From Streptomyces sp. M41(2017) (GTDB lineage Bacteria; Actinomycetota; Actinomycetes; Streptomycetales; Streptomycetaceae), in assembly GCF_002078175.1 (NCBI RefSeq), contig NZ_MWFK01000001.1, positions 3,968,001-4,032,000 of the forward strand: DNA of 64,000 bases, in the 5' to 3' direction. This document shows, in pieces, positions 1 to 64,000 of this stretch (positions are counted from its first letter, which is position 1; each line of letters begins with the position of its first letter). The notes under the pieces are model-generated. The model was given only the letters and a program-made list of their open reading frames with translations. It did no database searches and was not told the origin of the DNA. The position numbers and the translations under genes were made by a program.

Positions 1-2352
1 TCGGTGAACGAGATGGCCGGGAACCTGACCCGGCAGGTGCGCGCCATCGCGCGCGTGGCGACCGCGGTGACCCGCGGTGACCTGAACCTGAAGATCGACG
101 TGGACGCGTCCGGCGAGATCCAGGAACTGCAGGACTACATCAACAAGATGATCGCCAACCTGCGCGACACCACGATCGCGAACAAGGAGCAGGACTGGCT
201 GAAGGGCAACCTCGCCCGCATCTCCGCCCTGATGCAGGGCCGCCGCGACCTCGACGACGTGGCCTCGCTGATCATGAGCGAGCTGACGCCGGTCGTCTCG
301 GCCCAGCACGGCGCGTTCTTCCTGTCCATGCCGCTGGTCGACGGCAAGGACGCGGGCGCCGAGAACGAGGAGGCGTACGAGCTGCGCATGCTCGGGTCGT
401 ACGGCTACTCGATGGGCTCCATGCCGACGTCGTTCCGGCCCGGTGAGGCGTTGATCGGGACGGCCGCGCAGGAGAAGCGCACGATCCTCGTGGAGAACGC
501 GCCGAGCGGCTACCTGAAGATCTCGTCCGGGCTCGGTGAGGCGCCCCCGGCGCAGGTCATCGTGCTTCCGGTGCTGTTCGAGGGGACGGTGCTCGGTGTC
601 ATCGAACTGGCGTCGTTCACGCCGTTCACGCAGATCCAGAAGGACTTCCTGAACCAGATCGCCGAGATGATCGCGACGAGCGTCAACACCATCTCCGTGA
701 ACACCAAGACGGAGGTGCTGCTCCGGCAGTCGCAGGAGCTGACCGAGCAACTGCGCGAGCGCTCGGCGGAGTTGGAGAACCGGCAGAAGGCGCTCCAGGA
801 CTCGAACGCGGAGCTGGAGGACAAGGCCGAACTGCTGGCCCAGCAGAACCGCGACATCGAGGTGAAGAACACCGAGATCGAGGAGGCCCGCCAGGTCCTG
901 GAGGAGCGTGCCGAGCAGCTCGCCGTCTCCATGCGCTACAAGAGCGAGTTCCTGGCGAACATGTCGCACGAGCTGCGGACGCCGCTCAACTCGCTGCTGA
1001 TCCTCGCCAAGTTGCTCGCCGACAACGCGGACACGAACCTGACGCCCAAGCAGGTCGAGTTCGCCGAGACGATCCACGGCGCGGGCTCGGACCTGCTCCA
1101 GCTGATCAACGACATCCTCGACCTGTCCAAGGTCGAGGCGGGCAAGATGGACGTGTCGCCGACCCGGATCGCGCTCGTCCAGCTCGTCGACTACGTGGAG
1201 GCCACCTTCCGCCCGCTGACGGCGGAGAAGGGCCTCGACTTCTCGGTCCGGGTCTCGCCCGAGCTGCCCGCCACGCTGCACACGGACGAACAGCGCCTGC
1301 TCCAGGTGCTGCGCAACCTGCTGTCCAACGCGGTGAAGTTCACCGACTCCGGGGCGGTCGAGCTGGTGATCCGGCCGGCCGGCGCGGACGTGCCGGTGGC
1401 CATCCGGGAGCAGCTCCTGGAGTCGGGTTCGCTGCGGGACGCGGACGGCGACCTCATCGCGTTCTCCGTGACCGACACCGGTATCGGGATCGCCGCGAGC
1501 AAGATGCGGGTGATCTTCGAGGCCTTCAAGCAGGCGGACGGCACGACGAGCCGCAAGTACGGCGGCACGGGCCTCGGGCTCTCCATCTCCCGGGAGATCG
1601 CGCGGCTGCTGGGCGGCGAGATCCACGCGCAGAGCGAGCCGGGACGCGGCTCCACCTTCACGCTGTACCTGCCGCTGCACCCGAGCGAACTGCCGCCGCA
1701 GGGCTACGGGCAGCTGGCGCCGGCGATGGAGGCGGGGGAGCTGCTCGCCTCCGAGGCGGAGCTGGCGGGGTCGGGCGTCGAGATGACGGCCGAGGTGAAG
1801 TCGTACCAGGAGACCCAGAACGGACCCGCCGCGCTGTTCAGGAGGCGCCGCAGGGCGCTTCCCGCGGCCGAGGAGCACGGCGCCGCCCCCGGGCAGCCCG
1901 AGAGCGGTGCGGGAGGCTCTCAGGAGCAGTGGGCGATCCCGGAGACGGGATCGCAGCCGCGCCGGGGCATCCGCTTCGAGGGGGAGAAGGTCCTCATCGT
2001 CGACGACGACATCCGCAACGTGTTCGCGCTGACGAGCGTCCTGGAGCAGCACGGTCTGTCGGTGCTGTACGCGGAGAACGGCCGTGAGGGCATCGAGGTC
2101 CTGGAGCAGCACGACGACGTGACGGTCGTTCTGATGGACATCATGATGCCGGAGATGGACGGGTATGCGACGACCACGGCGATCCGCAGGATGCCGCAGT
2201 TCGCGGGACTGCCGATCATCGCGCTGACGGCGAAGGCGATGAAGGGCGACCGGGAGAAGGCGATCGAGTCGGGGGCCTCCGACTACGTGACCAAGCCGGT
2301 CGATCCCGATCACCTGCTCTCCGTGATGGAGCAGTGGATGCGCGAGGGGTGA
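1..2352 (+). CDS. osaA: Hybrid sensor histidine kinase (HAMP-GAF-HisKA-HATPase-REC), 5' truncated by the window
   Basis: Reading frame is open from base 1, so the N-terminus lies upstream. Visible order, with the first complete codon as residue 1: end of a HAMP repeat (about 1-50), GAF domain (about 83-235), long coiled coil (240-310), HisKA with the phospho-acceptor His at 323 in MSHELRTP, HATPase with N box NLLSNAVKF (about 440), DTGIGI (about 492) and GGTGLGLSI (about 521), a charged linker, then a receiver domain from about 662 with acceptor Asp 713 in [11 protein letters not shown]. This is a hybrid kinase that should pass phosphate from His to its own Asp. Architecture, the single-domain regulator downstream and the neighbouring ftsK match the S. 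coelicolor osmoadaptation kinase OsaA (family knowledge). No membrane segment is visible in this part; the multi-HAMP N-terminus cannot be checked. Confidence 0.85.
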
Positions 2353-2720
2353 CAGCGGGGTGAGATGGGCGACACCGGGCGGGGGCGCGAGCCGTCCCCC
2401 GGTGACGCGGTGTCGACGGGCCGTCGACCGTGCGGCACGGTCGCGGCAGGGGCCCGACCTCGTACGACAGGTCGTACAACGGACTGGGCCCGAGGCCGTG
2501 TAGAAGCACGGGAAACGGGGAACCTTCTGGTCTCCCGCGACGTTTCTGCTACGTGCACAGTGACATCACGGTGACAGGGTGTGGCGACAGGCGGGGTGCG
2601 GCTACCATGACCGGCACAAGGACGGACGACGTAAGGGAGTCGTCCTCTGGGGCGGCCCCCGGTGGTACCCCAAGTCCTGCGGACAGGGGAGGCCCCATGC
2701 CGGGGCGAGGAGGGCGGGCC
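2353..2720. other. Intergenic region between osaA-like and osaB-like genes
   Basis: These 368 bp hold no convincing gene; the open frames here are shadow frames or upstream extensions of osaB. Visible elements are an inverted repeat at 2462-2477, two phased GTGACA copies at 2560-2565 and 2571-2576 with a GCGACA variant at 2584-2589, and a possible -10 hexamer TACCAT at 2603-2608. OsaB in S. coelicolor is osmotically induced (known); I could not recognise a clear SigB-type promoter by eye. Confidence 0.5.
2462..2477. promoter_or_regulatory. Perfect inverted repeat upstream of osaB-like gene, candidate operator
   Basis: GTACGAC-AG-GTCGTAC: two perfect 7-bp arms with a 2-nt spacer, the spacing usual for dimeric HTH repressors. 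It lies 110 bp after the osaA stop and 243 bp before osaB. Function is inferred from symmetry only. Confidence 0.35.
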
Positions 2721-3404
2721 ATGGTGCAGAAGGCCAAGATCCTCCTGGTCGATGACCGGCCGGAGAATCTGCTGGCGCTGGAGGCGATCCTCTCCGCGCT
2801 CGATCAGACACTGGTGCGGGCATCGTCCGGGGAGGAAGCGCTCAAGGCGCTGCTCACGGACGACTTCGCGGTCATCCTGCTGGACGTCCAGATGCCGGGC
2901 ATGGACGGTTTCGAGACCGCCGCGCACATCAAGCGGCGTGAGCGGACCCGGGACATCCCGATCATCTTCCTCACCGCCATCAACCACGGCCCCCACCACA
3001 CCTTCCGGGGGTACGCGGCCGGCGCTGTGGACTACATCTCCAAACCGTTCGACCCGTGGGTGCTGCGCGCGAAGGTCTCGGTCTTCGTCGAGCTGTACAT
3101 GAAGAACTGCCAACTCCGGGAGCAGGCGGCCCTGCTGCGGCTCCAGCTGGAGGGTGGCGGCGGCAAGGCGACGCTCGGCGACACCAAGGAGCCCGCCGGG
3201 CTTCTCGCCGAACTGTCCGCGCGGCTCGCGGCCGTTGAGGAGCAGGCGGAGGCCCTGTCCAAGCAGTTGGACGACGACTCCGCGGACGCGGCGGCGGTCG
3301 CGACCGCCGCCCACCTCGAACGCAAGCTGACCGGACTCCGCAGAGCGCTGGACGCCCTGGAGCCGGGCACCGGGAGCGCACCGCCGCTGCCGTCGCAGAG
3401 CTGA
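2721..3404 (+). CDS. osaB: Response regulator with receiver domain and C-terminal coiled coil (OsaB-like)
   Basis: 227 aa. Start ATG 2721 (MVQKAKILLVDD) was chosen over longer in-frame starts because it begins exactly at the receiver fold and has a GAGGAGGG Shine-Dalgarno just upstream. The receiver domain (about 1-125) carries the acidic pair DD near residue 11, acceptor Asp 55 in LLDVQMPGMDG and the KPFD lysine. The remaining ~100 residues are Gln/Glu/Leu/Ala rich and look coiled-coil, with no DNA-binding domain. In S. coelicolor OsaB (same position beside ftsK) is needed for osmoadaptation and development; the output mechanism is not obvious from the sequence. Likely partner is the hybrid kinase immediately upstream. 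Confidence 0.85.
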   Translation: MVQKAKILLVDDRPENLLALEAILSALDQTLVRASSGEEALKALLTDDFAVILLDVQMPGMDGFETAAHIKRRERTRDIPIIFLTAINHGPHHTFRGYAAGAVDYISKPFDPWVLRAKVSVFVELYMKNCQLREQAALLRLQLEGGGGKATLGDTKEPAGLLAELSARLAAVEEQAEALSKQLDDDSADAAAVATAAHLERKLTGLRRALDALEPGTGSAPPLPSQS

Positions 3405-3544
3405 ACCGACGTCGGCGGAAACGTTGTCGACCTCGGCGCGGCCGACCCGGAAACCGGATGAGGACGCGTCAGTTCCGGTCCCCGGCAAGGGCGACACGAA
3501 CGGGTGAAGCCGTGGGCACACGTGTCCCCTGTCGTCTCCACCGG

Positions 3545-3550
3545 TAACCT
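3545..3550 (+). promoter_or_regulatory. Candidate -10 of a leaderless ftsK promoter
   Basis: TAACCT lies 7 nt before the ATG at 3558 and there is no Shine-Dalgarno, which fits transcription starting at or next to the start codon. No clear -35 was recognised. Confidence 0.45.
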
Positions 3551-3557
3551 CACACAC

Positions 3558-6299
3558 ATGGCCTCACGTCAGTCCGCAGCCAAGAAGCCGCCCGCGAAGA
3601 AGGCGGCCGCTCCGACGAAGGCTCCGGCGAAGAAGGCCCCCGCGAAAAAGGCAGCCGCCAAGAAGGCGCCTGCCAGAAGGACCGCGGCCAAGAGGCCCGC
3701 TCCCGCGCCGGTGCCCAGCCCGACCGCGGGCGTGTACCGACTGGTGCGCGCCCTGTGGCTGGGTGTCGCCCATGCCGTCGGAGCGACCTTCCGCGGCATA
3801 GGGCGGGGTGCCAAGGGCCTCGACCCGGCCCACCGCAAGGACGGGGTCGCGCTCCTGCTGCTCGGCATCGCCCTGATCGTCGCGGCGGGAACCTGGTCCA
3901 ACCTGCGTGGCCCGGTCGGCGACCTCGTCGAGATGCTCGTCACCGGTGCCTTCGGACGCCTCGACCTGCTCGTGCCGATATTCCTCGGCGTCATCGCGGC
4001 CCGGCTCATCCGCCACCCCGAGCAGCCCGAGGCCAACGGACGCATCGTCATCGGTCTGTCCGCGCTCGCGATCGGTGTGCTCGGACAGGTCCACATCGCG
4101 TGCGGGTCGCCCGCGCGCAGCGACGGCATGCAGGCGATAAGGGACGCCGGCGGACTCATCGGCTGGGGTGCCTCCACCCCGCTCACGTACACGATGGGCG
4201 ACGTCCTCGCCGTGCCGCTCCTCGTGCTGCTCACGATCTTCGGGCTGCTGGTTGTCACGGCCACCCCGGTCAACGCGATCCCGCAGCGGCTGCGACTGCT
4301 CGGCCAGAAGCTCGGCATCGTCCAGGCCGACTTCGACGAGGACGCGTTCGGCGACGACGACGAGCGCTACGACGAGCAGTGGCGCGAGGCGACCCCGGGG
4401 CGTTCCCGCCGACGCCCGCAGGCTCCCGACGCGTACGACCCCGACAACGCCGAGCAGGACGCGCTCACCAAGCGGCGGAGCCGGCCCCGGCGGCCCGGCG
4501 GGCAGCAGCCCGACATGAACCGGCCGATGGACGCCGTGGACGTCGCCGCGGCGGCCGCCGCCGCGCTCGACGGCGCCGTGCTGCACGGGATGCCGCCCTC
4601 GCCGCTGGTCGCCGACCTGACGCAGGGCGTCAGCGTGGAGCGCGACGGCTACGAGGAGACCACGCCGGTGCCCGCCGCCCGGGCCAAGGGCCCGGTGCCG
4701 GGGGCCAAGCGGCCGAAGCAGGAGGCCCTGCCCTCCGAAGGGGTCGTGCCCGACCTCACCAAGGCGGCGCCGGACGCACCCCGCGACCTGCCTCCGCGCG
4801 CGGAGCAGCTCCAGCTCTCCGGGGACATCACGTACTCGCTGCCCTCGCTCGACCTCCTGGAGCGCGGCGGCCCGGGCAAGACACGCAGCGCCGCCAACGA
4901 CGCGGTGGTCGCCTCCCTGCAGAACGTCTTCCGGGAGTTCAAGGTCGACGCGGCCGTCACCGGCTTCACGCGCGGTCCGACGGTCACGCGCTACGAGGTC
5001 GAGCTCGGCCCCGCCGTGAAGGTCGAGCGCATCACCGCACTGACCAAGAACATCGCGTACGCGGTCGCCAGCCCCGACGTGCGGATCATCAGCCCGATCC
5101 CCGGCAAGTCCGCGGTCGGCATCGAGATCCCCAACACCGACCGCGAGATGGTCAACCTCGGCGACGTGCTGCGACTCGCGGACGCCGCCGAGGACGACCA
5201 CCCGATGCTCGTCGCGCTCGGCAAGGACGTCGAGGGCGGCTACGTGATGGCCAACCTCGCGAAGATGCCGCACGTGCTGGTCGCCGGCGCCACCGGCTCC
5301 GGCAAGTCCTCGTGCATCAACTGCCTGATCACCTCGGTCATGGTCCGCGCGACCCCCGAGGACGTGCGGATGGTCCTGGTCGACCCCAAGCGCGTCGAGC
5401 TGACCGCCTACGAGGGCATCCCGCACCTGATCACGCCGATCATCACCAACCCGAAGCGGGCCGCCGAGGCGCTCCAGTGGGTCGTCCGCGAGATGGACCT
5501 GCGCTACGACGACCTCGCCGCGTTCGGGTACCGGCACATCGACGACTTCAACGCGGCCATCCGCAGCGGCAAGGTCAAGCTGCCTGAGGGCAGCGAGCGC
5601 GAGCTGACCCCGTACCCGTACCTCCTGGTGATCGTCGACGAGCTCGCCGACCTGATGATGGTCGCCCCGCGTGACGTCGAGGACGCGATCGTGCGCATCA
5701 CCCAGCTCGCGCGCGCCGCCGGCATCCACCTGGTGCTCGCCACGCAGCGCCCCTCGGTGGACGTCGTCACCGGTCTGATCAAGGCGAACGTGCCGTCCCG
5801 GCTCGCCTTCGCCACGTCCTCGCTCGCCGACTCGCGCGTCATCCTCGACCAGCCCGGCGCCGAGAAGCTCATCGGCAAGGGCGACGGGCTCTTCCTGCCG
5901 ATGGGGGCCAACAAGCCCACGCGTATGCAGGGCGCCTTCGTCACGGAGGACGAGGTCGCCGCGGTCGTGCAGCACTGCAAGGACCAGATGGCGCCCGTCT
6001 TCCGGGACGACGTCACCGTGGGCACCAAGCAGAAGAAGGAGATCGACGAGGACATCGGCGACGACCTCGACCTGCTGTGCGCGGCGGCCGAGCTGGTCGT
6101 CACCTCGCAGTTCGGGTCCACCTCGATGCTCCAGCGCAAGCTGCGGGTCGGCTTCGCCAAGGCGGGCCGTCTGATGGACCTGATGGAGTCGCGCGGCATC
6201 GTCGGACCGAGCGAGGGATCCAAGGCCCGCGACGTGCTCGTGAAGGCGGACGAGCTCGACGGAGTGTTGGCCGTGATTCGCGGGGAAGCAGAAGCGTAG
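3558..6299 (+). CDS. ftsK: DNA translocase FtsK/SpoIIIE family
   Basis: 913 aa. Membrane-anchored hexameric dsDNA pump that clears chromosomes from closing septa, in Streptomyces mainly the sporulation septa. Residues 1-52 are a highly basic Lys/Ala/Pro-repeat tail (runs of PAKKA). About four hydrophobic segments follow (about 90-240), then a long charged Pro-rich linker (about 265-440). The motor domain has Walker A GATGSGKSS near 577, Walker B LVIVDELADLMM, and the ATQRPSVDVVTG segment. The C-terminal ~70 residues form the winged-helix gamma domain (FGSTSMLQRKLRVGFAKAGRLM) that reads oriented sequences in the family. Start ATG 3558 is preferred to the in-frame start at 3504, which would extend into noncoding-looking sequence. 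Confidence 0.95.
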   Translation: MASRQSAAKKPPAKKAAAPTKAPAKKAPAKKAAAKKAPARRTAAKRPAPAPVPSPTAGVYRLVRALWLGVAHAVGATFRGIGRGAKGLDPAHRKDGVALLLLGIALIVAAGTWSNLRGPVGDLVEMLVTGAFGRLDLLVPIFLGVIAARLIRHPEQPEANGRIVIGLSALAIGVLGQVHIACGSPARSDGMQAIRDAGGLIGWGASTPLTYTMGDVLAVPLLVLLTIFGLLVVTATPVNAIPQRLRLLGQKLGIVQADFDEDAFGDDDERYDEQWREATPGRSRRRPQAPDAYDPDNAEQDALTKRRSRPRRPGGQQPDMNRPMDAVDVAAAAAAALDGAVLHGMPPSPLVADLTQGVSVERDGYEETTPVPAARAKGPVPGAKRPKQEALPSEGVVPDLTKAAPDAPRDLPPRAEQLQLSGDITYSLPSLDLLERGGPGKTRSAANDAVVASLQNVFREFKVDAAVTGFTRGPTVTRYEVELGPAVKVERITALTKNIAYAVASPDVRIISPIPGKSAVGIEIPNTDREMVNLGDVLRLADAAEDDHPMLVALGKDVEGGYVMANLAKMPHVLVAGATGSGKSSCINCLITSVMVRATPEDVRMVLVDPKRVELTAYEGIPHLITPIITNPKRAAEALQWVVREMDLRYDDLAAFGYRHIDDFNAAIRSGKVKLPEGSERELTPYPYLLVIVDELADLMMVAPRDVEDAIVRITQLARAAGIHLVLATQRPSVDVVTGLIKANVPSRLAFATSSLADSRVILDQPGAEKLIGKGDGLFLPMGANKPTRMQGAFVTEDEVAAVVQHCKDQMAPVFRDDVTVGTKQKKEIDEDIGDDLDLLCAAAELVVTSQFGSTSMLQRKLRVGFAKAGRLMDLMESRGIVGPSEGSKARDVLVKADELDGVLAVIRGEAEA

Positions 6300-6462
6300 G
6301 CACTTCGGCGGAGGAAGACGGGACAGCCGGTCGGGTCAGGATGGACGCACGGCGGGACGTCCGAAGGTGGGGCGTTCGCCGCGCGGGTGGCGGAACGACA
6401 CGTTCAGCCCCAGTCTGATATTCGAACGTGACTCACCCGTAAGGGATCGACGGGCAACCGTT

Positions 6463-6495
6463 TCCCTTCGTCGCACGTCAAGTTGAGCGAAGGGA
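6463..6495 (+). terminator. Hairpin downstream of ftsK
   Basis: Perfect 8-bp arms TCCCTTCG and CGAAGGGA around a 17-nt loop, about 165 nt after the ftsK stop. No T-run follows, as is common in Streptomyces. Moderate stability, so only a candidate. Confidence 0.35.
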
Positions 6496-6559
6496 CGCGA
6501 ACTGTCCCGGCGTCAGGATGACCGGCCATTCTGATGGCGTACAAAGTCCCACCGCCCGG

Positions 6560-6590
6560 TTGCCCCACCCTTTCGTACCCCCCCTAGACT
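6560..6590 (+). promoter_or_regulatory. Candidate promoter of the RodZ-like gene
   Basis: TTGCCC (6560-6565), 19-bp spacer, TAGACT (6585-6590). The predicted start near 6597 gives a leader of about 36 nt to the GTG at 6633 and would leave an upstream GTG (6606) too close to +1. Confidence 0.5.
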
Positions 6591-6632
6591 GAACCTCCAG
6601 CACAGGTGGCTACACGCTCGAAAGGCGCCCCC

Positions 6633-7490
6633 GTGTCCATCGGCAACTCCCCTGACGGCAACACCCCCGAAGACGAGCGTCCGTTCGAAGACGACAGTGC
6701 GGTCGAGCGGATCTCGGTCGGCCGTGCCCTCCAGCAGGCGCGCATCGACGCCGGCCTGACCGTCGACGACGTCAGCAACGCCACCCGCGTCCGCATCACG
6801 ATCATCCACGCCATCGAACAGGACGACTTCACCCCGTGCGGCGGCGACGTCTACGCCCGCGGCCACATCCGGACGCTGGCTCGCGCCGTCCAGCTCGATC
6901 CGGCACCCCTCCTCGCCCAGTACGACGCCGACCACGGCGGACGTCCCGCGCCGACGCCCGCCGCCCCGCTCTTCGAGGCGGAACGCATCCGTCCCGAGCG
7001 GCGCGGACCGAACTGGACGGCCGCGATGGTCGCCGCGATCGTCGCGGTGATCGGCTTCGTCGGGTTCACCGTCGTCAAGGGGGGCGACAGCGGCGACGAC
7101 TCGAAGACCCAGGTCGCCGAGGGCTCGACGCCCACCGCCAGCAAGGCGGCCTCGCCCACGGCGAACGCCAGCAAGCCCGCCGACCCGAAGCCGGACCCGT
7201 CCGACAGCGCCATCGCGGCCGCCCCGGCGGACAAGGTGACCGTACGGGTCAGTGCCCCGGACGGACGCAGCTGGATCTCCGCCAAGGACCACAACGGCCG
7301 GATGCTCTTCGACGGCCTGCTGAACCAGGGCGAGTCCAAGACCTTCCAGGACAGCTCCAAGATCAACCTGATCCTCGGTGACGCCGGAGCCATCCAGCTC
7401 TACGTCAACGGCAAGAAGATCGAGGACGACTTCCGGCCGGGCGCGGTCGAGCGTCTGACCTACACGAAGGGCGACCCGCAGGTCGGCTGA
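6633..7490 (+). CDS. RodZ-like helix-turn-helix membrane protein (HTH_25 / DUF4115)
   Basis: 285 aa. The N-terminal ~75 residues form an XRE-type HTH of the RodZ class ([19 protein letters not shown]). A positively charged stretch precedes one transmembrane helix (about 128-148, [20 protein letters not shown]). A Ser/Thr/Ala/Lys linker then leads to a C-terminal extracytoplasmic beta domain (DUF4115, about 200-285). RodZ proteins link MreB cytoskeleton to the cell wall; the actinobacterial relatives are less studied, so a cell-envelope role is inferred. GTG 6633 was preferred over GTG 6606 because GAAAGG lies 7 nt upstream and the promoter spacing fits. Confidence 0.8.
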
Positions 7491-7568
7491 GACCGGCGGA
7501 GACAAGCAGTCCACGGGGTTGGCCAAGATCGGCCAACCCCGTCGACGTGGGGTGTCGGAGAGACAAAG

Positions 7569-7574
7569 TAGTCT
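7569..7574 (+). promoter_or_regulatory. Candidate -10 of a leaderless rimO promoter
   Basis: TAGTCT ends 7 nt before ATG 7582 with no Shine-Dalgarno. GTGTCGGAG at 7552-7560 precedes it with an 8-nt gap, a 7 of 9 match to the damage-promoter half TTGTCRGTG; two mismatches make that link weak. Confidence 0.45.
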
Positions 7575-7581
7575 TGAGCCC

Positions 7582-9063
7582 ATGCCTGAACGCCGTACCG
7601 TCGCACTCGTCACCCTTGGCTGCGCCCGTAACGAGGTGGACTCGGAGGAGCTCGCAGGCCGCTTGGAGGCGGACGGCTGGCACCTCGTGGAGGACGCCGA
7701 GCAAGCGGACGTCGCCGTCGTCAACACCTGTGGCTTCGTCGAAGCCGCCAAAAAGGACTCCGTCGACGCCCTGCTCGAAGCCAACGACCTCAAGGGGCAC
7801 GGCAGAACCCAGGCCGTCGTGGCGGTGGGCTGCATGGCCGAGCGGTACGGCAAGGAACTCGCCGAAGCCCTCCCCGAGGCCGACGGCGTGCTCGGATTCG
7901 ACGACTACGCCGACATCTCCGACCGCCTGCAGACCATCCTGAACGGCGGCATCCACGCCTCCCACACCCCGCGCGACCGCCGCAAGCTGCTGCCGATCAG
8001 CCCCGCCGAGCGGCAGACCGCGGGCGAGGAAGTAGCCCTTCCCGGCCACGGCGCCCCCACCGACCTGCCCGAGGGTGTCGCCCCGGTCTCCGGTCCCCGC
8101 GCGCCCCTGCGCCGCAGGCTGGGCGGTTCCCCTGTCGCCTCGGTGAAGCTCGCCTCCGGCTGCGACCGCCGCTGCACGTTCTGCGCGATCCCGTCCTTCC
8201 GCGGCTCGTTCATCTCGCGCCGCCCCAGCGACGTCCTGAACGAGGCCCGCTGGCTCGCCGAGCAGGGCGTGAAGGAGATCATGCTGGTCTCCGAGAACAA
8301 CACCTCGTACGGCAAGGACCTCGGTGACATCCGTCTCCTGGAGACGATGCTGCCCGAGCTGGCCGAGATCGACGGCATCGAGCGGGTGCGGGTCAGCTAC
8401 CTCCAGCCGGCCGAGATGCGCCCCGGCCTGATCGACGTCCTCACGTCGACGGAGAACGTCGCGCCCTACTTCGACCTGTCCTTCCAGCACTCCGCGCCCG
8501 ACGTGCTGCGCTCCATGCGCCGCTTCGGCGACACCGACCGGTTCCTCGAACTGCTCGACACCATCCGGGCCAAGGCCCCGCAGGCCGGCGTGCGCTCGAA
8601 CTTCATCGTCGGGTTCCCCGGCGAGAGCGAGGCCGACCTCGCCGAGCTGGAGCGTTTCCTCACGGGTGCCCGCCTCGACGCGATCGGCGTCTTCGGCTAC
8701 TCCGACGAGGACGGCACCGAGGCGGCGACCTTCGAGAACAAGCTGGACGAGGACGTCGTCGCCGAGCGCCTCGCGCGCGTGTCCCGCCTCGCCGAGGAAC
8801 TGGTCGCCCAGCGCGCCGAGGAGCGCGTCGGCGAGACGGTCCACGTCCTGGTCGAGTCGGTCGACGGCGAGGACGGAGCGTACGGCCGCGCCGCGCACCA
8901 GGCGCCCGAGACGGACGGACAGGTGCTGTTCACGAGCGGCGCGGGTCTGACCGTCGGCCGTATCGTCGAGGCCAAGGTGGTCGGTACGGAAGGTGTCGAC
9001 CTGGTGGCCGAGCCGCTGATCGGCGCGCTCGCGTGTACGGAGACTGAGGAGGCGGCCAGATGA
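7582..9063 (+). CDS. rimO: Ribosomal protein S12 methylthiotransferase
   Basis: 493 aa. Radical-SAM enzyme that adds a methylthio group to an aspartate of ribosomal protein S12. The N-terminal MTTase domain starts [16 protein letters not shown] and carries the three auxiliary-cluster cysteines ([19 protein letters not shown]). The radical-SAM motif is C194-x3-C198-x2-C201 (GCDRRCTFC), and a C-terminal TRAM domain covers about the last 70 residues. The ...CARNEVDSE signature separates RimO from MiaB, which is encoded at 42999. First gene of an overlapping run with pgsA and cinA (ATGA junction at 9060). Confidence 0.95.
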
Positions 9064-9782
9064 CCGGAGTCCCGGCATCCGCGGCGGGCGGCTCCCCCAG
9101 CGCCAAAGGCGCGACGAGCGCCCCCGACGCGTCCGGTGCTCCGGGCGACGGCAAGCAGGTACGCGGCGGGAAGCTGCCCGCCGCGGCCGTCGACCAGGCC
9201 AGCCTGTGGAACATCGCCAACATCCTGACCATGATCCGGCTCGTCCTCGTGCCCGGCTTCGTGGCCCTGATGCTGGCCGACGGCGGCTACGACCCCGCCA
9301 TGCGCGCCTGGGCCTGGGCGGCGTTCGCCGTCGCCATGATCACCGACATCTTCGACGGCCACCTTGCACGCACCTACAACCTGGTCACCGACTTCGGGAA
9401 GATCGCCGACCCCATCGCCGACAAGGCGATCATGGGCGCGGCGCTCATCTGCCTGTCCGGCCTCGGCGATCTGCCCTGGTGGGTGACCGTCGTCATCCTC
9501 GGCCGTGAGCTGGGCGTCACCCTGCTGCGCTTCGTCGTCATCCGTTACGGGGTCATCCCGGCGAGCCGTGGCGGCAAGCTGAAGACGCTGGCCCAGGGCA
9601 CGGCGGTCGGGATGTACATCCTGGCGCTGACGGGGGCGCTGGCCACCCTGAGGTTCTGGGTGATGGCCGTGGCCGTCGTCCTGACCGTGGTCACCGGACT
9701 CGACTATGTGAGACAGGCCATCGTGCTGCGCCGGCAGGGAATCGCCGCGCGCCGGGCAGCAGCCGAGGAGGCCGCACGGTGA
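9060..9782 (+). CDS. pgsA: CDP-diacylglycerol-glycerol-3-phosphate 3-phosphatidyltransferase
   Basis: 240 aa. Integral membrane CDP-alcohol phosphatidyltransferase, making phosphatidylglycerophosphate from CDP-diacylglycerol and glycerol-3-phosphate for PG and cardiolipin synthesis. The signature DGxxARx8GxxxDxxxD is complete (DGHLARTYN...[10 protein letters not shown], about residues 97-119). Four to five hydrophobic segments follow. The first ~45 residues are a polar Gly/Ser/Ala extension. The start overlaps the rimO stop by 4 nt, so translational coupling is likely. Actinobacteria carry several pgsA paralogues; the exact head group is inferred from this conserved rimO-pgsA-cinA neighbourhood. 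Confidence 0.88.
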
Positions 9783-10324
9783 CGTCCGCGGCCACCGAGG
9801 TGGTGCGACTACTCACGGTGAGGGGCGAGACCCTCGCCGTCGCCGAGTCGCTCACCGGTGGCCTGGTGGCCGCCGAGCTCACGGCGGTGCCGGGCGCCTC
9901 GAAGGCGTTCCGGGGCTCCGTGACCGCGTACGCCACCCCGCTCAAGCACCAGCTGCTGGGTGTCGACGCCACTCTGCTGGCCCAGCGCGGGGCGGTGGAT
10001 CCGCAGGTCGCGGCCCAGATGGCGGCCGGAGTGCGCACGGCGCTCGGTGCGGACTGGGGGATCGCGACCACCGGCGTCGCCGGTCCGGATCCCCAGGACG
10101 GCCAGCCGGTCGGCACGGTGTACGTGGCCGTCGCGGGACCCTCCCGCGGGACATTTCCTGCCCCTGGCGGCGGGAAAGTGGCGCCACTGCGGTTGAACGG
10201 TGGCCGTGCGGAAATCCGTATGGAGAGTGTACGCAGCGTGCTCGCCCTGCTCCTGAAGGAGCTGGCGGGCGAACAGACCGGGAATGAGCGGGCACAGGAT
10301 ACGGAACAGAACGGGGGGTTTTGA
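9779..10324 (+). CDS. cinA: CinA C-terminal domain protein (nicotinamide-nucleotide amidohydrolase)
   Basis: 181 aa, a stand-alone CinA_C domain of the PncC type, which deamidates NMN to nicotinate mononucleotide for pyridine-nucleotide recycling. Visible family motifs: VAESLTGGLVAAELT near the N-terminus, the GSVTAYATPLKHQLLGV segment and ATTGVAGPD. The long N-terminal molybdopterin-binding-like domain of full CinA is absent, which is usual for actinobacteria. The GTG start overlaps the pgsA stop (GTGA). The stop overlaps the ATG of a small ORF (TGATG at 10322-10326). Confidence 0.85.
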   Translation: MTSAATEVVRLLTVRGETLAVAESLTGGLVAAELTAVPGASKAFRGSVTAYATPLKHQLLGVDATLLAQRGAVDPQVAAQMAAGVRTALGADWGIATTGVAGPDPQDGQPVGTVYVAVAGPSRGTFPAPGGGKVAPLRLNGGRAEIRMESVRSVLALLLKELAGEQTGNERAQDTEQNGGF

Positions 10325-10437
10325 TGTTTGCAGCCCTGAGTGAACACGACATCGCTCCCCGCACGGCCGCGGCGCAAGGCGGTACGGTGGGGCGTGAAGG
10401 ATGCGGCTACGCGGTCCGAGGAGGGAGCCACCGATGA
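10324..10437 (+). CDS. Candidate 37-aa small ORF coupled to cinA and clgR
   Basis: ATG 10324 shares its A with the cinA TGA (TGATG), a GGGGGG run lies 6 nt upstream, and its TGA overlaps the clgR ATG (ATGA at 10434). The ORF exactly bridges the two genes, beginning [20 protein letters not shown] at third positions (about 63%) is below that of the neighbours, so it may be a coupling device rather than a functional peptide, or chance. It has no recognisable domain. Confidence 0.35.
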
Positions 10438-10811
10438 TTCTGCTCCGTCGCCTGCTTGGTGACGTGCTGCGTCGGCAGCGCCAGCGCCAGGGCCGTACTC
10501 TGCGCGAAGTCTCCTCGTCCGCCCGAGTTTCACTCGGCTATCTCTCCGAGGTGGAGCGGGGGCAGAAGGAGGCATCCTCCGAGCTGCTCTCCGCGATCTG
10601 CGACGCGCTGGACGTACGGATGTCCGAGCTCATGCGGGAAGTGAGCGACGAGCTCGCTCTCGCCGAGCTGGCCCAGTCGGCTGCGGCCACCGAACCGGTG
10701 CCCGCACCGGTGCGTCGCCCGATGCTCAATTCCGTATCGGTGGCCGGTGTCCCACCGGAACGGGTCACCATCAAGGCGCCTGCCGAGGCGGTCGACGTCG
10801 TCGCCGCCTGA
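10434..10811 (+). CDS. clgR: ClgR transcriptional activator of clp protease and stress genes
   Basis: 125 aa XRE-family regulator. HTH at about 10-65 ([20 protein letters not shown] ... [12 protein letters not shown]). In Streptomyces ClgR activates clpP1P2, clpC and lon. The C-terminus ends in Ala-Ala (VDVVAA), matching the known ClpP-recognised degron of S. lividans ClgR, so post-translational control is likely conserved. The pgsA-cinA-clgR order is the typical actinobacterial locus. Start ATG 10434 has GAGGAGGGA 7-8 nt upstream; the longer in-frame start at 10401 would add residues not typical of the family. Confidence 0.92.
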
Positions 10812-10850
10812 CGTTCACGGACTCACACCCTGAGCCGATCACGCACAGGG

Positions 10851-10906
10851 AAAGCCCCGGCCGGGGCGACCTCCAGGGAGACCTTGAGGGGCCTGGCCGG
10901 GGCTTT
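10851..10906 (+). terminator. Strong hairpin terminator after clgR
   Basis: Perfect 12-bp inverted repeat: AAAGCCCCGGCC (10851-10862) pairs with GGCCGGGGCTTT (10895-10906) around a 32-nt loop. It starts 40 nt after the clgR stop and isolates clgR from dpsC. Confidence 0.75.
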
Positions 10907-11031
10907 CGCGTTGTCCGGAAGCGGGTAGGGGAGAGCGGTATGGGTCCATTTGCCGGTATCCGGCCCGCCCTTCATGGTGGAGGGACGGGGCGAGGCCGAC
11001 CGCCGGACCCGTCGTGAATCGGAGGTTGTGG

Positions 11032-11502
11032 ATGTACGTCGTGAAGAGCCCCCTGTCCGACGCGGACCTGAAGACCGTCGCCGAGGCCTTGCAGGGCGCC
11101 CTGGTCGACCTGGTGGACCTCTCCCTCGTCGCGAAGCAGGTGCACTGGAACGTCGTGGGGCCCCGTTTCCGCTCCGTCCACCTGCAACTCGACGAGGTCG
11201 TGGACACCGCGCGCCTGCACTCCGACACCGTCGCCGAGCGCGCCGCGACGCTGGGCGTCCCGCCCGACGGACGCGCCGCGACGGTGGCGACCAGCAGCGG
11301 CATCGGCGTGACCCCCGACGGCTGGATCAAGGACGAGGACGCGGTGGCGGCCCTCGTCGACGCGCTCGGCGCCGTGATCACCCGGATGCGGGAACGCGTG
11401 GACTCCACCGGTGAGCCGGACCCGGTGAGCCAGGACATCTTCATCGGCATCACGGCCGACCTGGAGAAGCATCACTGGATGTTCCAGGCGGAGAACGGCT
11501 GA
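11032..11502 (+). CDS. dpsC: Dps-family DNA-binding ferritin-like protein
   Basis: 156 aa, the normal Dps size. Dps dodecamers bind and oxidise Fe(II), store iron and compact DNA under stress. The four-helix core shows the ferroxidase helix A motif LVAKQVHWNVVGPRF and helix B LQLDEVVDTARLHSDTVAERA (the His/Asp/Glu set at the dimer interface). The tail is short and not Lys rich. Start ATG 11032 has GGAGG 6 nt upstream; an in-frame ATG 11014 lacks one. Position matches S. coelicolor dpsC, one of three Dps paralogues there (from memory), hence the symbol. Confidence 0.85.
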   Translation: MYVVKSPLSDADLKTVAEALQGALVDLVDLSLVAKQVHWNVVGPRFRSVHLQLDEVVDTARLHSDTVAERAATLGVPPDGRAATVATSSGIGVTPDGWIKDEDAVAALVDALGAVITRMRERVDSTGEPDPVSQDIFIGITADLEKHHWMFQAENG

Positions 11503-11633
11503 GGCTTGTCGGCCGACCGGGCCGACCGACGGACCGGTGCTTCGCCGCCGACCGTCCCCGTCGGCCGCCGATGAGATCACTCGTGACGCGTGTGTGGAAT
11601 CGATGGCCCGGAGCCGGGCCGGAGGAGGGCGCC

Positions 11634-11909
11634 ATGGCGGGGCGAATAGTGCGCCGGGGGGCCGCTCTGGTGCTGGGCGTGCTGTGGTGGTGCAGCGTGC
11701 TCCGGCTCGCTCTCGCACCCGACGCGGGGGTGCTCGAAGGGACGATAGCCGCGGGCGGGTGGGGGCTGAGCCTGCTCCCGGTGCACTGTGTGCCGAAGTC
11801 GCGCGCGGCCGGCGCCGTGGGTTCCGACCGGTGGTGGGCGTACTGGCGGGAGGCCTGGCGCCGCCGCGGGAGCGGCGAGGGGAACGGGCCGGCTCCGGGG
11901 GTGGGCTAG
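11634..11909 (+). CDS. Small hypothetical membrane protein
   Basis: 91 aa, not recognised. Begins MAGRIVRRGAALVLGVLWW; residues about 8-28 form a hydrophobic helix and a second weaker one spans about 38-55 (GTIAAGGWGLSLLPVH), followed by a Trp/Arg-rich tail. Start ATG 11634 has GGAGGAGGG 4-5 nt upstream, strong evidence of translation. Possibly real but uncharacterised. Confidence 0.55.
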   Translation: MAGRIVRRGAALVLGVLWWCSVLRLALAPDAGVLEGTIAAGGWGLSLLPVHCVPKSRAAGAVGSDRWWAYWREAWRRRGSGEGNGPAPGVG

Positions 11910-12167
11910 GCGGAGGCCGGGCCGCTGAGGGTGCCGTGGCCGGTCGCGCCGTTCCCCGCGCTCCTTTGGCGGGTCGTCCGGGTTGGCGGCTTCGGCGCCG
12001 AGGGCGGGGTGGGGGCCTTGGCTGTTTGTCCGGGGGCCAAGCGCTGTGCCTCGTCGCGCCGCTCTCCGGGCACCTCGACCCGAGCCCTGTCTCGTGGCTC
12101 CGGCTCCGTGGGACAGGGGTGCGGCCCGTGGCCGTTGTTCGGGTGCCGGGGTGATGGGGGTGCCGTG
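11910..12167. other. Noncoding spacer
   Basis: About 260 bp between a plus-strand small ORF and the converging SDR gene. Open frames here are shadow frames without start signals. I see no hairpin, promoter or repeat I would defend. Confidence 0.4.
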
Positions 12168-12929
12168 CTACCAGGGCATCGCGACGCCGCCGTTGGGGCG
12201 CAGGATCTGGCCTGTGGTGAACCCCGAGGCCTCCGAGGCCAGGTGCAGCACGGCGTGGGCGATGTCCTCGGGTTCTCCGACGCGGCCCAGCGGTGAGAGG
12301 CGGGCCATGAACGCCTCGGTGTGGGCCTGCTTCTCGCCGTGGTGGTCGGTCATGGGCGTGCGGACCCAGCCGGGCGCGACCGCGTTGACGCGGATCCCGT
12401 GCGGACCGACCTCCGTGGCGAGCGTCTTCGTCAACTGGACGACGGCCGCCTTCGAGACGCTGTAGCAGAACAGGCCCGGGCCGCCGGTGTCGATTGCGCC
12501 CGACGCCATCGTGACGATGCTGCCCCGGACCCTCTGGGCGATCATGGCCCGCGCGGCCTCCTGGCAGGCGTGGAGCACCCCTCTGAAATTGACGCTCAGC
12601 ACCCGGTCGAGGTCCTCGTCCGCCGTCTCCAGGACGGGGCTGCTGTGCATGATCCCGGCGACCGCGGCCATGATGTCGACGCGGTCGCACGAAGCGACGG
12701 CCTGCTGGACCTGGGCGCGGTCGGCGACGTCGATGTGGTGGGTGTGGGCCGTTCCGCCCTGGTCCTTGACCAGGGTCGCCGTCTCGTGCAGGCCCTGGGC
12801 GTCCCGGTCCGCGCAATGGACGGTGGCGCCCGCCTCCGCGAGCAGAAGCGCCGACGCGCGGCCGATACCGCTCGCCGCGCCGGTGACGAAGGCGGTGCGT
12901 CCGGTGAGGTCGTACGCGACGAGGGTCAT
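12168..12929 (-). CDS. SDR-family oxidoreductase
   Basis: 253 aa short-chain dehydrogenase, normal length. Rossmann nucleotide motif TGAASGIG near residue 13, NAG-equivalent region VAGI, SIVTMASG with the catalytic Ser, and Y-x3-K (YSVSK). Substrate unknown; the Asp after beta-2 (HCADRD) suggests NAD(H). ATG 12929 is used; an in-frame TTG at 12965 would add 12 residues, and neither has a good Shine-Dalgarno. A perfect inverted repeat lies just upstream (12952-12964), so it may be under a TetR-type repressor. Confidence 0.85.
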   Translation of the reverse strand: MTLVAYDLTGRTAFVTGAASGIGRASALLLAEAGATVHCADRDAQGLHETATLVKDQGGTAHTHHIDVADRAQVQQAVASCDRVDIMAAVAGIMHSSPVLETADEDLDRVLSVNFRGVLHACQEAARAMIAQRVRGSIVTMASGAIDTGGPGLFCYSVSKAAVVQLTKTLATEVGPHGIRVNAVAPGWVRTPMTDHHGEKQAHTEAFMARLSPLGRVGEPEDIAHAVLHLASEASGFTTGQILRPNGGVAMPW

Positions 12930-12951
12930 GAAGCGACGGTACGAGCGTTTC

Positions 12952-12964
12952 TGACGGTCCGTCA
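12952..12964. promoter_or_regulatory. TetR-like operator palindrome upstream of the SDR gene
   Basis: TGACGG-T-CCGTCA, perfect 6-bp arms around one base, 23 bp before the SDR ATG and overlapping the last codons of the nei-type gene. The form resembles TetR-family operators in actinobacteria; no TetR gene is adjacent in the window. Confidence 0.4.
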
Positions 12965-13798
12965 ATTAGTTGTTCGGTGTTGATGTACGGCTCGCCGGCC
13001 GCCCGGCGGCGTGGGGCCCGCCTGGCAGTGGGGGCACCAGTACGTGGGGCGTTCGCGGGATCCGTCGCCCTGGTCGGCGACGCGGATCGGTGTTCCGCAG
13101 CGCAGGCAGGGCCGCGGGGCGCGCCCGTACACGTAGAGGTGCTGGTCGCTGCGGCCCGTGGTGATGCGGGCCGGGCGGTCGCGGTTGAACTCCAGCAGCT
13201 TCTTCGCCAGGTCGGGCAGCTGGGCGGCCAGGCCCGAGGGCAGGGCGCCGACCGGGAGCCAGGGGGTGACGCCGAGGAGGAAGCACAGCTCGCTCTTGTA
13301 GACGTTGCCGATCCCGGCGAGATTCCGCTGGTCGAGGAGGGCTTCGCCGAGGGCGCGGTCCGGGTCGCGCAGCAGGTTCTGCAGGGCCTTGTCCGGATCC
13401 CAGTCCGGGCCCAGGAGGTCGGGGCCGAGGTGTCCGACCGCGCGGTCCTCGTCCGTGGTCCGGAGCAGTTCGAGGACGGGGAGGCGGTACCCGACCGCGG
13501 TGCGGTCCGCCGTGCCGAGGATGGCGCGGATCTGGTGGGCGGGTCCCCCGCTCCAGCGCCGGCCCGGCTCGAACACCTTCCAGGAGCCGTCCATCCGCAG
13601 ATGAGAGTGCAGTGTGAGGTCGCCCTCGATGCGGGTGAGCAGGTGCTTGCCGCGCGGAGTGACGTCGAGGACGGTGCGACCGGTGAGGTCCGCCGTGGCG
13701 AACTGCGGCACGCGGAGGTCGGAGCGGGTCAGTACCTTGCCCGCGAGGGCCTCATGCAGCCGCTTCGCGGCGTGCCAGACGGTGTCTCCTTCAGGCAT
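12962..13798 (-). CDS. nei: Fpg/Nei-family DNA glycosylase (endonuclease VIII type)
   Basis: 278 aa. Base-excision repair glycosylase/AP lyase for oxidised bases. After Met removal the catalytic Pro2-Glu3 are present (MPEGDTVWHAAKRLHEAL); MPEGDTVW is the Nei/Nei2 form rather than the Fpg form. The beta-elimination lysine lies in PRGKHLL. The helix-two-turn-helix NLAGIGNVYKSE is intact, and a zinc finger is formed by CLRCGTP and CPHC near the C-terminus. Transcribed with the SDR gene downstream (same strand, slight overlap with its upstream region). Confidence 0.9.
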   Translation of the reverse strand: MPEGDTVWHAAKRLHEALAGKVLTRSDLRVPQFATADLTGRTVLDVTPRGKHLLTRIEGDLTLHSHLRMDGSWKVFEPGRRWSGGPAHQIRAILGTADRTAVGYRLPVLELLRTTDEDRAVGHLGPDLLGPDWDPDKALQNLLRDPDRALGEALLDQRNLAGIGNVYKSELCFLLGVTPWLPVGALPSGLAAQLPDLAKKLLEFNRDRPARITTGRSDQHLYVYGRAPRPCLRCGTPIRVADQGDGSRERPTYWCPHCQAGPTPPGGRRAVHQHRTTN

Positions 13799-13850
13799 GG
13801 GTCCAGGGTGGCACGGGTGGGGAGCGGGTGCCCCGGCGCGCGGGGCGAGG

Positions 13851-16800
13851 TCAGGCGCGCAGCCGCAGCCCGCGGGGGGTGGCGATGAAGCCCGCGGCTT
13901 CCAGAAGGGTGCCGAGGGGGGACGTCAGGGCCGACGCTCCGTTGACGCGCTCCACGGTGACCGTGCCGAGCGAGCCGGCGCGGGCGCATGCCGCGAGGGC
14001 TTCGGCCGCCGCGTGCAGGCGTACGTCCTCGCCGACCGGGCTCTGCGGATCGGCGGGCCAGGCCAGCAGGGTCTTGCCGCCGCGCTCCATGTAGAGGGTC
14101 AGCTCGCCGTCGACCAGGACGACCAGGGACCCCGCCTTGCGGCCCGGCTTGTGTCCCGCCTCGGTCGGCGACTCCGGCCAGGGCAGGGCCGCGCCGTACG
14201 CGTTCGCGGGGTCGGCCGCGGCCAGGACGACCGCGGGGGAGGTGGCGCGGGAGCGCGAGCGGCCGTTGAAACCTCGGTCGGCGGGGCCCGGGGATCCCGT
14301 GGGGCCGTACCCGTACGGCGAGGCGTTGCGCCGGGACGGCGCCGGTGGGTGGCCGGAGGCGTCGGCGTACGGGGAACCGGCCGAGAACGCGGAGTCGGCG
14401 GAGAAGGTGTGGGCTCCGCCGTCCCCGGAACCGGGGTCGTCGAAGCCGGGTCCGGCGAGGCCAGGTGCGCCGAATGCGGGCTCGTGTCCGTCGACGCCCG
14501 GACTGCCGAAGCTCGTGCCGTCTCCGTCGCCGTCGGGATCGAGCCGGCCCGAGGCATCCCCGCGGCCGCCGGTGCCCGGCAGCCCCGAGAGGTCCGGGAA
14601 CCCGGGGACGTCCGCCGGGCCGCGGGCGGATCCCCGGCCGCGCGGCAGGCCGTGGTCGTCCGGGAAACCGTGCGCTCCGGGAGAGTCGTCCGGGAAGCCG
14701 TGGCCGCCCGGGGACATGAGCGGGGACGAACCGTCGCCGCGGTCCCGTGCGTTCGCCGCGGCGCGCAGGCGGTCCACCGCGCCGTCCATGGCGAACTGGG
14801 CCGCGCCGAGGCCCTCGACCACATAGCCGCGGCGTGCCTGGCCGCTGTCCTCGAACGCGGAAAGGATGCGGTAGACCGCGGAGAATCCGCCTTCCACGCC
14901 CTCGGCGGCGACGGCGCCCCGAGTGACCACTCCGTGCCGGTCGAGCAGGGTGCGGGCCAGGGCGTGGGCGCGCACGGTGGCGTCGGGCTCGCGGTCGGGC
15001 AGGAGCGACCAGCGGCCCGCCACGGTGGGTGGGCCGGTCCGTGACGGGGGACGTGCGCCGCCGGTCAGCGCGCCGTAACGCCCGCGCGGGATCGAGCGCT
15101 TGGCGCGGTGGGCGGTCGAACCGGCGGTGCGGCCCGAGCCGAGGAGGGAGCGCATCGGGGCGAGGGTGTCGTTCGTGAGGCGTCCGGACCAGGCCAGGTC
15201 CCAGATGGTGTCCGCCAGTTGGGGATCGGTGGCGTCGGGGTGGGTGGTGGCGCGGACCTGGTCGGCGATCTGGCGGAAGAAGAGGCCGTAGCCGCCGGTG
15301 AGGGTGTCGAGGACCGACTGGTGCAGTGCCGTCAGCTCCAGGGGGTGCGCGGCCGGAAGCAGCAGGGGGGCGGCATCGGCCAGGTACAGCGAGACCCAGC
15401 CGTCCTTGCCCGGCAGTGAACCCGCTCCGGCCCAGACCACCTCGCCGGCGGCCGTGAGCTCGTCGAGCAGCGCCGGTGCGTACCCGGCGACGCGGGAGGG
15501 CAGCACCAGCTTCTCCAGCGCGGACGCCGGCACGGACGCGCCCTGCAACTGCTCGACGGCGCGCACCAGTCCGTCGATGCCCCGCAGACCGTGACCGCTG
15601 CCGACGTGCTGCCACTGCGGGAGGAACTGCGCTAGCGCGGCGGGCGGAACCGGCTCCAGCTCGTGGCGCAGCGCGGCGAGGGAGCGCCGTCGCAGCCGGC
15701 GCAGGACCGCGGCGTCGCACCACTCCTGGCCGATGCCCGCGGGATGGAACTCGCCCTGGACGACCCGTCCGCCGGCGGCCAGCCGGTGCAGGGCGCCGTC
15801 CGTGACCGCCGTACCGAGGCCGAAGCGGGCTGCGGCGGTCGTGGACGTGAACGGCCCGTGGGTGCGCGCGTACCGGGCGAGGAGGTCTCCGAGAGGGTCC
15901 TTCACCGGTTCCGTGAAGGCCTCCGGGACGCCGACGGGCAGTGCGGTCCCGAGCGCGTCCCGCAGTCGGCCCGCGTCCTCGATCGCCGCCCAGTGGTCGG
16001 CCCCCGCGATCCGGACCCTGATGGCGCGGCGGGCGGCGGCCAACTCCTGGGCCCAGTGCGGCTCGGCGCCCCGCTCGGCCAGCTCGGCGTCCGTGAGCGG
16101 CCCCAGCAGGCGCAGCAGATCGGCCACACCTTCGACGTCCTTGATGCGCCGGTCCTCGGTGAGCCACTGCAGCTCGCTCTCCAGCTCGGCGAGCACGTCG
16201 GCGTCGAGCAGCTCACGCAGCTCGGCCTGGCCGAGGAGTTCGGCCAGCAGGCGGGAGTCCAGCGACAGCGCGGCGGCCCGCCGCTCGGCGAGGGGCGAGT
16301 CTCCCTCGTACAAAAACTGGGCGACGTAGCCGAAGAGGAGCGAGCGGGCGAAGGGGGAGGGCTCGGTGGTGGTGACCTCCACCAGGCGGACCTTGCGGGA
16401 CTCGATGTCCCCCATCAGCTCTGTGAGGCCCGGGACGTCGAAGACGTCCTGGAGACATTCGCGGACCGCTTCGAGGACGATCGGGAACGAGCCGAACTCG
16501 CTTGCCACCTGGAGCAGTTGGGCGGCTCGCTGGCGCTGCTGCCAGAGGGGGGTGCGCTTGCCGGGGCTGCGGCGCGGGAGCAGCAGGGCGCGGGCGGCGC
16601 ACTCGCGGAAGCGGGCGGCGAACAGGGCCGAGCTGCCGACCTGGTCCGTGACGATCTGATTGACCTCGCCCTTGTCGAAGGCGACGTCCGCCGCGCCGAC
16701 CGGTGCCTGGTCGGCGTCGTACTCGGTGCCCGCCTTCGTGGGGGCCCGGTCGAGCAGGTCCATGCCCATGAGGTCGGCGTCGGGCAGCCGCAGCACGATG

Positions 16801-18980
16801 CCGTCGTCCGCGTGCATGACCTGGGCGTCCATGCCGTACCGCTCGGACAGCTTCGCCCCGAGGGCGAGGGCCCAGGGGGCGTGGACCTGGGCGCCGAACG
16901 GGGAGTGCACGACGACCCGCCAGTCACCCAGCTCGTCGCGGAAGCGTTCGACGACGATGGTGCGGTCGTCCGGGACGTGACCGCACGCCTCGCGCTGTTC
17001 GGTGAGGTATGCCAGGACATTGTCGGCGGCCCAGGTGTCGAGGCCCGCCGCGAGGAGGCGGAGCCGGGCGTCGTCCTGCGGCAGGGAGCCGACCTCGCGG
17101 AGGAACGCGCCGACGGCGCGGCCCAGTTCGAGGGGTCGGCCCAGCTGGTCGCCCTTCCAGAAGGGCAGCCTGCCGGGAACGCCGGGGGCCGGGGAGACGA
17201 GCACACGGTCCCGGGTGATGTCCTCGATGCGCCAGGAACTGGTGCCGAGGGTGAACACGTCGCCCACGCGGGACTCGTAGACCATCTCCTCGTCGAGCTC
17301 GCCGACCCGGCCGCCGCCCTTCTTGGGGTCGGCACCCGCGAGGAAGACGCCGAAGAGGCCGCGGTCGGGGATCGTGCCCCCGGAGGTGACGGCGAGCCGC
17401 TGGGCGCCGGGTCGGCCGGTGACCGTGCCCGCGACGCGGTCCCAGACGACGCGGGGCCTCAGCTCCGCGAAGGCGTCCGAGGGGTAGCGGCCGGCGAGCA
17501 TGTCGAGCACGGCCGTGAACGCCGACTCCGGGAGCGCGGCGAAGGGGGCCGCGCGGCGGACGGTGGTGAGCAGGTCGTCGACCTGCCAGGTGTCGAGCGC
17601 CGTCATGGCGACGAGCTGCTGGGCCAGGACGTCCAAGGGGTTGGCGGGGATCCGCAGGGACTCGATCGAGCCGGTGCGCATCCGCTCGGTGACCACGGCC
17701 GCCTGCACCAGGTCCCCGCGGTACTTCGGGAACACGACGCCCGTGGAGACCGCGCCGACCTGGTGGCCCGCGCGGCCCACCCGCTGGAGCCCCGACGCCA
17801 CGGAGGGCGGGGACTCGACCTGGATGACGAGGTCGACCGCGCCCATGTCGATGCCCAGTTCGAGACTGGAGGTGGCGACGACGGCGGGGAGACGGCCGGC
17901 CTTCAGGTCCTCCTCGACCTGGGCCCGCTGTTCCTTCGACACCGAGCCGTGGTGCGCCCGCGCGATGACGGCAGGCGCCCCCTGAGCCGCCCCCGAGCCG
18001 CCCATCAGCTCGGCGGGAGAGTGCGCTTCGTCCAGGGGCTCGCCGGTCGCCCGCTCGTACGCGATCTCGTTGAGCCTGTTGCACAGGCGCTCCGCGAGGC
18101 GCCGCGAGTTGGCGAACACGATCGTCGAGCGGTGGGACTGGACGAGGTCGGTGATCCGCTCCTCGACGTGCGGCCAGATGGAGGGCTTCTCCGCGCCGTC
18201 CTTGCCGTCGGCGGCCGGGGAGCCGCCCAGCTCGCCCAGGTCCTCCACCGGGACGACGACCGAGAGGTCGAACTCCTTGCCGGAGGGCGGCTGGACGATC
18301 TCCACCTTGCGCTGCGGGGAGAGATAGCGCGCGACCTCGTCCACGGGACGCACGGTCGCGGAGAGGCCGATGCGGCGGGCCGGCTTGGGCAGCAGCTCGT
18401 CGAGACGCTCCAGCGTGAGCGCGAGGTGGGCGCCGCGCTTGGTGCCCGCGACCGCGTGCACCTCGTCCAGGATCACCGTCTCGATGCCGGTCAGCGCGTC
18501 CCGCGTGGCCGACGTGAGCATCAGGAACAGCGACTCGGGGGTGGTGATCAGGATGTCCGGCGGGCGGGTGGCCAGCGCCCTGCGCTCGGCGGGCGGGGTG
18601 TCGCCGGAGCGGATCCCCACCTTCACCTCGGGCTCCGGCAGCCCGAGCCGCACCGATTCCTGCCGGATACCGGTCAGCGGGCTGCGGAGGTTGCGCTCCA
18701 CGTCGACCGCGAGTGCCTTGAGGGGTGACACGTACAGCACGCGGCAGCGCTTCCTGGGGTCCGCGGGCGGGGGCTTCGAGGCCAGCTGGTCGAGTGCGGC
18801 GAGGAACGCGGCCAGCGTCTTGCCGGAGCCGGTCGGGGCGACGACCAGCACGTCGGAGCCCGCGCCGATGGCCGTCCACGCCCCGGCCTGGGCCGCGGTG
18901 GGCGCGGAGAAGGCCCCCGTGAACCAGCCGCGGGTCGCGGGGGAGAAGCCGTCGAGGGCCCGATGCGTGGAGCTGACCAT
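13851..18980 (-). CDS. lhr: Lhr-type ATP-dependent DNA helicase with long low-complexity insert
   Basis: 1709 aa, larger than E. coli Lhr (about 1538 aa). Superfamily 2 3'-5' helicase linked to DNA repair. Order: Walker A APTGSGKTLAAF (about 47), SPLKALAVD motif Ia, DEVH box ILDEVHAVAGTKRG, motif III SATVRP, helicase C with RVGRAGHQ (motif VI), winged-helix/beta-sheet core, then the Lhr C-terminal domain. Residues about 1407-1580 are a Gly/Pro/Asp/Ser-rich insert with PGxHGFPDD repeats. Start ATG 18980 (MVSSTHRALDGF) is preferred: a damage-type promoter places +1 at about this codon, and the frame upstream looks noncoding. Confidence 0.93.
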   Translation of the reverse strand: MVSSTHRALDGFSPATRGWFTGAFSAPTAAQAGAWTAIGAGSDVLVVAPTGSGKTLAAFLAALDQLASKPPPADPRKRCRVLYVSPLKALAVDVERNLRSPLTGIRQESVRLGLPEPEVKVGIRSGDTPPAERRALATRPPDILITTPESLFLMLTSATRDALTGIETVILDEVHAVAGTKRGAHLALTLERLDELLPKPARRIGLSATVRPVDEVARYLSPQRKVEIVQPPSGKEFDLSVVVPVEDLGELGGSPAADGKDGAEKPSIWPHVEERITDLVQSHRSTIVFANSRRLAERLCNRLNEIAYERATGEPLDEAHSPAELMGGSGAAQGAPAVIARAHHGSVSKEQRAQVEEDLKAGRLPAVVATSSLELGIDMGAVDLVIQVESPPSVASGLQRVGRAGHQVGAVSTGVVFPKYRGDLVQAAVVTERMRTGSIESLRIPANPLDVLAQQLVAMTALDTWQVDDLLTTVRRAAPFAALPESAFTAVLDMLAGRYPSDAFAELRPRVVWDRVAGTVTGRPGAQRLAVTSGGTIPDRGLFGVFLAGADPKKGGGRVGELDEEMVYESRVGDVFTLGTSSWRIEDITRDRVLVSPAPGVPGRLPFWKGDQLGRPLELGRAVGAFLREVGSLPQDDARLRLLAAGLDTWAADNVLAYLTEQREACGHVPDDRTIVVERFRDELGDWRVVVHSPFGAQVHAPWALALGAKLSERYGMDAQVMHADDGIVLRLPDADLMGMDLLDRAPTKAGTEYDADQAPVGAADVAFDKGEVNQIVTDQVGSSALFAARFRECAARALLLPRRSPGKRTPLWQQRQRAAQLLQVASEFGSFPIVLEAVRECLQDVFDVPGLTELMGDIESRKVRLVEVTTTEPSPFARSLLFGYVAQFLYEGDSPLAERRAAALSLDSRLLAELLGQAELRELLDADVLAELESELQWLTEDRRIKDVEGVADLLRLLGPLTDAELAERGAEPHWAQELAAARRAIRVRIAGADHWAAIEDAGRLRDALGTALPVGVPEAFTEPVKDPLGDLLARYARTHGPFTSTTAAARFGLGTAVTDGALHRLAAGGRVVQGEFHPAGIGQEWCDAAVLRRLRRRSLAALRHELEPVPPAALAQFLPQWQHVGSGHGLRGIDGLVRAVEQLQGASVPASALEKLVLPSRVAGYAPALLDELTAAGEVVWAGAGSLPGKDGWVSLYLADAAPLLLPAAHPLELTALHQSVLDTLTGGYGLFFRQIADQVRATTHPDATDPQLADTIWDLAWSGRLTNDTLAPMRSLLGSGRTAGSTAHRAKRSIPRGRYGALTGGARPPSRTGPPTVAGRWSLLPDREPDATVRAHALARTLLDRHGVVTRGAVAAEGVEGGFSAVYRILSAFEDSGQARRGYVVEGLGAAQFAMDGAVDRLRAAANARDRGDGSSPLMSPGGHGFPDDSPGAHGFPDDHGLPRGRGSARGPADVPGFPDLSGLPGTGGRGDASGRLDPDGDGDGTSFGSPGVDGHEPAFGAPGLAGPGFDDPGSGDGGAHTFSADSAFSAGSPYADASGHPPAPSRRNASPYGYGPTGSPGPADRGFNGRSRSRATSPAVVLAAADPANAYGAALPWPESPTEAGHKPGRKAGSLVVLVDGELTLYMERGGKTLLAWPADPQSPVGEDVRLHAAAEALAACARAGSLGTVTVERVNGASALTSPLGTLLEAAGFIATPRGLRLRA

Positions 18981-18986
18981 GCGTCC

Positions 18987-19009
18987 ATCCTGCACCCGCT
19001 CACTGACAA
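18987..19009 (-). promoter_or_regulatory. RecA-independent damage promoter (PafBC/RecA-NDp type) of lhr
   Basis: On the minus strand: TTGTCAGTG (19009-19001), an 8-nt gap, then CAGGAT (18992-18987), 6 nt before the ATG at 18980. The upstream nonamer is a perfect match to the known motif TTGTCRGTG-N8-TANNNT; the -10 differs only in its first base. The arrangement predicts a leaderless mRNA. Confidence 0.75.
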
Positions 19010-19199
19010 TCGCTCTGACCTGCGCGGATGCACTGGCGGAACCGGTCCGTCGGCCGGCGTCCGGCGGGATCGGGCGAGGGCCGCGGTGGACGCCCGCGGT
19101 GGCTGCGGCTGCGGGATGTGGCGGACGCTCGCGGTGGCCGCGGCCGGGGATGGGGTCGCGTCCACGGTGGCTCCGGCCGAGGTGGCGGAGAATGAGGGC

Positions 19200-20192
19200 G
19201 TGGCAGGTTCGGGGCAGGAGCGGGCACGGCACTGGCAGTACGCGGAGCTGCCCGGTGTCGATCTCCTGCGCGCCCGCTACGTCGAGAAGATCTTCGTGCG
19301 GCACACCCACGAGAACTTCGTGATCGCCGCCATCGACGAGGGCGTCGAGGTCTTCCACCACGGCGGCGTCGACCAGTACGCGGGTCCGGGCGCGCTGGCC
19401 CTCGTCAACCCCGACACCCCGCACACCGGACGCGCAGGCGTCCCCGAAGGCTGGCGCTACGGCGCCGTGTACCCCTCCCCGGACCTCGTCGCGGAGATCG
19501 CCGCCGAGACCACCACCCTGCGCGGTGCCCCCGGATTCACCCGGCCCGTCCTCGACGACCCCTACGCGGCCGGCCTGGTCCACCAGGTGCTCCGGGCCGC
19601 CGACGAGGGCAACGCGCTGGCCGCCGACACCCTGCTGCGGGTCGCCGTGACCCGGCTGCTGCGCCGGAACGGCGGGCCCCTGCCGCAGCGGGCCGTGCGG
19701 ACCGCGGGCGGCCGTCTCGCCGCACGCGCGCGTGCCGTGCTGGAGGAACGGATGGCCGAGCCGCCGACACTGGAGCGGCTCGCCACCGACCTCGGCACCA
19801 GCTCGTTCGCCCTGCTGCGCGCGTTCCGGGACGCCTACGGGATGCCGCCCCACACCTGGCTGACCGACGCCCGGGTGCGCCGCGCACGCCACCTCCTGGA
19901 CGCCGGTTCCGCGCCCGCCGAGGCGGCCGTCGCCGTCGGCTTCACGGACCAGCCCCACCTCAACCGCCACTTCACCCGGATCGTGGGCGTGCCCCCGGGT
20001 GCCTACCAGCGCGAGCGCAAGAACGTACAAGACGGCGCGGGGCACCTCCTCGTACCGTCCGACACGTGGCAGAACAGACAGCTCTCGCGGACCGAACCAG
20101 TGAAGACGGCGGAAAACCCGACGCCGCCGTCGTCCGCGACGCACTCGGAGTCGGGGTCGCCGTCGGACTGTCCGGTTTCGCCTTCGGGGTGA
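19200..20192 (+). CDS. AraC-family transcriptional regulator
   Basis: 330 aa. An AraC N-terminal cupin arm (about 20-150, HTHENFVIAAIDEGVEVFHH and NPDTPHTG) precedes a double-HTH domain (about 190-285, LATDLGTSSFALLRAFRDAY and AVAVGFTDQPHLNRHF). The cupin probably senses a small effector; the divergent-looking AzlCD exporter downstream suggests control of amino-acid export. GTG 19200 is taken because the cupin homology starts just after it and GAGAAT lies 6 nt upstream. The last ~40 residues overlap azlC in another frame by 127 nt. Confidence 0.85.
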   Translation: MAGSGQERARHWQYAELPGVDLLRARYVEKIFVRHTHENFVIAAIDEGVEVFHHGGVDQYAGPGALALVNPDTPHTGRAGVPEGWRYGAVYPSPDLVAEIAAETTTLRGAPGFTRPVLDDPYAAGLVHQVLRAADEGNALAADTLLRVAVTRLLRRNGGPLPQRAVRTAGGRLAARARAVLEERMAEPPTLERLATDLGTSSFALLRAFRDAYGMPPHTWLTDARVRRARHLLDAGSAPAEAAVAVGFTDQPHLNRHFTRIVGVPPGAYQRERKNVQDGAGHLLVPSDTWQNRQLSRTEPVKTAENPTPPSSATHSESGSPSDCPVSPSG

Positions 20193-20893
20193 CGTCGGCC
20201 GGCAGCGGGCTCAGCCTTCTGCAGACCTGCGCTCTGAGCCTGCTGGTGTTCACCGGCGCCTCGCAGTTCGCGCTGGTGGGTGCGCTCGCGGCCGGAGGCA
20301 ACCCGCTCACCGCAGCCGCGGGCGCCTTCTTCCTGGGGGTGCGCAACGCCTTCTACGGGCTGCGCCTGTCGCAGCTTCTCGCTCTCCCGCGCGCGGTGCG
20401 CCCGTTCGCCGCCCAGTGGGTGATCGACGAGACCACGGCCGTCGCGCTCGCGCAGCCCACCCGCCGCAGCGTCCGGCTCGGCTTCACGGTCACCGGTCTG
20501 TCGCTGTACCTCCTGTGGAACCTGACCACCCTGCTCGGCGCGGCCGGGGCCGAGGCCATCGGGGACACCGACAAGTGGGGACTGGACGCCGCCGGCCCCG
20601 CCGTCTTCCTGGCGCTGCTCGCGCCGATGCTGAAGACCACCACGGAACGGGCGGTCGCGGGGATCGCGGTCCTGCTCGGGCTCGGCCTGCTGCCCGTACT
20701 GCCCGCCGGAGTCCCCGTGCTGGTGGCCGCGCTCGCCGCCCCCGCCGTGCTCTACGTGACGGGACGCAACCGGGCGCGGACCGACGACGGGCCACACGCC
20801 CGCACACCGCGGACCCCGTCCACGACCGGGCCCGAGGCGCCGGCCGACGGGCCCGGCACCGCACCGCACGACGCATCTGAGGAAGACCGTTGA
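20066..20893 (+). CDS. azlC: AzlC-family branched-chain amino-acid exporter, large subunit
   Basis: 275 aa. Polytopic membrane protein; the AzlC signature GVTSAGSGLSLLQTCALSLLV and FTGASQFALVGALAAGGNP are visible, with about five to seven hydrophobic segments up to residue ~235. A Pro/Thr-rich polar tail follows. With AzlD it forms a branched-chain amino-acid (or analogue) export pair. GTG 20066 lies inside the AraC gene; the first ~15 codons have weak GC3 bias, so the true start could be slightly downstream. Couples to azlD through a 4-nt overlap. Confidence 0.85.
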   Translation: MAEQTALADRTSEDGGKPDAAVVRDALGVGVAVGLSGFAFGVTSAGSGLSLLQTCALSLLVFTGASQFALVGALAAGGNPLTAAAGAFFLGVRNAFYGLRLSQLLALPRAVRPFAAQWVIDETTAVALAQPTRRSVRLGFTVTGLSLYLLWNLTTLLGAAGAEAIGDTDKWGLDAAGPAVFLALLAPMLKTTTERAVAGIAVLLGLGLLPVLPAGVPVLVAALAAPAVLYVTGRNRARTDDGPHARTPRTPSTTGPEAPADGPGTAPHDASEEDR

Positions 20894-21198
20894 ACATCTG
20901 GATCGCCATCGTCGCCACCGCCGTCGGCTGCTACGTCGTCAAGCTCGTCGGTCTGCTGATCCCCGCCGGGGTGCTGGAGCGGCCCCTCGTGCAGCGGCTC
21001 GCCGCCCTGCTGCCGGTCGCGCTCCTTGCCGCCCTCACGGCCCAGCAGACCTTCGCGGACGGGCGGGTCCTCGTCGTGGACGCGAAGGCCGCGGGGCTCG
21101 CGGCGGCGGCCGTAGCACTGATCCTGCGTGCCCCGTTCCTGCTGGTGGTCGCCGCGGCGGTCGCGGTGACGGCCGGGGTCCGCGCGATCACGGGGTGA
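20890..21198 (+). CDS. azlD: AzlD-family transporter small subunit
   Basis: 102 aa with four hydrophobic segments, the family norm. The TTG start overlaps the azlC stop (TTGA at 20890-20893). Functions as the obligate partner of AzlC in branched-chain amino-acid efflux. Contains the conserved LLPVALLAALTAQQTF segment. Confidence 0.85.
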   Translation: MNIWIAIVATAVGCYVVKLVGLLIPAGVLERPLVQRLAALLPVALLAALTAQQTFADGRVLVVDAKAAGLAAAAVALILRAPFLLVVAAAVAVTAGVRAITG

Positions 21199-21324
21199 CA
21201 CACGGGCACGCGCGCGTGGACCGCGCCGCGCCCCCGGAGCCGAGCGCGACCCCGATCCCGTCACGGGACGGGAGGGACCGTGGCCGGTGAGGTGGTCGCG
21301 GACAGTGGTGTCTGCCGGACGTCC

Positions 21325-22269
21325 TCAGCCGACGGATCTGCCGTGCGCCCGCAAGGTGCGCAGTGCCTCGATCGTCACCAGGGGACGGCTCTCCAGGGCG
21401 ATGCCGGGCGCCCACTGACGCCACCGGACCGGCCAGCCGCCGTCCTCCTGCTGCTCGGCCGCGAGGTGGTCGAGGGAGCGTGACATCTCCTCGTCGGTGA
21501 ACCACGCGCGCGCGAGCGAGCCCGGAGTGCCCGCGTAGTCGTGGGGGAAGTGATGCTCACGCTCCGCGTATCCGGGGGCGACGGGGAAGGCCGCCAGGTT
21601 CCCGGGGTCGAGCGCGGCGAGCCGGCTCTCCCGGACGAGGCGGCCCAGCCGGTCGGCGCATGCCTCCGCGCGCGGGCGGTCGGCCGCCGAATCGAGGAAG
21701 GCGACCGCCGCCTCGATCTCGTACGGATGGGACCGCTCCAGGGACTCGACCGCCTGCCAGCAGAAGTCGGTGGCACGGAACAGCCAGGCGTGCCACACCT
21801 CGTTGCGGTGCAGCAGGCCCACCACCGGACCGGTGGAGAGGAGTTCGCTCGGCGGGTCGTCGACGATCGTGAGGAAGGGGGCGGCCGGGTAGCCGCGCTG
21901 GCTGGGACGGATCGCCGGGAGCGCGCCGTCCGCCGTCGACACGGAGGTCAGATAGCGGCACACACGCTCCACCCGCTGGCCGCCGCAGCGCCCGATCGAG
22001 TCGAGGACCCGCAGCGCGTGCCCGGTGTGCAGTGGCTGGCTGACCGGGCCGCGCAGATCGGGTTCGAGCGCGTGACCGTAGCCTTCGTCGTCGTTGCGGT
22101 ACGCGGCCAGCGCGGTCTCCACCGCGTCGGCGCCTCCGTCGAGGAAGTGATAAGCGAAGCGGCGCTGTTCCAGCACGCGCGCGGTGAGCCAGATGAAGTG
22201 CTCGGCGCGTGCGAGCGGGGAACGCGCCGGGGGCGTCTGGGGGAGTAGGGATGCTCCTGTTTCGGCCAT
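21325..22269 (-). CDS. Conserved hypothetical protein with alpha/alpha-toroid-like repeats
   Basis: 314 aa. No catalytic motif recognised. Helical repeats such as VETALAAYRNDDEGYGHALE and the terminal QQEDGGWPVRWRQW resemble the QxxDGGW repeats of prenyltransferase/squalene-cyclase-like toroids, but the DXDD cyclase motif is absent. Probably a soluble protein. Starts MAETGASLLPQTPPARSPLA. Lies alone on the minus strand between azlD and the DUF3046 gene. Confidence 0.65.
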   Translation of the reverse strand: MAETGASLLPQTPPARSPLARAEHFIWLTARVLEQRRFAYHFLDGGADAVETALAAYRNDDEGYGHALEPDLRGPVSQPLHTGHALRVLDSIGRCGGQRVERVCRYLTSVSTADGALPAIRPSQRGYPAAPFLTIVDDPPSELLSTGPVVGLLHRNEVWHAWLFRATDFCWQAVESLERSHPYEIEAAVAFLDSAADRPRAEACADRLGRLVRESRLAALDPGNLAAFPVAPGYAEREHHFPHDYAGTPGSLARAWFTDEEMSRSLDHLAAEQQEDGGWPVRWRQWAPGIALESRPLVTIEALRTLRAHGRSVG

Positions 22270-22337
22270 GCGTCAGACCGTAGGGCGGAAAGCGGTCTCG
22301 GCATGGGCTCCCGGCACTGGCCCACCCCCAGGGGCGG

Positions 22338-22343
22338 GATACT
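22338..22343 (+). promoter_or_regulatory. Candidate -10 of a leaderless DUF3046 promoter
   Basis: GATACT ends 6 nt before ATG 22350; no Shine-Dalgarno is present. Only the A2 and T6 positions of TANNNT match in this register. Confidence 0.35.
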
Positions 22344-22349
22344 GGTGTC

Positions 22350-22544
22350 ATGCGGTTGACGGTCTTCTGGCAGCGAATGGCTGATCACTTCGGGGCGGGG
22401 TACGCCGACACCTTCGCGCGCGATCACGTGATGACGGAACTCGGCGGGCGCACCGTCAACGAGGCGCTGGACGCCGGCTGGGAGGCCAGGGACGTCTGGC
22501 GCGCGGTGTGCGCGTCGATGGACGTTCCGTACGAAAAGCGCTGA
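22350..22544 (+). CDS. DUF3046 family protein
   Basis: 64 aa, full family length. Begins MRLTVFWQRMADHFGAGYA and includes HVMTELGGRTVNEALDAG and a C-terminal WRAVCASMDVP. Small cytoplasmic actinobacterial protein of unknown function that typically lies near recA, as here (2.5 kb upstream). Confidence 0.85.
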   Translation: MRLTVFWQRMADHFGAGYADTFARDHVMTELGGRTVNEALDAGWEARDVWRAVCASMDVPYEKR

Positions 22545-22619
22545 CAGGCACCCGAAAAGGGCCTGGTCCGGGCCGGGAAAGTGTCCGGCGGGCATCGAAC
22601 AAGGGGGGACCGGGTCCGA

Positions 22620-22642
22620 TTGTCGGTGGCGTGGGCGAAACT
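22620..22642 (+). promoter_or_regulatory. Possible damage-type promoter of the AI-2E-family gene
   Basis: TTGTCGGTG (22620-22628), 8 nt, GAAACT (22637-22642), then 6 nt to GTG 22649. The nonamer matches TTGTCRGTG perfectly and the spacing is exact; the -10 is poor because GA replaces TA. Confidence 0.4.
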
Positions 22643-22648
22643 TGCCCC

Positions 22649-23860
22649 GTGGCCCCGACAGACGAGCACCCGCAGGTCGATCAGCAGGCATCCCCGTCCG
22701 GCACGACACCACCCGACCCGCCCGGCGCGGGCGTCGTCGCGCAGGGCGGTCGCATGCCGCTCTGGCTGCCGCGTGCCATGGTGCTCGCGCTGACGCTCAT
22801 CGCGGCGTTCCAACTCGGCAGTTGGGCGTTCCACCAGCTCACGGGCCTGTTGATCAACATCCTGATCTCGTTCTTCCTCGCGCTCGCGATAGAACCCGCG
22901 GTCAGCTGGATGGCCTCGCGGGGCATGCGCAGGGGACTGGCCGCGTTCTTCGTCTTCCTCGGCTCGCTGATCCTGACCGCCGGATTCATCACGCTGCTCG
23001 GCTCGATGCTCGCGGGGCAGATCATCAAGATGGTCGAGGGCTTCCCGGACTACCTCGACTCCGTCATCAACTGGATCAACGCGCACTTCCACACCGACCT
23101 GAGACGGGTCGACATCCAGGACAGCCTGCTCCACTCCGCCTGGCTCCGGAAGTACGTGCAGAACAGCGCCACCGGCGTCCTGGACGTCTCCGGGCAGGTC
23201 CTGGGCGGGCTCTTCCAACTGCTGACCATCGCGCTGTTCTCGTTCTACTTCGCCGCCGACGGACCGCGACTGCGGCGTGCGCTCTGCTCGGTTCTGCCAC
23301 CGGCCCGGCAGGCCGAGGTGCTGCGCGCCTGGGAGATCGCCGTCGACAAGACCGGCGGCTATCTGTACTCGCGCGGCCTGATGGCACTGATCTCAGGAGT
23401 GGCGCACTACATCCTGCTGCAGGCGCTCGGCGTGCCCTACGCGCCCGTGCTCGGCGTGTGGGTCGGCCTGGTCTCGCAGTTCATCCCGACCATCGGCACC
23501 TATCTCGCGGGCGCCCTGCCCATGCTGATCGCCTTCACCGTCGACCCCTGGTACGCGCTGTGGGTGCTCGTCTTCGTCGTGATCTACCAGCAGTTCGAGA
23601 ACTACGTGCTGCAGCCCAAGCTGACCTCCAAGTCGGTGGACATCCACCCGGCGGTCGCCTTCGGATCCGTCATCGCGGGCACGGCGCTCCTCGGAGCCGT
23701 CGGCGCCCTGATCGCCATCCCCGCCGTGGCCACGCTCCAGGCGTTCCTCGGGGCCTACGTGAAGCGCTACGAGGTCACGGACGACCCCCGCGTCCACGGG
23801 CACCGCACGCGCAGCTCGGAGGGGCTCGCCGCGCGCGTGCGGCGGCTGCTCGACCGGTGA
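22649..23860 (+). CDS. AI-2E family transporter (PerM-like membrane protein)
   Basis: 403 aa. A polar N-terminal ~35 residues precede seven to eight hydrophobic segments, including MVLALTLIAAFQLGSWAF, LLINILISFFLALAIEPAV and the conserved PYAPVLGVWVGLVSQFIPTIG motif. Family members export diverse solutes (some Na+/H+ antiport, some AI-2); substrate is not predictable. GTG 22649 fits the promoter spacing; an in-frame GTG 22631 is an alternative. Confidence 0.82.
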   Translation: MAPTDEHPQVDQQASPSGTTPPDPPGAGVVAQGGRMPLWLPRAMVLALTLIAAFQLGSWAFHQLTGLLINILISFFLALAIEPAVSWMASRGMRRGLAAFFVFLGSLILTAGFITLLGSMLAGQIIKMVEGFPDYLDSVINWINAHFHTDLRRVDIQDSLLHSAWLRKYVQNSATGVLDVSGQVLGGLFQLLTIALFSFYFAADGPRLRRALCSVLPPARQAEVLRAWEIAVDKTGGYLYSRGLMALISGVAHYILLQALGVPYAPVLGVWVGLVSQFIPTIGTYLAGALPMLIAFTVDPWYALWVLVFVVIYQQFENYVLQPKLTSKSVDIHPAVAFGSVIAGTALLGAVGALIAIPAVATLQAFLGAYVKRYEVTDDPRVHGHRTRSSEGLAARVRRLLDR

Positions 23861-23863
23861 CCC

Positions 23864-24643
23864 TCACCAGGTGAGCACCGCGTCGACGCCTGCGGCGAGG
23901 ACGGCCACGGCGTAGCAGCCGACCGCCCCGTACAGGACGCGCTCCCTGACCCGCTCGCTCCAGCCGGTGCGGGAGAGCAGCCATGCCAGCGCGGGCAGCA
24001 CGAGAACGGCGTGCAGACTCACGCCGTGCAGCGGCTTGAGCGGTGCCGTCGAGCGGTAGGCGGCCTCCTGGTGGCCGGTACGGGCGAGAACGACCCCGCG
24101 GGCGATCATCGCGGCGCCGGAGGCCAGCGCGACCAGCAGGATCGCGAACCCGGAACGCAGGGCGAGCGGCATGCCGGGAGGCCCCGCCGGCCGGTTCCGG
24201 AACGACGCGACCGCGAACAGGGCCAGTACCGCGACCAGCACGCCGCCGCCCACGGCGAGCACCATGGACACCATCGTGTCGAAGCCGGTCTCCATGTCCA
24301 GATGCGAGGGCACCCGCCGCCACGCCTGAAGCGTGATCCCGCCGACCTCCACGACACAGTCCGCGGCGAACACGACGAGCAGCACCGTGCGCAGCCGGGC
24401 CCCGACACGCAGATACGACGTCACCCAGGTGACCGCGATCAGCGTCAGCCCGAAGGAGAGCCCGAAGGTGACGGGCTTGCGCCAGGAGACCGGACTGTCC
24501 CAGGGGCCGCCGTCGACGGCGAAGACCAGCAGATGCGCGCATCCCGACAGGACGAGCACGGCGCCCGTGGCATGGCAGAACCGCTCGGCCGCACGGAGCG
24601 AGGGCTTCTGCGGAGTCAGGGCGCGGACCCTCGTCGTTTCCAT
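23864..24643 (-). CDS. Hypothetical integral membrane protein
   Basis: 259 aa, start METTRVRALTPQKPSLRAAE. Seven hydrophobic segments (such as AVLVLSGCAHLLVFAVDG, FGLSFGLTLIAVTWVTSYL, VLLVVFAADCVVEVGGITL, VLYGAVGCYAVAVLAAGV). No known domain recognised. An upstream in-frame extension to 24832 is Arg/Pro rich and probably untranslated. Converges with the AI-2E gene, with only 3 bp between their stops. Confidence 0.7.
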   Translation of the reverse strand: METTRVRALTPQKPSLRAAERFCHATGAVLVLSGCAHLLVFAVDGGPWDSPVSWRKPVTFGLSFGLTLIAVTWVTSYLRVGARLRTVLLVVFAADCVVEVGGITLQAWRRVPSHLDMETGFDTMVSMVLAVGGGVLVAVLALFAVASFRNRPAGPPGMPLALRSGFAILLVALASGAAMIARGVVLARTGHQEAAYRSTAPLKPLHGVSLHAVLVLPALAWLLSRTGWSERVRERVLYGAVGCYAVAVLAAGVDAVLTW

Positions 24644-24826
24644 GGCGCACAGCCTGCCGGGCGGCCCCGGACGACGTCGTCGTACGGCCGGAGACACCGG
24701 TGCTGCGCCCGGGGGAGTAGCCCGGAACGGGTGCGCGCCGGGCCCGTGACGAGCGCGGATCCCAGGAGTTGTCGGACGGTGAACGTAGTCTCGGAAGTGC
24801 CGCGTGGTGCGCTTGACACGAAAATC

Positions 24827-24850
24827 GAACATCCATTCTTATGGAAGTTC
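24827..24850. promoter_or_regulatory. SOS-box-like composite palindrome upstream of recA
   Basis: GAAC-ATCC-ATTC (24827-24838) is a one-mismatch version of the LexA box GAAC-N4-GTTC. It is the left half of a larger near-palindrome in which GAAC-A-TCCAT (24827-24836) mirrors ATGGA-A-GTTC (24841-24850). A TTGACA (24813-24818) lies just upstream. Streptomyces recA is known to be LexA controlled; the extended symmetry is the unusual part. Confidence 0.6.
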
Positions 24851-24904
24851 CGGCGGAGCCCTCACCGAGGATTTCGGCAGGGTTTCCATGGAGATGTGCC
24901 CGAG

Positions 24905-24913
24905 TTATCCACA
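24905..24913 (+). promoter_or_regulatory. Perfect DnaA-box sequence in the recA upstream region
   Basis: TTATCCACA matches the E. coli DnaA-box consensus exactly (Streptomyces oriC favours TTGTCCACA). It lies between the SOS-like site and the second recA promoter. A single box may be fortuitous. Confidence 0.4.
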
Positions 24914-24936
24914 GGCCGGACGGGCGTCGGGGCGCA

Positions 24937-24959
24937 TTGTCAGTGGCAGGCGTTAGCGT
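24937..24959 (+). promoter_or_regulatory. RecA-independent damage promoter (RecA-NDp/PafBC type) of recA
   Basis: TTGTCAGTGGC (24937-24947), 6 nt, TAGCGT (24954-24959). This matches the published mycobacterial RecA-NDp motif at every fixed upstream base. Predicted +1 near 24966 gives a leader of about 37 nt to ATG 25003. Confidence 0.8.
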
Positions 24960-25002
24960 CTTTGACGTGAAGCGATCGACTCAAGCAAACCGGGTGGAAC
25001 CC

Positions 25003-26130
25003 ATGGCAGGAACCGACCGCGAGAAGGCGCTCGACGCCGCGCTCGCGCAGATTGAACGGCAGTTCGGCAAGGGTGCAGTGATGCGCCTGGGCGAGCGGCC
25101 GAATGAGCCCATCGAGGTCATCCCCACCGGGTCGACCGCGCTCGACGTCGCCCTCGGCGTCGGCGGGCTCCCGCGCGGCCGCGTGGTCGAGGTCTACGGC
25201 CCGGAGTCCTCCGGTAAGACGACCCTGACCCTGCACGCCGTCGCGAACGCGCAGAGGGCCGGCGGCCAGGTGGCGTTCGTGGACGCCGAGCACGCCCTCG
25301 ACCCCGAGTACGCGAAGAAGCTCGGCGTCGACATCGACAACCTCATCCTGTCGCAGCCGGACAACGGCGAGCAGGCCCTGGAGATCGTGGACATGCTGGT
25401 CCGCTCCGGTGCGCTCGACCTCATCGTCATCGACTCCGTCGCCGCCCTGGTGCCGCGCGCGGAGATCGAGGGCGAGATGGGCGACTCGCACGTGGGTCTG
25501 CAGGCCCGTCTGATGAGCCAGGCCCTGCGGAAGATCACCAGCGCGCTCAACCAGTCGAAGACCACCGCGATCTTCATCAACCAGCTGCGCGAGAAGATCG
25601 GCGTGATGTTCGGCTCCCCGGAGACCACGACCGGTGGCCGGGCGCTGAAGTTCTACGCCTCGGTGCGACTCGACATCCGCCGCATCGAGACGCTGAAGGA
25701 CGGCACCGACGCGGTCGGCAACCGCACGCGCGTCAAGGTCGTCAAGAACAAGGTCGCGCCGCCGTTCAAGCAGGCCGAGTTCGACATCCTGTACGGGCAG
25801 GGCATCAGCCGCGAGGGCGGTCTGATCGACATGGGCGTGGAGCACGGCTTCGTCCGCAAGGCCGGTGCCTGGTACACGTACGAGGGCGACCAGCTGGGCC
25901 AGGGCAAGGAGAACGCGCGCAACTTCCTGAAGGACAACCCCGACCTCGCCGACGAGATCGAGAAGAAGATCCTGGAGAAGCTGGGCGTCGGTGTGAAGAA
26001 GACCGAGGAGCCCGCGGTCGTGCCGGGAGCGGACACTGCGGTCCCTGCCGCCCCGGACGACGCCGCGAAGACGGTGCCCGCTCCGGCTGCCAAGGCCACC
26101 AAGGCCCGGGCCGCGGCGGCCAAGAGCTAG
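25003..26130 (+). CDS. recA: Recombinase RecA
   Basis: 375 aa, as in other Streptomyces. Forms ATP-dependent filaments on ssDNA, drives strand exchange and triggers LexA self-cleavage. Walker [10 protein letters not shown] at about 66-74, Walker [12 protein letters not shown]1/L2 DNA loops ([33 protein letters not shown]). The C-terminal ~45 residues form an Ala/Lys/Pro-rich tail typical of actinobacterial RecA. ATG 25003 ([14 protein letters not shown]) aligns with the family; the upstream in-frame ATG 24841 lies within promoter elements. Followed 3 bp later by recX. Confidence 0.98.
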
Positions 26131-26133
26131 TCC

Positions 26134-27057
26134 ATGACACGGCGAACCGACTGGGCCGAGTACGCCTCCCCTGCCGCCCCCAAGGGGCCGGGGCAGGGGT
26201 ACGGCGGACGTGACGGCGGCCCGGACGGAGACGGTGACGGAGCGTACGGCGGTGCCGGGGGGTACGGCGGCCGTTCGTACGGCCCCGCCGGCGACGGGTT
26301 CGACGGCGGGGAAGGCTTCTCCGGAGACGGTCCTGACGACGGTGATCCGGACGCCGGCGGAGCCTCGGGCTTCGGCCCGGGCCGGAGTGACGGCCCTTCG
26401 GGCGAAGGGTCCCGGCGTGGCGGTGGCGCCGCCCGCGGTGCGGGCGGACGAGGGCGTCGGAGGCGCGGCGGTTTCGGCGATCCGTCCGACGACCCGCGGG
26501 ACGGAGGCGACCCCTTCTCGTCGAGGGCCGAGAAGGCCGAGAAGAGGGAGCAGCCGAAGGACCCGGCCGAGCAGGCGCGCGCGATCTGCCTGCGTCTGCT
26601 CACCGGGACCCCGCGTACGCGCAAGCAACTCGCGGACGCACTGCGCAAGCGCGAGATCCCGGACGAGGTGGCGGACGAGGTCCTGTCACGGTTCGAGGAG
26701 GTCGGGCTGATCAACGACGGCGCCTTCGCGGAAGCCTGGGTCGAATCCCGGCACCACGGCCGGGGACTGGCCAGACGAGCCCTCGCCCAGGAGCTGCGGA
26801 CCAAGGGCGTCGAACCGACGCTGATCGACGAGGCCGTCGGGCAGCTCGACTCCGACCAGGAAGAGGCGACCGCGTGCGACCTGGTCGCCCGCAAGCTGCG
26901 CTCCACGCGCGGCCTGGACCGCGACAAGCGACTGCGGCGCCTCGCGGGCATGCTCGCCCGCAAGGGCTACTCCCAGGGCATGGCCCTGCGGGTGGTCCGG
27001 CAGGCGTTGGAGGAAGAGGGCGAGGACACGGAAGGGCTCGCGGACGAGGGGTTCTGA
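26134..27057 (+). CDS. recX: RecX regulatory protein with long Gly-rich N-terminal extension
   Basis: 307 aa. RecX caps and limits RecA filaments. The three-helix repeat core starts only near residue 130 (AEQARAICLRLLTGTPRTRK) and runs to about 295 with family motifs such as GLINDGAFAEAWV and LARKGYSQGMALRVVRQAL. The preceding ~125 residues are Gly/Asp/Tyr rich, then Arg/Gly rich (GRGRRRRGG). Typical actinobacterial RecX is well under 200-250 aa, so the extension is unusual. Starts 3 bp after recA, so probably co-transcribed and coupled. Confidence 0.92.
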   Translation: MTRRTDWAEYASPAAPKGPGQGYGGRDGGPDGDGDGAYGGAGGYGGRSYGPAGDGFDGGEGFSGDGPDDGDPDAGGASGFGPGRSDGPSGEGSRRGGGAARGAGGRGRRRRGGFGDPSDDPRDGGDPFSSRAEKAEKREQPKDPAEQARAICLRLLTGTPRTRKQLADALRKREIPDEVADEVLSRFEEVGLINDGAFAEAWVESRHHGRGLARRALAQELRTKGVEPTLIDEAVGQLDSDQEEATACDLVARKLRSTRGLDRDKRLRRLAGMLARKGYSQGMALRVVRQALEEEGEDTEGLADEGF

Positions 27058-27350
27058 GCCCGCGGGCCCGATCCCTCGACGGAGCAGCAGCACACGGTGT
27101 CCCGGAGTCCGGGCGCCGTCGTCCGGTCACGGGCTTCGGACACGGTGGACGCGCGGGGGCGCCGATCGCGTTCGGGGCCCGGACGGATGTGTGAGTGTGG
27201 ACGTGTCCACGAGGGCGGCGCAGGAGTGACCGCGGCGCGGCTTACCTGCCGCGACGCCAACTGGTCCCGGACGGGGTGGGGTTAACCCCCGGCGGAAGAC
27301 GCCTGGTCACCGCAGTGCACAGACACCTGTGCACGGACGACTGTGTACGC
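27058..27350. other. Upstream region of the HTH regulator with three palindromes
   Basis: 293 bp with no supported gene. Three perfect palindromes are spread through it: GTGGAC-GT-GTCCAC (27197-27210), GGGGTTAACCCC (27278-27289) and the operator-like repeat at 27315-27334. The in-frame extension upstream of 27351 is low-confidence coding. Confidence 0.55.
27315..27334. promoter_or_regulatory. Candidate operator of the ArsR-like regulator
   Basis: GTGCACAG-ACAC-CTGTGCAC, perfect 8-bp arms with a 4-nt centre, ending 16 bp before ATG 27351. A further half site CTGTGTAC follows at 27341-27348. Position over the likely start region suggests autoregulation. Confidence 0.55.
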
Positions 27351-28079
27351 ATGGCACAGCAACCCGGCACGCAGGAGGCAGCACCCGCACCGGCGCCGCA
27401 TGGCTCCACGGAACTCTCCGACCTCGCCACGCTCAAGGCCCTCGCGCAGCCCCGGCGGCAGCGCATCCTCCAGCACCTCACCCTGCACGGCCCGGCGACC
27501 TCGGCGGGTCTGGCCCGCGAGCTCGGGCTGAACACCGGAGCCACCAGCTACCACCTGCGTGAACTCGCCCGGTACGGCTTCGTCGAGGAGCAGCCGGAAG
27601 CGGACGGTCACGGCCGGGAGCGCTGGTGGCGGGCGGTACCCGGGGACCGGCGGTTCCCGCCCCGCAGCCGGCAGAGCGCCGAGATGCGGCTCGTCATGGA
27701 CGAGCTGAACCACCACGCCTACGCCGCCGACCTCGAACTCTTCGAGAAGGCCCAGGCCCGGATGCAGACGCGGACCGGCGCGGACGAGGACCCATGGGCC
27801 GACGCCTTCCCCTACTCGCGCGGCAGCATCCGACTCACACTTCCCGAACTGCACGCGTTCTTCGAGGAGTACATCGCGCTCCTCAACCGCTACAAGCGCC
27901 CCGACACCGACACTCCCGACGGCGCGCGCACCGTCCTCACCCGGTTCCTCGCCCATCCGGCCCCCGACAACGACAACCACACCGGAGCCGGAGCCGAGAG
28001 TGAGCCGACGCCCCACGGCAGCACGGCAGTCGACGACACCGAGGCATCCCACAACAGAAGAGAGAGCGACCCGACATGA
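27351..28079 (+). CDS. ArsR-like winged-helix transcriptional regulator
   Basis: 242 aa. The N-terminal winged helix (about 18-85) contains LATLKALAQPRRQRILQHL, the recognition region ARELGLNTGATSYHLRELARYGFVEE and a WWRAVPGDR wing. The remainder is helical, possibly effector-binding or dimerising, and the tail is polar. Family members repress adjacent transport genes. The stop overlaps the permease ATG (ATGA at 28076), so the two are translationally coupled and probably functionally linked. No metal-binding Cys motif is visible. Confidence 0.82.
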   Translation: MAQQPGTQEAAPAPAPHGSTELSDLATLKALAQPRRQRILQHLTLHGPATSAGLARELGLNTGATSYHLRELARYGFVEEQPEADGHGRERWWRAVPGDRRFPPRSRQSAEMRLVMDELNHHAYAADLELFEKAQARMQTRTGADEDPWADAFPYSRGSIRLTLPELHAFFEEYIALLNRYKRPDTDTPDGARTVLTRFLAHPAPDNDNHTGAGAESEPTPHGSTAVDDTEASHNRRESDPT

Positions 28080-30610
28080 TGCTGCGCTACGCGCTGAAGA
28101 CCGTCCGCGCCCGCAAGGGCGGCTTCCTCGGTGCCTTCGTCGCCCTGCTGTGCGCGGCGGCCCTCATCACCGCCTGCGGCACTCTCCTGGAGACCGGCCT
28201 GCGCGGCACGATCCGCACCGAGCGCTACGCCGCGGCGCCGATCGTGGTCTCCGCCGACCAGAACGTCCACCGGACGACCGTCAAGCACAAGAAGGGAAAG
28301 ACCAAGGTCAAGCACAAGGCGAAGCCGATCGCCGAACGGGCCTGGCTCGCGGACGACCTCGCCACCCGGCTGCGCGGTCTGCCCGGAGTGCGCCGCGTCG
28401 TCCCCGAACTGACCTTTCCCGCCCAGCCGCTGACCGCCGCCTCCGCCGTGGAGAAGGACCGTCCCGCCTACGGGCACGCCTGGGACTCGGCCGTGCTCAC
28501 TCCGTACCGGCTCACCGCCGGCAGGGCACCCGAGTCGGGCACCGACCTCGTCGTCGACCGGCACTTCGCCGAGCGCGCCCACCTGAAGCCCGGCGACCGC
28601 CTCACCGTCCAGTCGACACGGTCACCCCGCACCTACCGCGTCACCGGAATCGCCGCACCCGCCTCCGACGTCAGCCACCAGACCTCCCTCTTCTTCTCCA
28701 CGGCCGAGGCCACGCGGCTGGCCGCCCACCCCGGCCAGGTGGGCGCCATCGGTGTCCTGCCCGAGAACGGCACCGATGTCCAGACGGTCGAGCGGGCCGT
28801 GACCGAGGCGCTGAACGGCACCACCGCACAGGTCGCTTCGGGTGACGAACGAGGCCCGGTCGAGTTCCTGGACGCCGCGGCCGCCCGCATCCGGCTGGTC
28901 AGCATGGGCGGCGCGATGGGCGGAACCTCCTTGCTGGTGGCCGTGCTGGTGGTCGTGGGCACCTTCGCCCTGTCGGTCCAGCAGCGTCATCGCGAACTCG
29001 CCCTGCTGCGGGCCATCGCCGCCACCCAGGGGCAGATCCGCACCCTGCTCGGACGCGAGGCCCTGATCGTCGGAGCGGCCGCCGGTGTCGGCGGAGCCAT
29101 CGTGGGCCTGCCGCTGGGGAGTTGGCTGTACGACCGCTTCGTCGCCCTGGGTGCCGTCCCCTCCACGCTTCAGCACACCGTCAGTGTCTTCCCCCTGTTC
29201 GCCGCCGTCGGCGCGACGCTGGTCGGTGCCTGGGCCGCCGCCCGTATCTCGTCCCGCCGTGTCGTCCGCATCCGCCCGGCCGAGGCACTCGCCGAAGCAC
29301 GGGTCGAGCGCACCCGCCCGGCATGGGGCCGGATGCTCGCCGGTCTCGTGCTCCTCGCGGGCGGAGCCGCGCTCGTCGCCGTGCTCAGCAGGCTGCGCAC
29401 CGAGCCCGCGTCGACGCCCGTGACGTTCCTGGCCGTCGTGGTCCTCGCCACCGCCGTCTCCCTCCTCGGACCGCTGCTGGTCCGGGCCGCCACCGCCGGG
29501 CTCGCCGGCCCGCTGCGGCTGAGCGGCCCCGCGGGACGCCTCGCCCGTGCCAACCTCCGCGGCAACGCGGCCCGCATGGCCTCCGTCGTCACTCCGCTGA
29601 CCCTCCTCGTCGGGATGACCTGCACCGTGCTCTTCGTCCAGCCCACGCTCGGGAACGTGGCCCGGGCCCAGGCGCGCGAGGGGGTCCGCGCCGACTACGT
29701 GCTCGCCGCTCAGGGCCCCGGTGTTCCGTCGGCGGCGGCCCGGGCCCTGCGCACGCGGCACGACGTCGTCACCGAAGTGGTCCGCACGACGGTCCGGGTG
29801 GGCCTCGACAAGTACGCGGCACAGGGCGTCACACCGGCCGGCCTGTCCCGCACCTGGGATCCCGACGTCACGGCGGGCACCCTGGACGACCTCGACAGCG
29901 GCACGGTCGCCGTCAGCGAACTCGCCGCGGACCAGCTCCATCTGAAGCCCGGAGACACGCTGCGTCTCACCCTCGGTGACGGAACGCCCGTCCGGCTCAC
30001 GGTCGCCGCCGTCTACACCCGAGGCCTCGGCTTCGGGGACCTGACCTTCGCCCACGACCTGGTCGCCCGCCATGTCGACAACCCACTCGCCGCCTCCGTC
30101 CTGGTCCGCACAGCCCGCACACAGACACAACTCGCGACCAGGCTCCGTGAGTTCCCGGCCGTGCGGGTGCTCGCCCCGGCCGAGGCGGACTCGCTCCGGA
30201 TCGAGCGGGAGCAGGCGAACGCCGAGGTGAACCTTCTCGCCATGGGGCTGGTGCTGGCCTTCACCGCCATCGCCGTCGTCAACACCCTCGCCATGTCGGT
30301 GTCCGAACGGGTCCGCGAGTTCGCGATGCTCCGCCTCGCCGGTGCGACCCGCCGTCAGGTGCTGCGCATGCTGCGGACCGAGGCGCTGTCGGTCCTGCTG
30401 CTCGCCACGGCCCTCGGCAGCGGGATCGCGCTCGCCGTCCTCACCGCCTTCAGCGTCGGCATGACGGGCAGCGCGGCCCCCGCGGTCACCCCGCTCGTGT
30501 ACCTGACGGTCGTCGCGGTCGCCGGGCTGCTCGCCCTGGTCGCCACCGCGCTGCCCGGGCGCGTCGCCCTGAGGACGCGGCCCGTCCAGGTGGCCACGGC
30601 CAAGGAGTGA
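28076..30610 (+). CDS. FtsX-type ABC transporter permease without adjacent ATPase
   Basis: 844 aa, two FtsX/MacB repeats. N-terminal helix (about 15-38) then a periplasmic domain (about 40-270), three helices (SMGGAMGGTSLLVAVLVVVG and following), a second MacB-like domain and three C-terminal helices with the VNTLAMSVSERVREFAMLRLAGATRRQVL motif. A Lys-rich patch (VKHKKGKTKVKHKAKP, about residues 70-86) sits in the first extracytoplasmic domain. Such permeases need a LolD/MacB-type ATPase; none is encoded here. Possibly exports lipophilic or peptide compounds; substrate unknown. Confidence 0.88.
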   Translation: MMLRYALKTVRARKGGFLGAFVALLCAAALITACGTLLETGLRGTIRTERYAAAPIVVSADQNVHRTTVKHKKGKTKVKHKAKPIAERAWLADDLATRLRGLPGVRRVVPELTFPAQPLTAASAVEKDRPAYGHAWDSAVLTPYRLTAGRAPESGTDLVVDRHFAERAHLKPGDRLTVQSTRSPRTYRVTGIAAPASDVSHQTSLFFSTAEATRLAAHPGQVGAIGVLPENGTDVQTVERAVTEALNGTTAQVASGDERGPVEFLDAAAARIRLVSMGGAMGGTSLLVAVLVVVGTFALSVQQRHRELALLRAIAATQGQIRTLLGREALIVGAAAGVGGAIVGLPLGSWLYDRFVALGAVPSTLQHTVSVFPLFAAVGATLVGAWAAARISSRRVVRIRPAEALAEARVERTRPAWGRMLAGLVLLAGGAALVAVLSRLRTEPASTPVTFLAVVVLATAVSLLGPLLVRAATAGLAGPLRLSGPAGRLARANLRGNAARMASVVTPLTLLVGMTCTVLFVQPTLGNVARAQAREGVRADYVLAAQGPGVPSAAARALRTRHDVVTEVVRTTVRVGLDKYAAQGVTPAGLSRTWDPDVTAGTLDDLDSGTVAVSELAADQLHLKPGDTLRLTLGDGTPVRLTVAAVYTRGLGFGDLTFAHDLVARHVDNPLAASVLVRTARTQTQLATRLREFPAVRVLAPAEADSLRIEREQANAEVNLLAMGLVLAFTAIAVVNTLAMSVSERVREFAMLRLAGATRRQVLRMLRTEALSVLLLATALGSGIALAVLTAFSVGMTGSAAPAVTPLVYLTVVAVAGLLALVATALPGRVALRTRPVQVATAKE

Positions 30611-30703
30611 GTCCCGCCGGGTGGCGCGGGGGATACGGCGCCGGAAGGTGCGCGCCACTCCCGAAAGGGTGGCTCGGAAGGATGGTTGTAAGAGGTGGTG
30701 CAC

Positions 30704-30740
30704 AAGGGCGGGCGCCCCTTACCCGAGGGGTGCCCGCCTT
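30704..30740 (+). terminator. Hairpin terminator after the FtsX permease
   Basis: AAGGGCGGGCGCCCCT (from 30704) pairs with AGGGGTGCCCGCCTT (to 30740) around a short loop, with one G/T-type mismatch. Ends about 50 bp before the converging rhodanese gene, so may act in both directions. Confidence 0.7.
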
Positions 30741-30790
30741 CGTATGCGCCGCGAGGCGTCAGGGTTCCGCGTGCGCCGGGGGCGGCGGCC

Positions 30791-31201
30791 CTACTCCTCC
30801 CCGTCGGCGGTCGTGACCGGGAGACCGGCCGCTCGCCACGCCTGGAAGCCACCGACCAGGTCGGTCGCCCGGTGCAGCCCCAGCTGACGCAGGGACACCG
30901 CGGCGAGACTCGACGCGTATCCCTCGTTGCAGAACACCACGACCTTCAGGTCATGGCTCGTGGCCTCAGGGGCACGATGGCTGCCGGTGGGGTCGAGCCG
31001 CCACTCCAGTTCGTTGCGCTCGACGACGAGAGCCCCGGGGACCAGGCCGTCGCGGTCACGCAGGGCGGCGTACCGGGTGTCGACCAGGAGGGCCTCGCCG
31101 GCCTGCGCGGCCGCGTACGCCTCCTCGGGTTCCACACGGTCGAGGCCCGCGCGGACCTGCTCCAGCAGCTCGTCGATGCCGACGGGATCGGGGGTGCTCA
31201 C
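30791..31201 (-). CDS. Rhodanese-like sulfurtransferase
   Basis: 136 aa single rhodanese domain. The catalytic loop is CNEGYAS in VVVFCNEGYASSLAAV, with the CH2A-like DTRYAALRDRDGLVPGA motif earlier. Could move sulfane sulfur downstream of cysteine metabolism. The GTG start (VSTPDPVGID) overlaps the stop of the cysteine dioxygenase gene (GTGA), so the two form an operon concerned with cysteine sulfur. Confidence 0.85.
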   Translation of the reverse strand: MSTPDPVGIDELLEQVRAGLDRVEPEEAYAAAQAGEALLVDTRYAALRDRDGLVPGALVVERNELEWRLDPTGSHRAPEATSHDLKVVVFCNEGYASSLAAVSLRQLGLHRATDLVGGFQAWRAAGLPVTTADGEE

Positions 31202-31743
31202 TGCCAGTCCTCCGGGCGTTCGACGTGCTCCAGACGCAGCAACTGGCCGGTGCGGCTGTAGCGGCGGATCTGCGGGAGCGGCGGGTAGTAGGCGTGGACC
31301 GAGATCGCGTGCTCCTCGGTGGACTCGTTGAGGACCTCGTGCACGTGGTGGCGGCCGAAGGCGCGGCCGGTGCCGGCGGACAGCGTGCGGTGCCGGTCGA
31401 TGTCCTCGGTGAGTTCGAGGGTCTTCCAGCCGTCGGCGGGCAGCCGCGCGGCGAGCGAGTGTTCCTTGAGCTCGCCGGACGCCGTGAGGAAGGCACCGAC
31501 CGACTCGGCGTGGTCGTGCCAGCCGGTACCGGTGCCGGGCGGCCAGCCGATGAGCCAGGCCTCGCTGCCGCCGGGGCCTTCGAGCCGCACCCAGGTGCGG
31601 CCTTCGGGGTCGAGGGGGAGCGAGGCGATCAGCTCGGCGTCGGCGGCCGTACGGCGGACGAAGGCGAGGAGATCGGCCTGGGTGGGGGTTCCGGAGGCGG
31701 CGGGGACAGCGGGAGACGCGGAGACAGAGGGTGAGACAGACAC
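31198..31743 (-). CDS. Cysteine dioxygenase family protein
   Basis: 181 aa cupin. Oxidises cysteine to cysteine sulfinate with Fe(II) and O2. Iron ligands are visible as WHDHAES (two His) and a third His in GRHHVHEV; a conserved tyrosine lies in VHAYYPPL. At the place of mammalian Cys93 (Cys-Tyr cofactor) this protein has Gly (HDHAESVGAF), as seen in bacterial CDOs. GTG 31743 has AGGA 8 nt upstream. The open frame continues to 31890 but that stretch contains a separately translated-looking leader ORF. Co-transcribed with the rhodanese gene. Confidence 0.87.
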   Translation of the reverse strand: MSVSPSVSASPAVPAASGTPTQADLLAFVRRTAADAELIASLPLDPEGRTWVRLEGPGGSEAWLIGWPPGTGTGWHDHAESVGAFLTASGELKEHSLAARLPADGWKTLELTEDIDRHRTLSAGTGRAFGRHHVHEVLNESTEEHAISVHAYYPPLPQIRRYSRTGQLLRLEHVERPEDWQ

Positions 31744-31773
31744 TCGGACCGTCCTGAGAGTTCGCGAGAGGGG

Positions 31774-31799
31774 CGCGCGAAGGCACGAAGCGGCGCGCG
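31774..31799 (-). promoter_or_regulatory. Leader hairpin between the cysteine-containing uORF and cysteine dioxygenase
   Basis: CGCGCG at 31794-31799 can pair with CGCGCG at 31774-31779 around a 14-nt loop, 18 nt after the uORF stop in the direction of transcription and before the dioxygenase start. Could be part of an attenuator or anti-Shine-Dalgarno structure; alternative pairing was not computed. Confidence 0.35.
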
Positions 31800-31816
31800 G
31801 GAGAAAGGATGCGAAG

Positions 31817-31864
31817 TCAGAAGGACGGGCGACACACGCAGCCCGCATAGCGGAGGAGGTCCAT
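31817..31864 (-). CDS. Leader peptide candidate MDLLRYAGCVCRPSF upstream of cysteine dioxygenase
   Basis: 15-aa ORF with ATG at 31864 and TGA at 31819-31817. GGAGGG lies 5 nt before the ATG, an excellent ribosome-binding site. It encodes two cysteines (TGC, TGT) in CVC followed by Arg-Pro. It lies on the mRNA of a cysteine-degrading operon, about 40 nt from the predicted start. Short cysteine-containing uORFs are known to sense cysteine in actinobacteria; the function here is inferred. Confidence 0.6.
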   Translation of the reverse strand: MDLLRYAGCVCRPSF

Positions 31865-31910
31865 ATGGACCCTCCGCCACAGGCGCACACAGGTGTCGGT
31901 CACGATCCGG

Positions 31911-31939
31911 AGTAGACCATGGCCGTGCAGGCGGGTCAA
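31911..31939 (-). promoter_or_regulatory. Candidate promoter of the cysteine dioxygenase-rhodanese operon
   Basis: On the minus strand TTGACC (31939-31934), 17-nt spacer, TCTACT (31916-31911). Predicted +1 near 31904 gives about 40 nt of leader before the uORF. Confidence 0.5.
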
Positions 31940-32010
31940 CTCACTGTCACTATGTGGACCCCTGAGGGCCCACGGCGACGAATCCCCCAGCTCAGGTGGT
32001 CACGGAGTGT

Positions 32011-33756
32011 TCAACTCCGGCCGGCGGCCGCCTCCGCGGCGGGCTCCGCCGCCGGTCCGCCGAGGGCGGCCTCGGCCGCCTCGTACAGGTCGGCCGGCCG
32101 GACACCGCTGAGCGCGGTGACCAGATGGCCGTCGGGACGGACGAGGAGCACGGTGTGCGCCGCCGCACCCGGATAGCTCTCCGCGACGAGGAGTTCGGCG
32201 GGGTGCGGCAGCGCGGTCACGGCGGCGGCGAGCCGGGGCATGATGCCGGCCGTCATCCAGTGCTTGCGTTCCCACACCCCGGTGCCCGGCGCGATCAGCA
32301 CGACGAGCAGGACGCCGCGCCCGAGCCGCTCGCGCAGCGGTACGAACGAGCCGTCCTCCGCCGTCACCCGCACGTCGGTGACCGGGGCGCCCGGCTCGGT
32401 GTCGACCGGGGCCTGCGACTCGGTGGGCGGGGGCGCGAGCGGGGAGTCGGCGTACGTCCCCGGCATGCCCAGCGGGCCGCGTCCGAGGTGGCCGTCCGTG
32501 AGGAGCGCGTCGTGGCCGCGCGCGGAACCGGGGACGTAGGCCCGAAGCCCTCCGCCGCCCCGCAGGACGGGCAGTGCCTGGTCGGCGGCGCGCAGCCGGG
32601 CGGCGACCACGGCCCTCCGCTCCGTCTGGTAGCTGTCGAGAAGGGCCTCGTGCGGGCCGTGGTGCCAGGCGAGCGCCAGCTTCCAGGCGAGGTTGTCGGC
32701 GTCCCGCAGGCCTTCGTCCAGTCCTTGGGTACCGAGGGCGCCGAGCAGGTGGGCGGCGTCCCCGGCGAGGAAGACCCGCCCGACGCGCCACCGCCGGGCG
32801 AGCCGGTGGTGCACGGTGTGGACGCCGGTGTCGAGCAGCTCGTACGCGGGGGTGGAGCCGCCGCTCCAGCCGCCGAGGGTCTCCCTGATACGGGCGACCA
32901 GCAGGTCGGGCGTGACCAGGTCCTTGCCCGGGGGCAGCAGCCAGTCCAGCCGCCACACGTCCTCGGCGAGCGGGCGCGCGGTCACCTCACCCACGGAGGG
33001 CCCGGACGTCCGCCACGGCGGCAGACGGTGCAGCAACGCTTCTCCGGGCCAGGGGAGTTCGGCCCGCAGCGCCGCCACCGCGTGCCGCTCGACCGCGGTG
33101 CGGCCGGGGAAGCGGATGTCCTGGAGCTTGCGCACCGTCGAGCGCGGTCCGTCGCATCCGACGAGGTAACTGCCGCGCCACCACGTTCCGTTGGGCCCAC
33201 GGGTGTGTGCCGTGACGCCCGACGTCTCCTGTTCGACGGAGTCGAGACGGCTGTCGGTGGCGACCTTGATGAGCCGCTCGTGGACGATCGCCTCGCGCAG
33301 CGCGCCGGTCAGTTCGTGCTGGGCGATGTGCAGCGGAGCGCTGAACTCCTCCGCCTCCACCGTGCTTTCCGCGGCCCTGGAGGCACCCGCGCCCCGTGCG
33401 GTGACGGCCCCCCGAGGGCCGTCACCGCGGGACGCCCCGGTGTCCCGGGAACCCGTGGCACCGCCCCGTTCCCCGCTCCCGCTCACCCGGCCGCCGAAGG
33501 CGACCTCGCGCATCACCTGCTTGCGTCGCATCGACCGCCATCCGGCCCAACGGAAGCCGATGCCGTCGAGCGGGACCCTCGCGAGCCTGCCGACCAGGGC
33601 GGCCGTGTCCTCGCGCAGCACCACACTCCGCGCGAGTCGTTGTTCGTCCTTGCCCGGCCCCTCGTCCAGGACCACGGACGGGACCTCCTGGCGGGCCAGC
33701 GCAAGGGCCAGCGTGAGCCCGACGGGCCCTGCTCCGACGATGATCACCGGGTCCAC
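32011..33756 (-). CDS. FAD-dependent monooxygenase (PHBH / rifampicin monooxygenase type)
   Basis: 581 aa class A flavoprotein hydroxylase. FAD GxGxxG motif (IIVGAGPVGLTLALALA) at the N-terminus, the DG motif in VGCDGPRSTVRKLQ, and the second FAD motif FLAGDAAHLLGALGTQGL. The C-terminal ~140 residues resemble the thioredoxin-like domain of MhpA/PgaE-like enzymes. A ~45-residue Gly/Ser/Arg-rich insert (about residues 80-125) interrupts the substrate domain. Hydroxylates an aromatic or polyketide substrate, unknown. GTG 33756 has AGGGGG 9 nt upstream and begins at the FAD fold; a TTG at 33846 would add 30 atypical residues. Confidence 0.85.
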   Translation of the reverse strand: MDPVIIVGAGPVGLTLALALARQEVPSVVLDEGPGKDEQRLARSVVLREDTAALVGRLARVPLDGIGFRWAGWRSMRRKQVMREVAFGGRVSGSGERGGATGSRDTGASRGDGPRGAVTARGAGASRAAESTVEAEEFSAPLHIAQHELTGALREAIVHERLIKVATDSRLDSVEQETSGVTAHTRGPNGTWWRGSYLVGCDGPRSTVRKLQDIRFPGRTAVERHAVAALRAELPWPGEALLHRLPPWRTSGPSVGEVTARPLAEDVWRLDWLLPPGKDLVTPDLLVARIRETLGGWSGGSTPAYELLDTGVHTVHHRLARRWRVGRVFLAGDAAHLLGALGTQGLDEGLRDADNLAWKLALAWHHGPHEALLDSYQTERRAVVAARLRAADQALPVLRGGGGLRAYVPGSARGHDALLTDGHLGRGPLGMPGTYADSPLAPPPTESQAPVDTEPGAPVTDVRVTAEDGSFVPLRERLGRGVLLVVLIAPGTGVWERKHWMTAGIMPRLAAAVTALPHPAELLVAESYPGAAAHTVLLVRPDGHLVTALSGVRPADLYEAAEAALGGPAAEPAAEAAAGRS

Positions 33757-33929
33757 GACGCGGTGCCCCCTGCCCGGAGCGGTGTCCTGAGAGACGTACG
33801 GGAACAGGCAGGTGGAGCGGGGTGCACGATCACAGAACGTATGCAACCCATTGCCGGTGCTTGCGTCAAGTGACGAGGGCAGTGGCGATCATGCCACTGC
33901 CCCCGCCGGTCAAGCAGATCGACTGTTCA

Positions 33930-34832
33930 TCAGATACCGCCTGCGATGCCGCCGCCACCACCCGTGCCCGCGGTCCCGTCGATCGCGGCGTCGTTCAGCG
34001 GGAGCACCGCGCCGGTCGACTTCTTGCCGCGCCGCAGCCGGGCCTCCAGCCAGGAGGCGAAGCTGGTGATCGCGAAGTTCACGATGATGAAGATGACGGC
34101 GACCACGATGAAGCTCTGGACGACGTTCGCGTAGTTGGCCGCCAGCGTGCTGCGCGCGGTGAGCAGCTCCTGGTAGCCGATCATCACACCGCCCAGCGCG
34201 GTGTCCTTCACGATGACCACGAGCTGGCTGACGATCGCGGGCAGCATGACGGTGACCGCCTGCGGCAGCAGGATGCTGCCCATCGTCTGGCCCTTGCGCA
34301 GTCCGATCGCGTACGCGGCCTCCGTCTGCCCCTTGGGGAGGGCGAGGATGCCGGCCCGCACGACCTCGGCGAGGACCGAGGCGTTGTAGAGGACCAGGCC
34401 GGTGACGACCGCGTAGAACGGGCGGTCCTCACTGGCGATGCCCGCGGAGCGCGCGTACAGCTCGTTCGCGAACAGCATGAGCAGCAGGACCGGGATCGAC
34501 CGGAAGAACTCGACCACGGCGCCGGCCGGAACGCGCACCCAGCGGTGGTCCGAGAGGCGGGCGATGCCGAAGACGGCGCCCAGCGGGAGGGCGATCACCA
34601 TGCTGAGAGCGGCGGCCTTGAGCGTGCCGAGGAGACCCGGCCACAGATAGGTGTTCCAGGCGTCCGCCGTGGTGAACGGCTCCCAGAGGGCCCACTTGAG
34701 CTGGTTCTTGTCGTCCATCGCCGTCCAGACCCACCACAGGAACAGGGCGAGCAGAACGACGAAGACCACCGAGAGGACCACATTGCGGCGCTTGGCCCGG
34801 GGGCCGGGGGCGTCGTAGAGAACGGAGGTCAT
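33930..34832 (-). CDS. gluD: Glutamate ABC transporter permease GluD
   Basis: 300 aa HisM-type permease with five to six helices. The EAA loop that contacts the ATPase is EVVRAGILALPKGQTEAAYAIGL. First ~15 residues and the Gly-rich tail (GTGGGGGIAGG) are polar. Last gene of gluABCD; the ATG overlaps the gluC stop (ATGA). With GluC it forms the membrane channel for L-glutamate uptake. Confidence 0.92.
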   Translation of the reverse strand: MTSVLYDAPGPRAKRRNVVLSVVFVVLLALFLWWVWTAMDDKNQLKWALWEPFTTADAWNTYLWPGLLGTLKAAALSMVIALPLGAVFGIARLSDHRWVRVPAGAVVEFFRSIPVLLLMLFANELYARSAGIASEDRPFYAVVTGLVLYNASVLAEVVRAGILALPKGQTEAAYAIGLRKGQTMGSILLPQAVTVMLPAIVSQLVVIVKDTALGGVMIGYQELLTARSTLAANYANVVQSFIVVAVIFIIVNFAITSFASWLEARLRRGKKSTGAVLPLNDAAIDGTAGTGGGGGIAGGI

Positions 34833-35497
34833 CGCTTTACCGCCAGTCGCTTGCCCAGCCAGCCGAGGATGAGGCCGGTGGGGAGGGTCAGGACCACGAA
34901 CCCGAAGGCGAAGACGGCGGCGATGAGGACCGTCTGCGCCTCGGCCTCGATCATCGTCTTCATCAGGGTGGCGGCCTCGGCCACGCCGATGGCGGCGGCC
35001 ACGGTCGTGTTCTTGGTCAGCGCGATCAGCACGTTCGCCAGCGGCACGATGACGGAACGGAACGCCTGCGGCAGCACGATGAGCCGCAGCGTCTGGCTGA
35101 AGCTCAGCCCGATCGCACGGGCCGCCTCCGCCTGTCCGACGGGCACGGTGTTGATGCCGGAGCGCAGGGCCTCGCAGACGAAGGCCGCCGTGTAGGCGAC
35201 GAGGCTGAGGACCGCGAGCCGGAAGCCCTGGAGCTTGAAGTCGTCCGGTGCGCCCAACGTCACGCCGAAGATGTCGGCGAGTCCGAGTGAGCTGAAGACG
35301 ATGATGACGGTCAGCGGGATGTTCCGGACGATGTTCACGTAGGCGGTGCCGAACCCGCGCATGAGGGGGACCGGGCTGACCCGCATCGCGGCCAGCAGGG
35401 TGCCCAGGACCAGGGAGCCGAGGGCGGAGTAGACGGTGAGTTTCACCGTCGTCCAGAACGCCCCGAGGACGTCATAACCTTGAAGAAAGTCGAACAC
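34829..35497 (-). CDS. gluC: Glutamate ABC transporter permease GluC
   Basis: 222 aa HisM-type permease, five helices, EAA loop EALRSGINTVPVGQAEAARAIGL. Partner of GluD. Lies 159 bp downstream of gluB with a strong hairpin between them (35539-35578), which would lower its expression relative to the binding protein. Confidence 0.93.
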   Translation of the reverse strand: MFDFLQGYDVLGAFWTTVKLTVYSALGSLVLGTLLAAMRVSPVPLMRGFGTAYVNIVRNIPLTVIIVFSSLGLADIFGVTLGAPDDFKLQGFRLAVLSLVAYTAAFVCEALRSGINTVPVGQAEAARAIGLSFSQTLRLIVLPQAFRSVIVPLANVLIALTKNTTVAAAIGVAEAATLMKTMIEAEAQTVLIAAVFAFGFVVLTLPTGLILGWLGKRLAVKR

Positions 35498-35538
35498 GAT
35501 CTCCCGCGCTTCCGGGTGGTGGCGTACGTGGCGGACGC

Positions 35539-35578
35539 GGTGCGCCGCCGCCGTGATCGCGGCGGGCGGCGGCGCACC
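35539..35578 (-). terminator. Intercistronic hairpin between gluB and gluC
   Basis: Perfect 14-bp arms, GGTGCGCCGCCGCC (35539-35552) and GGCGGCGGCGCACC (35565-35578), 12-nt loop. Placed where solute-binding protein and permease genes usually need unequal expression; acts as partial terminator or mRNA 3' barrier (inference). Confidence 0.7.
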
Positions 35579-35656
35579 GGCGGAACCCCGCGTGAACCGC
35601 GGATTCCTGCGTCACCTGAAGGTCCCTGCGTTACCTGGTGACTTCGGAGGGCCGGG

Positions 35657-36493
35657 CTACTTGACGATCACGCCGATCTTCGGGGCCGGCTCGTTCTTGT
35701 ACTCGGCCGGGCCGAAGTTCTTCTTGACCGCCGCGTCCCAGGCGCCGTCGCCGACCATCTTGGTGAGAGCGGCGTTGATCTTCTTCTCCAGGGCGGAGTC
35801 GCCCTTCTTGATGCCGATGCCGTAGTTCTCGTTGCTCAGCTTGAGGCCGGCGAGCTTGAACTCACCCTTGTACTTGTCCTGCGCCGCGAAGCCCGCGAGG
35901 ATCGAGTCGTCCGTGGTCACCGCGTCGACGGCGCCGCTCTGCAGGCCGGCGATGCACTCCGAGTAGCCGCTGTACTGACGCAGGTTGGCCTTCGGGGCGA
36001 TCGTCTTCTGGACGTTCTGCGCCGACGTCGAGCCGGTCACCGAACAGAGCTTCTTGCCGTTGAGGTCGTCGCCCTTGGCGATCTTCGAGTCCGCCTTGAC
36101 GAGCAGGTCCTGGTGGGCCAGCAGGTAGGGGCCCGCGAAGTCGACCTTGGCCTTGCGCTCGTCGGTGATCGAGTAGGTGGCCGCGATGAACTTCACGTCG
36201 CCGCGGGCGAGCGCGTTCTCACGGTCGGCGCTCTTCGTCTCGACGAAGTCGATCTGGCTCGGCTTGTAACCGAGCTCCTTGGCGACGTAGGTCGCGACGT
36301 CCACGTCGAAGCCGGCGAAGGAGCCGTCCGGCTGCTTCAGGCCGAGACCGGGCTGGTCGTACTTGATGCCGACCTTGATCTTGCCGCCGCCCGAGGAACC
36401 GCTGTCGTCCTTGTTGTCCGAACCGCACGCGGTGGCGGTGGCGGTGAGGGCGAGCACGGCGGCCGAGGCGGCGACGACCTTGGAGAGCTTCAT
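35657..36493 (-). CDS. gluB: Glutamate-binding lipoprotein GluB
   Basis: 278 aa periplasmic-type binding protein (SBP family 3). Lipoprotein signal MKLSKVVAASAAVLALTATA with lipobox Cys 23, then a Ser/Gly linker and the two-lobe domain (IKVGIKYDQPGLGLKQPDG, NYGIGIKKGD). Captures L-glutamate for GluCD. ATG 36493 was chosen because AAGGA lies 8 nt upstream; ATG 36502 would overlap that site. Confidence 0.94.
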   Translation of the reverse strand: MKLSKVVAASAAVLALTATATACGSDNKDDSGSSGGGKIKVGIKYDQPGLGLKQPDGSFAGFDVDVATYVAKELGYKPSQIDFVETKSADRENALARGDVKFIAATYSITDERKAKVDFAGPYLLAHQDLLVKADSKIAKGDDLNGKKLCSVTGSTSAQNVQKTIAPKANLRQYSGYSECIAGLQSGAVDAVTTDDSILAGFAAQDKYKGEFKLAGLKLSNENYGIGIKKGDSALEKKINAALTKMVGDGAWDAAVKKNFGPAEYKNEPAPKIGVIVK

Positions 36494-36597
36494 GGAGAAC
36501 ATCCTTTGCGTGGAGAAAGAAGTACGGGCCGTCGAAGGGCGGTTCGCGCGCTCGGAGCCCCGCGCGCGAGGAGGGACGTCAGGGACGCCGGGAGTGG

Positions 36598-37374
36598 TCA
36601 GTGGTGCAGGATCTTCGACAGGAAGTCCTTGGCACGGTCGCTGCGCGGGTTGCTGAAGAACTGGTCGGGCACCGCCTCTTCGACGATGCGGCCGTCGGCC
36701 ATGAACACGACCCGGTTGGCGGCCGAACGGGCGAAACCCATCTCGTGGGTGACGACGATCATGGTCATGCCGTCGCGGGCGAGCTGCTGCATGACCTCCA
36801 GGACCTCGTTGATCATCTCGGGGTCCAGGGCCGAGGTCGGCTCGTCGAAGAGCATGACCTTCGGGTCCATCGCCAGTGCCCGCGCGATCGCGACGCGCTG
36901 CTGCTGGCCGCCCGACAGCTGCGCCGGGTACTTGTCGGCCTGGGTGCCGACGCCGACCCGGTCGAGGAGCGCCCGGGCCTTCTCCTCCGCCGCCTTCTTG
37001 TCGGTCTTGCGGACCTTGGTCTGGCCCAGCATCACGTTCTCGAGCACGGTCTTGTGCGCGAAGAGGTTGAAGGACTGGAAGACCATGCCCACGTCGGCCC
37101 GGAGCCGCGCGAGCCCCTTGCCCTCCTGGGGCAGCGGCTTGCCGTCGATCGAGATGTCACCCGAATCGATGGTCTCCAGGCGGTTGATCGTGCGGCAGAG
37201 TGTGGACTTCCCGGACCCGGACGGTCCGATGACCACGACGACCTCACCCCGTGTGATCGTCAGGTCGATGTCCTGGAGTACGTGCAACGCGCCGAAGTGC
37301 TTGTTGACGCTCTTCAGGACGACCAGTTCGTCGGTCCCGGCCAGGTCGTCCTTGGCCACCGATACTTCGGTCAT
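36598..37374 (-). CDS. gluA: Glutamate ABC transporter ATP-binding protein GluA
   Basis: 258 aa. Walker [11 protein letters not shown] loop, ABC signature [16 protein letters not shown], Walker [13 protein letters not shown] and H loop VVTHEMGFA all intact. Powers GluBCD. First gene of the operon, transcribed divergently from gluR; in S. coelicolor the GluR-GluK system activates this operon in response to glutamate (known). Start [17 protein letters not shown]. Confidence 0.95.
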
Positions 37375-37461
37375 CGCTTTGGGGCTCCGTCCTCCTCGGT
37401 TTCGGAGGACAGTAGTGACCCCGCACGACCAGCGTCATTACATCTGAGGGGAACTTGAGCA

Positions 37462-37575
37462 TCACGATCCGGTAGCAATCGGACACGTGTCGTAATGGCC
37501 GGCGCGAAGGCGCGTACCGGCTGGGTAACGGAAGCCGCAGGCAACCCGAAGGCCCTTGACGCCGTCCTTGTCCAT
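37462..37575 (-). CDS. Candidate 37-aa small ORF in the gluA leader
   Basis: ATG 37575 is preceded 8 nt upstream by AAGGAAG, a strong Shine-Dalgarno. Peptide begins MDKDGVKGLRVACGFRYPAG and ends CPIATGS; two Cys, no hydrophobic segment. Third-position GC is about 70%, moderately coding. It ends 87 nt before gluA and would be on the gluA mRNA if transcription starts upstream. The palindrome GACACGTGTC (37482-37491) lies inside it. No family recognised. Confidence 0.45.
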   Translation of the reverse strand: MDKDGVKGLRVACGFRYPAGTRLRAGHYDTCPIATGS

Positions 37576-37623
37576 CGGCGTGACTTCCTTGTTGGCGCAC
37601 GCGTGCGTGCACCGTTCCACAGG

Positions 37624-37668
37624 GCACGCGCCGCGACCGTACGCCATTGCACGCGCCGAGACCGTACG
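37624..37668. promoter_or_regulatory. Two 20-bp direct repeats upstream of gluR
   Basis: GCACGCGCCG[C/A]GACCGTACG occurs at 37624-37643 and 37649-37668, 19 of 20 bases identical, period 25 bp. It lies just before gluR in the gluA-gluR intergenic region, where GluR is known to bind in S. coelicolor. OmpR-type regulators bind direct repeats; assignment to GluR is inferred. Confidence 0.5.
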
Positions 37669-37692
37669 ACCGATGAACCGGAGGGGGCCGGA

Positions 37693-38379
37693 ATGAGACT
37701 GCTGCTCGTCGAGGACGACAACCACGTCGCCGCGGCCCTGTCCGCCGTGCTCGCACGGCACGGCTTCGACGTCACCCACGCCCGCAGCGGCGAGGAGGCC
37801 CTGCAGGCCCTCGTCCCGGAGAGCGACGGCTTCGGGGTCGTCCTCCTCGACCTCGGACTGCCCGACCAGGACGGTTACGAGGTCTGCGGCAAGATCCGGA
37901 AGCGGACCGCCACCCCGGTGATCATGGTCACCGCGCGCGCGGACGTGCGCTCCCGCATCCACGGCCTCAACCTCGGCGCCGACGACTACGTGGTGAAGCC
38001 GTACGACACCGGGGAACTGCTGGCCCGCATCCACGCCGTCGCGCGGCGCACCGCCCACGACGACGCCGCGACCCCCGGTGAGGCCGCACTGCTCCTCGGT
38101 CCCGTCCGCATCGAGCTCCCCAACCGGCAGGTCACCGTCGGCGGCACCACCGTCCAGCTGACCCGCAAGGAGTTCGACCTGCTCGCGCTCCTCGCGCAGC
38201 GCCCCGGTGTGGTGTTCCGCCGCGAGCAGATCATCAGCGAGGTGTGGCGCACCAGCTGGGAGGGGACCGGACGCACCCTGGAGGTGCACGTCGCCTCGCT
38301 GCGTTCCAAGCTGCGCATGCCGGCGCTGATCGAGACCGTGCGCGGCGTCGGGTACCGGCTCGTCGCCCCGGCCGGGTAG
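37693..38379 (+). CDS. gluR: OmpR-family response regulator GluR
   Basis: 228 aa. Receiver domain with acidic pocket (VEDD), acceptor Asp 53 in LLDLGLPDQDG and the KPYDTGELLARIH switch lysine; C-terminal OmpR winged helix (LTRKEFDLLALLAQRPGVVF, GTGRTLEVHVASLRSKL). Start ATG 37693 begins the receiver (MRLLLVEDD). Position between gluABCD and a kinase matches S. coelicolor GluR, the glutamate-responsive activator of gluABCD. Confidence 0.9.
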   Translation: MRLLLVEDDNHVAAALSAVLARHGFDVTHARSGEEALQALVPESDGFGVVLLDLGLPDQDGYEVCGKIRKRTATPVIMVTARADVRSRIHGLNLGADDYVVKPYDTGELLARIHAVARRTAHDDAATPGEAALLLGPVRIELPNRQVTVGGTTVQLTRKEFDLLALLAQRPGVVFRREQIISEVWRTSWEGTGRTLEVHVASLRSKLRMPALIETVRGVGYRLVAPAG

Positions 38380-38387
38380 CGGCCGCG

Positions 38388-39800
38388 GTGCGCACGCGTC
38401 TCCTCCCGCTGCTCATCGTCCTGATGGCGGCCGTCCTGCTCGCCCTCGGCGTTCCGCTCGCCGTCAGCGTCGCGGCGGCCCGCCAGCAGCGCGTCGTCGT
38501 CGACCGCATCGACGACACCGCGCGTTTCTCCGCCCTCGCCCAGTACGTCACCGAACCGCCGAGCGGCACCCAGGGCGGCTTCCCCGACGAACGCGCCGAG
38601 ACGCTGCGCACCGAGCTGGCCCGCTACTACGAGGTGTACGGCATCCGCGCCGGCGTCTTCTACCGCAACCTGAGGCCCATGGCCAACGCCCCGGACGACT
38701 GGGGTCTGCCCCGGACGGGGGTGGCCCGCGACGCCTTCAACGAGGCGCTGGTCAGCCGCCGCAGCCACGACCCCGAGCAGGTCTGGCCCTGGCAGCGCCA
38801 CCGGCTCGTCGTCGCCTCCCCGGTCATCAAGGACGGCGACGTCATCGCCGTCGTCGTCACCGACTCGCCCACCGGGCAGATGCGGTCCGCGACCCTGCAC
38901 GGCTGGCTGATCATCGGGGCGGGCGAGATCGCCGCGATGCTCCTCGCGGTCGGCGCCGCGCTACGGCTGACCGGCTGGGTGCTGCGCCCGGTACGCGTCC
39001 TCGACGCCACCACGCACGACATCGCGACCGGGCGCCTCAAGTCCCGGGTCGCGGCGGCCGGCGGACCACCGGAACTCCAGCGCCTGGCCCGGTCGTTCAA
39101 CGAGATGGCCGACAACGTCGAGGATGTGCTGGAGCAGCAGCGCGCCTTCGTCGCCGACGCCTCGCACCAGTTGCGCAACCCGCTCTCCGCACTGCTGCTG
39201 CGCATCGAGCTGCTCGCCCTCGAACTGCCCGAGGGCAACGAGGAGATCGCCTCCGTCCGCACCGAGGGCAAGCGTCTGGCCCAGGTCCTGGACGATCTGC
39301 TCGACCTGGCCCTGGCCGAGCACGCCGAGGCCGACGTGCGCCTCACGGACGTCGGCGCGCTGACCGCCGAGCGGGTCGCCTCCTGGCAGCCGGTCGCCGA
39401 AAGCCGGGGGGTACGGCTGGTGGGGGCCTGCCCGGCCGTCACCGCCTGGGCCGACCCGGTCACGCTGTCGAGCGCCCTGGACGCGGTGATCGACAACGCG
39501 GTGAAGTTCACGCCCGAGGACGGATGCGTCGAGGTGACGGTCGAGTCCAACGGCCGGACGTCGACCGTCGTGGTGACCGACTGCGGTCCCGGCCTCTCGG
39601 ACGAGGACCTGACGCGCATCGGCGACCGCTTCTGGCGCAGCGCCGTCCATCAGAACGTCAAGGGCTCGGGCCTCGGCCTGTCCATCTCGCGGGCCCTGCT
39701 GGAGGCGGGCGGCGGCTCCATCGCGTACGACCACCAAGAGCCGCACGGCCTGCGCGTGACGGTGACGGTGCCGAGGTCGGAGCCCGGGCGCGTCACCTGA
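38388..39800 (+). CDS. gluK: Sensor histidine kinase GluK
   Basis: 470 aa. N-terminal helix (LLPLLIVLMAAVLLALGVPLAV), an extracellular sensor of ~130 residues, second helix (ARGLIIGAGEIAAMLL-like region, about 170-195), HAMP (LRPVRVLDATTHDIATG), HisKA with His 260 in DASHQLRNPL and HATPase motifs NAVKF, DCGPGLS and GSGLGLSI. GTG 38388 starts 8 bp after gluR; coupling likely. Cognate of GluR for extracellular glutamate sensing (known in S. coelicolor). Confidence 0.88.
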   Translation: MRTRLLPLLIVLMAAVLLALGVPLAVSVAAARQQRVVVDRIDDTARFSALAQYVTEPPSGTQGGFPDERAETLRTELARYYEVYGIRAGVFYRNLRPMANAPDDWGLPRTGVARDAFNEALVSRRSHDPEQVWPWQRHRLVVASPVIKDGDVIAVVVTDSPTGQMRSATLHGWLIIGAGEIAAMLLAVGAALRLTGWVLRPVRVLDATTHDIATGRLKSRVAAAGGPPELQRLARSFNEMADNVEDVLEQQRAFVADASHQLRNPLSALLLRIELLALELPEGNEEIASVRTEGKRLAQVLDDLLDLALAEHAEADVRLTDVGALTAERVASWQPVAESRGVRLVGACPAVTAWADPVTLSSALDAVIDNAVKFTPEDGCVEVTVESNGRTSTVVVTDCGPGLSDEDLTRIGDRFWRSAVHQNVKGSGLGLSISRALLEAGGGSIAYDHQEPHGLRVTVTVPRSEPGRVT

Positions 39801-39824
39801 GCGGGGTGCGTCCGGTACGGCCGG

Positions 39825-40823
39825 CTACGGCTTGATCGACCGGTAGTAGCGCCGCGCGCCCTCGTGCAGGGGCAGCGGATCCGTGTAGATCGCGGTGCGC
39901 AGGTCCACGAGCTGGGCCGCGTGCACCTTCTGGCCGATGCGGTCGCGGCTGGCGATCACCGTGCGCGTGAGTTCCTCGGTCAGGTTCGCGTCCGCGTCGT
40001 CCCGTGTGATCAGGAAGTTGGCCACGGCCAGCGTCTGCACGGCCGCGCCGCGCTGTGCCTTCGGATAGGCGTCGGCGGGCATCACCGCGGCCCGGTAGTA
40101 GCGCGAGGCGCCGCCCTGCTCGTGCAGCTTCTTGACGAGGTCGCTGCCGATCGGCACCAGACGGATGTCGTCGGCCTCGGAGAGCTCGAGGACGGCGCTG
40201 GTGGGGAGGCCACCGGACCAGAAGAAGGCGTCGATCCTGTGGTCCTTGAGCATCTCCGGCATGTCCTTGATGCCGTTGTCGAGAGGCTCGATGTCGCTGT
40301 CGGCGTCCAGTCCCGCCGCCTGGAGCACGTGGTTCGCGATCAGCCGCACCCCGGAGCCGCTCGGACCGACGGCGACCTTCCTGCCCTTCAGATCCGCCAC
40401 CGACCGTATGGACGACGAGCGCCGCACCACCAGGTGCACGTAGTCGTCGTACAGCCGCGAGCAGCCGCGCAGCCGGCCCGAGCCCGGCTTGTTCTGCAGG
40501 ATGTACGTCTCCACGGCGTCGGCCGCCGCGATGCTGAAGTCGGCCTGGCCGGTGGCCACGCGCCGGATGTTCTCCTGCGACCCGTCGCTGTTCAGCAGCC
40601 TGACGTCGACATCGGGCATGTCCTTGGCCATGGCTCCCTGCAGGAGCGTGCCGTACTTCTGGTAGACCCCGGTCGGGGTGCCCGCGCTGAAGGTGATCGT
40701 CCCGTGCGGGGACTCCTCGCCGAACGGCAGCAGCCACCACAGCAGCAGCCCGACGACCGCGAGGACGGCCGTCGAGCCGAACAGCGCGCGGCGTCGGCCG
40801 ATGTGGGGGAGTGCCGGGAACAT
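39825..40823 (-). CDS. TAXI-family TRAP transporter solute-binding protein
   Basis: 332 aa. Basic N-terminus then a hydrophobic anchor (about 15-35, ALFGSTAVLAVVGLLLWWLL). The TAXI domain follows: ITFSAGTPTGVYQKYGTLLQ, FSIAAADAVETYIL and the DAFFWSGGLPTSAV pocket segment. Such proteins bind small organic acids or glutamate. No TRAP membrane subunits are adjacent, and the gene converges with gluK (24 bp between stops), so it may be a sensor accessory. That role is inference. Confidence 0.83.
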   Translation of the reverse strand: MFPALPHIGRRRALFGSTAVLAVVGLLLWWLLPFGEESPHGTITFSAGTPTGVYQKYGTLLQGAMAKDMPDVDVRLLNSDGSQENIRRVATGQADFSIAAADAVETYILQNKPGSGRLRGCSRLYDDYVHLVVRRSSSIRSVADLKGRKVAVGPSGSGVRLIANHVLQAAGLDADSDIEPLDNGIKDMPEMLKDHRIDAFFWSGGLPTSAVLELSEADDIRLVPIGSDLVKKLHEQGGASRYYRAAVMPADAYPKAQRGAAVQTLAVANFLITRDDADANLTEELTRTVIASRDRIGQKVHAAQLVDLRTAIYTDPLPLHEGARRYYRSIKP

Positions 40824-40895
40824 GCGCGCGATCCTGCCAGCCCGAGGGCGGTCCTGACCAGGCCGGGACGGGCGGGACCGGGTCGTGGGGATCGA

Positions 40896-40901
40896 TAGGC
40901 T
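40896..40901 (+). promoter_or_regulatory. Candidate -10 of a leaderless promoter, mazG-like gene
   Basis: TAGGCT, 6 nt before ATG 40908, no Shine-Dalgarno. Confidence 0.45.
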
Positions 40902-40907
40902 CGGCCC

Positions 40908-41450
40908 ATGCAGCCGTCCTTCCCGTCGCAGGACCCTTCTCCCGCAGCTCGAGCTGCTTCCCCGACGGCGTCTCCGGAGGCCGCGCGGGGCGCCTCGGCC
41001 GTCGGCGATCCGGCCGCCGCCCCCTCGCCCGCGGCCCTCTCACCGGGCTCCCCTTCCCCGGCCGCGCTGGTCCGGGAGTTCCACCGGGCGTTCGGGCTGC
41101 ACACCGGCAGCGTCCCGGCCGAGGTCTCGCCGGCGCTGGCCGCGCACCGCGGGGAACTGCTGGCCGAGGAGGCCGCGGAAGTGGCGGAGGTCTCGGTCGG
41201 GGGTCCGCTCGACCGGCTGGCGCACGAACTCGCCGACGTCGTGTACGTGGCGTACGGCACGGCCCTCGTCCACGGGATCGACCTCGACGCGGTGATCGCC
41301 GAGATCCACCGGGCCAACATGACGAAGATCGGCCCCGACGGCCAGGTCGCCCGCCGGGCCGACGGCAAGGTCCTCAAGGGCGCGCACTACCGGGCCCCGG
41401 ACGTCGCCGAGGTCCTGCGCCGCCAGGGATGGAGCGCGCCGGACGCCTAG
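40908..41450 (+). CDS. MazG-like nucleotide pyrophosphohydrolase
   Basis: 180 aa. All-alpha NTP pyrophosphatase of the phosphoribosyl-ATP-PPase/MazG superfamily. Metal-binding ExxE ... ExxD pattern: ELLAEEAAEVAEV followed by HELADVVYVAYG. A polar Ala/Pro/Ser N-terminal ~55 residues is not part of the fold. Probably sanitises noncanonical NTPs; substrate not predictable. The 257 bp after it hold no clear gene. Confidence 0.78.
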   Translation: MQPSFPSQDPSPAARAASPTASPEAARGASAVGDPAAAPSPAALSPGSPSPAALVREFHRAFGLHTGSVPAEVSPALAAHRGELLAEEAAEVAEVSVGGPLDRLAHELADVVYVAYGTALVHGIDLDAVIAEIHRANMTKIGPDGQVARRADGKVLKGAHYRAPDVAEVLRRQGWSAPDA

Positions 41451-41707
41451 GGGTGTGGCGTCCGGGCGGGGCCGTACGTGGCGTTCCGGCCGCCGGGAAC
41501 CGTGCCGGGTCCTGCGGCCTGGAGGTCGTCCGGGGCCGAGCCGTCGCCGAGGGCACGTTTTCACTCGGGCCTCGGACAGACGTACGCGCGTACCCCTTCC
41601 ACGGCCTCGGACCCGCTTGTTAACTTCGCGGAGCGGCGCCGTGCGACGTCGCTGAGCGAACCGCCCGGCAAGGTCGCCGGACCGCCCGGGACGAGCAGGG
41701 GGAGCGT
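41451..41707. other. Spacer between mazG-like and hydrolase genes
   Basis: 257 bp. Shadow frames only; the GTTAAC near 41619 is the most AT-rich point and may mark a promoter, but I cannot assign boxes. Confidence 0.35.
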
Positions 41708-42583
41708 ATGGACGAGCCGGCCGAACTCGATCTGCCCGTCGAGGGCGGAACCCTGCGGGTCCTGCGGTTCGGTGGCGGGCCGCGCACCGCGCTCGCCGCC
41801 CACGGCATCACCGCGTCCGGCATGGCGTTCGGCGCCCTCGCCCGCCACCTCTCCGACGAGTGGAGCCTGTTCGCGCCCGACCTGCGGGGACGCGGCGGGA
41901 GCACCGACACCCCGGGCCCGTACGGCCTGGACCGGCACGCCGGCGATCTGTGCCGGCTGGCGGAAGGCCTCGGCGACGGGGCCCCGGTCGCGCTGACCGG
42001 GCACTCGATGGGCGCGTACGTCGCGCTGCTCGCCGCCGCGCGCAGCCCCGAACTGTTCGACCGGCTCCTGCTCGTCGACGGAGGGCTGCCCCTGCCGGTG
42101 CCGCCCGGCGCCGATCTCGACGGCATCCTCGACGTGACGCTCGGCCCCGCGATCGTGCGCCTCGGCCGGACGTACGAGACCGACCAGGACTACGTCGACT
42201 TCTTCCGCGCCCACCCGGCCCTGGGCCCGGACTGGAACGCCGACGTCGAGGCGTACGTCCGCTACGACCTCACGGGTCCCGAGGGCGCCCGCCGGTCGAA
42301 GGCACGCGAGGAAGCCGTACGGCAGGACGGGCGGGATCTGCTGGCCTCCGGGGACCGCTTCGCGGCGGACCTGGAGCGGCTCTCCGTCCCCGCGCTGCTG
42401 CTGCACGCGCCGCTCGGGCTGCTCGGCCAGGAGCCGCCGATGCTGCCCGCCACCGTGATCGAGCGCTGGACCGGCGGGTCGGTGGACCTGCCCGCCGAAC
42501 TGGTCGAGGACTCCAACCACTACACGATCCTGCTGGGCGCCGCCGCGAAGACGGTGGCGGAACGGTTCACCGGCCTCGCCTGA
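41708..42583 (+). CDS. Alpha/beta hydrolase
   Basis: 291 aa. Oxyanion region AAHGITASG, nucleophile elbow GHSMGAY (Ser), and the late His in EDSNHYTIL. The acid is probably in LLLVDGG or near the cap. DLRGRGGSTDTPGPYGL is typical of the esterase/lactonase group. Substrate unknown. GAGCGT-like ribosome site before ATG 41708. Confidence 0.8.
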   Translation: MDEPAELDLPVEGGTLRVLRFGGGPRTALAAHGITASGMAFGALARHLSDEWSLFAPDLRGRGGSTDTPGPYGLDRHAGDLCRLAEGLGDGAPVALTGHSMGAYVALLAAARSPELFDRLLLVDGGLPLPVPPGADLDGILDVTLGPAIVRLGRTYETDQDYVDFFRAHPALGPDWNADVEAYVRYDLTGPEGARRSKAREEAVRQDGRDLLASGDRFAADLERLSVPALLLHAPLGLLGQEPPMLPATVIERWTGGSVDLPAELVEDSNHYTILLGAAAKTVAERFTGLA

Positions 42584-42624
42584 CGCCGGATCGGCGGGCG
42601 GCGGGGCCCGCGGGCGGCCGACGG

Positions 42625-42777
42625 TCAGCCGGAGGACCCGGCGATCCGGTCCAGCCACTCCTCCATGAGCCCGCGCTCCGGTGCGGTCCGGGCGTCGGTC
42701 CCCGCGGACCCCGCGCTCGCCCGGCTCCTGGGCCGGCCGACGGTACCGGTCGAGGACGCCCTGCGGCCCTCAGTCAC
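42625..42777 (-). CDS. Candidate 50-aa hypothetical protein
   Basis: Start GTG 42777 has GGAGGT 7 nt upstream, a good Shine-Dalgarno. Ser/Thr/Arg/Gly rich N-terminal two thirds, then an acidic-amphipathic end GLMEEWLDRIAGSSG. No family known. A longer in-frame extension to 42981 overlaps the miaB promoter region and is unlikely. Confidence 0.45.
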   Translation of the reverse strand: MTEGRRASSTGTVGRPRSRASAGSAGTDARTAPERGLMEEWLDRIAGSSG

Positions 42778-42794
42778 CGCGTGACCTCCGCGGG

Positions 42795-42851
42795 CCCGGA
42801 CGGCACGGTGACGGTCCGCCCTGGACCGGGTCCCGGACGGCACGGTGACGG
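42795..42851. repeat. 20-bp perfect direct repeat between the small ORF and miaB
   Basis: CCCGGACGGCACGGTGACGG at 42795-42814 and again at 42832-42851, identical, period 37 bp. It lies just upstream (in transcription direction) of the small minus-strand ORF. May be regulatory or a local duplication. Confidence 0.7.
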
Positions 42852-42986
42852 CCGCCAGCGACCGGGCGCGGTACGGCCCGGAGCGCGGGCCGCGGCCGGA
42901 CCCGTAGCGGCGGCCCGGTCCGCGCCCTGCCCGTGCGCCGTCCCGGCCGTGGGGCGCCTGCGTCCTGACCCACTCCGGCAACCGCC

Positions 42987-42992
42987 TACCCT
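42987..42992 (+). promoter_or_regulatory. Candidate -10 of a leaderless miaB promoter
   Basis: TACCCT, 6 nt before ATG 42999, no Shine-Dalgarno. Confidence 0.45.
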
Positions 42993-42998
42993 TGTCAC

Positions 42999-44531
42999 AT
43001 GAGCAGCGGCGACCGGAGTCAGGCAGTGGACGTTCAGGAATCCAAGACGTACGAAGTGCGCACCTACGGGTGTCAGATGAACGTCCATGACTCCGAGCGG
43101 CTCTCCGGGCTCCTGGAGGACGCCGGATACGTGCGGGCCCCCGCGGGCTCGGACGGCGACGCGGACGTCGTCGTCTTCAACACCTGCGCCGTCCGCGAGA
43201 ACGCCGACAACAAGCTCTACGGCAACCTGGGCCGCCTCGCCCCGATGAAGACCAAGCGCCCCGGCATGCAGATCGCCGTCGGCGGCTGCCTCGCCCAGAA
43301 GGACCGCGACACCATCGTCAAGAAGGCGCCCTGGGTGGACGTCGTCTTCGGCACGCACAACATCGGCAAGCTGCCGGTCCTGCTGGAGCGCGCCCGCGTC
43401 CAGGAGGAGGCGCAGATCGAGATCGCCGAGTCCCTGGAGGCGTTCCCCTCCACCCTGCCGACCCGCCGCGAGAGCGCGTACGCGGCCTGGGTGTCGATCT
43501 CCGTCGGCTGCAACAACACCTGCACCTTCTGCATCGTCCCGGCGCTGCGCGGCAAGGAGAAGGACCGCAGGACCGGCGACATCCTCGCCGAGATCGAGGC
43601 CCTGGTCGGCGAGGGCGTCTCCGAGATCACGCTCCTCGGGCAGAACGTCAACGCGTACGGCAGCGACATCGGCGACCGCGAGGCCTTCAGTAAGCTGCTG
43701 CGCGCCTGCGGAAGGATCGAGGGCCTGGAGCGCGTCCGCTTCACCTCGCCCCACCCGCGCGACTTCACCGACGACGTGATCGCCGCCATGGCCGAGACGC
43801 CGAACGTGATGCCGCAGCTGCACATGCCGATGCAGTCCGGCTCCGACACGGTCCTGAAGGCCATGCGCCGTTCGTACCGCCAGGAGCGCTTCCTCGGGAT
43901 CATCGACAAGGTCCGGGCCGCCATCCCGCACGCGGCGATCACCACCGACATCATCGTGGGCTTCCCCGGCGAGACGGAGGAGGACTTCGAGCAGACCCTG
44001 CACGCCGTGCGCGAGGCCCGCTTCTCGCAGGCCTTCACCTTCCAGTACTCCAAGCGCCCCGGCACCCCGGCGGCCACCATGGAGGGGCAGATCCCCAAGG
44101 AGGTCGTCCAGGCGCGCTACGAGCGTCTCGTCGCGCTCCAGGAGGAGATCTCCTGGGACGAGAACAAGAAGCAGGTCGGCCGCACGCTGGAGTTGATGGT
44201 CGCCGAGGGCGAGGGCCGCAAGGACGGCGCCACCCACCGGCTCTCCGGCCGCGCCCCCGACAACCGCCTGGTCCACTTCACCAAGCCCGAGACGGAGGTC
44301 CGCCCCGGCGACGTGGTCACCGTCGAGATCACGTACGCCGCCCCGCACCACCTCCTCGCCGAGGGTGCCGTGCTGGACGTGCGGCGCACGCGCGCCGGAG
44401 ACGCCTGGGAGAAGCGCAACGCCGCCGCGGCCGCCAAGCCGGCGGGCGTCATGCTCGGCCTGCCGAAGATCGGCGCCCCCGAGCCCCTGCCGGTCGCGGC
44501 GGGCACGGGCAGCGGCTGCGGCTGCGACTAG
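42999..44531 (+). CDS. miaB: tRNA-2-methylthio-N6-dimethylallyladenosine synthase
   Basis: 510 aa radical-SAM methylthiotransferase acting at tRNA A37 after MiaA. N-terminal MTTase cysteines in [24 protein letters not shown] and GGCLAQKD; radical-SAM C171-x3-C175-x2-C178 (GCNNTCTFC); [10 protein letters not shown] and TRAM domain. The YGCQMN motif identifies MiaB versus RimO. The C-terminal ~70 residues include a Gly/Cys tail (SGCGCD). miaA follows 1.7 kb downstream. Confidence 0.95.
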
Positions 44532-44655
44532 CCGGGTCCGGCGGGGCTCCCGCGACGCGGCGCACGCCACGCGCCCCCGGTGTTCCGGGCGTTGCGCGGT
44601 CGGGCGGAGTCCGGTCCCGCGCGTCGGGCCCCGGGCAGCCGCCGGGTGTCGGCGT

Positions 44656-44661
44656 TACGCT
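44656..44661 (+). promoter_or_regulatory. Candidate -10 of a leaderless promoter, LigB-like gene
   Basis: TACGCT, 7 nt before ATG 44669, no Shine-Dalgarno. Confidence 0.45.
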
Positions 44662-44668
44662 GCGGATC

Positions 44669-45397
44669 ATGCTTGTAGCCGCCGCAGTCTGCCCCTGCCC
44701 CCCGCTGCTCGTCCCCGAGGTCGCCGCCGGCGCGGCACCCGAACTGGACGCCGCTCGTGCGGCGTGCACGGACGCGCTGGGCCTGCTCGCCGCGTCCCGT
44801 CCCGACCTGCTGGTCGTCGTCGGCCCCGCCGAGCAGAGCGGCCGCGGACCGCACCCGGAGGGAACGCGCGGCTCCTTCGCCGGCTTCGGGGTCGACCTCG
44901 CCGTCCGTCTCGGCGGGGACGGCGCGGCCGGCACCGGCGCCGACACCGCGGACCGCCCGCTCCCGGCCTCGCTCGCCGTCGCCGCCTGGCTGCTGGAGCG
45001 CACCGGCTGGTCCGACGCCCCCGTCGAGGGACTGGGAGTGGGAGAACCCCTGGAAGCCGAGCGGTGCGTTCGGACGGGCGCTCAGCTCGCCGCCCGGGCC
45101 GAGCGGGTGGCGCTGCTCGTGATGGGCGACGCCAGCGCGTGCCGGACCCTGAAGGCGCCGGGCTATCTCGACGAACGCGCGGCGGGTTTCGACGCGGAGG
45201 CCGCCCGCGCCCTCGGAACGGCGGACGTCGACGCGCTCAAGGCACTGGACGCCGAACTGGCCCAGGAGTTGAAGGTCGCCGGGCGGGCCCCCTGGCAGGT
45301 CCTCGCGGGCGCCGCGGAGGGCGCGGGTCTGGCCGGGGCCCTGCTCTACGACGAGGCGCCCTACGGCGTCGGATACATCGTGGCGGCCTGGTCCTAG
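44669..45397 (+). CDS. Class III extradiol dioxygenase subunit B-like protein
   Basis: 242 aa. Begins MLVAAAVCPCPPLLVPEVAAG, typical of LigB-like proteins in actinobacteria beside miaB. The usual Fe(II) His/His/Glu set of true extradiol dioxygenases is not convincingly present (the first His positions are replaced by Pro/Cys), so it may not be a dioxygenase. Contains LLVMGDASACRTLKAPGYLDERA near residue 150. Function unknown. Confidence 0.75.
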   Translation: MLVAAAVCPCPPLLVPEVAAGAAPELDAARAACTDALGLLAASRPDLLVVVGPAEQSGRGPHPEGTRGSFAGFGVDLAVRLGGDGAAGTGADTADRPLPASLAVAAWLLERTGWSDAPVEGLGVGEPLEAERCVRTGAQLAARAERVALLVMGDASACRTLKAPGYLDERAAGFDAEAARALGTADVDALKALDAELAQELKVAGRAPWQVLAGAAEGAGLAGALLYDEAPYGVGYIVAAWS

Positions 45398-45455
45398 GTC
45401 GCGCCGGGTTCGTGGACGCCGCCGGGATCCGCCGGGCGAAGCCGTCCCCGGAAAC

Positions 45456-45495
45456 GGCGGACGGCCGGAAGCACGGGGCTTCGCGGCCGTCCGCC
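45456..45495. terminator. Strong bidirectional hairpin terminator
   Basis: GGCGGACGGCCG (45456-45467) pairs perfectly with CGGCCGTCCGCC (45484-45495); an inner GAAGC/GCTTC extends the stem. It separates two convergent genes and ends 15 bp before the antitoxin-like stop codon. Confidence 0.85.
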
Positions 45496-45509
45496 GATGT
45501 CCGCGCCGA

Positions 45510-45773
45510 TCAGGGCGCCTGAGGCGGCGTCGGCATGTCCGGCGGTGTCGACGGCCTGTCGCCCTCCTTCGCCGCGAGGCGGTCCACGGCGTCCCTCGCC
45601 TTGCCGGTGCCCGTCCGGATCGTGCCGCTGTACTTGTGCTTGGTCTTCTCGTCCACGATCCTGGCGGCCTTCTCCAGGCCGTCGTTGACCTTGTGCCCGT
45701 GCTGCTGCGCGAGCCCCGAGACCTTGTCCCTGGCCGGCTCCAGCCTGGCTTTCAGATTGTCCATCAGACCCAT
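45510..45773 (-). CDS. MT0933-like antitoxin family protein
   Basis: 87 aa, MGLMDNLKARLEPARDKVSG; amphipathic helices rich in Lys/Asp/Gln, Pro-rich tail. Members resemble the Rv0909-type antitoxin family; no toxin gene is adjacent, so toxin-antitoxin function is doubtful. GAAGG 6 nt before ATG 45773. Forms a same-strand pair with the next small gene. Confidence 0.7.
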   Translation of the reverse strand: MGLMDNLKARLEPARDKVSGLAQQHGHKVNDGLEKAARIVDEKTKHKYSGTIRTGTGKARDAVDRLAAKEGDRPSTPPDMPTPPQAP

Positions 45774-45796
45774 GGTTCGCCTTCCCTCGACGGCAG

Positions 45797-46051
45797 TTAC
45801 CTGTGGGCGCTCTCACCGGCTGCGTTGTCGGCGGCCTGGTCGGCGGTCTGCTGCCTGGGGATGTCGACGTCCTCCGTGGTGCCGGCCTCGGCGGTTCCCG
45901 CCGTCGCCCCGCCCCCGGTCCCGGACGAACCCTTCGCGTCCACCGCCACCTCCGCCTCGGTGCGGGCCGGCCCTGCGGGGGCCTGCGCCTCGGCGGTCGA
46001 CGCCTCCTCCGTCGTCTTCGACCTGCGGAGAAGCCATGCAAATACGCCCAT
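45797..46051 (-). CDS. Small hypothetical protein (MGVFAWLLRRSK)
   Basis: 84 aa. Short hydrophobic-basic start MGVFAWLLRRSK then an Ala/Glu/Thr/Gly-rich acidic tail, probably disordered. GGAG 5 nt before ATG 46051. Likely expressed with the antitoxin-like gene 23 bp downstream. No domain recognised. Confidence 0.6.
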   Translation of the reverse strand: MGVFAWLLRRSKTTEEASTAEAQAPAGPARTEAEVAVDAKGSSGTGGGATAGTAEAGTTEDVDIPRQQTADQAADNAAGESAHR

Positions 46052-46221
46052 ATCCACTCCATACGTTACTCGTGAGGGCGAAATCCCGCGTTGCCCGGTG
46101 CGTCCGATTGCGTCACCCGGGTCACCGGCTCCCGGCACCGGCGGCCGGAACCTCGCAACAGGCAACGAACCCGGACCGGGCCCGTCACGTAGCTCGTTAG
46201 GGGAGAGGCTCCGGGGTTTGC

Positions 46222-46227
46222 GAGACT
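46222..46227 (+). promoter_or_regulatory. Candidate -10 of a leaderless miaA promoter
   Basis: GAGACT, 6 nt before GTG 46234. Partial match to TANNNT. Confidence 0.35.
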
Positions 46228-46233
46228 GGGACC

Positions 46234-47172
46234 GTGAGCAGCGCACCCCCCGCCCCCCGGGTCATCGCCGTCGTCGGACCGACCGCGGCAGGAAAGTCCG
46301 ATCTGGGCGTTTTCCTCGCCAAGAGCCTCGGCGGTGAAGTCGTCAACGCCGACTCCATGCAGTTGTACCGAGGGATGGACATCGGCACCGCCAAACTGAC
46401 GGACGAGGAACGCGGCGGGGTCCCCCACCATCTGCTCGACATCTGGGACGTGACGGTCACGGCCAGCGTCGCCGAGTACCAGCGCCTCGCCCGCGCCCGT
46501 ATCGACGCCCTGCTCGCCGAAGGCCGCTGGCCGGTGCTGGTGGGCGGCTCCGGACTGTACGTGCGCGGCGCCGTCGACAACCTGGAGTTCCCCGGCACCG
46601 ACCCCGAGGTGCGCGCCCGCCTCGAGGAGGAGCTGACCCTGCGCGGCTCCGGCGCCCTGCACGCACGGCTCGCCATGGCGGACCCCGAGGCCGCCCACGC
46701 GATCCTGCCCAGCAACGGCCGCCGCATCGTCCGCGCCCTCGAAGTCATCGAGATCACCGGCAAGCCCTTCACCGCCAACCTGCCCGGCCACGACTCCGTG
46801 TACGACACCGTGCAGATCGGCGTCGACGTGGCGCGCCCCGAGCTGGACGAGCGCATCGCCCGCAGGGTCGACCGCATGTGGGACGCCGGGCTCGTCGACG
46901 AGGTGCGCACCCTGGAGGCGCGCGGCCTGCGCGCGGGGCGCACGGCGGCACGCGCGCTCGGATACCAGCAGGTGCTCGCGGCGCTCGCCGGGGAGTGCAC
47001 CGAGGACGAGGCGCGCGCGGAGACCGTCCGCGCCACCAAACGCTTCGCGCGCCGTCAGGATTCATGGTTCCGGCGCGACCCGCGGGTGCATTGGCTCAGT
47101 GGGGCTGCGGCGGATCTCACAGAACTTCCCGAGCTCGCACTGGCGTTGGTGGAGCGACCGGTCACAGCCTGA
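46234..47172 (+). CDS. miaA: tRNA dimethylallyltransferase
   Basis: 312 aa. Transfers the dimethylallyl group to N6 of A37 in tRNAs reading UNN codons; product is then methylthiolated by MiaB (42999). P-loop GPTAAGKSDLG near residue 15, ADSMQLYRGMDIGTAK, and PHHLLDIWDV are intact. GTG start chosen; no Shine-Dalgarno, consistent with a leaderless mRNA. Confidence 0.95.
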   Translation: MSSAPPAPRVIAVVGPTAAGKSDLGVFLAKSLGGEVVNADSMQLYRGMDIGTAKLTDEERGGVPHHLLDIWDVTVTASVAEYQRLARARIDALLAEGRWPVLVGGSGLYVRGAVDNLEFPGTDPEVRARLEEELTLRGSGALHARLAMADPEAAHAILPSNGRRIVRALEVIEITGKPFTANLPGHDSVYDTVQIGVDVARPELDERIARRVDRMWDAGLVDEVRTLEARGLRAGRTAARALGYQQVLAALAGECTEDEARAETVRATKRFARRQDSWFRRDPRVHWLSGAAADLTELPELALALVERPVTA

Positions 47173-47279
47173 TCACGTCATGGCATCGGGACGCTCCGGC
47201 CGTCATCGGGGCCTCCGGTGGCGTGCCATCATCGAGCTTCGATCGACCAGTGAAGTCCGAGTTGGGAGGGCGCGTGGCG

Positions 47280-47819
47280 ATGGAGGCCGGCCCTCGCGAC
47301 ACTGCACGAGGCACTGAGCACGGTGCCGTTCCGGACGGAGACGGTCTGAGCATCGACCCGGACGCCGATCGCGGCGTCGAGCCCGAGCTGGGCGGGGAAC
47401 CCCTCAGCTCGGACGGACCCGACGACACCCCGGCCGGGGTGATCGCCGACGGACCGGAACCCGGTGCGATGTCCCCCGAGCCCGAGGTAGAGGTCGAGCT
47501 GCGCCCGCAGCGCCGTCTGCGCCTCTGGCAGCTCGCCCCCATCGTCGCGCTGGCGGCCACCGGATCCCTGATGTTCGCCTTTCCGCTGGCCTTCGAGTTC
47601 GGTGACGGCGGTGCCGTGGTCGCCATGCTCGGCCTGCTGATCTGCTCGTGCGCCGCCGGCTGGGGCATGATGGCCGCCCGCCGCGTCGGCTACGCCCTGC
47701 CCGGCTTCCCCGCGCGCGGCTCCGGCCGCCGCCCCGACTGGCGTGTGGTGATCGCGTACGTCGTGGTCGTCGCCGCGGTGGCGGTGCTCGCCGTGTGGCG
47801 CGTGGCGCGACTGCGCTGA
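47280..47819 (+). CDS. Hypothetical membrane protein
   Basis: 179 aa. Acidic Pro/Gly/Asp-rich N-terminal ~75 residues, then three hydrophobic helices (LAPIVALAATGSLMFAFPLA, VVAMLGLLICSCAAGWGMMA, VVIAYVVVVAAVAVLAVW). ATG 47280 has GGGAGGG 9 nt upstream; GTG 47274 is too close. Not a known family; lies between miaA and dapF. Confidence 0.7.
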   Translation: MEAGPRDTARGTEHGAVPDGDGLSIDPDADRGVEPELGGEPLSSDGPDDTPAGVIADGPEPGAMSPEPEVEVELRPQRRLRLWQLAPIVALAATGSLMFAFPLAFEFGDGGAVVAMLGLLICSCAAGWGMMAARRVGYALPGFPARGSGRRPDWRVVIAYVVVVAAVAVLAVWRVARLR

Positions 47820-47856
47820 CCCCGGCGCCGGACCGCGACGCCCGGGCCCGACCCCG

Positions 47857-47862
47857 TACGAT
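47857..47862 (+). promoter_or_regulatory. Candidate -10 of a leaderless dapF promoter
   Basis: TACGAT, 6 nt before ATG 47869; the GAGGA between them is too close to serve as a ribosome site. Confidence 0.5.
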
Positions 47863-47868
47863 CGAGGA

Positions 47869-48738
47869 ATGAGCACGCGGATCGCCTTCCTCAAGGGGCA
47901 CGGGACCGAGAACGACTTCGTGATCGTCCCCGACCCGGAGAACGTCATCGACCTCCCGCCGGCCGCTGTCGCCGCCCTGTGCGACCGCCGTGCGGGCATC
48001 GGCGGCGACGGTCTGCTGCACGTCGTGCGCTCCGCGGCCCACCCGGAGGCCCGGGCCATGGCCGCCGACGCCGAGTGGTTCATGGACTACCGCAACGGCG
48101 ACGGCTCGGTCGCCGAGATGTGCGGCAACGGAGTGCGCGTGTTCGCCCGCTACCTCCAGCGCGCCGGACACGTGGCCGAGGGCGACATCACGGTCGCCAC
48201 GCGCGGCGGCGTGAAGACCGTGCACCTCGCCAAGAACGGCGATGTCACCGTCGGCATGGGCAGGGCCCTCCTCCCCGAGGCGCAGGTCACGGTCGCCGTC
48301 GGAGAGCGCAGCTGGCCCGCGCGCAACGTGAACATGGGCAACCCGCACGCCGTCGCCTTCGTGGACGACCTCGCCGACGCCGGCGACCTCTACGCACCGC
48401 CGCCGTTCACCCCCGCCTCGGTGTACCCGGACGGGGTCAACGTCGAGTTCGTGGTCGACCGGGGTCCGGGCCACGTCGCCCTGCGGGTCCACGAACGCGG
48501 CTCGGGCGAGACCCGCTCGTGCGGCACCGGCGCCTGCGCCGTGGCCGTCGCCGCGGCCCGCCGTGACGGCGCCGACCCGGCCGTCACCGGCACCCCCGCG
48601 ACGTACACCGTCGACGTCCCCGGCGGCCGTCTGGTCATCACGGAGCGGGCCGACGGCGAGATCGAGATGACGGGCCCCGCGGTGATCGTCGCCGAGGGCG
48701 AGATCGACGCCGACTGGCTGGCCGCTTCCTCAAGCTGA
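47869..48738 (+). CDS. dapF: Diaminopimelate epimerase
   Basis: 289 aa. Converts LL- to meso-diaminopimelate; in Streptomyces LL-DAP enters peptidoglycan and the meso form feeds lysine synthesis. Catalytic cysteines Cys85 (EMCGNG) and Cys218 (SCGTGAC) are both present, and the family start FLKGHGTENDFVIV is clear. Followed by a 291-bp spacer. Confidence 0.95.
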   Translation: MSTRIAFLKGHGTENDFVIVPDPENVIDLPPAAVAALCDRRAGIGGDGLLHVVRSAAHPEARAMAADAEWFMDYRNGDGSVAEMCGNGVRVFARYLQRAGHVAEGDITVATRGGVKTVHLAKNGDVTVGMGRALLPEAQVTVAVGERSWPARNVNMGNPHAVAFVDDLADAGDLYAPPPFTPASVYPDGVNVEFVVDRGPGHVALRVHERGSGETRSCGTGACAVAVAAARRDGADPAVTGTPATYTVDVPGGRLVITERADGEIEMTGPAVIVAEGEIDADWLAASSS

Positions 48739-48929
48739 TCGAACCCGAGGGCGCCGTCCGGTGCCGAGGGGTCCGGGTGGCCGCGGGGAAGCCCGTCGTA
48801 CCGCCCTCGGCCGTACGTCCGTGCCGCCCCTTTCAGAAGTTCGAAACTGTAAACCCCCGGACAGTCGCTCGAATGGGTGATCCGTTTCACGCTCGGCGAG
48901 AGGCGGTCAACCGGGCGTGGTGGGCTCGG

Positions 48930-48935
48930 TAGCAT
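48930..48935 (+). promoter_or_regulatory. Candidate -10 upstream of rshA
   Basis: TAGCAT; a weak -35-like GTCAAC sits 18 bp upstream (48906-48911). Leader to ATG 49030 would be about 88 nt. Confidence 0.35.
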
Positions 48936-49029
48936 CAAGCACCGGCCCGGACGGGGGACCGACACCATCCCCTGAGCCGAGTACGCCCTGGGGCACCCGT
49001 CCGCCGGTCTTACGCAGCCGGAGGTGCCC

Positions 49030-51213
49030 ATGAGTGCGGAGGCGACGAATCCCGCGACGCCAGGCCCCGCGACGCCCGCCCCGCAGCGCACGGCCCCGCT
49101 CGAACCGGGAGTGGCCCCAGCGCACCGCAGGAAGGGACGTCCGCGGATCGATCTGCGGCGACTGGGCCGGGCCGCACTGCTGGGACCCACCGCGCGCGAC
49201 CGGCTGCCGGACGCGATCGGGCACGTGGCGGAGGCGCACCGCGCCCACCACCCCGACGCCAAACTGGAACCCCTGCGCCGGGCGTGGGTCCTCGCGGAGT
49301 CCTCGCACCGCGGCCAGATGCGCAAGAGCGGCGAGCCCTACATCACGCACCCTCTGGCCGTGACCCTGATCCTCGCCGAACTGGGCGCCGAGACCACGAC
49401 CCTGACCGCCTCCCTGCTCCACGACACCGTCGAGGACACGGAAGTGACGCTGGATCAGGTCCGCGAGGAGTTCGGCGACGAGGTCTGCTATCTGGTCGAC
49501 GGAGTCACCAAGCTGGAGAAGGTCGACTACGGCGCCGCCGCCGAACCGGAGACCTTCCGCAAGATGCTGGTCGCGACCGGCAACGACGTCCGCGTGATGT
49601 CGATCAAACTCGCCGACCGGCTGCACAACATGCGGACGCTCGGCGTGATGCGCCCGGAGAAACAGGCGCGCATCGCCAAGGTGACCCGCGACGTGCTGAT
49701 CCCCCTCGCCGAGCGCCTCGGCGTCCAGGCGCTCAAGACCGAGCTGGAAGACCTCGTCTTCGCGATCCTGCACCCCGAGGAGTACGAACACACCCGGGAG
49801 CTGATCGTCGACAACGCGAGCCGCCCGGACGACCCGCTCGCGGAGATCGCCGAGGAGGTACGGGTGGTCCTGCGGGACGCCGGCATCCAGGCCGAAGTCC
49901 TCATAAGGCCACGGCACTTCGTCTCCGTGCACCGCGTGTCGCGCAAGCGCGGCCCGATGCGCGGCGCCGACTTCGGCCGCCTCCTCGTCCTCGTGAACGA
50001 GGACGCCGACTGCTACGGCGTGCTCGGCGAACTCCACACCTGTCTCACCCCGGTCGTCTCGGAGTTCAAGGACTTCATCGCCGTTCCCAAGTTCAACCTG
50101 TACCAGTCGCTCCACACGGCGGTCACCCGGGGCGACGGCCAGGTCGCCGAAGTCCTCATCCGCACCCACCAGATGCACAAGGTCGCCGAGGCCGGCGTCA
50201 TCGCCCTCGGCAACCCCTACGCCCCGCCGTCGGAGGACCAGCCGGACGGCGGCGACCGCCCCTTCGAGGGCGAGCGCGCCGACCCCACCCGCCCCGGCTG
50301 GCTCTCCCGCCTGCTGGACTGGCAACAGGGCGCCCCCGACCCCGACACCTTCTGGTCGACCCTGCGCGAAGACCTCGCCCAGGACCGCGAGATCACCGTG
50401 TTCCGCGCGGACGGCGGCTCCCTCGGCCTTCCGGAGGGCGCCAGTTGCGTCGACGCCGCCTACGCGCAGTACGGGGAGGACGCGCACGCCTGCATCGGCG
50501 CGCGCGTCAACGGCCGCCTGGCGACGCTGAGTACGGTCCTCAAGGACGGCGACACCGTTCAGCTCCTCATGGGCCAGGACCCCGCCTCCGAGCCCTCCAG
50601 GGAGTGGCTGGAGCACGCCCACACGGCCGCCGCCCGGATCGCCATCCAGCGCTGGATGGCCACCCACCCCGCACCCGGCGCCGAGGAGGCCGCCGCCACG
50701 GGCCCCAGGCCGCCCGCCGAGACCCCGCCGACGCGTCCCGCCGCCGCCCACCCCGCCCGCCCCGCCAACGCCCTCGTGGACCAGCCGGGCGCCTCCGTCC
50801 GCATGGCAGGCTGCTGTACGCCCGTCCCGCCGGACGAGGTCACCGGCTTCGCCGTGCGCGGGGGAGTGGTCACCGTGCACCGGGTGGAGTGTCCCGGAGC
50901 GGCACGGATGAAGGGCGACGGGCGCCCGGAGGTCGGTGTGCGCTGGGGCGCCACCACCGAGTGCCGCGTCACCCTGGTCGCCGAGTCCTTCGGCCGGCCG
51001 CACCTGCTGGCCGACCTCACCGAAGCCATCGCCGGGGAAGGCGTCGCCATCGTGTCGGCGACCGTGGAACCTCCCAGCCAGCAGCGCGTGCGCCACACCT
51101 ACACCCTTCAACTCCCGGACGCGGCACACCTCCAGGGCCTGATGCGCGCCATGCGCAACGTGCCCGGCGTGTTCGACGTGAGCCGGGCCCAGCATCCGGC
51201 GGCCGCCCAGTAG
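49030..51213 (+). CDS. rshA: RelA/SpoT homologue RshA (bifunctional-type (p)ppGpp enzyme)
   Basis: 727 aa. Order: HD hydrolase domain with HRGQMRKSGEPYITHPLAV, LLHDTVEDT and KLADRLHNMRTL (about 85-225); synthetase domain (about 255-375); TGS (about 455-520); Cys-rich region AGCCTPVP (about 595); ACT (about 635-720). Hydrolase motifs are complete. The synthetase domain keeps catalytic Asp, FKDFIAVPKFNLYQSLHT and the Glu of EVLIRT but is degenerate elsewhere (K-to-R in IRPRHF, no AAHW motif). This is the second RSH of Streptomyces rather than RelA. ATG 49030 has GGAGG 5 nt upstream. Confidence 0.9.
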   Translation: MSAEATNPATPGPATPAPQRTAPLEPGVAPAHRRKGRPRIDLRRLGRAALLGPTARDRLPDAIGHVAEAHRAHHPDAKLEPLRRAWVLAESSHRGQMRKSGEPYITHPLAVTLILAELGAETTTLTASLLHDTVEDTEVTLDQVREEFGDEVCYLVDGVTKLEKVDYGAAAEPETFRKMLVATGNDVRVMSIKLADRLHNMRTLGVMRPEKQARIAKVTRDVLIPLAERLGVQALKTELEDLVFAILHPEEYEHTRELIVDNASRPDDPLAEIAEEVRVVLRDAGIQAEVLIRPRHFVSVHRVSRKRGPMRGADFGRLLVLVNEDADCYGVLGELHTCLTPVVSEFKDFIAVPKFNLYQSLHTAVTRGDGQVAEVLIRTHQMHKVAEAGVIALGNPYAPPSEDQPDGGDRPFEGERADPTRPGWLSRLLDWQQGAPDPDTFWSTLREDLAQDREITVFRADGGSLGLPEGASCVDAAYAQYGEDAHACIGARVNGRLATLSTVLKDGDTVQLLMGQDPASEPSREWLEHAHTAAARIAIQRWMATHPAPGAEEAAATGPRPPAETPPTRPAAAHPARPANALVDQPGASVRMAGCCTPVPPDEVTGFAVRGGVVTVHRVECPGAARMKGDGRPEVGVRWGATTECRVTLVAESFGRPHLLADLTEAIAGEGVAIVSATVEPPSQQRVRHTYTLQLPDAAHLQGLMRAMRNVPGVFDVSRAQHPAAAQ

Positions 51214-51324
51214 CCACCGGCCCCGACGTCCGCGCTCGCCCGATGGGCCTCCGGAGGGACACGTTCGGGTGGGCCGGGCGCGCGTCGCCACCACCGGCCC
51301 GGCGCACGCTGGTAGCGGTGGTCC

Positions 51325-52833
51325 ATGCCGCTCGAAGCCGCCCCCGCCCCTGTCCCCGCTCCCAGCCGCCCGAGGAGCCGCCGCGTCCAGGCGGCCCTGC
51401 TCGCCTCGGCCGTCTCCGTCTGCCTGATCGCCGCGAGCGCCCCCTCCCCGGGCACGGCCCTCGGCATCGGCGACCGGCTCTTCCCGACCCTCGGCAACCC
51501 CGGCTACGACGTCGCGTCGTACGACCTCGCGTTCACCTACTCCGGCGCCAACGACAAGCCGCTCACGGCCGTGACCACCATCGACGCCCTGACGACCGCC
51601 CGGCTGGACCGCGTCAACCTCGACTACGCCCACGGAACGGTGCGGTCGGTCGAGGTCAACGGCGCGCCCGCCGACTTCGCGAGCGCGGGCGACGACCTGG
51701 TGGTGACCCCGGCCAGGACGCTGCCCGCCGGGAGCCCGCTGCACATCACCGTGCGCCACACCAGCGACCCGGTGCCCGCCAAGGACCAGGACGGCGGCTG
51801 GGTCCGCACGAAGGACGGCCTCGCGATGGCCAACCAGGCCGACGCCGCGCACCTGGTCTTCCCGTGCAACGACCACCCCTCCGACAAGGCGATGTTCACC
51901 TTCCACGTCACGGCGCCCGAGGGCTACACCGCCGTGGCCAACGGACTCCCGGAGGGCACCCGGCGGGCGGGCGGAACCACCACCTGGTCGTACCGCGGCG
52001 AACACCCCATGGCCACCGAGCTGGCCCAGGTCTCCATCGGCCGCTCCAGCGTGCTGCACCGCACCGGTCCGCACGGCCTGCCCGTCCGCGACGTCGTCCC
52101 CACCCAGGACCGCGCGGCGCTCGAACCGTGGCTCGCCAGGACCCCCGACCAGATCGCCTGGATGGAGAGCAAGGTCGGGCGGTACCCCTTCGAGACGTAC
52201 GGGCTGCTGATGGCCCAGGCGCAGACCGGCTTCGAGCTGGAGACACAGACGCTCTCCCTGTTCGAGAAGGACCTCTTCACCGAGCCCGCCTACCCGAAGT
52301 GGTACGTCGAGTCGATCATGGTGCACGAGCTGTCCCACCAGTGGTTCGGCGACAGCGTCAGCCCCCGCACCTGGTCCGACCTGTGGCTGAACGAGGGGCA
52401 CGCCACCTGGTACGAGGCCCTGTACGCCGAGGAGAAGGCGAACCGGCCCATGGAGAAGCGGATGAAGGCGGCCTACGCCATGTCCGACGCGTGGCGCGCC
52501 GCCGGCGGCCCGCCCGCGGCACCCAAGGGACCGAAGCCCGGCCACAAGATCAGCATCTTCCGGCCGAACGTCTACGACGGCGCGGCCCTCGCCCTTTACG
52601 CGCTGCGCCAGGAGATCGGGCGTCCCGCCTTCGAGCGTCTGGAGCGGACCTGGGTCACGGTCAACCGCGACGGCGTCGCCTCCACGGCCGACTTCGTGGA
52701 CCTCGCGTCCGCCATGGCGGGCCGCGATCTGAGGGGCTTCTTCAAGGCATGGCTCTACGGCGAGAAGACGCCCCCGATGCCGGGCCACCCCGACTGGAAG
52801 AGCGACACCCCGCAGGCCCGCAAGGGCGCGTGA
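51325..52833 (+). CDS. Secreted M1-family metallopeptidase
   Basis: 502 aa. Signal peptide (RRVQAALLASAVSVCLIAAS) with a possible cleavage after GTALG. M1 N-terminal beta domain, then the zinc site H334-E-L-S-H338 and E357 (LWLNEGHATWYEALY), correct HEXXH-18-E spacing. Shorter than classical 850-aa aminopeptidases, as in secreted actinobacterial forms. Probably an extracellular aminopeptidase. Confidence 0.87.
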   Translation: MPLEAAPAPVPAPSRPRSRRVQAALLASAVSVCLIAASAPSPGTALGIGDRLFPTLGNPGYDVASYDLAFTYSGANDKPLTAVTTIDALTTARLDRVNLDYAHGTVRSVEVNGAPADFASAGDDLVVTPARTLPAGSPLHITVRHTSDPVPAKDQDGGWVRTKDGLAMANQADAAHLVFPCNDHPSDKAMFTFHVTAPEGYTAVANGLPEGTRRAGGTTTWSYRGEHPMATELAQVSIGRSSVLHRTGPHGLPVRDVVPTQDRAALEPWLARTPDQIAWMESKVGRYPFETYGLLMAQAQTGFELETQTLSLFEKDLFTEPAYPKWYVESIMVHELSHQWFGDSVSPRTWSDLWLNEGHATWYEALYAEEKANRPMEKRMKAAYAMSDAWRAAGGPPAAPKGPKPGHKISIFRPNVYDGAALALYALRQEIGRPAFERLERTWVTVNRDGVASTADFVDLASAMAGRDLRGFFKAWLYGEKTPPMPGHPDWKSDTPQARKGA

Positions 52834-53192
52834 GACAGCGGGGTCCACGCGCGCGTGCGGCGACGGGGTGACGGAAGGTGTCCGGGCGTCGCACCGCGGA
52901 CCGGTGACGGCGGCACGACGGGGCGTGGCCTCGTGACGACGGCCCGTCGCCGACGCCGGGCGGAACACCCGGGACCGCAGCACGCGCGGGCAGGTCCGCG
53001 GGTGCGCGACGGTGCCTGTTAAGTCGCGTGACGAGACGGCCCGTACCGTGCGACCATCTTCGAGCCGACGGAGCAGCCCCCTCACCGGGGGCGATCCGGC
53101 GGTGACCGGGAATCTCCCGGCGGCCCCGGACGTTGTTCCCTGTGACGGACGACATCTGTCGGCCTTCCGCTTCCGCTCTACGTAAGGATCCA
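52834..53192. other. Intergenic region upstream of hflX
   Basis: 359 bp, no supported gene. Contains a perfect inverted repeat CCGGGA-ATC-TCCCGG (53106-53120), 73 bp before the hflX ATG, and a TACCGT hexamer near 53043 that could be a -10. Nothing else stands out. Confidence 0.5.
53106..53120. promoter_or_regulatory. Perfect inverted repeat in the hflX leader region
   Basis: CCGGGA-ATC-TCCCGG. Could be an operator or a small 5'-UTR hairpin; role unknown. Confidence 0.35.
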
Positions 53193-54689
53193 ATGACCTC
53201 CTCTTCTTCCCCTTCCCAGGACGCGCAGAGCCCCGCGCAGAACTACCCCGAAGGTCTTCGGGCCGATGCCCTGATGGAAGAGGACGTCGCCTGGAGCCAA
53301 GAGATCGACGGAGACCGGGACGGCGACCAGTTCGACCGCTCCGAGCGCGCGGCCCTGCGCCGCGTGGCGGGCCTTTCCACCGAGCTCGAGGACGTCACCG
53401 AGGTCGAGTACCGACAGCTCCGTCTGGAGCGCGTCGTCCTCGTCGGTGTGTGGACCACGGGGACCGTTCGGGACGCGGACAACTCGCTGGCCGAGCTGGC
53501 CGCCCTCGCGGAGACCGCGGGAGCACTCGTGCTCGACGGCGTCGTCCAGCGCCGCGACAAGCCCGACGCGGCCACCTACATCGGTTCCGGCAAGGCCAAC
53601 GAACTCCGGGACATCGTCATCGAGACCGGCGCGGACACGGTGATCTGCGACGGTGAGCTGAGCCCCGGCCAGCTGATCCACCTCGAAGACGTCGTCAAGG
53701 TCAAGGTCATCGACCGTACGGCCCTGATCCTCGACATCTTCGCCCAGCACGCCAAGTCCCGAGAGGGCAAGGCGCAGGTCGCGCTCGCGCAGATGCAGTA
53801 CATGCTGCCGAGGCTCCGAGGCTGGGGTCAGTCGCTGTCCCGTCAGATGGGCGGCGGCTCGGGCGGCGGTCTCGCCACCCGTGGTCCCGGTGAGACGAAG
53901 ATCGAGACGGACCGGCGTCGTATCCGCGAGAAGATGGCGAAGATGCGCCGGGAGATCGCGGACATGAAGACGGGCCGCGACATCAAGCGCCAGGAGCGCC
54001 GCCGCAACAAGGTGCCCTCGGTCGCGATCGCCGGCTACACCAACGCCGGCAAGTCGTCCCTGCTCAACCGCCTCACGGGCGCGGGCGTCCTCGTCGAGAA
54101 CGCGCTGTTCGCGACCCTCGACCCGACCGTCCGCCGGGCGGAGACCCCGAGCGGCCGGCTGTACACGCTGGTCGACACGGTCGGTTTCGTACGGCATCTG
54201 CCGCACCACCTGGTCGAGGCGTTCCGCTCCACCATGGAGGAGGTCGGCGACTCCGACCTCATCCTGCACGTGGTGGACGGATCGCACCCCGACCCGGAGG
54301 AGCAGCTGGCCGCCGTGCGCGAGGTCGTCCGGGACGTCGGCGCGACGAAGGTGCCCGAGATCGTCGTGATCAACAAGGCGGACGCGGCGGACCCGCTGGT
54401 GCTCCAGCGGCTGCTGCGGATCGAGAAGCGCTCCATCGCGGTCTCGGCCCGCACCGGCCAGGGCATCGCCGAGCTGCTCGCCCTGATCGACAACGAGCTG
54501 CCCCGCCCCTCGGTCGAGATCGAGGCGCTCGTGCCGTACACGGAGGGTCAGTTGGTCGCCCGCGCCCACACCGAGGGCGAGGTGATCTCCGAGGAGCACA
54601 CCGCGGAGGGCACCCTCCTCAAGCTGAGGGTGCACGAGGAGCTGGCGGCGGACCTCGCTCCGTACGTCGCGGAGCCCGCGCTCCGCTAG
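53193..54689 (+). CDS. hflX: GTPase HflX
   Basis: 498 aa. Ribosome-associated GTPase that splits or rescues ribosomes under stress. N-terminal HflX domain with SGGGLATRGPGETKIETDRR, then the G domain: G1 GYTNAGKSSL (about 281), switch LDPTVRR, G3 DTVGFVRHLPHHLV, G4 NKAD. ATG 53193 has AAGGA upstream. The ~80-residue acidic N-terminal extension is typical of actinobacterial HflX. Confidence 0.95.
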   Translation: MTSSSSPSQDAQSPAQNYPEGLRADALMEEDVAWSQEIDGDRDGDQFDRSERAALRRVAGLSTELEDVTEVEYRQLRLERVVLVGVWTTGTVRDADNSLAELAALAETAGALVLDGVVQRRDKPDAATYIGSGKANELRDIVIETGADTVICDGELSPGQLIHLEDVVKVKVIDRTALILDIFAQHAKSREGKAQVALAQMQYMLPRLRGWGQSLSRQMGGGSGGGLATRGPGETKIETDRRRIREKMAKMRREIADMKTGRDIKRQERRRNKVPSVAIAGYTNAGKSSLLNRLTGAGVLVENALFATLDPTVRRAETPSGRLYTLVDTVGFVRHLPHHLVEAFRSTMEEVGDSDLILHVVDGSHPDPEEQLAAVREVVRDVGATKVPEIVVINKADAADPLVLQRLLRIEKRSIAVSARTGQGIAELLALIDNELPRPSVEIEALVPYTEGQLVARAHTEGEVISEEHTAEGTLLKLRVHEELAADLAPYVAEPALR

Positions 54690-54710
54690 ACGTCCGCGCC
54701 CCGCACGACG

Positions 54711-54748
54711 CGAAGTCCCGCCCCCTCACCCGAGGGAGCGGGACTTCG
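54711..54748. terminator. Bidirectional terminator between hflX and the first lipoprotein protease
   Basis: 17-bp arms (54711-54727 and 54732-54748) with a 4-nt loop and one mismatch; CGAAGTCCCGC pairs with GCGGGACTTCG. Lies between two convergent stop codons. Confidence 0.85.
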
Positions 54749-54779
54749 TCGTCCAGCAGGCCGGCGGACGCGCCGGGGG

Positions 54780-55961
54780 CTACCGGCCGCCGTACTCCTT
54801 GCTCATCTGCTCGTACAGCGACCGCGCGCCGCGCCCCAGCCGTGGGCCGGCCAGCCAGGTGTTGCCGGCCGGGCCGATCGACGTGTTCGACACGAGTTCG
54901 GTCTTCCCGTCGATGACGCGGAACCAGCCGCCGCCGGACGAACCACCGGTCATGGTGCAGCCGATGCGGTACATCGCCGGCAGGGCCGGGTCCAGCGAGA
55001 GACGCCCCGGCCTGTCGACGCACTTGAACATCTTGAGGCCGTTGTACGGCGGCGCGGCCGGGTAGCCCCAGGCGCCCATCGCACCGACCTCCCGCGCGGT
55101 CGGCGCGGAGAAGTCGACGGGCAGCGCGTTGCCGACCGTCTCCTCCAGCGACCTGTCCCCCTGCTCCGGCTTCACATGCAGCAGGGCGTAGTCGTACGGA
55201 GCGCCCGCACCGCCCGTCTCGTCGCCGCCCGAGATCCACTCCTGGGACGTCGAGGCCCAGTCCGCCCACCACTGGCCGTAGGGGGCGACCTCCGAGGCCG
55301 TCGCGGTGCCGAGCTGCGCCTCGGACTTCCCCTGGTCGTTGTACGACGGCACGAAGGCGATGTTGCGGTACCAGCCGCCGTCGCCGCCCGCGTGCACACA
55401 GTGGCCGGCGGTCCACACGAGGTTGGACTTCCCGGGGTGGTTCACGTCCTTGACGACCGTGCCCGAACAGACCATGGAGCCCTTGGGGGAGTCGAAGAAG
55501 ACCTTGCCCACGGGCGCCGCGTGCTGGTGGTACGGGGTCTTCTCCGCCTGTGCCCGCACCGGATCGGGCTCCGGGTCACTGATCCCCTGGTCCGCCGTCG
55601 CGTCCTTCGCGGAGATCGTCTTGTCGGGATCCTCGGCGGACTTCATCCGCTCCGGCTTCCACAGTCCGTCGATCACCGGGTTGACGAAGTCCTCGGCCCG
55701 GCCGAGCCACTTGTCGCGGTCCCAGTTCTTCCAGGCGCCGTTCTTCCACTGGTCGACGTCGATGCCGTGCTGCCTGAGCCTGTCCCTGATGTCGTCCGGG
55801 ACCTTGATCTTGTCGTCGCCGCTCGCCGAACCCTGCGAGGCGGACGGGGTGGACCCGCCCGCCTCGTCGTCGCCAGGACCGCAGGCGGTCGCGGTGAGCG
55901 CCAGCGCCGCCATCAGGCCGGTGGCGGCGAGGACCGTACGACGCCGTCTTGAAGAACGCAT
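54780..55961 (-). CDS. Lipoprotein trypsin-like serine protease, copy 1
   Basis: 393 aa. Arg-rich signal (MRSSRRRRTVLAATGLMAAL) with lipobox LTATAC. A conserved helical motif WKNGAWKNWDRDKW precedes the protease domain. Catalytic triad: His ~187 (WTAGHCVHAG), Asp in YDYALLHV, Ser ~342 (TGGSSGGGWF; the usual GDSGG Asp is Ser). A surface-anchored extracellular protease with the same layout as the adjacent copy 2. Own promoter element upstream, terminators on both sides. Confidence 0.87.
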   Translation of the reverse strand: MRSSRRRRTVLAATGLMAALALTATACGPGDDEAGGSTPSASQGSASGDDKIKVPDDIRDRLRQHGIDVDQWKNGAWKNWDRDKWLGRAEDFVNPVIDGLWKPERMKSAEDPDKTISAKDATADQGISDPEPDPVRAQAEKTPYHQHAAPVGKVFFDSPKGSMVCSGTVVKDVNHPGKSNLVWTAGHCVHAGGDGGWYRNIAFVPSYNDQGKSEAQLGTATASEVAPYGQWWADWASTSQEWISGGDETGGAGAPYDYALLHVKPEQGDRSLEETVGNALPVDFSAPTAREVGAMGAWGYPAAPPYNGLKMFKCVDRPGRLSLDPALPAMYRIGCTMTGGSSGGGWFRVIDGKTELVSNTSIGPAGNTWLAGPRLGRGARSLYEQMSKEYGGR

Positions 55962-56045
55962 GCTGCGGTAACCCCCGTTGAAGCTCTGGCTTCCGTGTCC
56001 GTCGTGCGCCGGGCCGCTCCTCGCGGAGCCCTCCCGGACGCGACA

Positions 56046-56072
56046 CCCCACTATGCACAAGCAGTCGGGGAC
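56046..56072 (-). promoter_or_regulatory. Shared promoter-like element of protease copy 1
   Basis: On the minus strand GTCCCC (56072-56067), 10 nt, GCATAGTG (56056-56049). The same words with identical spacing lie before copy 2 (57527-57550). -10 likely TAGTGG or CATAGT. About 90 nt from the start codon. Confidence 0.55.
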
Positions 56073-56122
56073 GAACAGCGGTGGGCCGGTGAACGTTCCT
56101 CCGCACCGGCCCACCGCTGTTC
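56073..56122 (-). terminator. Strong terminator after protease copy 2
   Basis: Perfect 19-bp arms GAACAGCGGTGGGCCGGTG (56073-56091) and its complement (56104-56122), 12-nt loop, beginning 27 nt after the copy 2 stop. Separates the two paralogues. Confidence 0.9.
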
Positions 56123-56148
56123 ATCCCCGGCGCCTCACGCCGTCCGGG

Positions 56149-57378
56149 TCACCGCCCGGCGAACTTCCCGCTCACCGAGTCGTACACGCCCTTGGCCACC
56201 GGCCCCAGCCGCGGACCCGCGAGCCAACCGGACTTGACCGGACCGATCGAGGTGTTGGAGACCAGGGCCGGCTTGCCGTCCGAGCCCGCGGCCACCCAGC
56301 CGCCGCCTGAGGAACCGCCGGTCATGGTGCAGCCGATGCGGTACATGGTCGGGTCCGCCTGCGCGATCGACAGCCGTCCCGGCTTGTCCGTGCACTGGAA
56401 CATCTGCTGGCCCTCGAACGGCGGCGCGGCCGGGTAACCCGTCGCCGTGACGCTCGACACCTTCGTCACGGCGGGGGCGTTGAAGTTCACCGGCAGCGCC
56501 GAACCCACCGTCTCCTCCAGCGACTTGCCGTCGCTGCCCTTCTCCGGCGTCACATGCAGCACGGCGAAGTCGTACGAGGCCCCCTGCCCGCCCGTCGAGC
56601 CACCCTGCTCGATCCACTGGTCGGAGGTCTGCGCCCAGTCGCTCCACCACACTCCGTAGGGGGCGACCTCCTCGCGCGGCGCGTTCTGCAACTGCGCGGC
56701 GGTCTTGCCGGCGTCGTTGTACGAGGGCACGAAGGCGATGTTGCGGTACCAGCCGCCCTTCTTGCCCGCGTGGACGCAATGGCCGGCGGTCCAGACGAGG
56801 TTGGACTTGCCCGGGTGGGCCGGGTCCTCGACCACCGTCGCCGAGCAGACCATCGTGCCCTCGGGGGAGTCGAAGAACACCTTGCCGGACTCCGGCACCC
56901 CGGCGTGGTACGCGGGCTTCACGGCGCGCGCGGTCACCGGAGCCGGCTCCGGGTCGGTGACGCCCTGGTCACCGCTGAGGTCAGCGTCGTCGACGCCCTT
57001 GTTCTCGTCCGGGTCGTCCGCCCCGCGCATCCGCTCGGGGTCCCACAGGCCCTTGATGATCGGGTTGATGAAGTCGTCGGCCTCGCGCAGCCAGTCGTCC
57101 CGGTCCCAGTTCTTCCAGGCGCCGTTCTTCCACTTGTCGACGTCGAAGCCGTGCTCCTTGAGCTTGTCCTTGAGGTCGTCCGGGATCTTGATCTTCCCGT
57201 CGCTGCTCGCGGACGCGGAGGCGCTGGACTTGGCGTCGGCGTTGTCGTCGCCCGAGTTGCAGGCGGTGGCGGTCAGCGCCAGCGCCGCGGTGAGGCCGAC
57301 CGCGGCCAGAACAGGGGACGTTCCGCGGCGCGCGCCCCTCCCTCGGCGTGCGGCGAAGGGCGGGCGTATGGATCGCAT
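56149..57378 (-). CDS. Lipoprotein trypsin-like serine protease, copy 2
   Basis: 409 aa paralogue of the previous gene. Lipobox LTATAC; same WKNGAWKNWDRDDW motif; triad His in WTAGHCVHAG, Asp in YDFAVLHV, Ser in TGGSSGGGWV. GGGGGAG 7 nt before ATG 57378. Sequence likeness to copy 1 across the whole length indicates tandem duplication followed by divergence of the linker after the lipobox. Confidence 0.87.
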   Translation of the reverse strand: MRSIRPPFAARRGRGARRGTSPVLAAVGLTAALALTATACNSGDDNADAKSSASASASSDGKIKIPDDLKDKLKEHGFDVDKWKNGAWKNWDRDDWLREADDFINPIIKGLWDPERMRGADDPDENKGVDDADLSGDQGVTDPEPAPVTARAVKPAYHAGVPESGKVFFDSPEGTMVCSATVVEDPAHPGKSNLVWTAGHCVHAGKKGGWYRNIAFVPSYNDAGKTAAQLQNAPREEVAPYGVWWSDWAQTSDQWIEQGGSTGGQGASYDFAVLHVTPEKGSDGKSLEETVGSALPVNFNAPAVTKVSSVTATGYPAAPPFEGQQMFQCTDKPGRLSIAQADPTMYRIGCTMTGGSSGGGWVAAGSDGKPALVSNTSIGPVKSGWLAGPRLGPVAKGVYDSVSGKFAGR

Positions 57379-57526
57379 GGTGCAACTCCCCCTGGGCGTC
57401 TGTGAACTGGTCAGGATCCGTCGATCCGGAACCCGTCGGTACGGGACGTGCGGGACGCACGGGACCGCTGGTGACGATCGATCGGCCGTGACCGGCGATC
57501 GTCCGGTATCGCTGAACGGCACCACA

Positions 57527-57550
57527 CACTATGCGCTCGCTGTGGGGGAC
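57527..57550 (-). promoter_or_regulatory. Shared promoter-like element of protease copy 2
   Basis: GTCCCC (57550-57545), 10 nt, GCATAGTG (57534-57527) on the minus strand, the same as before copy 1. About 150 nt from ATG 57378. Confidence 0.55.
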
Positions 57551-57554
57551 ATCC

Positions 57555-57577
57555 GACGGAACGGCAACGGTTCCGTC
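57555..57577. promoter_or_regulatory. Inverted repeat between protease copy 2 and the siderophore operon
   Basis: GACGGAAC-N7-GTTCCGTC, perfect 8-bp arms; candidate operator for either divergent unit. Confidence 0.4.
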
Positions 57578-57704
57578 ACGGCAAGGATCTTCGATCCACC
57601 CGCTTCCCAACGCCCGCGGCGTCGTTGATACGTACGGGGGGCCTGAGGCCTGCGTTCGAAACCCCTCGCCAACTCGCCTCTGGACAGCGGGAGGACCTGA
57701 AGTC

Positions 57705-59162
57705 GTGGCCGTGACCGAATCAGCGGTGGTGCCGTCGAAGGCTCCTGGTGAAGCCGAAGGAGCGCGGAACGGCGCGTCCACGGAGACCGAGGGAGCGCGC
57801 GCGGCGCACGAGGGGATCCTGCGGCGCCAGTCGGCGCGCGAGTCCGCGGCCCGCACCTACGCGCGCGCCCTGCCGATCGTCCCGGTGCGGGCCCGCGGCC
57901 TGACGATCGAGGGCGCCGACGGCCGCCGCTATCTCGACTGCCTCTCCGGCGCGGGGACGCTGGCCCTCGGGCACAACCACCCCGTCGTCCTGGAGGCGAT
58001 CAGGAAGGTCCTCGACTCGGGTGCGCCGCTGCACGTCCTCGACCTCGCGACCCCGGTCAAGGACGCCTTCACCACCGAGCTGTTCCGCACACTGCCGCCG
58101 CGGTTCGCGGAACGGGCCCGCATCCAGTTCTGCGGCCCCGCCGGCACGGACGCCGTGGAGGCCGCTTTCAAGCTGGTGCGCGCCGCCACCGGGCGCACCG
58201 GCCTCCTCGCGTTCACCGGTGCCTACCACGGCATGACAGCGGGGGCGCTCGAAGCGTCCGGGGGCGCGGCCGACGTCCGGGTGGCGCGCCTGCCCTACCC
58301 GCAGGACTACCGCTGCCCCTTCGGCGTCGGCGGGGAGCGCGGCGCCGAACTCGGAGCGCGGTGGACGGCGTCGCTTCTCGACGACACCAAGTCGGGGGTG
58401 CCGATGCCGGCGGGGATGATCCTCGAACCCGTCCAGGGGGAGGGCGGCGTGATCCCGGCGCCGGACACCTGGACGCGGCGGATGCGGGAGATCACGGCGG
58501 CGCGGTCCATCCCGCTCATCGCGGACGAGGTCCAGACCGGCGTGGGCCGGACCGGTGCCTTCTGGGCCGTCGAACACAGCGGGATCACCCCCGACGTGAT
58601 GGTCCTTTCCAAGGCCATCGGTGGCAGCCTGCCGCTGGCCGTCGTGGTCTACCACGACGACCTCGACGTGTGGGAACCCGGCGCCCACGCGGGCACGTTC
58701 CGCGGCAACCAGCTCGCCATGGCCGCCGGCACGGCCACCCTCGCGTACGTGCGTGAGAACGGTCTGGCCCAGCGTGCGGCCACCGTCGGAGCCCGCATGC
58801 TGATCGAACTCAGGTCACTGGCGGCGGAGTTCCCCCTCATCGGCGACGTGCGGGGCCGAGGCCTGATGATCGGTCTCGAATGCGTGGACCCGGAAGCACC
58901 CCCGGCCTCCACACCCGACGGTCCCCGGCCCGCCGCTCCCGAAGTGGCGGCGGCCGTCCAGCGGGAATGCCTGCGCAGAGGCCTGATCGTGGAACTGGGC
59001 GGCCGCCGGTCGAGCGTGGTCCGCCTGTTGCCCCCGCTGACGATCAGCGACGAACAGACGACCGCCGTCCTCGACCGGCTCGCGGACGCGGTGCGGGCGG
59101 TGGCCCATGAGGACCGGCGTCCCGGACGGGACGGAACGCGGGGCGCCGACCGCCCCCGGTGA
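57705..59162 (+). CDS. Class III aminotransferase (diaminobutyrate-2-oxoglutarate type)
   Basis: 485 aa. PLP enzyme of the EctB/RhbA group. Glyoxal-like phosphate-cup GPAGTDAVEAAFKLVRAATG, EPVQGEGGVI, ADEVQTGVGRTG and catalytic Lys in VLSKAIGGSLP. A ~45-residue polar N-terminal extension exceeds the usual ~430 aa. Probably makes 2,4-diaminobutyrate for the siderophore encoded downstream. GTG 57705 has GGGAGGA 9 nt upstream. The C-terminal end overlaps a possible start of the NIS synthetase (GTGA at 59159). Confidence 0.85.
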   Translation: MAVTESAVVPSKAPGEAEGARNGASTETEGARAAHEGILRRQSARESAARTYARALPIVPVRARGLTIEGADGRRYLDCLSGAGTLALGHNHPVVLEAIRKVLDSGAPLHVLDLATPVKDAFTTELFRTLPPRFAERARIQFCGPAGTDAVEAAFKLVRAATGRTGLLAFTGAYHGMTAGALEASGGAADVRVARLPYPQDYRCPFGVGGERGAELGARWTASLLDDTKSGVPMPAGMILEPVQGEGGVIPAPDTWTRRMREITAARSIPLIADEVQTGVGRTGAFWAVEHSGITPDVMVLSKAIGGSLPLAVVVYHDDLDVWEPGAHAGTFRGNQLAMAAGTATLAYVRENGLAQRAATVGARMLIELRSLAAEFPLIGDVRGRGLMIGLECVDPEAPPASTPDGPRPAAPEVAAAVQRECLRRGLIVELGGRRSSVVRLLPPLTISDEQTTAVLDRLADAVRAVAHEDRRPGRDGTRGADRPR

Positions 59163-59248
59163 CGGTCCGTAGCCGTCCCGAGCCCGACGCATCTCCCCAC
59201 CCTCCGGTGCGTCGCCGCGCCCACCCGAACGACCCCCAAGGAATGCCC

Positions 59249-61405
59249 GTGAACACCGTCCCCGCACCCGACCACCGCCCCCTCGCACGCGAGCGGACCG
59301 CCGGGGACCCGGTCCCGCAACGCTCCGTGGCGGAATCGGTTCCCCGGCAGAAGGCCGGCCGCCGGGAGTCCGAGTGGTTGCGCGGATGTACCGCCGACCC
59401 CCTGGAGCACCCCGACACCCGAACCGCCGCCCAGGCCGCGGCAGTCGAGAACCTGCTGCGCTGCTGGGTACGGGAGAACGACCTGGCCGCCCCGGACCAC
59501 GGCACCCTCCGTATCCCGCTTCCCGCCAGCGGTGCGATCCTGCTGGTCCCCGTCCACTACTGGTCGGCAACCGGCTGGCACCGCTTCGGCCTCCCGCACC
59601 TCGCCTACGCCCCCGAAGGCGCGCCTCCCGCGGACGCGGTGACCGTGGCCGCACTCCTCGCCCGCGAGGCGGCCGCAGCCGGCACACCGACCGCGGCCGA
59701 CCGGCCCGCCGGCGGCGGACAGACCGCGCAGACCGAGGACGGTAACGTGGGGCAGGCCGCGCACGGTGAGGACGGCAGCGTCGGGCAGGCCTCGCGCACC
59801 GGAACTGTCGTGGACGTGCGGGACTCCGTTGACCGGACCCCTTCCGACACACTGCCCGCCGTTCCGCTGCCGTTCCTCCCGTCACCCCGCACCGATCACG
59901 CGACGGCAGTGCCGCGCCGCCGTGCCGCCCGTACCGAGGACAGCCCGGCCGGTGAGGGCGCCGACCTCGTGGGACGCGTCGCCGACTCGGTCCGGCGCAC
60001 CGCCGTGTTCATCGAAGACCGGCGGGAACACCCCGCCGACACGGGCGACCGCTTCCTGGCCGCCGAGCAGGCACTCCTCCTCGGCCACCCGCTGCACCCG
60101 ACCCCGAAGGGCCGCGAGGGCCTCTCCGATGCCGAAGGCGCCCTCTACTCGCCGGAGTTGCGTGGATCGTTCCCGCTGCACTGGATGGCCGTCGCACCCG
60201 CAGTCCTCGCGTCCGACTCCGCGTGGACGGAGCGGGGCCGGCCCGTGTCCGCGGAGCAGCTGGCCCGGCGGCTGGCCGGCCCCGACCTGGCGCTACCCGA
60301 CGGATACGCCGCCGCCCTGCCCCTGCACCCCTGGCAGATGCGCGAGCTGAAGCACCGCACGGAGACCGCCGCCCTGCTGGACGCCGGACTGCTCCTCGAC
60401 CTCGGCCCCCTCGGCGATGCGTGGCACCCCACCTCCTCCGTCCGCACCGTCCACCGCTCCGGCGCGCCCGCGATGCTGAAACTCTCCCTCGGGCTGCGCA
60501 TCACCAACTCCCGCCGTGAGAACCTCCGCAAGGAGCTGCATCGGGGAGTCGAGGTCCATCGCCTCCTGCGCAGCGGCCTGTGCAAGGAGTGGCAGGCCGT
60601 CCACCCGGGCTTCGACATCGTCCGCGACCCGGCGTGGCTCGCCGTCGACGGGCCGGACGGCAAGCCCGTCCAAGGGCTCGACGTGATGATCCGGCACAAC
60701 CCGTTCGGGCCGGCGGACGACGCCGGCTGCGTCGCGGGACTCGTCTCACCCCGACCGCACGAGTCCGCCGACGGCCGCCCCCTCATGCGGTCCCGGCTCA
60801 CCGCGCTCATCACGGGGCTCGCCGCACGCACCGGACGCCCACGCGGTGCCGTCGCCGCCGAGTGGTTCCTGCGCTACCTCGAACACGTCGTCCGTCCCGT
60901 CCTCTGGCTCGACAGCGAGGCGGGCATCGCCCTGGAGGCACACCAGCAGAACACCCTGCTCCTGCTGGACGCCGACGGCTGGCCCACCGGCGGCCGCTAC
61001 CGGGACAACCAGGGTTACTACTTCCGTGCCTCCCGCCGCGCCGACCTCGACGCCCGGCTGCCCGGAATCGGCGAGCGCAGCGACACCTTCGTCTCCGACG
61101 AGGTCACCGACGAACGCTTCGCCTACTACCTCGCCATCAACAACGTCCTCGGACTCATCGGCGCCTTCGGCTCCCAACGGTTGGCCGACGAGCGCCTGTT
61201 GATCGCCGCCTTCCGCCGCTTCCTCTCGGACGTCGCCACCGGCCCGGCCAGGCTTCGCACGACGATGCCCGCCCTGCTGCTCGACTCACCTGTCCTGCGC
61301 TGCAAGGCCAACCTGCTGACCCGGCTGCACGGCCTCGACGAACTCGTCGGCCCCGTCGACACGCAGTCCGTCTACGTCTCCCTCTCCAACCCCCTTCATT
61401 CCTGA
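59249..61405 (+). CDS. NIS siderophore synthetase (IucA/IucC family)
   Basis: 718 aa. ATP-dependent synthetase that condenses a carboxylate (often citrate) with amines or hydroxamates. Motifs HPTPKGREGLS, KLSLGLRITNSRRE, LEAHQQNTLL and DNQGYYFR (RDNQG) are present. Ferric-iron reductase-like FhuF-type C-terminal end follows. Residues about 150-200 are a low-complexity linker containing an EDGNVGQA/EDGSVGQA repeat. GTG 59249 has AAGGA 6 nt upstream; GTG 59159, overlapping the aminotransferase stop, is the alternative. Confidence 0.87.
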   Translation: MNTVPAPDHRPLARERTAGDPVPQRSVAESVPRQKAGRRESEWLRGCTADPLEHPDTRTAAQAAAVENLLRCWVRENDLAAPDHGTLRIPLPASGAILLVPVHYWSATGWHRFGLPHLAYAPEGAPPADAVTVAALLAREAAAAGTPTAADRPAGGGQTAQTEDGNVGQAAHGEDGSVGQASRTGTVVDVRDSVDRTPSDTLPAVPLPFLPSPRTDHATAVPRRRAARTEDSPAGEGADLVGRVADSVRRTAVFIEDRREHPADTGDRFLAAEQALLLGHPLHPTPKGREGLSDAEGALYSPELRGSFPLHWMAVAPAVLASDSAWTERGRPVSAEQLARRLAGPDLALPDGYAAALPLHPWQMRELKHRTETAALLDAGLLLDLGPLGDAWHPTSSVRTVHRSGAPAMLKLSLGLRITNSRRENLRKELHRGVEVHRLLRSGLCKEWQAVHPGFDIVRDPAWLAVDGPDGKPVQGLDVMIRHNPFGPADDAGCVAGLVSPRPHESADGRPLMRSRLTALITGLAARTGRPRGAVAAEWFLRYLEHVVRPVLWLDSEAGIALEAHQQNTLLLLDADGWPTGGRYRDNQGYYFRASRRADLDARLPGIGERSDTFVSDEVTDERFAYYLAINNVLGLIGAFGSQRLADERLLIAAFRRFLSDVATGPARLRTTMPALLLDSPVLRCKANLLTRLHGLDELVGPVDTQSVYVSLSNPLHS

Positions 61406-61441
61406 GGAACATGACCCACCCCGTCTCCTGAGAGGAGCCTC

Positions 61442-62308
61442 GTGCCTCCCACCGACGCGAGCACCGAAGCTGACACGCATCCCGCCGCGCAGGTCGCTCC
61501 CGGATCCGGCCCGGACACCGGAACCCGACCGCACACCGGCTCGGCCCTGGACGCCCCCACGGACTGCGAGGACACCCTCGACCTCCGCCTTCCCGACGAC
61601 CTGATCGCCCTGTTCGCCGCTGGCGGGGAACAGGCGGGGGACGCCGACGCCCGGGTCGGTGACGCCTGGACCCGCGCGGCGGCAGGGATCGAGGGCGTCG
61701 AGGCGCCGGGAACCGGGGACGGCGGTGCCGGTGGGGCCGATCTGCTCGACCGGGTCGGCGGCTGGGGCCCGGTCGCCACCGATGTCGGCGTCTTCCAGCT
61801 TGTCCCCGTACGGCCCGACCGGGACGCCCCGCTCGTGTCGCGCTGGATGAACGACCCCGCCGTCGCTGCCTTCTGGGAACTGGAGGGCCCTCAGTCCGTC
61901 GTCGAGAAGCACCTGCGCCCCCAGGTGGACGGAGACGGACGCAGCGTGCCCTGTCTCGGGGTGCTGGACGGCATCCCGATGAGCTACTGGGAGATCTACC
62001 GCGCGGACCTCGACCCCCTGGCGCGCCACTACCCCGCCCGGCCCCACGACACCGGTATCCATCTCCTGATCGGTACCGTCGCCGACCGTGGACGAGGTCT
62101 CGGCTCCGTCCTGCTCAGAGCCGTCGCCGACCACGTCCTGGACAAGCGTCCCTCCTGTGCCCGCGTCGTCGCGGAACCCGACCTGCGCAACACACCCTCC
62201 GTCTCCGCTTTCCTGAGCGCCGGTTTCCGCTATTCCGCCGAGGTCGACCTGCCCGACAAGCGGGCCGCCCTCATGGTCCGGGACCGGGCTCTGCGCGATC
62301 TGCTGTGA
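61442..62308 (+). CDS. GNAT-family acetyltransferase (IucB/RhbD-like)
   Basis: 288 aa. Siderophore acyltransferase domain (AlcB/IucB type) from about residue 110: FQLVPVRPDRDAPLVSRWMN, YWEIYRADLDPLARHYP, DTGIHLLIG and GRGLGSVLLRAVADHVL (acetyl-CoA loop). First ~100 residues are Ala/Gly/Asp rich and have no domain. Probably acylates the N-hydroxylated diamine. GAGGAG 5 nt before GTG 61442. Follows the synthetase by 36 bp. Confidence 0.82.
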   Translation: MPPTDASTEADTHPAAQVAPGSGPDTGTRPHTGSALDAPTDCEDTLDLRLPDDLIALFAAGGEQAGDADARVGDAWTRAAAGIEGVEAPGTGDGGAGGADLLDRVGGWGPVATDVGVFQLVPVRPDRDAPLVSRWMNDPAVAAFWELEGPQSVVEKHLRPQVDGDGRSVPCLGVLDGIPMSYWEIYRADLDPLARHYPARPHDTGIHLLIGTVADRGRGLGSVLLRAVADHVLDKRPSCARVVAEPDLRNTPSVSAFLSAGFRYSAEVDLPDKRAALMVRDRALRDLL

Positions 62309-62463
62309 GCCGTCACATCTGGTACACCGCTCGACCCGGTCCGGTTCCCATGTGTGGGCCCCTCGTCCGCCCCACAGCTGCGGACCCCCCTCCACCGGCC
62401 GGTGGATCCACCCTCCCCGCACCCGTCCTGATCGCGCCCCCGGCCCCGGCCTTGATCGCCCGG

Positions 62464-62486
62464 CTGTCAGTGGCGCCCCGTAGGCT
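62464..62486 (+). promoter_or_regulatory. RecA-independent damage promoter of the dinG-like gene
   Basis: CTGTCAGTGGC (62464-62474), 6 nt, TAGGCT (62481-62486), 9 nt before ATG 62496. One mismatch (first base) in the nonamer TTGTCRGTG; correct N8 spacing to TANNNT; nearly leaderless. Confidence 0.75.
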
Positions 62487-62495
62487 GGCACCGCT

Positions 62496-64000
62496 ATGAC
62501 GAAGCCCTCACTCCCCGAACTCCTGCATGCTGCCGTCACTGCTGTCGGCGGCACGGAGCGCCCCGGCCAGGTGACCATGGCCGAAGCCGTCGCGGGTGCC
62601 ATCGACGACAGCTCCCACCTGCTGGTCCAGGCGGGCACCGGCACCGGAAAGTCCCTCGGATATCTGGTGCCCGCGCTCGCCCACGGAGAGCGGGTGGTGG
62701 TGGCGACCGCCACCCTGGCGCTCCAGCGACAGCTCGTGGAGCGGGACCTCCCGCGCACCGTCGACGCACTGCACCCGCTGCTGCGCCGCCGCCCCGAGTT
62801 CGCGATGCTGAAGGGCCGCTCGAACTACCTGTGCCTGCACCGCCTGCACGAGGGCATGCCGCAGGACGAGGACGAGGGACTGTTCGACCAGTTCGAGGCC
62901 GCCGCCCCCACCAGCAAGCTGGGTCAGGACCTGCTGCGGCTGCGCGACTGGTCCGACGAGACCGAGACCGGCGACCGTGACGACCTCACTCCCGGAGTCT
63001 CCGACCGGGCCTGGGGCCAGATCTCGGTGTCCTCCCGCGAGTGCCTCGGCGCGACCAAGTGCGCCTACGGAGCGGAGTGCTTCGCGGAGGCGGCCCGCGA
63101 GCGCGCCAAGCTCGCCGAGGTCGTCGTGACCAACCACGCGCTGCTCGCGATCGACGCCATCGAGGGCGCCCCGGTCCTCCCGCAGCACGAGGTCCTGATC
63201 GTCGACGAGGCGCACGAACTGGTCTCCCGCGTGACCGGCGTCGCCACCGGCGAGCTCACCCCCGGGCAGGTCAACCGCGCCGTCCGCCGCTCCGCGAAGC
63301 TGGTCAACGAGAAGGTGGCCGACCAGCTCCAGACCGCGGCCGAGGGCTTCGAACGCCTGATGGAGCTGGCCCTGCCGGGCCGCCTGGAGGAGATCCCCGA
63401 GGACCTCGGATACGCCCTGATGGCGCTCCGGGACGCCACCCGCCAGGTGATCTCGGCCCTGGGCTCCACCCGCGACAAGTCCGTCCAGGACGAGGACGCC
63501 GTCCGCAAGCAGGCCCTGGCCTCCGTCGAGTCGGTGCACGACGTGGCGGAGCGCATCACGAACGGCTCGGAATGGGACGTCGTCTGGTACGAGCGCCACG
63601 ACCGCTTCGGCGCCTCCCTCCGTGTGGCGCCCATGAACGTGTCGGGCCTGCTGCGGGAGAAGCTCTTCACGGACCGCTCCGTCGTCCTGACATCCGCGAC
63701 GCTCAAACTGGGCGGTGACTTCAACGGGGTGGGTGCCTCCCTCGGGCTCGCCCCCGAAGGCACGGCGGGCGACGACGTCCCCCAGTGGAAGGGCGTCGAT
63801 GTCGGCTCGCCCTTCGACTACCCCCGCCAGGGAATCCTCTACGTGGCCAAGCACCTCTCCCGCCCCGCGCGGGACGCCGACCGCGGAGACATGCTGGACG
63901 AGCTGACCGACCTGATCCAGGCCGCCGGCGGTCGCACGCTCGGCCTGTTCTCCTCGATGCGCGCGGCCCAGCTCGCGGCGGAGGAGCTGCGCACCCGCAT
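62496..64000 (+). CDS. dinG: DinG/XPD-type Fe-S ATP-dependent DNA helicase, 3' truncated by the window
   Basis: 501 codons visible, open at the window end. Superfamily 2 5'-3' helicase with Walker A QAGTGTGKSLGYL (about 47-56), DEAH box LIVDEAHEL (about 233), and four cysteines that would ligate a 4Fe-4S cluster (NYLCLH, RECLG, TKCAYG, AECFAE). Also HALLAIDAI and LTSATL motifs. ATG 62496 begins MTKPSLPELLHAAVTAVGG. Such helicases act in repair; the damage-type promoter upstream agrees. YoaA-like family membership is possible. Confidence 0.9.
   Translation, partial: MTKPSLPELLHAAVTAVGGTERPGQVTMAEAVAGAIDDSSHLLVQAGTGTGKSLGYLVPALAHGERVVVATATLALQRQLVERDLPRTVDALHPLLRRRPEFAMLKGRSNYLCLHRLHEGMPQDEDEGLFDQFEAAAPTSKLGQDLLRLRDWSDETETGDRDDLTPGVSDRAWGQISVSSRECLGATKCAYGAECFAEAARERAKLAEVVVTNHALLAIDAIEGAPVLPQHEVLIVDEAHELVSRVTGVATGELTPGQVNRAVRRSAKLVNEKVADQLQTAAEGFERLMELALPGRLEEIPEDLGYALMALRDATRQVISALGSTRDKSVQDEDAVRKQALASVESVHDVAERITNGSEWDVVWYERHDRFGASLRVAPMNVSGLLREKLFTDRSVVLTSATLKLGGDFNGVGASLGLAPEGTAGDDVPQWKGVDVGSPFDYPRQGILYVAKHLSRPARDADRGDMLDELTDLIQAAGGRTLGLFSSMRAAQLAAEELRTR

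Follow-up and report, generated by a model that had tools for sequence, protein, structure and literature searches.

On the minus strand of the window (the whole 64,000-nt stretch analysed, from Streptomyces sp. M41(2017)), the gene of the ATP-dependent helicase Lhr, in whose product the domains DEAD, Helicase_C, DEAD_assoc and WH_Lhr to WH4_Lhr were found, is followed by a gene encoding a nei2-like DNA glycosylase (Table 1). Both genes likely belong to one operon, and their order is the same as in the mycobacterial lhr-nei2. In mycobacteria, lhr-nei2 protects against interstrand crosslinkers, and Streptomyces produce crosslinking antibiotics such as mitomycin. A regulator gene diverges from lhr, and recA lies about 6 kb away.

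Read on the minus strand from 19009 to 18987, the lhr upstream sequence consists of TTGTCAGTG-AGCGGGTG-CAGGAT, followed by GGACGC and the ATG at 18980, with exactly 8 nt between the box and the -10 element and exactly 6 nt between the latter and the start codon, all as the original prediction had it. That prediction also claimed a match to TTGTCRGTG-N8-TANNNT, which holds for the box (with its TGTCRGTG core) and for the spacing, the two hallmarks of RecA-NDp (PafBC) promoters, but not for the -10 element: CAGGAT retains A-11 and T-7 and carries C instead of T at -12. Because of this departure from TANNNT, the lhr site is a one-mismatch hit to the RecA-NDp motif, in a relaxed form that is common to other repair genes of the genome. 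The start codon falls at the predicted +1, a geometry that leaves no space for a ribosome-binding site. As for the parts of the promoter, the last four bases of the spacer (GGTG) are near-invariant in Streptomyces lhr, their TG occupying -14/-13, and the discriminator has G at -6 in 76/76 Streptomyces and G at -5 in 74/76. Further upstream, a CAGGTC element (within GCAGGTCAG) was observed; of the 77 Streptomyces loci, 58 (7 expected) have CAGGTC or GACCTG 5' of the lhr box, frequently at a distance of exactly 13 nt. The element was rejected as a common component of PafBC promoters, since only 8 of the 50 sites examined carry it or its complement within 60 nt.

Table 1. Features of the lhr locus and of other damage-type sites in the window
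Feature	Position	Strand	Remark
nei2-like Fpg/Nei-family DNA glycosylase gene	12962..13798	-	52 nt after the lhr stop
lhr, ATP-dependent helicase, 1709 aa	13851..18980	-	
Predicted lhr transcription start, A of ATG (leaderless)	18980	-	deduced from geometry
6-nt discriminator GGACGC, -10 to start codon of lhr	18981..18986	-	
-10 element CAGGAT of the lhr promoter	18987..18992	-	non-consensus C at -12
8-nt spacer AGCGGGTG of the lhr promoter	18993..19000	-	
PafBC recognition element (-26 motif / RecA-NDp box) TTGTCAGTG	19001..19009	-	predicted -29 to -21
CAGGTC element 5' of the lhr box	19017..19022	-	predicted -42 to -37
AraC-family regulator gene, divergent from lhr	19167..20192	+	
LexA site of recA, TCGAACATCCATTC	24825..24838	+	same sequence as the recA site of S. 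venezuelae (PMC9380542)
Exact RecA-NDp promoter of recA, TTGTCAGTG-N8-TAGCGT	24937..24959	+	T-12 type
One-mismatch RecA-NDp site CTGTCAGTG-N8-TAGGCT	62464..62486	+	9 nt before the ATG of a DinG-like helicase gene

The strongest evidence that the lhr site is real is its conservation. For the comparison, which covered the lhr upstream regions of 77 Streptomyces and 54 usable ones from other families of the class, a locus qualified with 7 or 8 of the 8 core bases, A-11 and T-7, the base at -12 being left out of the scoring, and with a start codon 4-10 nt downstream of the -10 element; an earlier scan without the start-codon requirement yielded mostly identical sites. The scan of other Streptomyces lhr upstream regions that had been suggested at the outset bore the prediction out, since the site is kept in 76/77 loci with an in-frame ATG 6-7 nt after the -10 element; the full 8/8 core is present in 69/77, and TGTC is invariant across the 76. 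Beyond the genus, 40/54 class loci keep the site (against 0.05% of dinucleotide shuffles), all 40 with an ATG or GTG 6-9 nt from the -10 element, as expected of the leaderless start that had been proposed, and a good core is absent in the other 14. Furthermore, among 78 named loci, which come from Nocardioides, Actinomadura, Kribbella, Amycolatopsis, Streptomyces and others, 52 keep it; this set, recovered with the query L154, is free of mycobacteria and includes a few Streptomyces that may overlap the first set. L154 was rejected as a mycobacterial query, its closest named relatives being Nocardioides. Across the 76 Streptomyces loci, the information content amounts to about 1.9 bits per motif column versus 0.3 bits in the -60 to -20 flank. 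The distance from -10 to ATG is 6 nt in 45 Streptomyces species and 7 nt in 31, which shifts the upstream frame, so that upstream in-frame starts are unconserved and the ATG is the lhr start; from this geometry, the +1 is predicted on or adjoining the A of the ATG.

The motif also exceeds chance well beyond this locus. The window holds four copies of TTGTCRGTG (0.49 expected) and eight full motifs with up to 2 mismatches (1.24 expected). Genome-wide, 31 exact motifs contrast with 0 in the reversed control, and 75 sites with 2 if any base is allowed at -12. Exact motifs were carried by 150/150 sampled Streptomyces genomes, with 5-44 in each and 0-2 in the controls, S. venezuelae not being singled out in these counts. 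In the genome under study, the genes 3' of exact sites comprise recA, dnaX, radA, rarA, uvrB, ruvC and UDG, together with genes for an O6-methylguanine methyltransferase and an AlkZ-like glycosylase and thyX, and at relaxed sites the series extends to ligA, dinB and holA, to a gene resembling holB and to a further alkyltransferase-like gene (radA, L008, and an rpsF-like gene, L007, were identified from translation alone). A plausible coding start lies 3-12 nt after the -10 element in 25 of the 70 sites examined, and in 22 of these 25 the distance is 6-7 nt; judging by these spacings, leaderless starts appear to be a habit of the regulon, lhr among them.

Several other sites deserve mention in their own right. 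Within the window, the DinG-like helicase gene is a third regulon member, and a variant site, TTGTCGGAC-N8-TAGTCT (24769-24791, +), precedes the LexA box of recA; its TGTCGGAC variant is also found at recA of other families and is perhaps a second form of the motif. Elsewhere, a pair of PafBC-type sites, divergent and separated by 38 bp (G000:C1:2954946-2955029; L011, L195), serves a SWIM zinc-finger gene and a MoxR-type AAA ATPase gene, and a further SWIM gene (L019) is likewise preceded by a leaderless site. Several near-identical leaderless PafBC-type sites in G167 and G231 coincide in part with LexA-like boxes (e.g., TGTCGGTGTTCGAATGTATGTTCGAAATATG), an arrangement with the appearance of a multicopy gene family under double damage control, and in G176 five sites that resemble one another, of the TGTCGGTGGGTGCGGGTAAGATCATTTGCATG type, mark a further multicopy family whose promoters are leaderless and of the damage type.

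Which protein reads the motif in Streptomyces? The genome encodes PafB and PafC side by side, next to pafA (Pup_ligase), their best solved relatives being the M. smegmatis PafBC chains of 7p5x (E=7e-58 for PafB and 7e-54 for PafC). Furthermore, the recognition-helix residues F, R, F and R of PafB, named in PMC6789036, are kept at the same spacing. There are, nonetheless, ten WYL-domain matches in the genome, and one WYL-domain regulator distinct from PafB/PafC (L062:1501-2498) is preceded by its own leaderless PafBC-type promoter, which suggests a putative regulatory cascade. Such a protein might read the motif in place of PafBC, but with PafB/PafC orthologs at hand that conserve the recognition residues, and with a motif equal to the mycobacterial PafBC one, this is very improbable.

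A second question is whether lhr could be damage-induced through LexA, as part of the SOS response, the match to TTGTCAGTG being incidental. The S. coelicolor ortholog of Rv3297 (Nei2) is sco5760 (PMC2734929), and since lhr lies about 6 kb from recA, with nei2 at SCO5760, the S. coelicolor lhr is by position sco5761. On the same grounds SCO5815 was rejected as lhr, and its mention in HrdB ChIP-seq was dropped. The expression of sco5761 rises (log2 1.54) together with that of recA, recX, lexA, dnaE2 and uvrA on topA up-regulation/supercoiling imbalance, and the joint induction of sco5761, recA and lexA is discussed there as LexA-type (PMC6637917). Against this, a motif scan found no SOS/LexA box in the lhr intergenic region, where the best match has 5/12 mismatches (the recA stretch used for comparison began just past the LexA site at 24825 and hence does not act as a positive control), and the TGTCRGTG box is conserved far above chance. 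A LexA origin of the induction is therefore just as hard to credit as a different WYL reader. The least probable explanation is an ordinary constitutive promoter of the housekeeping σ factor (HrdB) or of another one, with which a -10-like hexamer and a leaderless start would be compatible and to which the likeness of TTGTCA to the -35 sequence TTGACA might point, but a gap of just 11 nt separates TTGTCA from the -10 element, much less than a -35 needs, the scan of the intergenic region found no HrdB-type -35/-10 promoter (the best HrdB-like pairs were poor), and the same box at the same spacing marks a DNA-repair regulon.

The site is thus very probably a leaderless, PafBC-activated promoter of lhr that depends on the housekeeping σ factor, and it probably serves lhr-nei2 together. 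That lhr belongs to the PafBC response in Streptomyces, as originally proposed, remains a prediction, supported by the conservation, the repair regulon, the presence of PafB/PafC, the mycobacterial lhr-nei2 and sco5761; likewise, that lhr begins directly at a deeply conserved damage-type promoter of the PafBC (RecA-independent) kind is a well-supported prediction from sequence. PafBC is activated by single-stranded DNA and works by σ adaptation (PMC11804915), and the mycobacterial lhr-nei2 is PafBC-regulated and damage-inducible (PMC11323726). By analogy, we infer that this mechanism also acts here, with the 5' end as predicted: DNA damage would give rise to single-stranded DNA that activates PafBC; this would engage TTGTCAGTG at about -26 through the recognition helix of PafB and bridge to HrdB, substituting for the absent -35 contact; RNA polymerase would then open the non-canonical -10 element CAGGAT and begin transcription with the A of the start codon, so that the lhr mRNA would lack a leader. 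Damage induction would depend on the stretch TGTCAGTG of the lhr promoter.

Unexpectedly, the lhr promoter has kept a non-standard -10 element without the first T across the class. The base at -12 is C in 76/76 Streptomyces; C in 29, G in 8, A in 3 and T in none of the class loci; and C in 39, G in 8, A in 5 and T in none of the named set. T is therefore found in 0 of 168 qualifying lhr loci (some species overlapping), whereas recA promoters scored in the same way have it in 35/35; this contrast spans many families, and a p-value was left out because the sequences are related by descent. The conserved non-T would presumably keep basal transcription of lhr low and raise its dependence on the activator. 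In this genome, TG is present at -15/-14 or -14/-13 in 15/26 non-T-12 sites versus 0/24 T-12 sites, a pattern that was spotted first and tested afterwards. A further three Streptomyces genomes show TG at -15/-14 in 34/60 non-T-12 versus 2/54 T-12 sites (p=2e-10; G047, one of the three, is not significant by itself, and orthologous promoters are shared among the genomes). The TG of lhr lies one base nearer, where the pooled set shows no enrichment, and is accompanied by the G at -6. As TG at -15/-14 is absent in Streptomyces lhr, the canonical extended -10 assignment was rejected, and lhr is of the non-T-12 type without being a canonical extended -10 promoter. A broader reading, for and against which the case is about evenly balanced, is that PafBC promoters of Actinomycetes come in two stable types, T-12 (recA) and non-T-12 (lhr, dinB, ligA and others), with an extended -10 TG or a G-rich discriminator making up for the σ contact lost in the latter, and that each gene would have held its type over deep time, and with it a set degree of activator dependence; the TANNNT consensus would accordingly overlook about half of the regulon. 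That T-12 is missing in a gene-specific manner throughout the class suggests a promoter-by-promoter tuning of activator dependence within a σ-adaptation regulon, and would explain members missed by searches with the published consensus.

How does this compare with what has been described? An initial search suggested that the M. smegmatis motif was not conserved in S. venezuelae, and a PafBC damage response in Streptomyces was stated as an open question (PMC9380542). Given the counts above, such an absence is unlikely to hold for the genus and, with the motif in all the sampled genomes and located before repair genes, the question becomes directly testable at lhr. RecA-NDp motifs have been predicted or shown in Streptomyces for other genes, according to passages of PMC2375139 and PMC5087735. 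The damage motifs predicted by SIGffRid in S. coelicolor and S. avermitilis (67 genes, PMC2375139) have the same box and are repair-rich, the passage concerned dealing with neither class-wide conservation, leaderless starts nor two -10 types. The pairing of lhr with PafBC has precedent in mycobacteria; on a limited check of the open-access literature, neither this pairing in Streptomyces nor the two conserved types of -10 element appear to have been reported. The Streptomyces recA promoter (S. rimosus, Ahel et al. 2002, cited in PMC2375139) and that of SCO6735 (PMC5087735) share with lhr the TTGTCAGTG box, the 8-nt spacer, A-11 and T-7; recA differs in its T-12 (35/35) and its LexA site, whereas the base at lhr is C, replaced by A or G in some other families, and that site is lacking. 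The M. tuberculosis PafBC motif, TGTCGG-N10-TANNNT (PMC8151990), has the core and spacing seen at lhr, but would miss the lhr type because it demands TA at -12/-11. Finally, the PafBC-dependent lhr-nei2 of mycobacteria (PMC11323726) has the same regulator genes and the same function class as the Streptomyces pair, the base-by-base comparison with its promoter resting on genomes of the class rather than on named mycobacteria.
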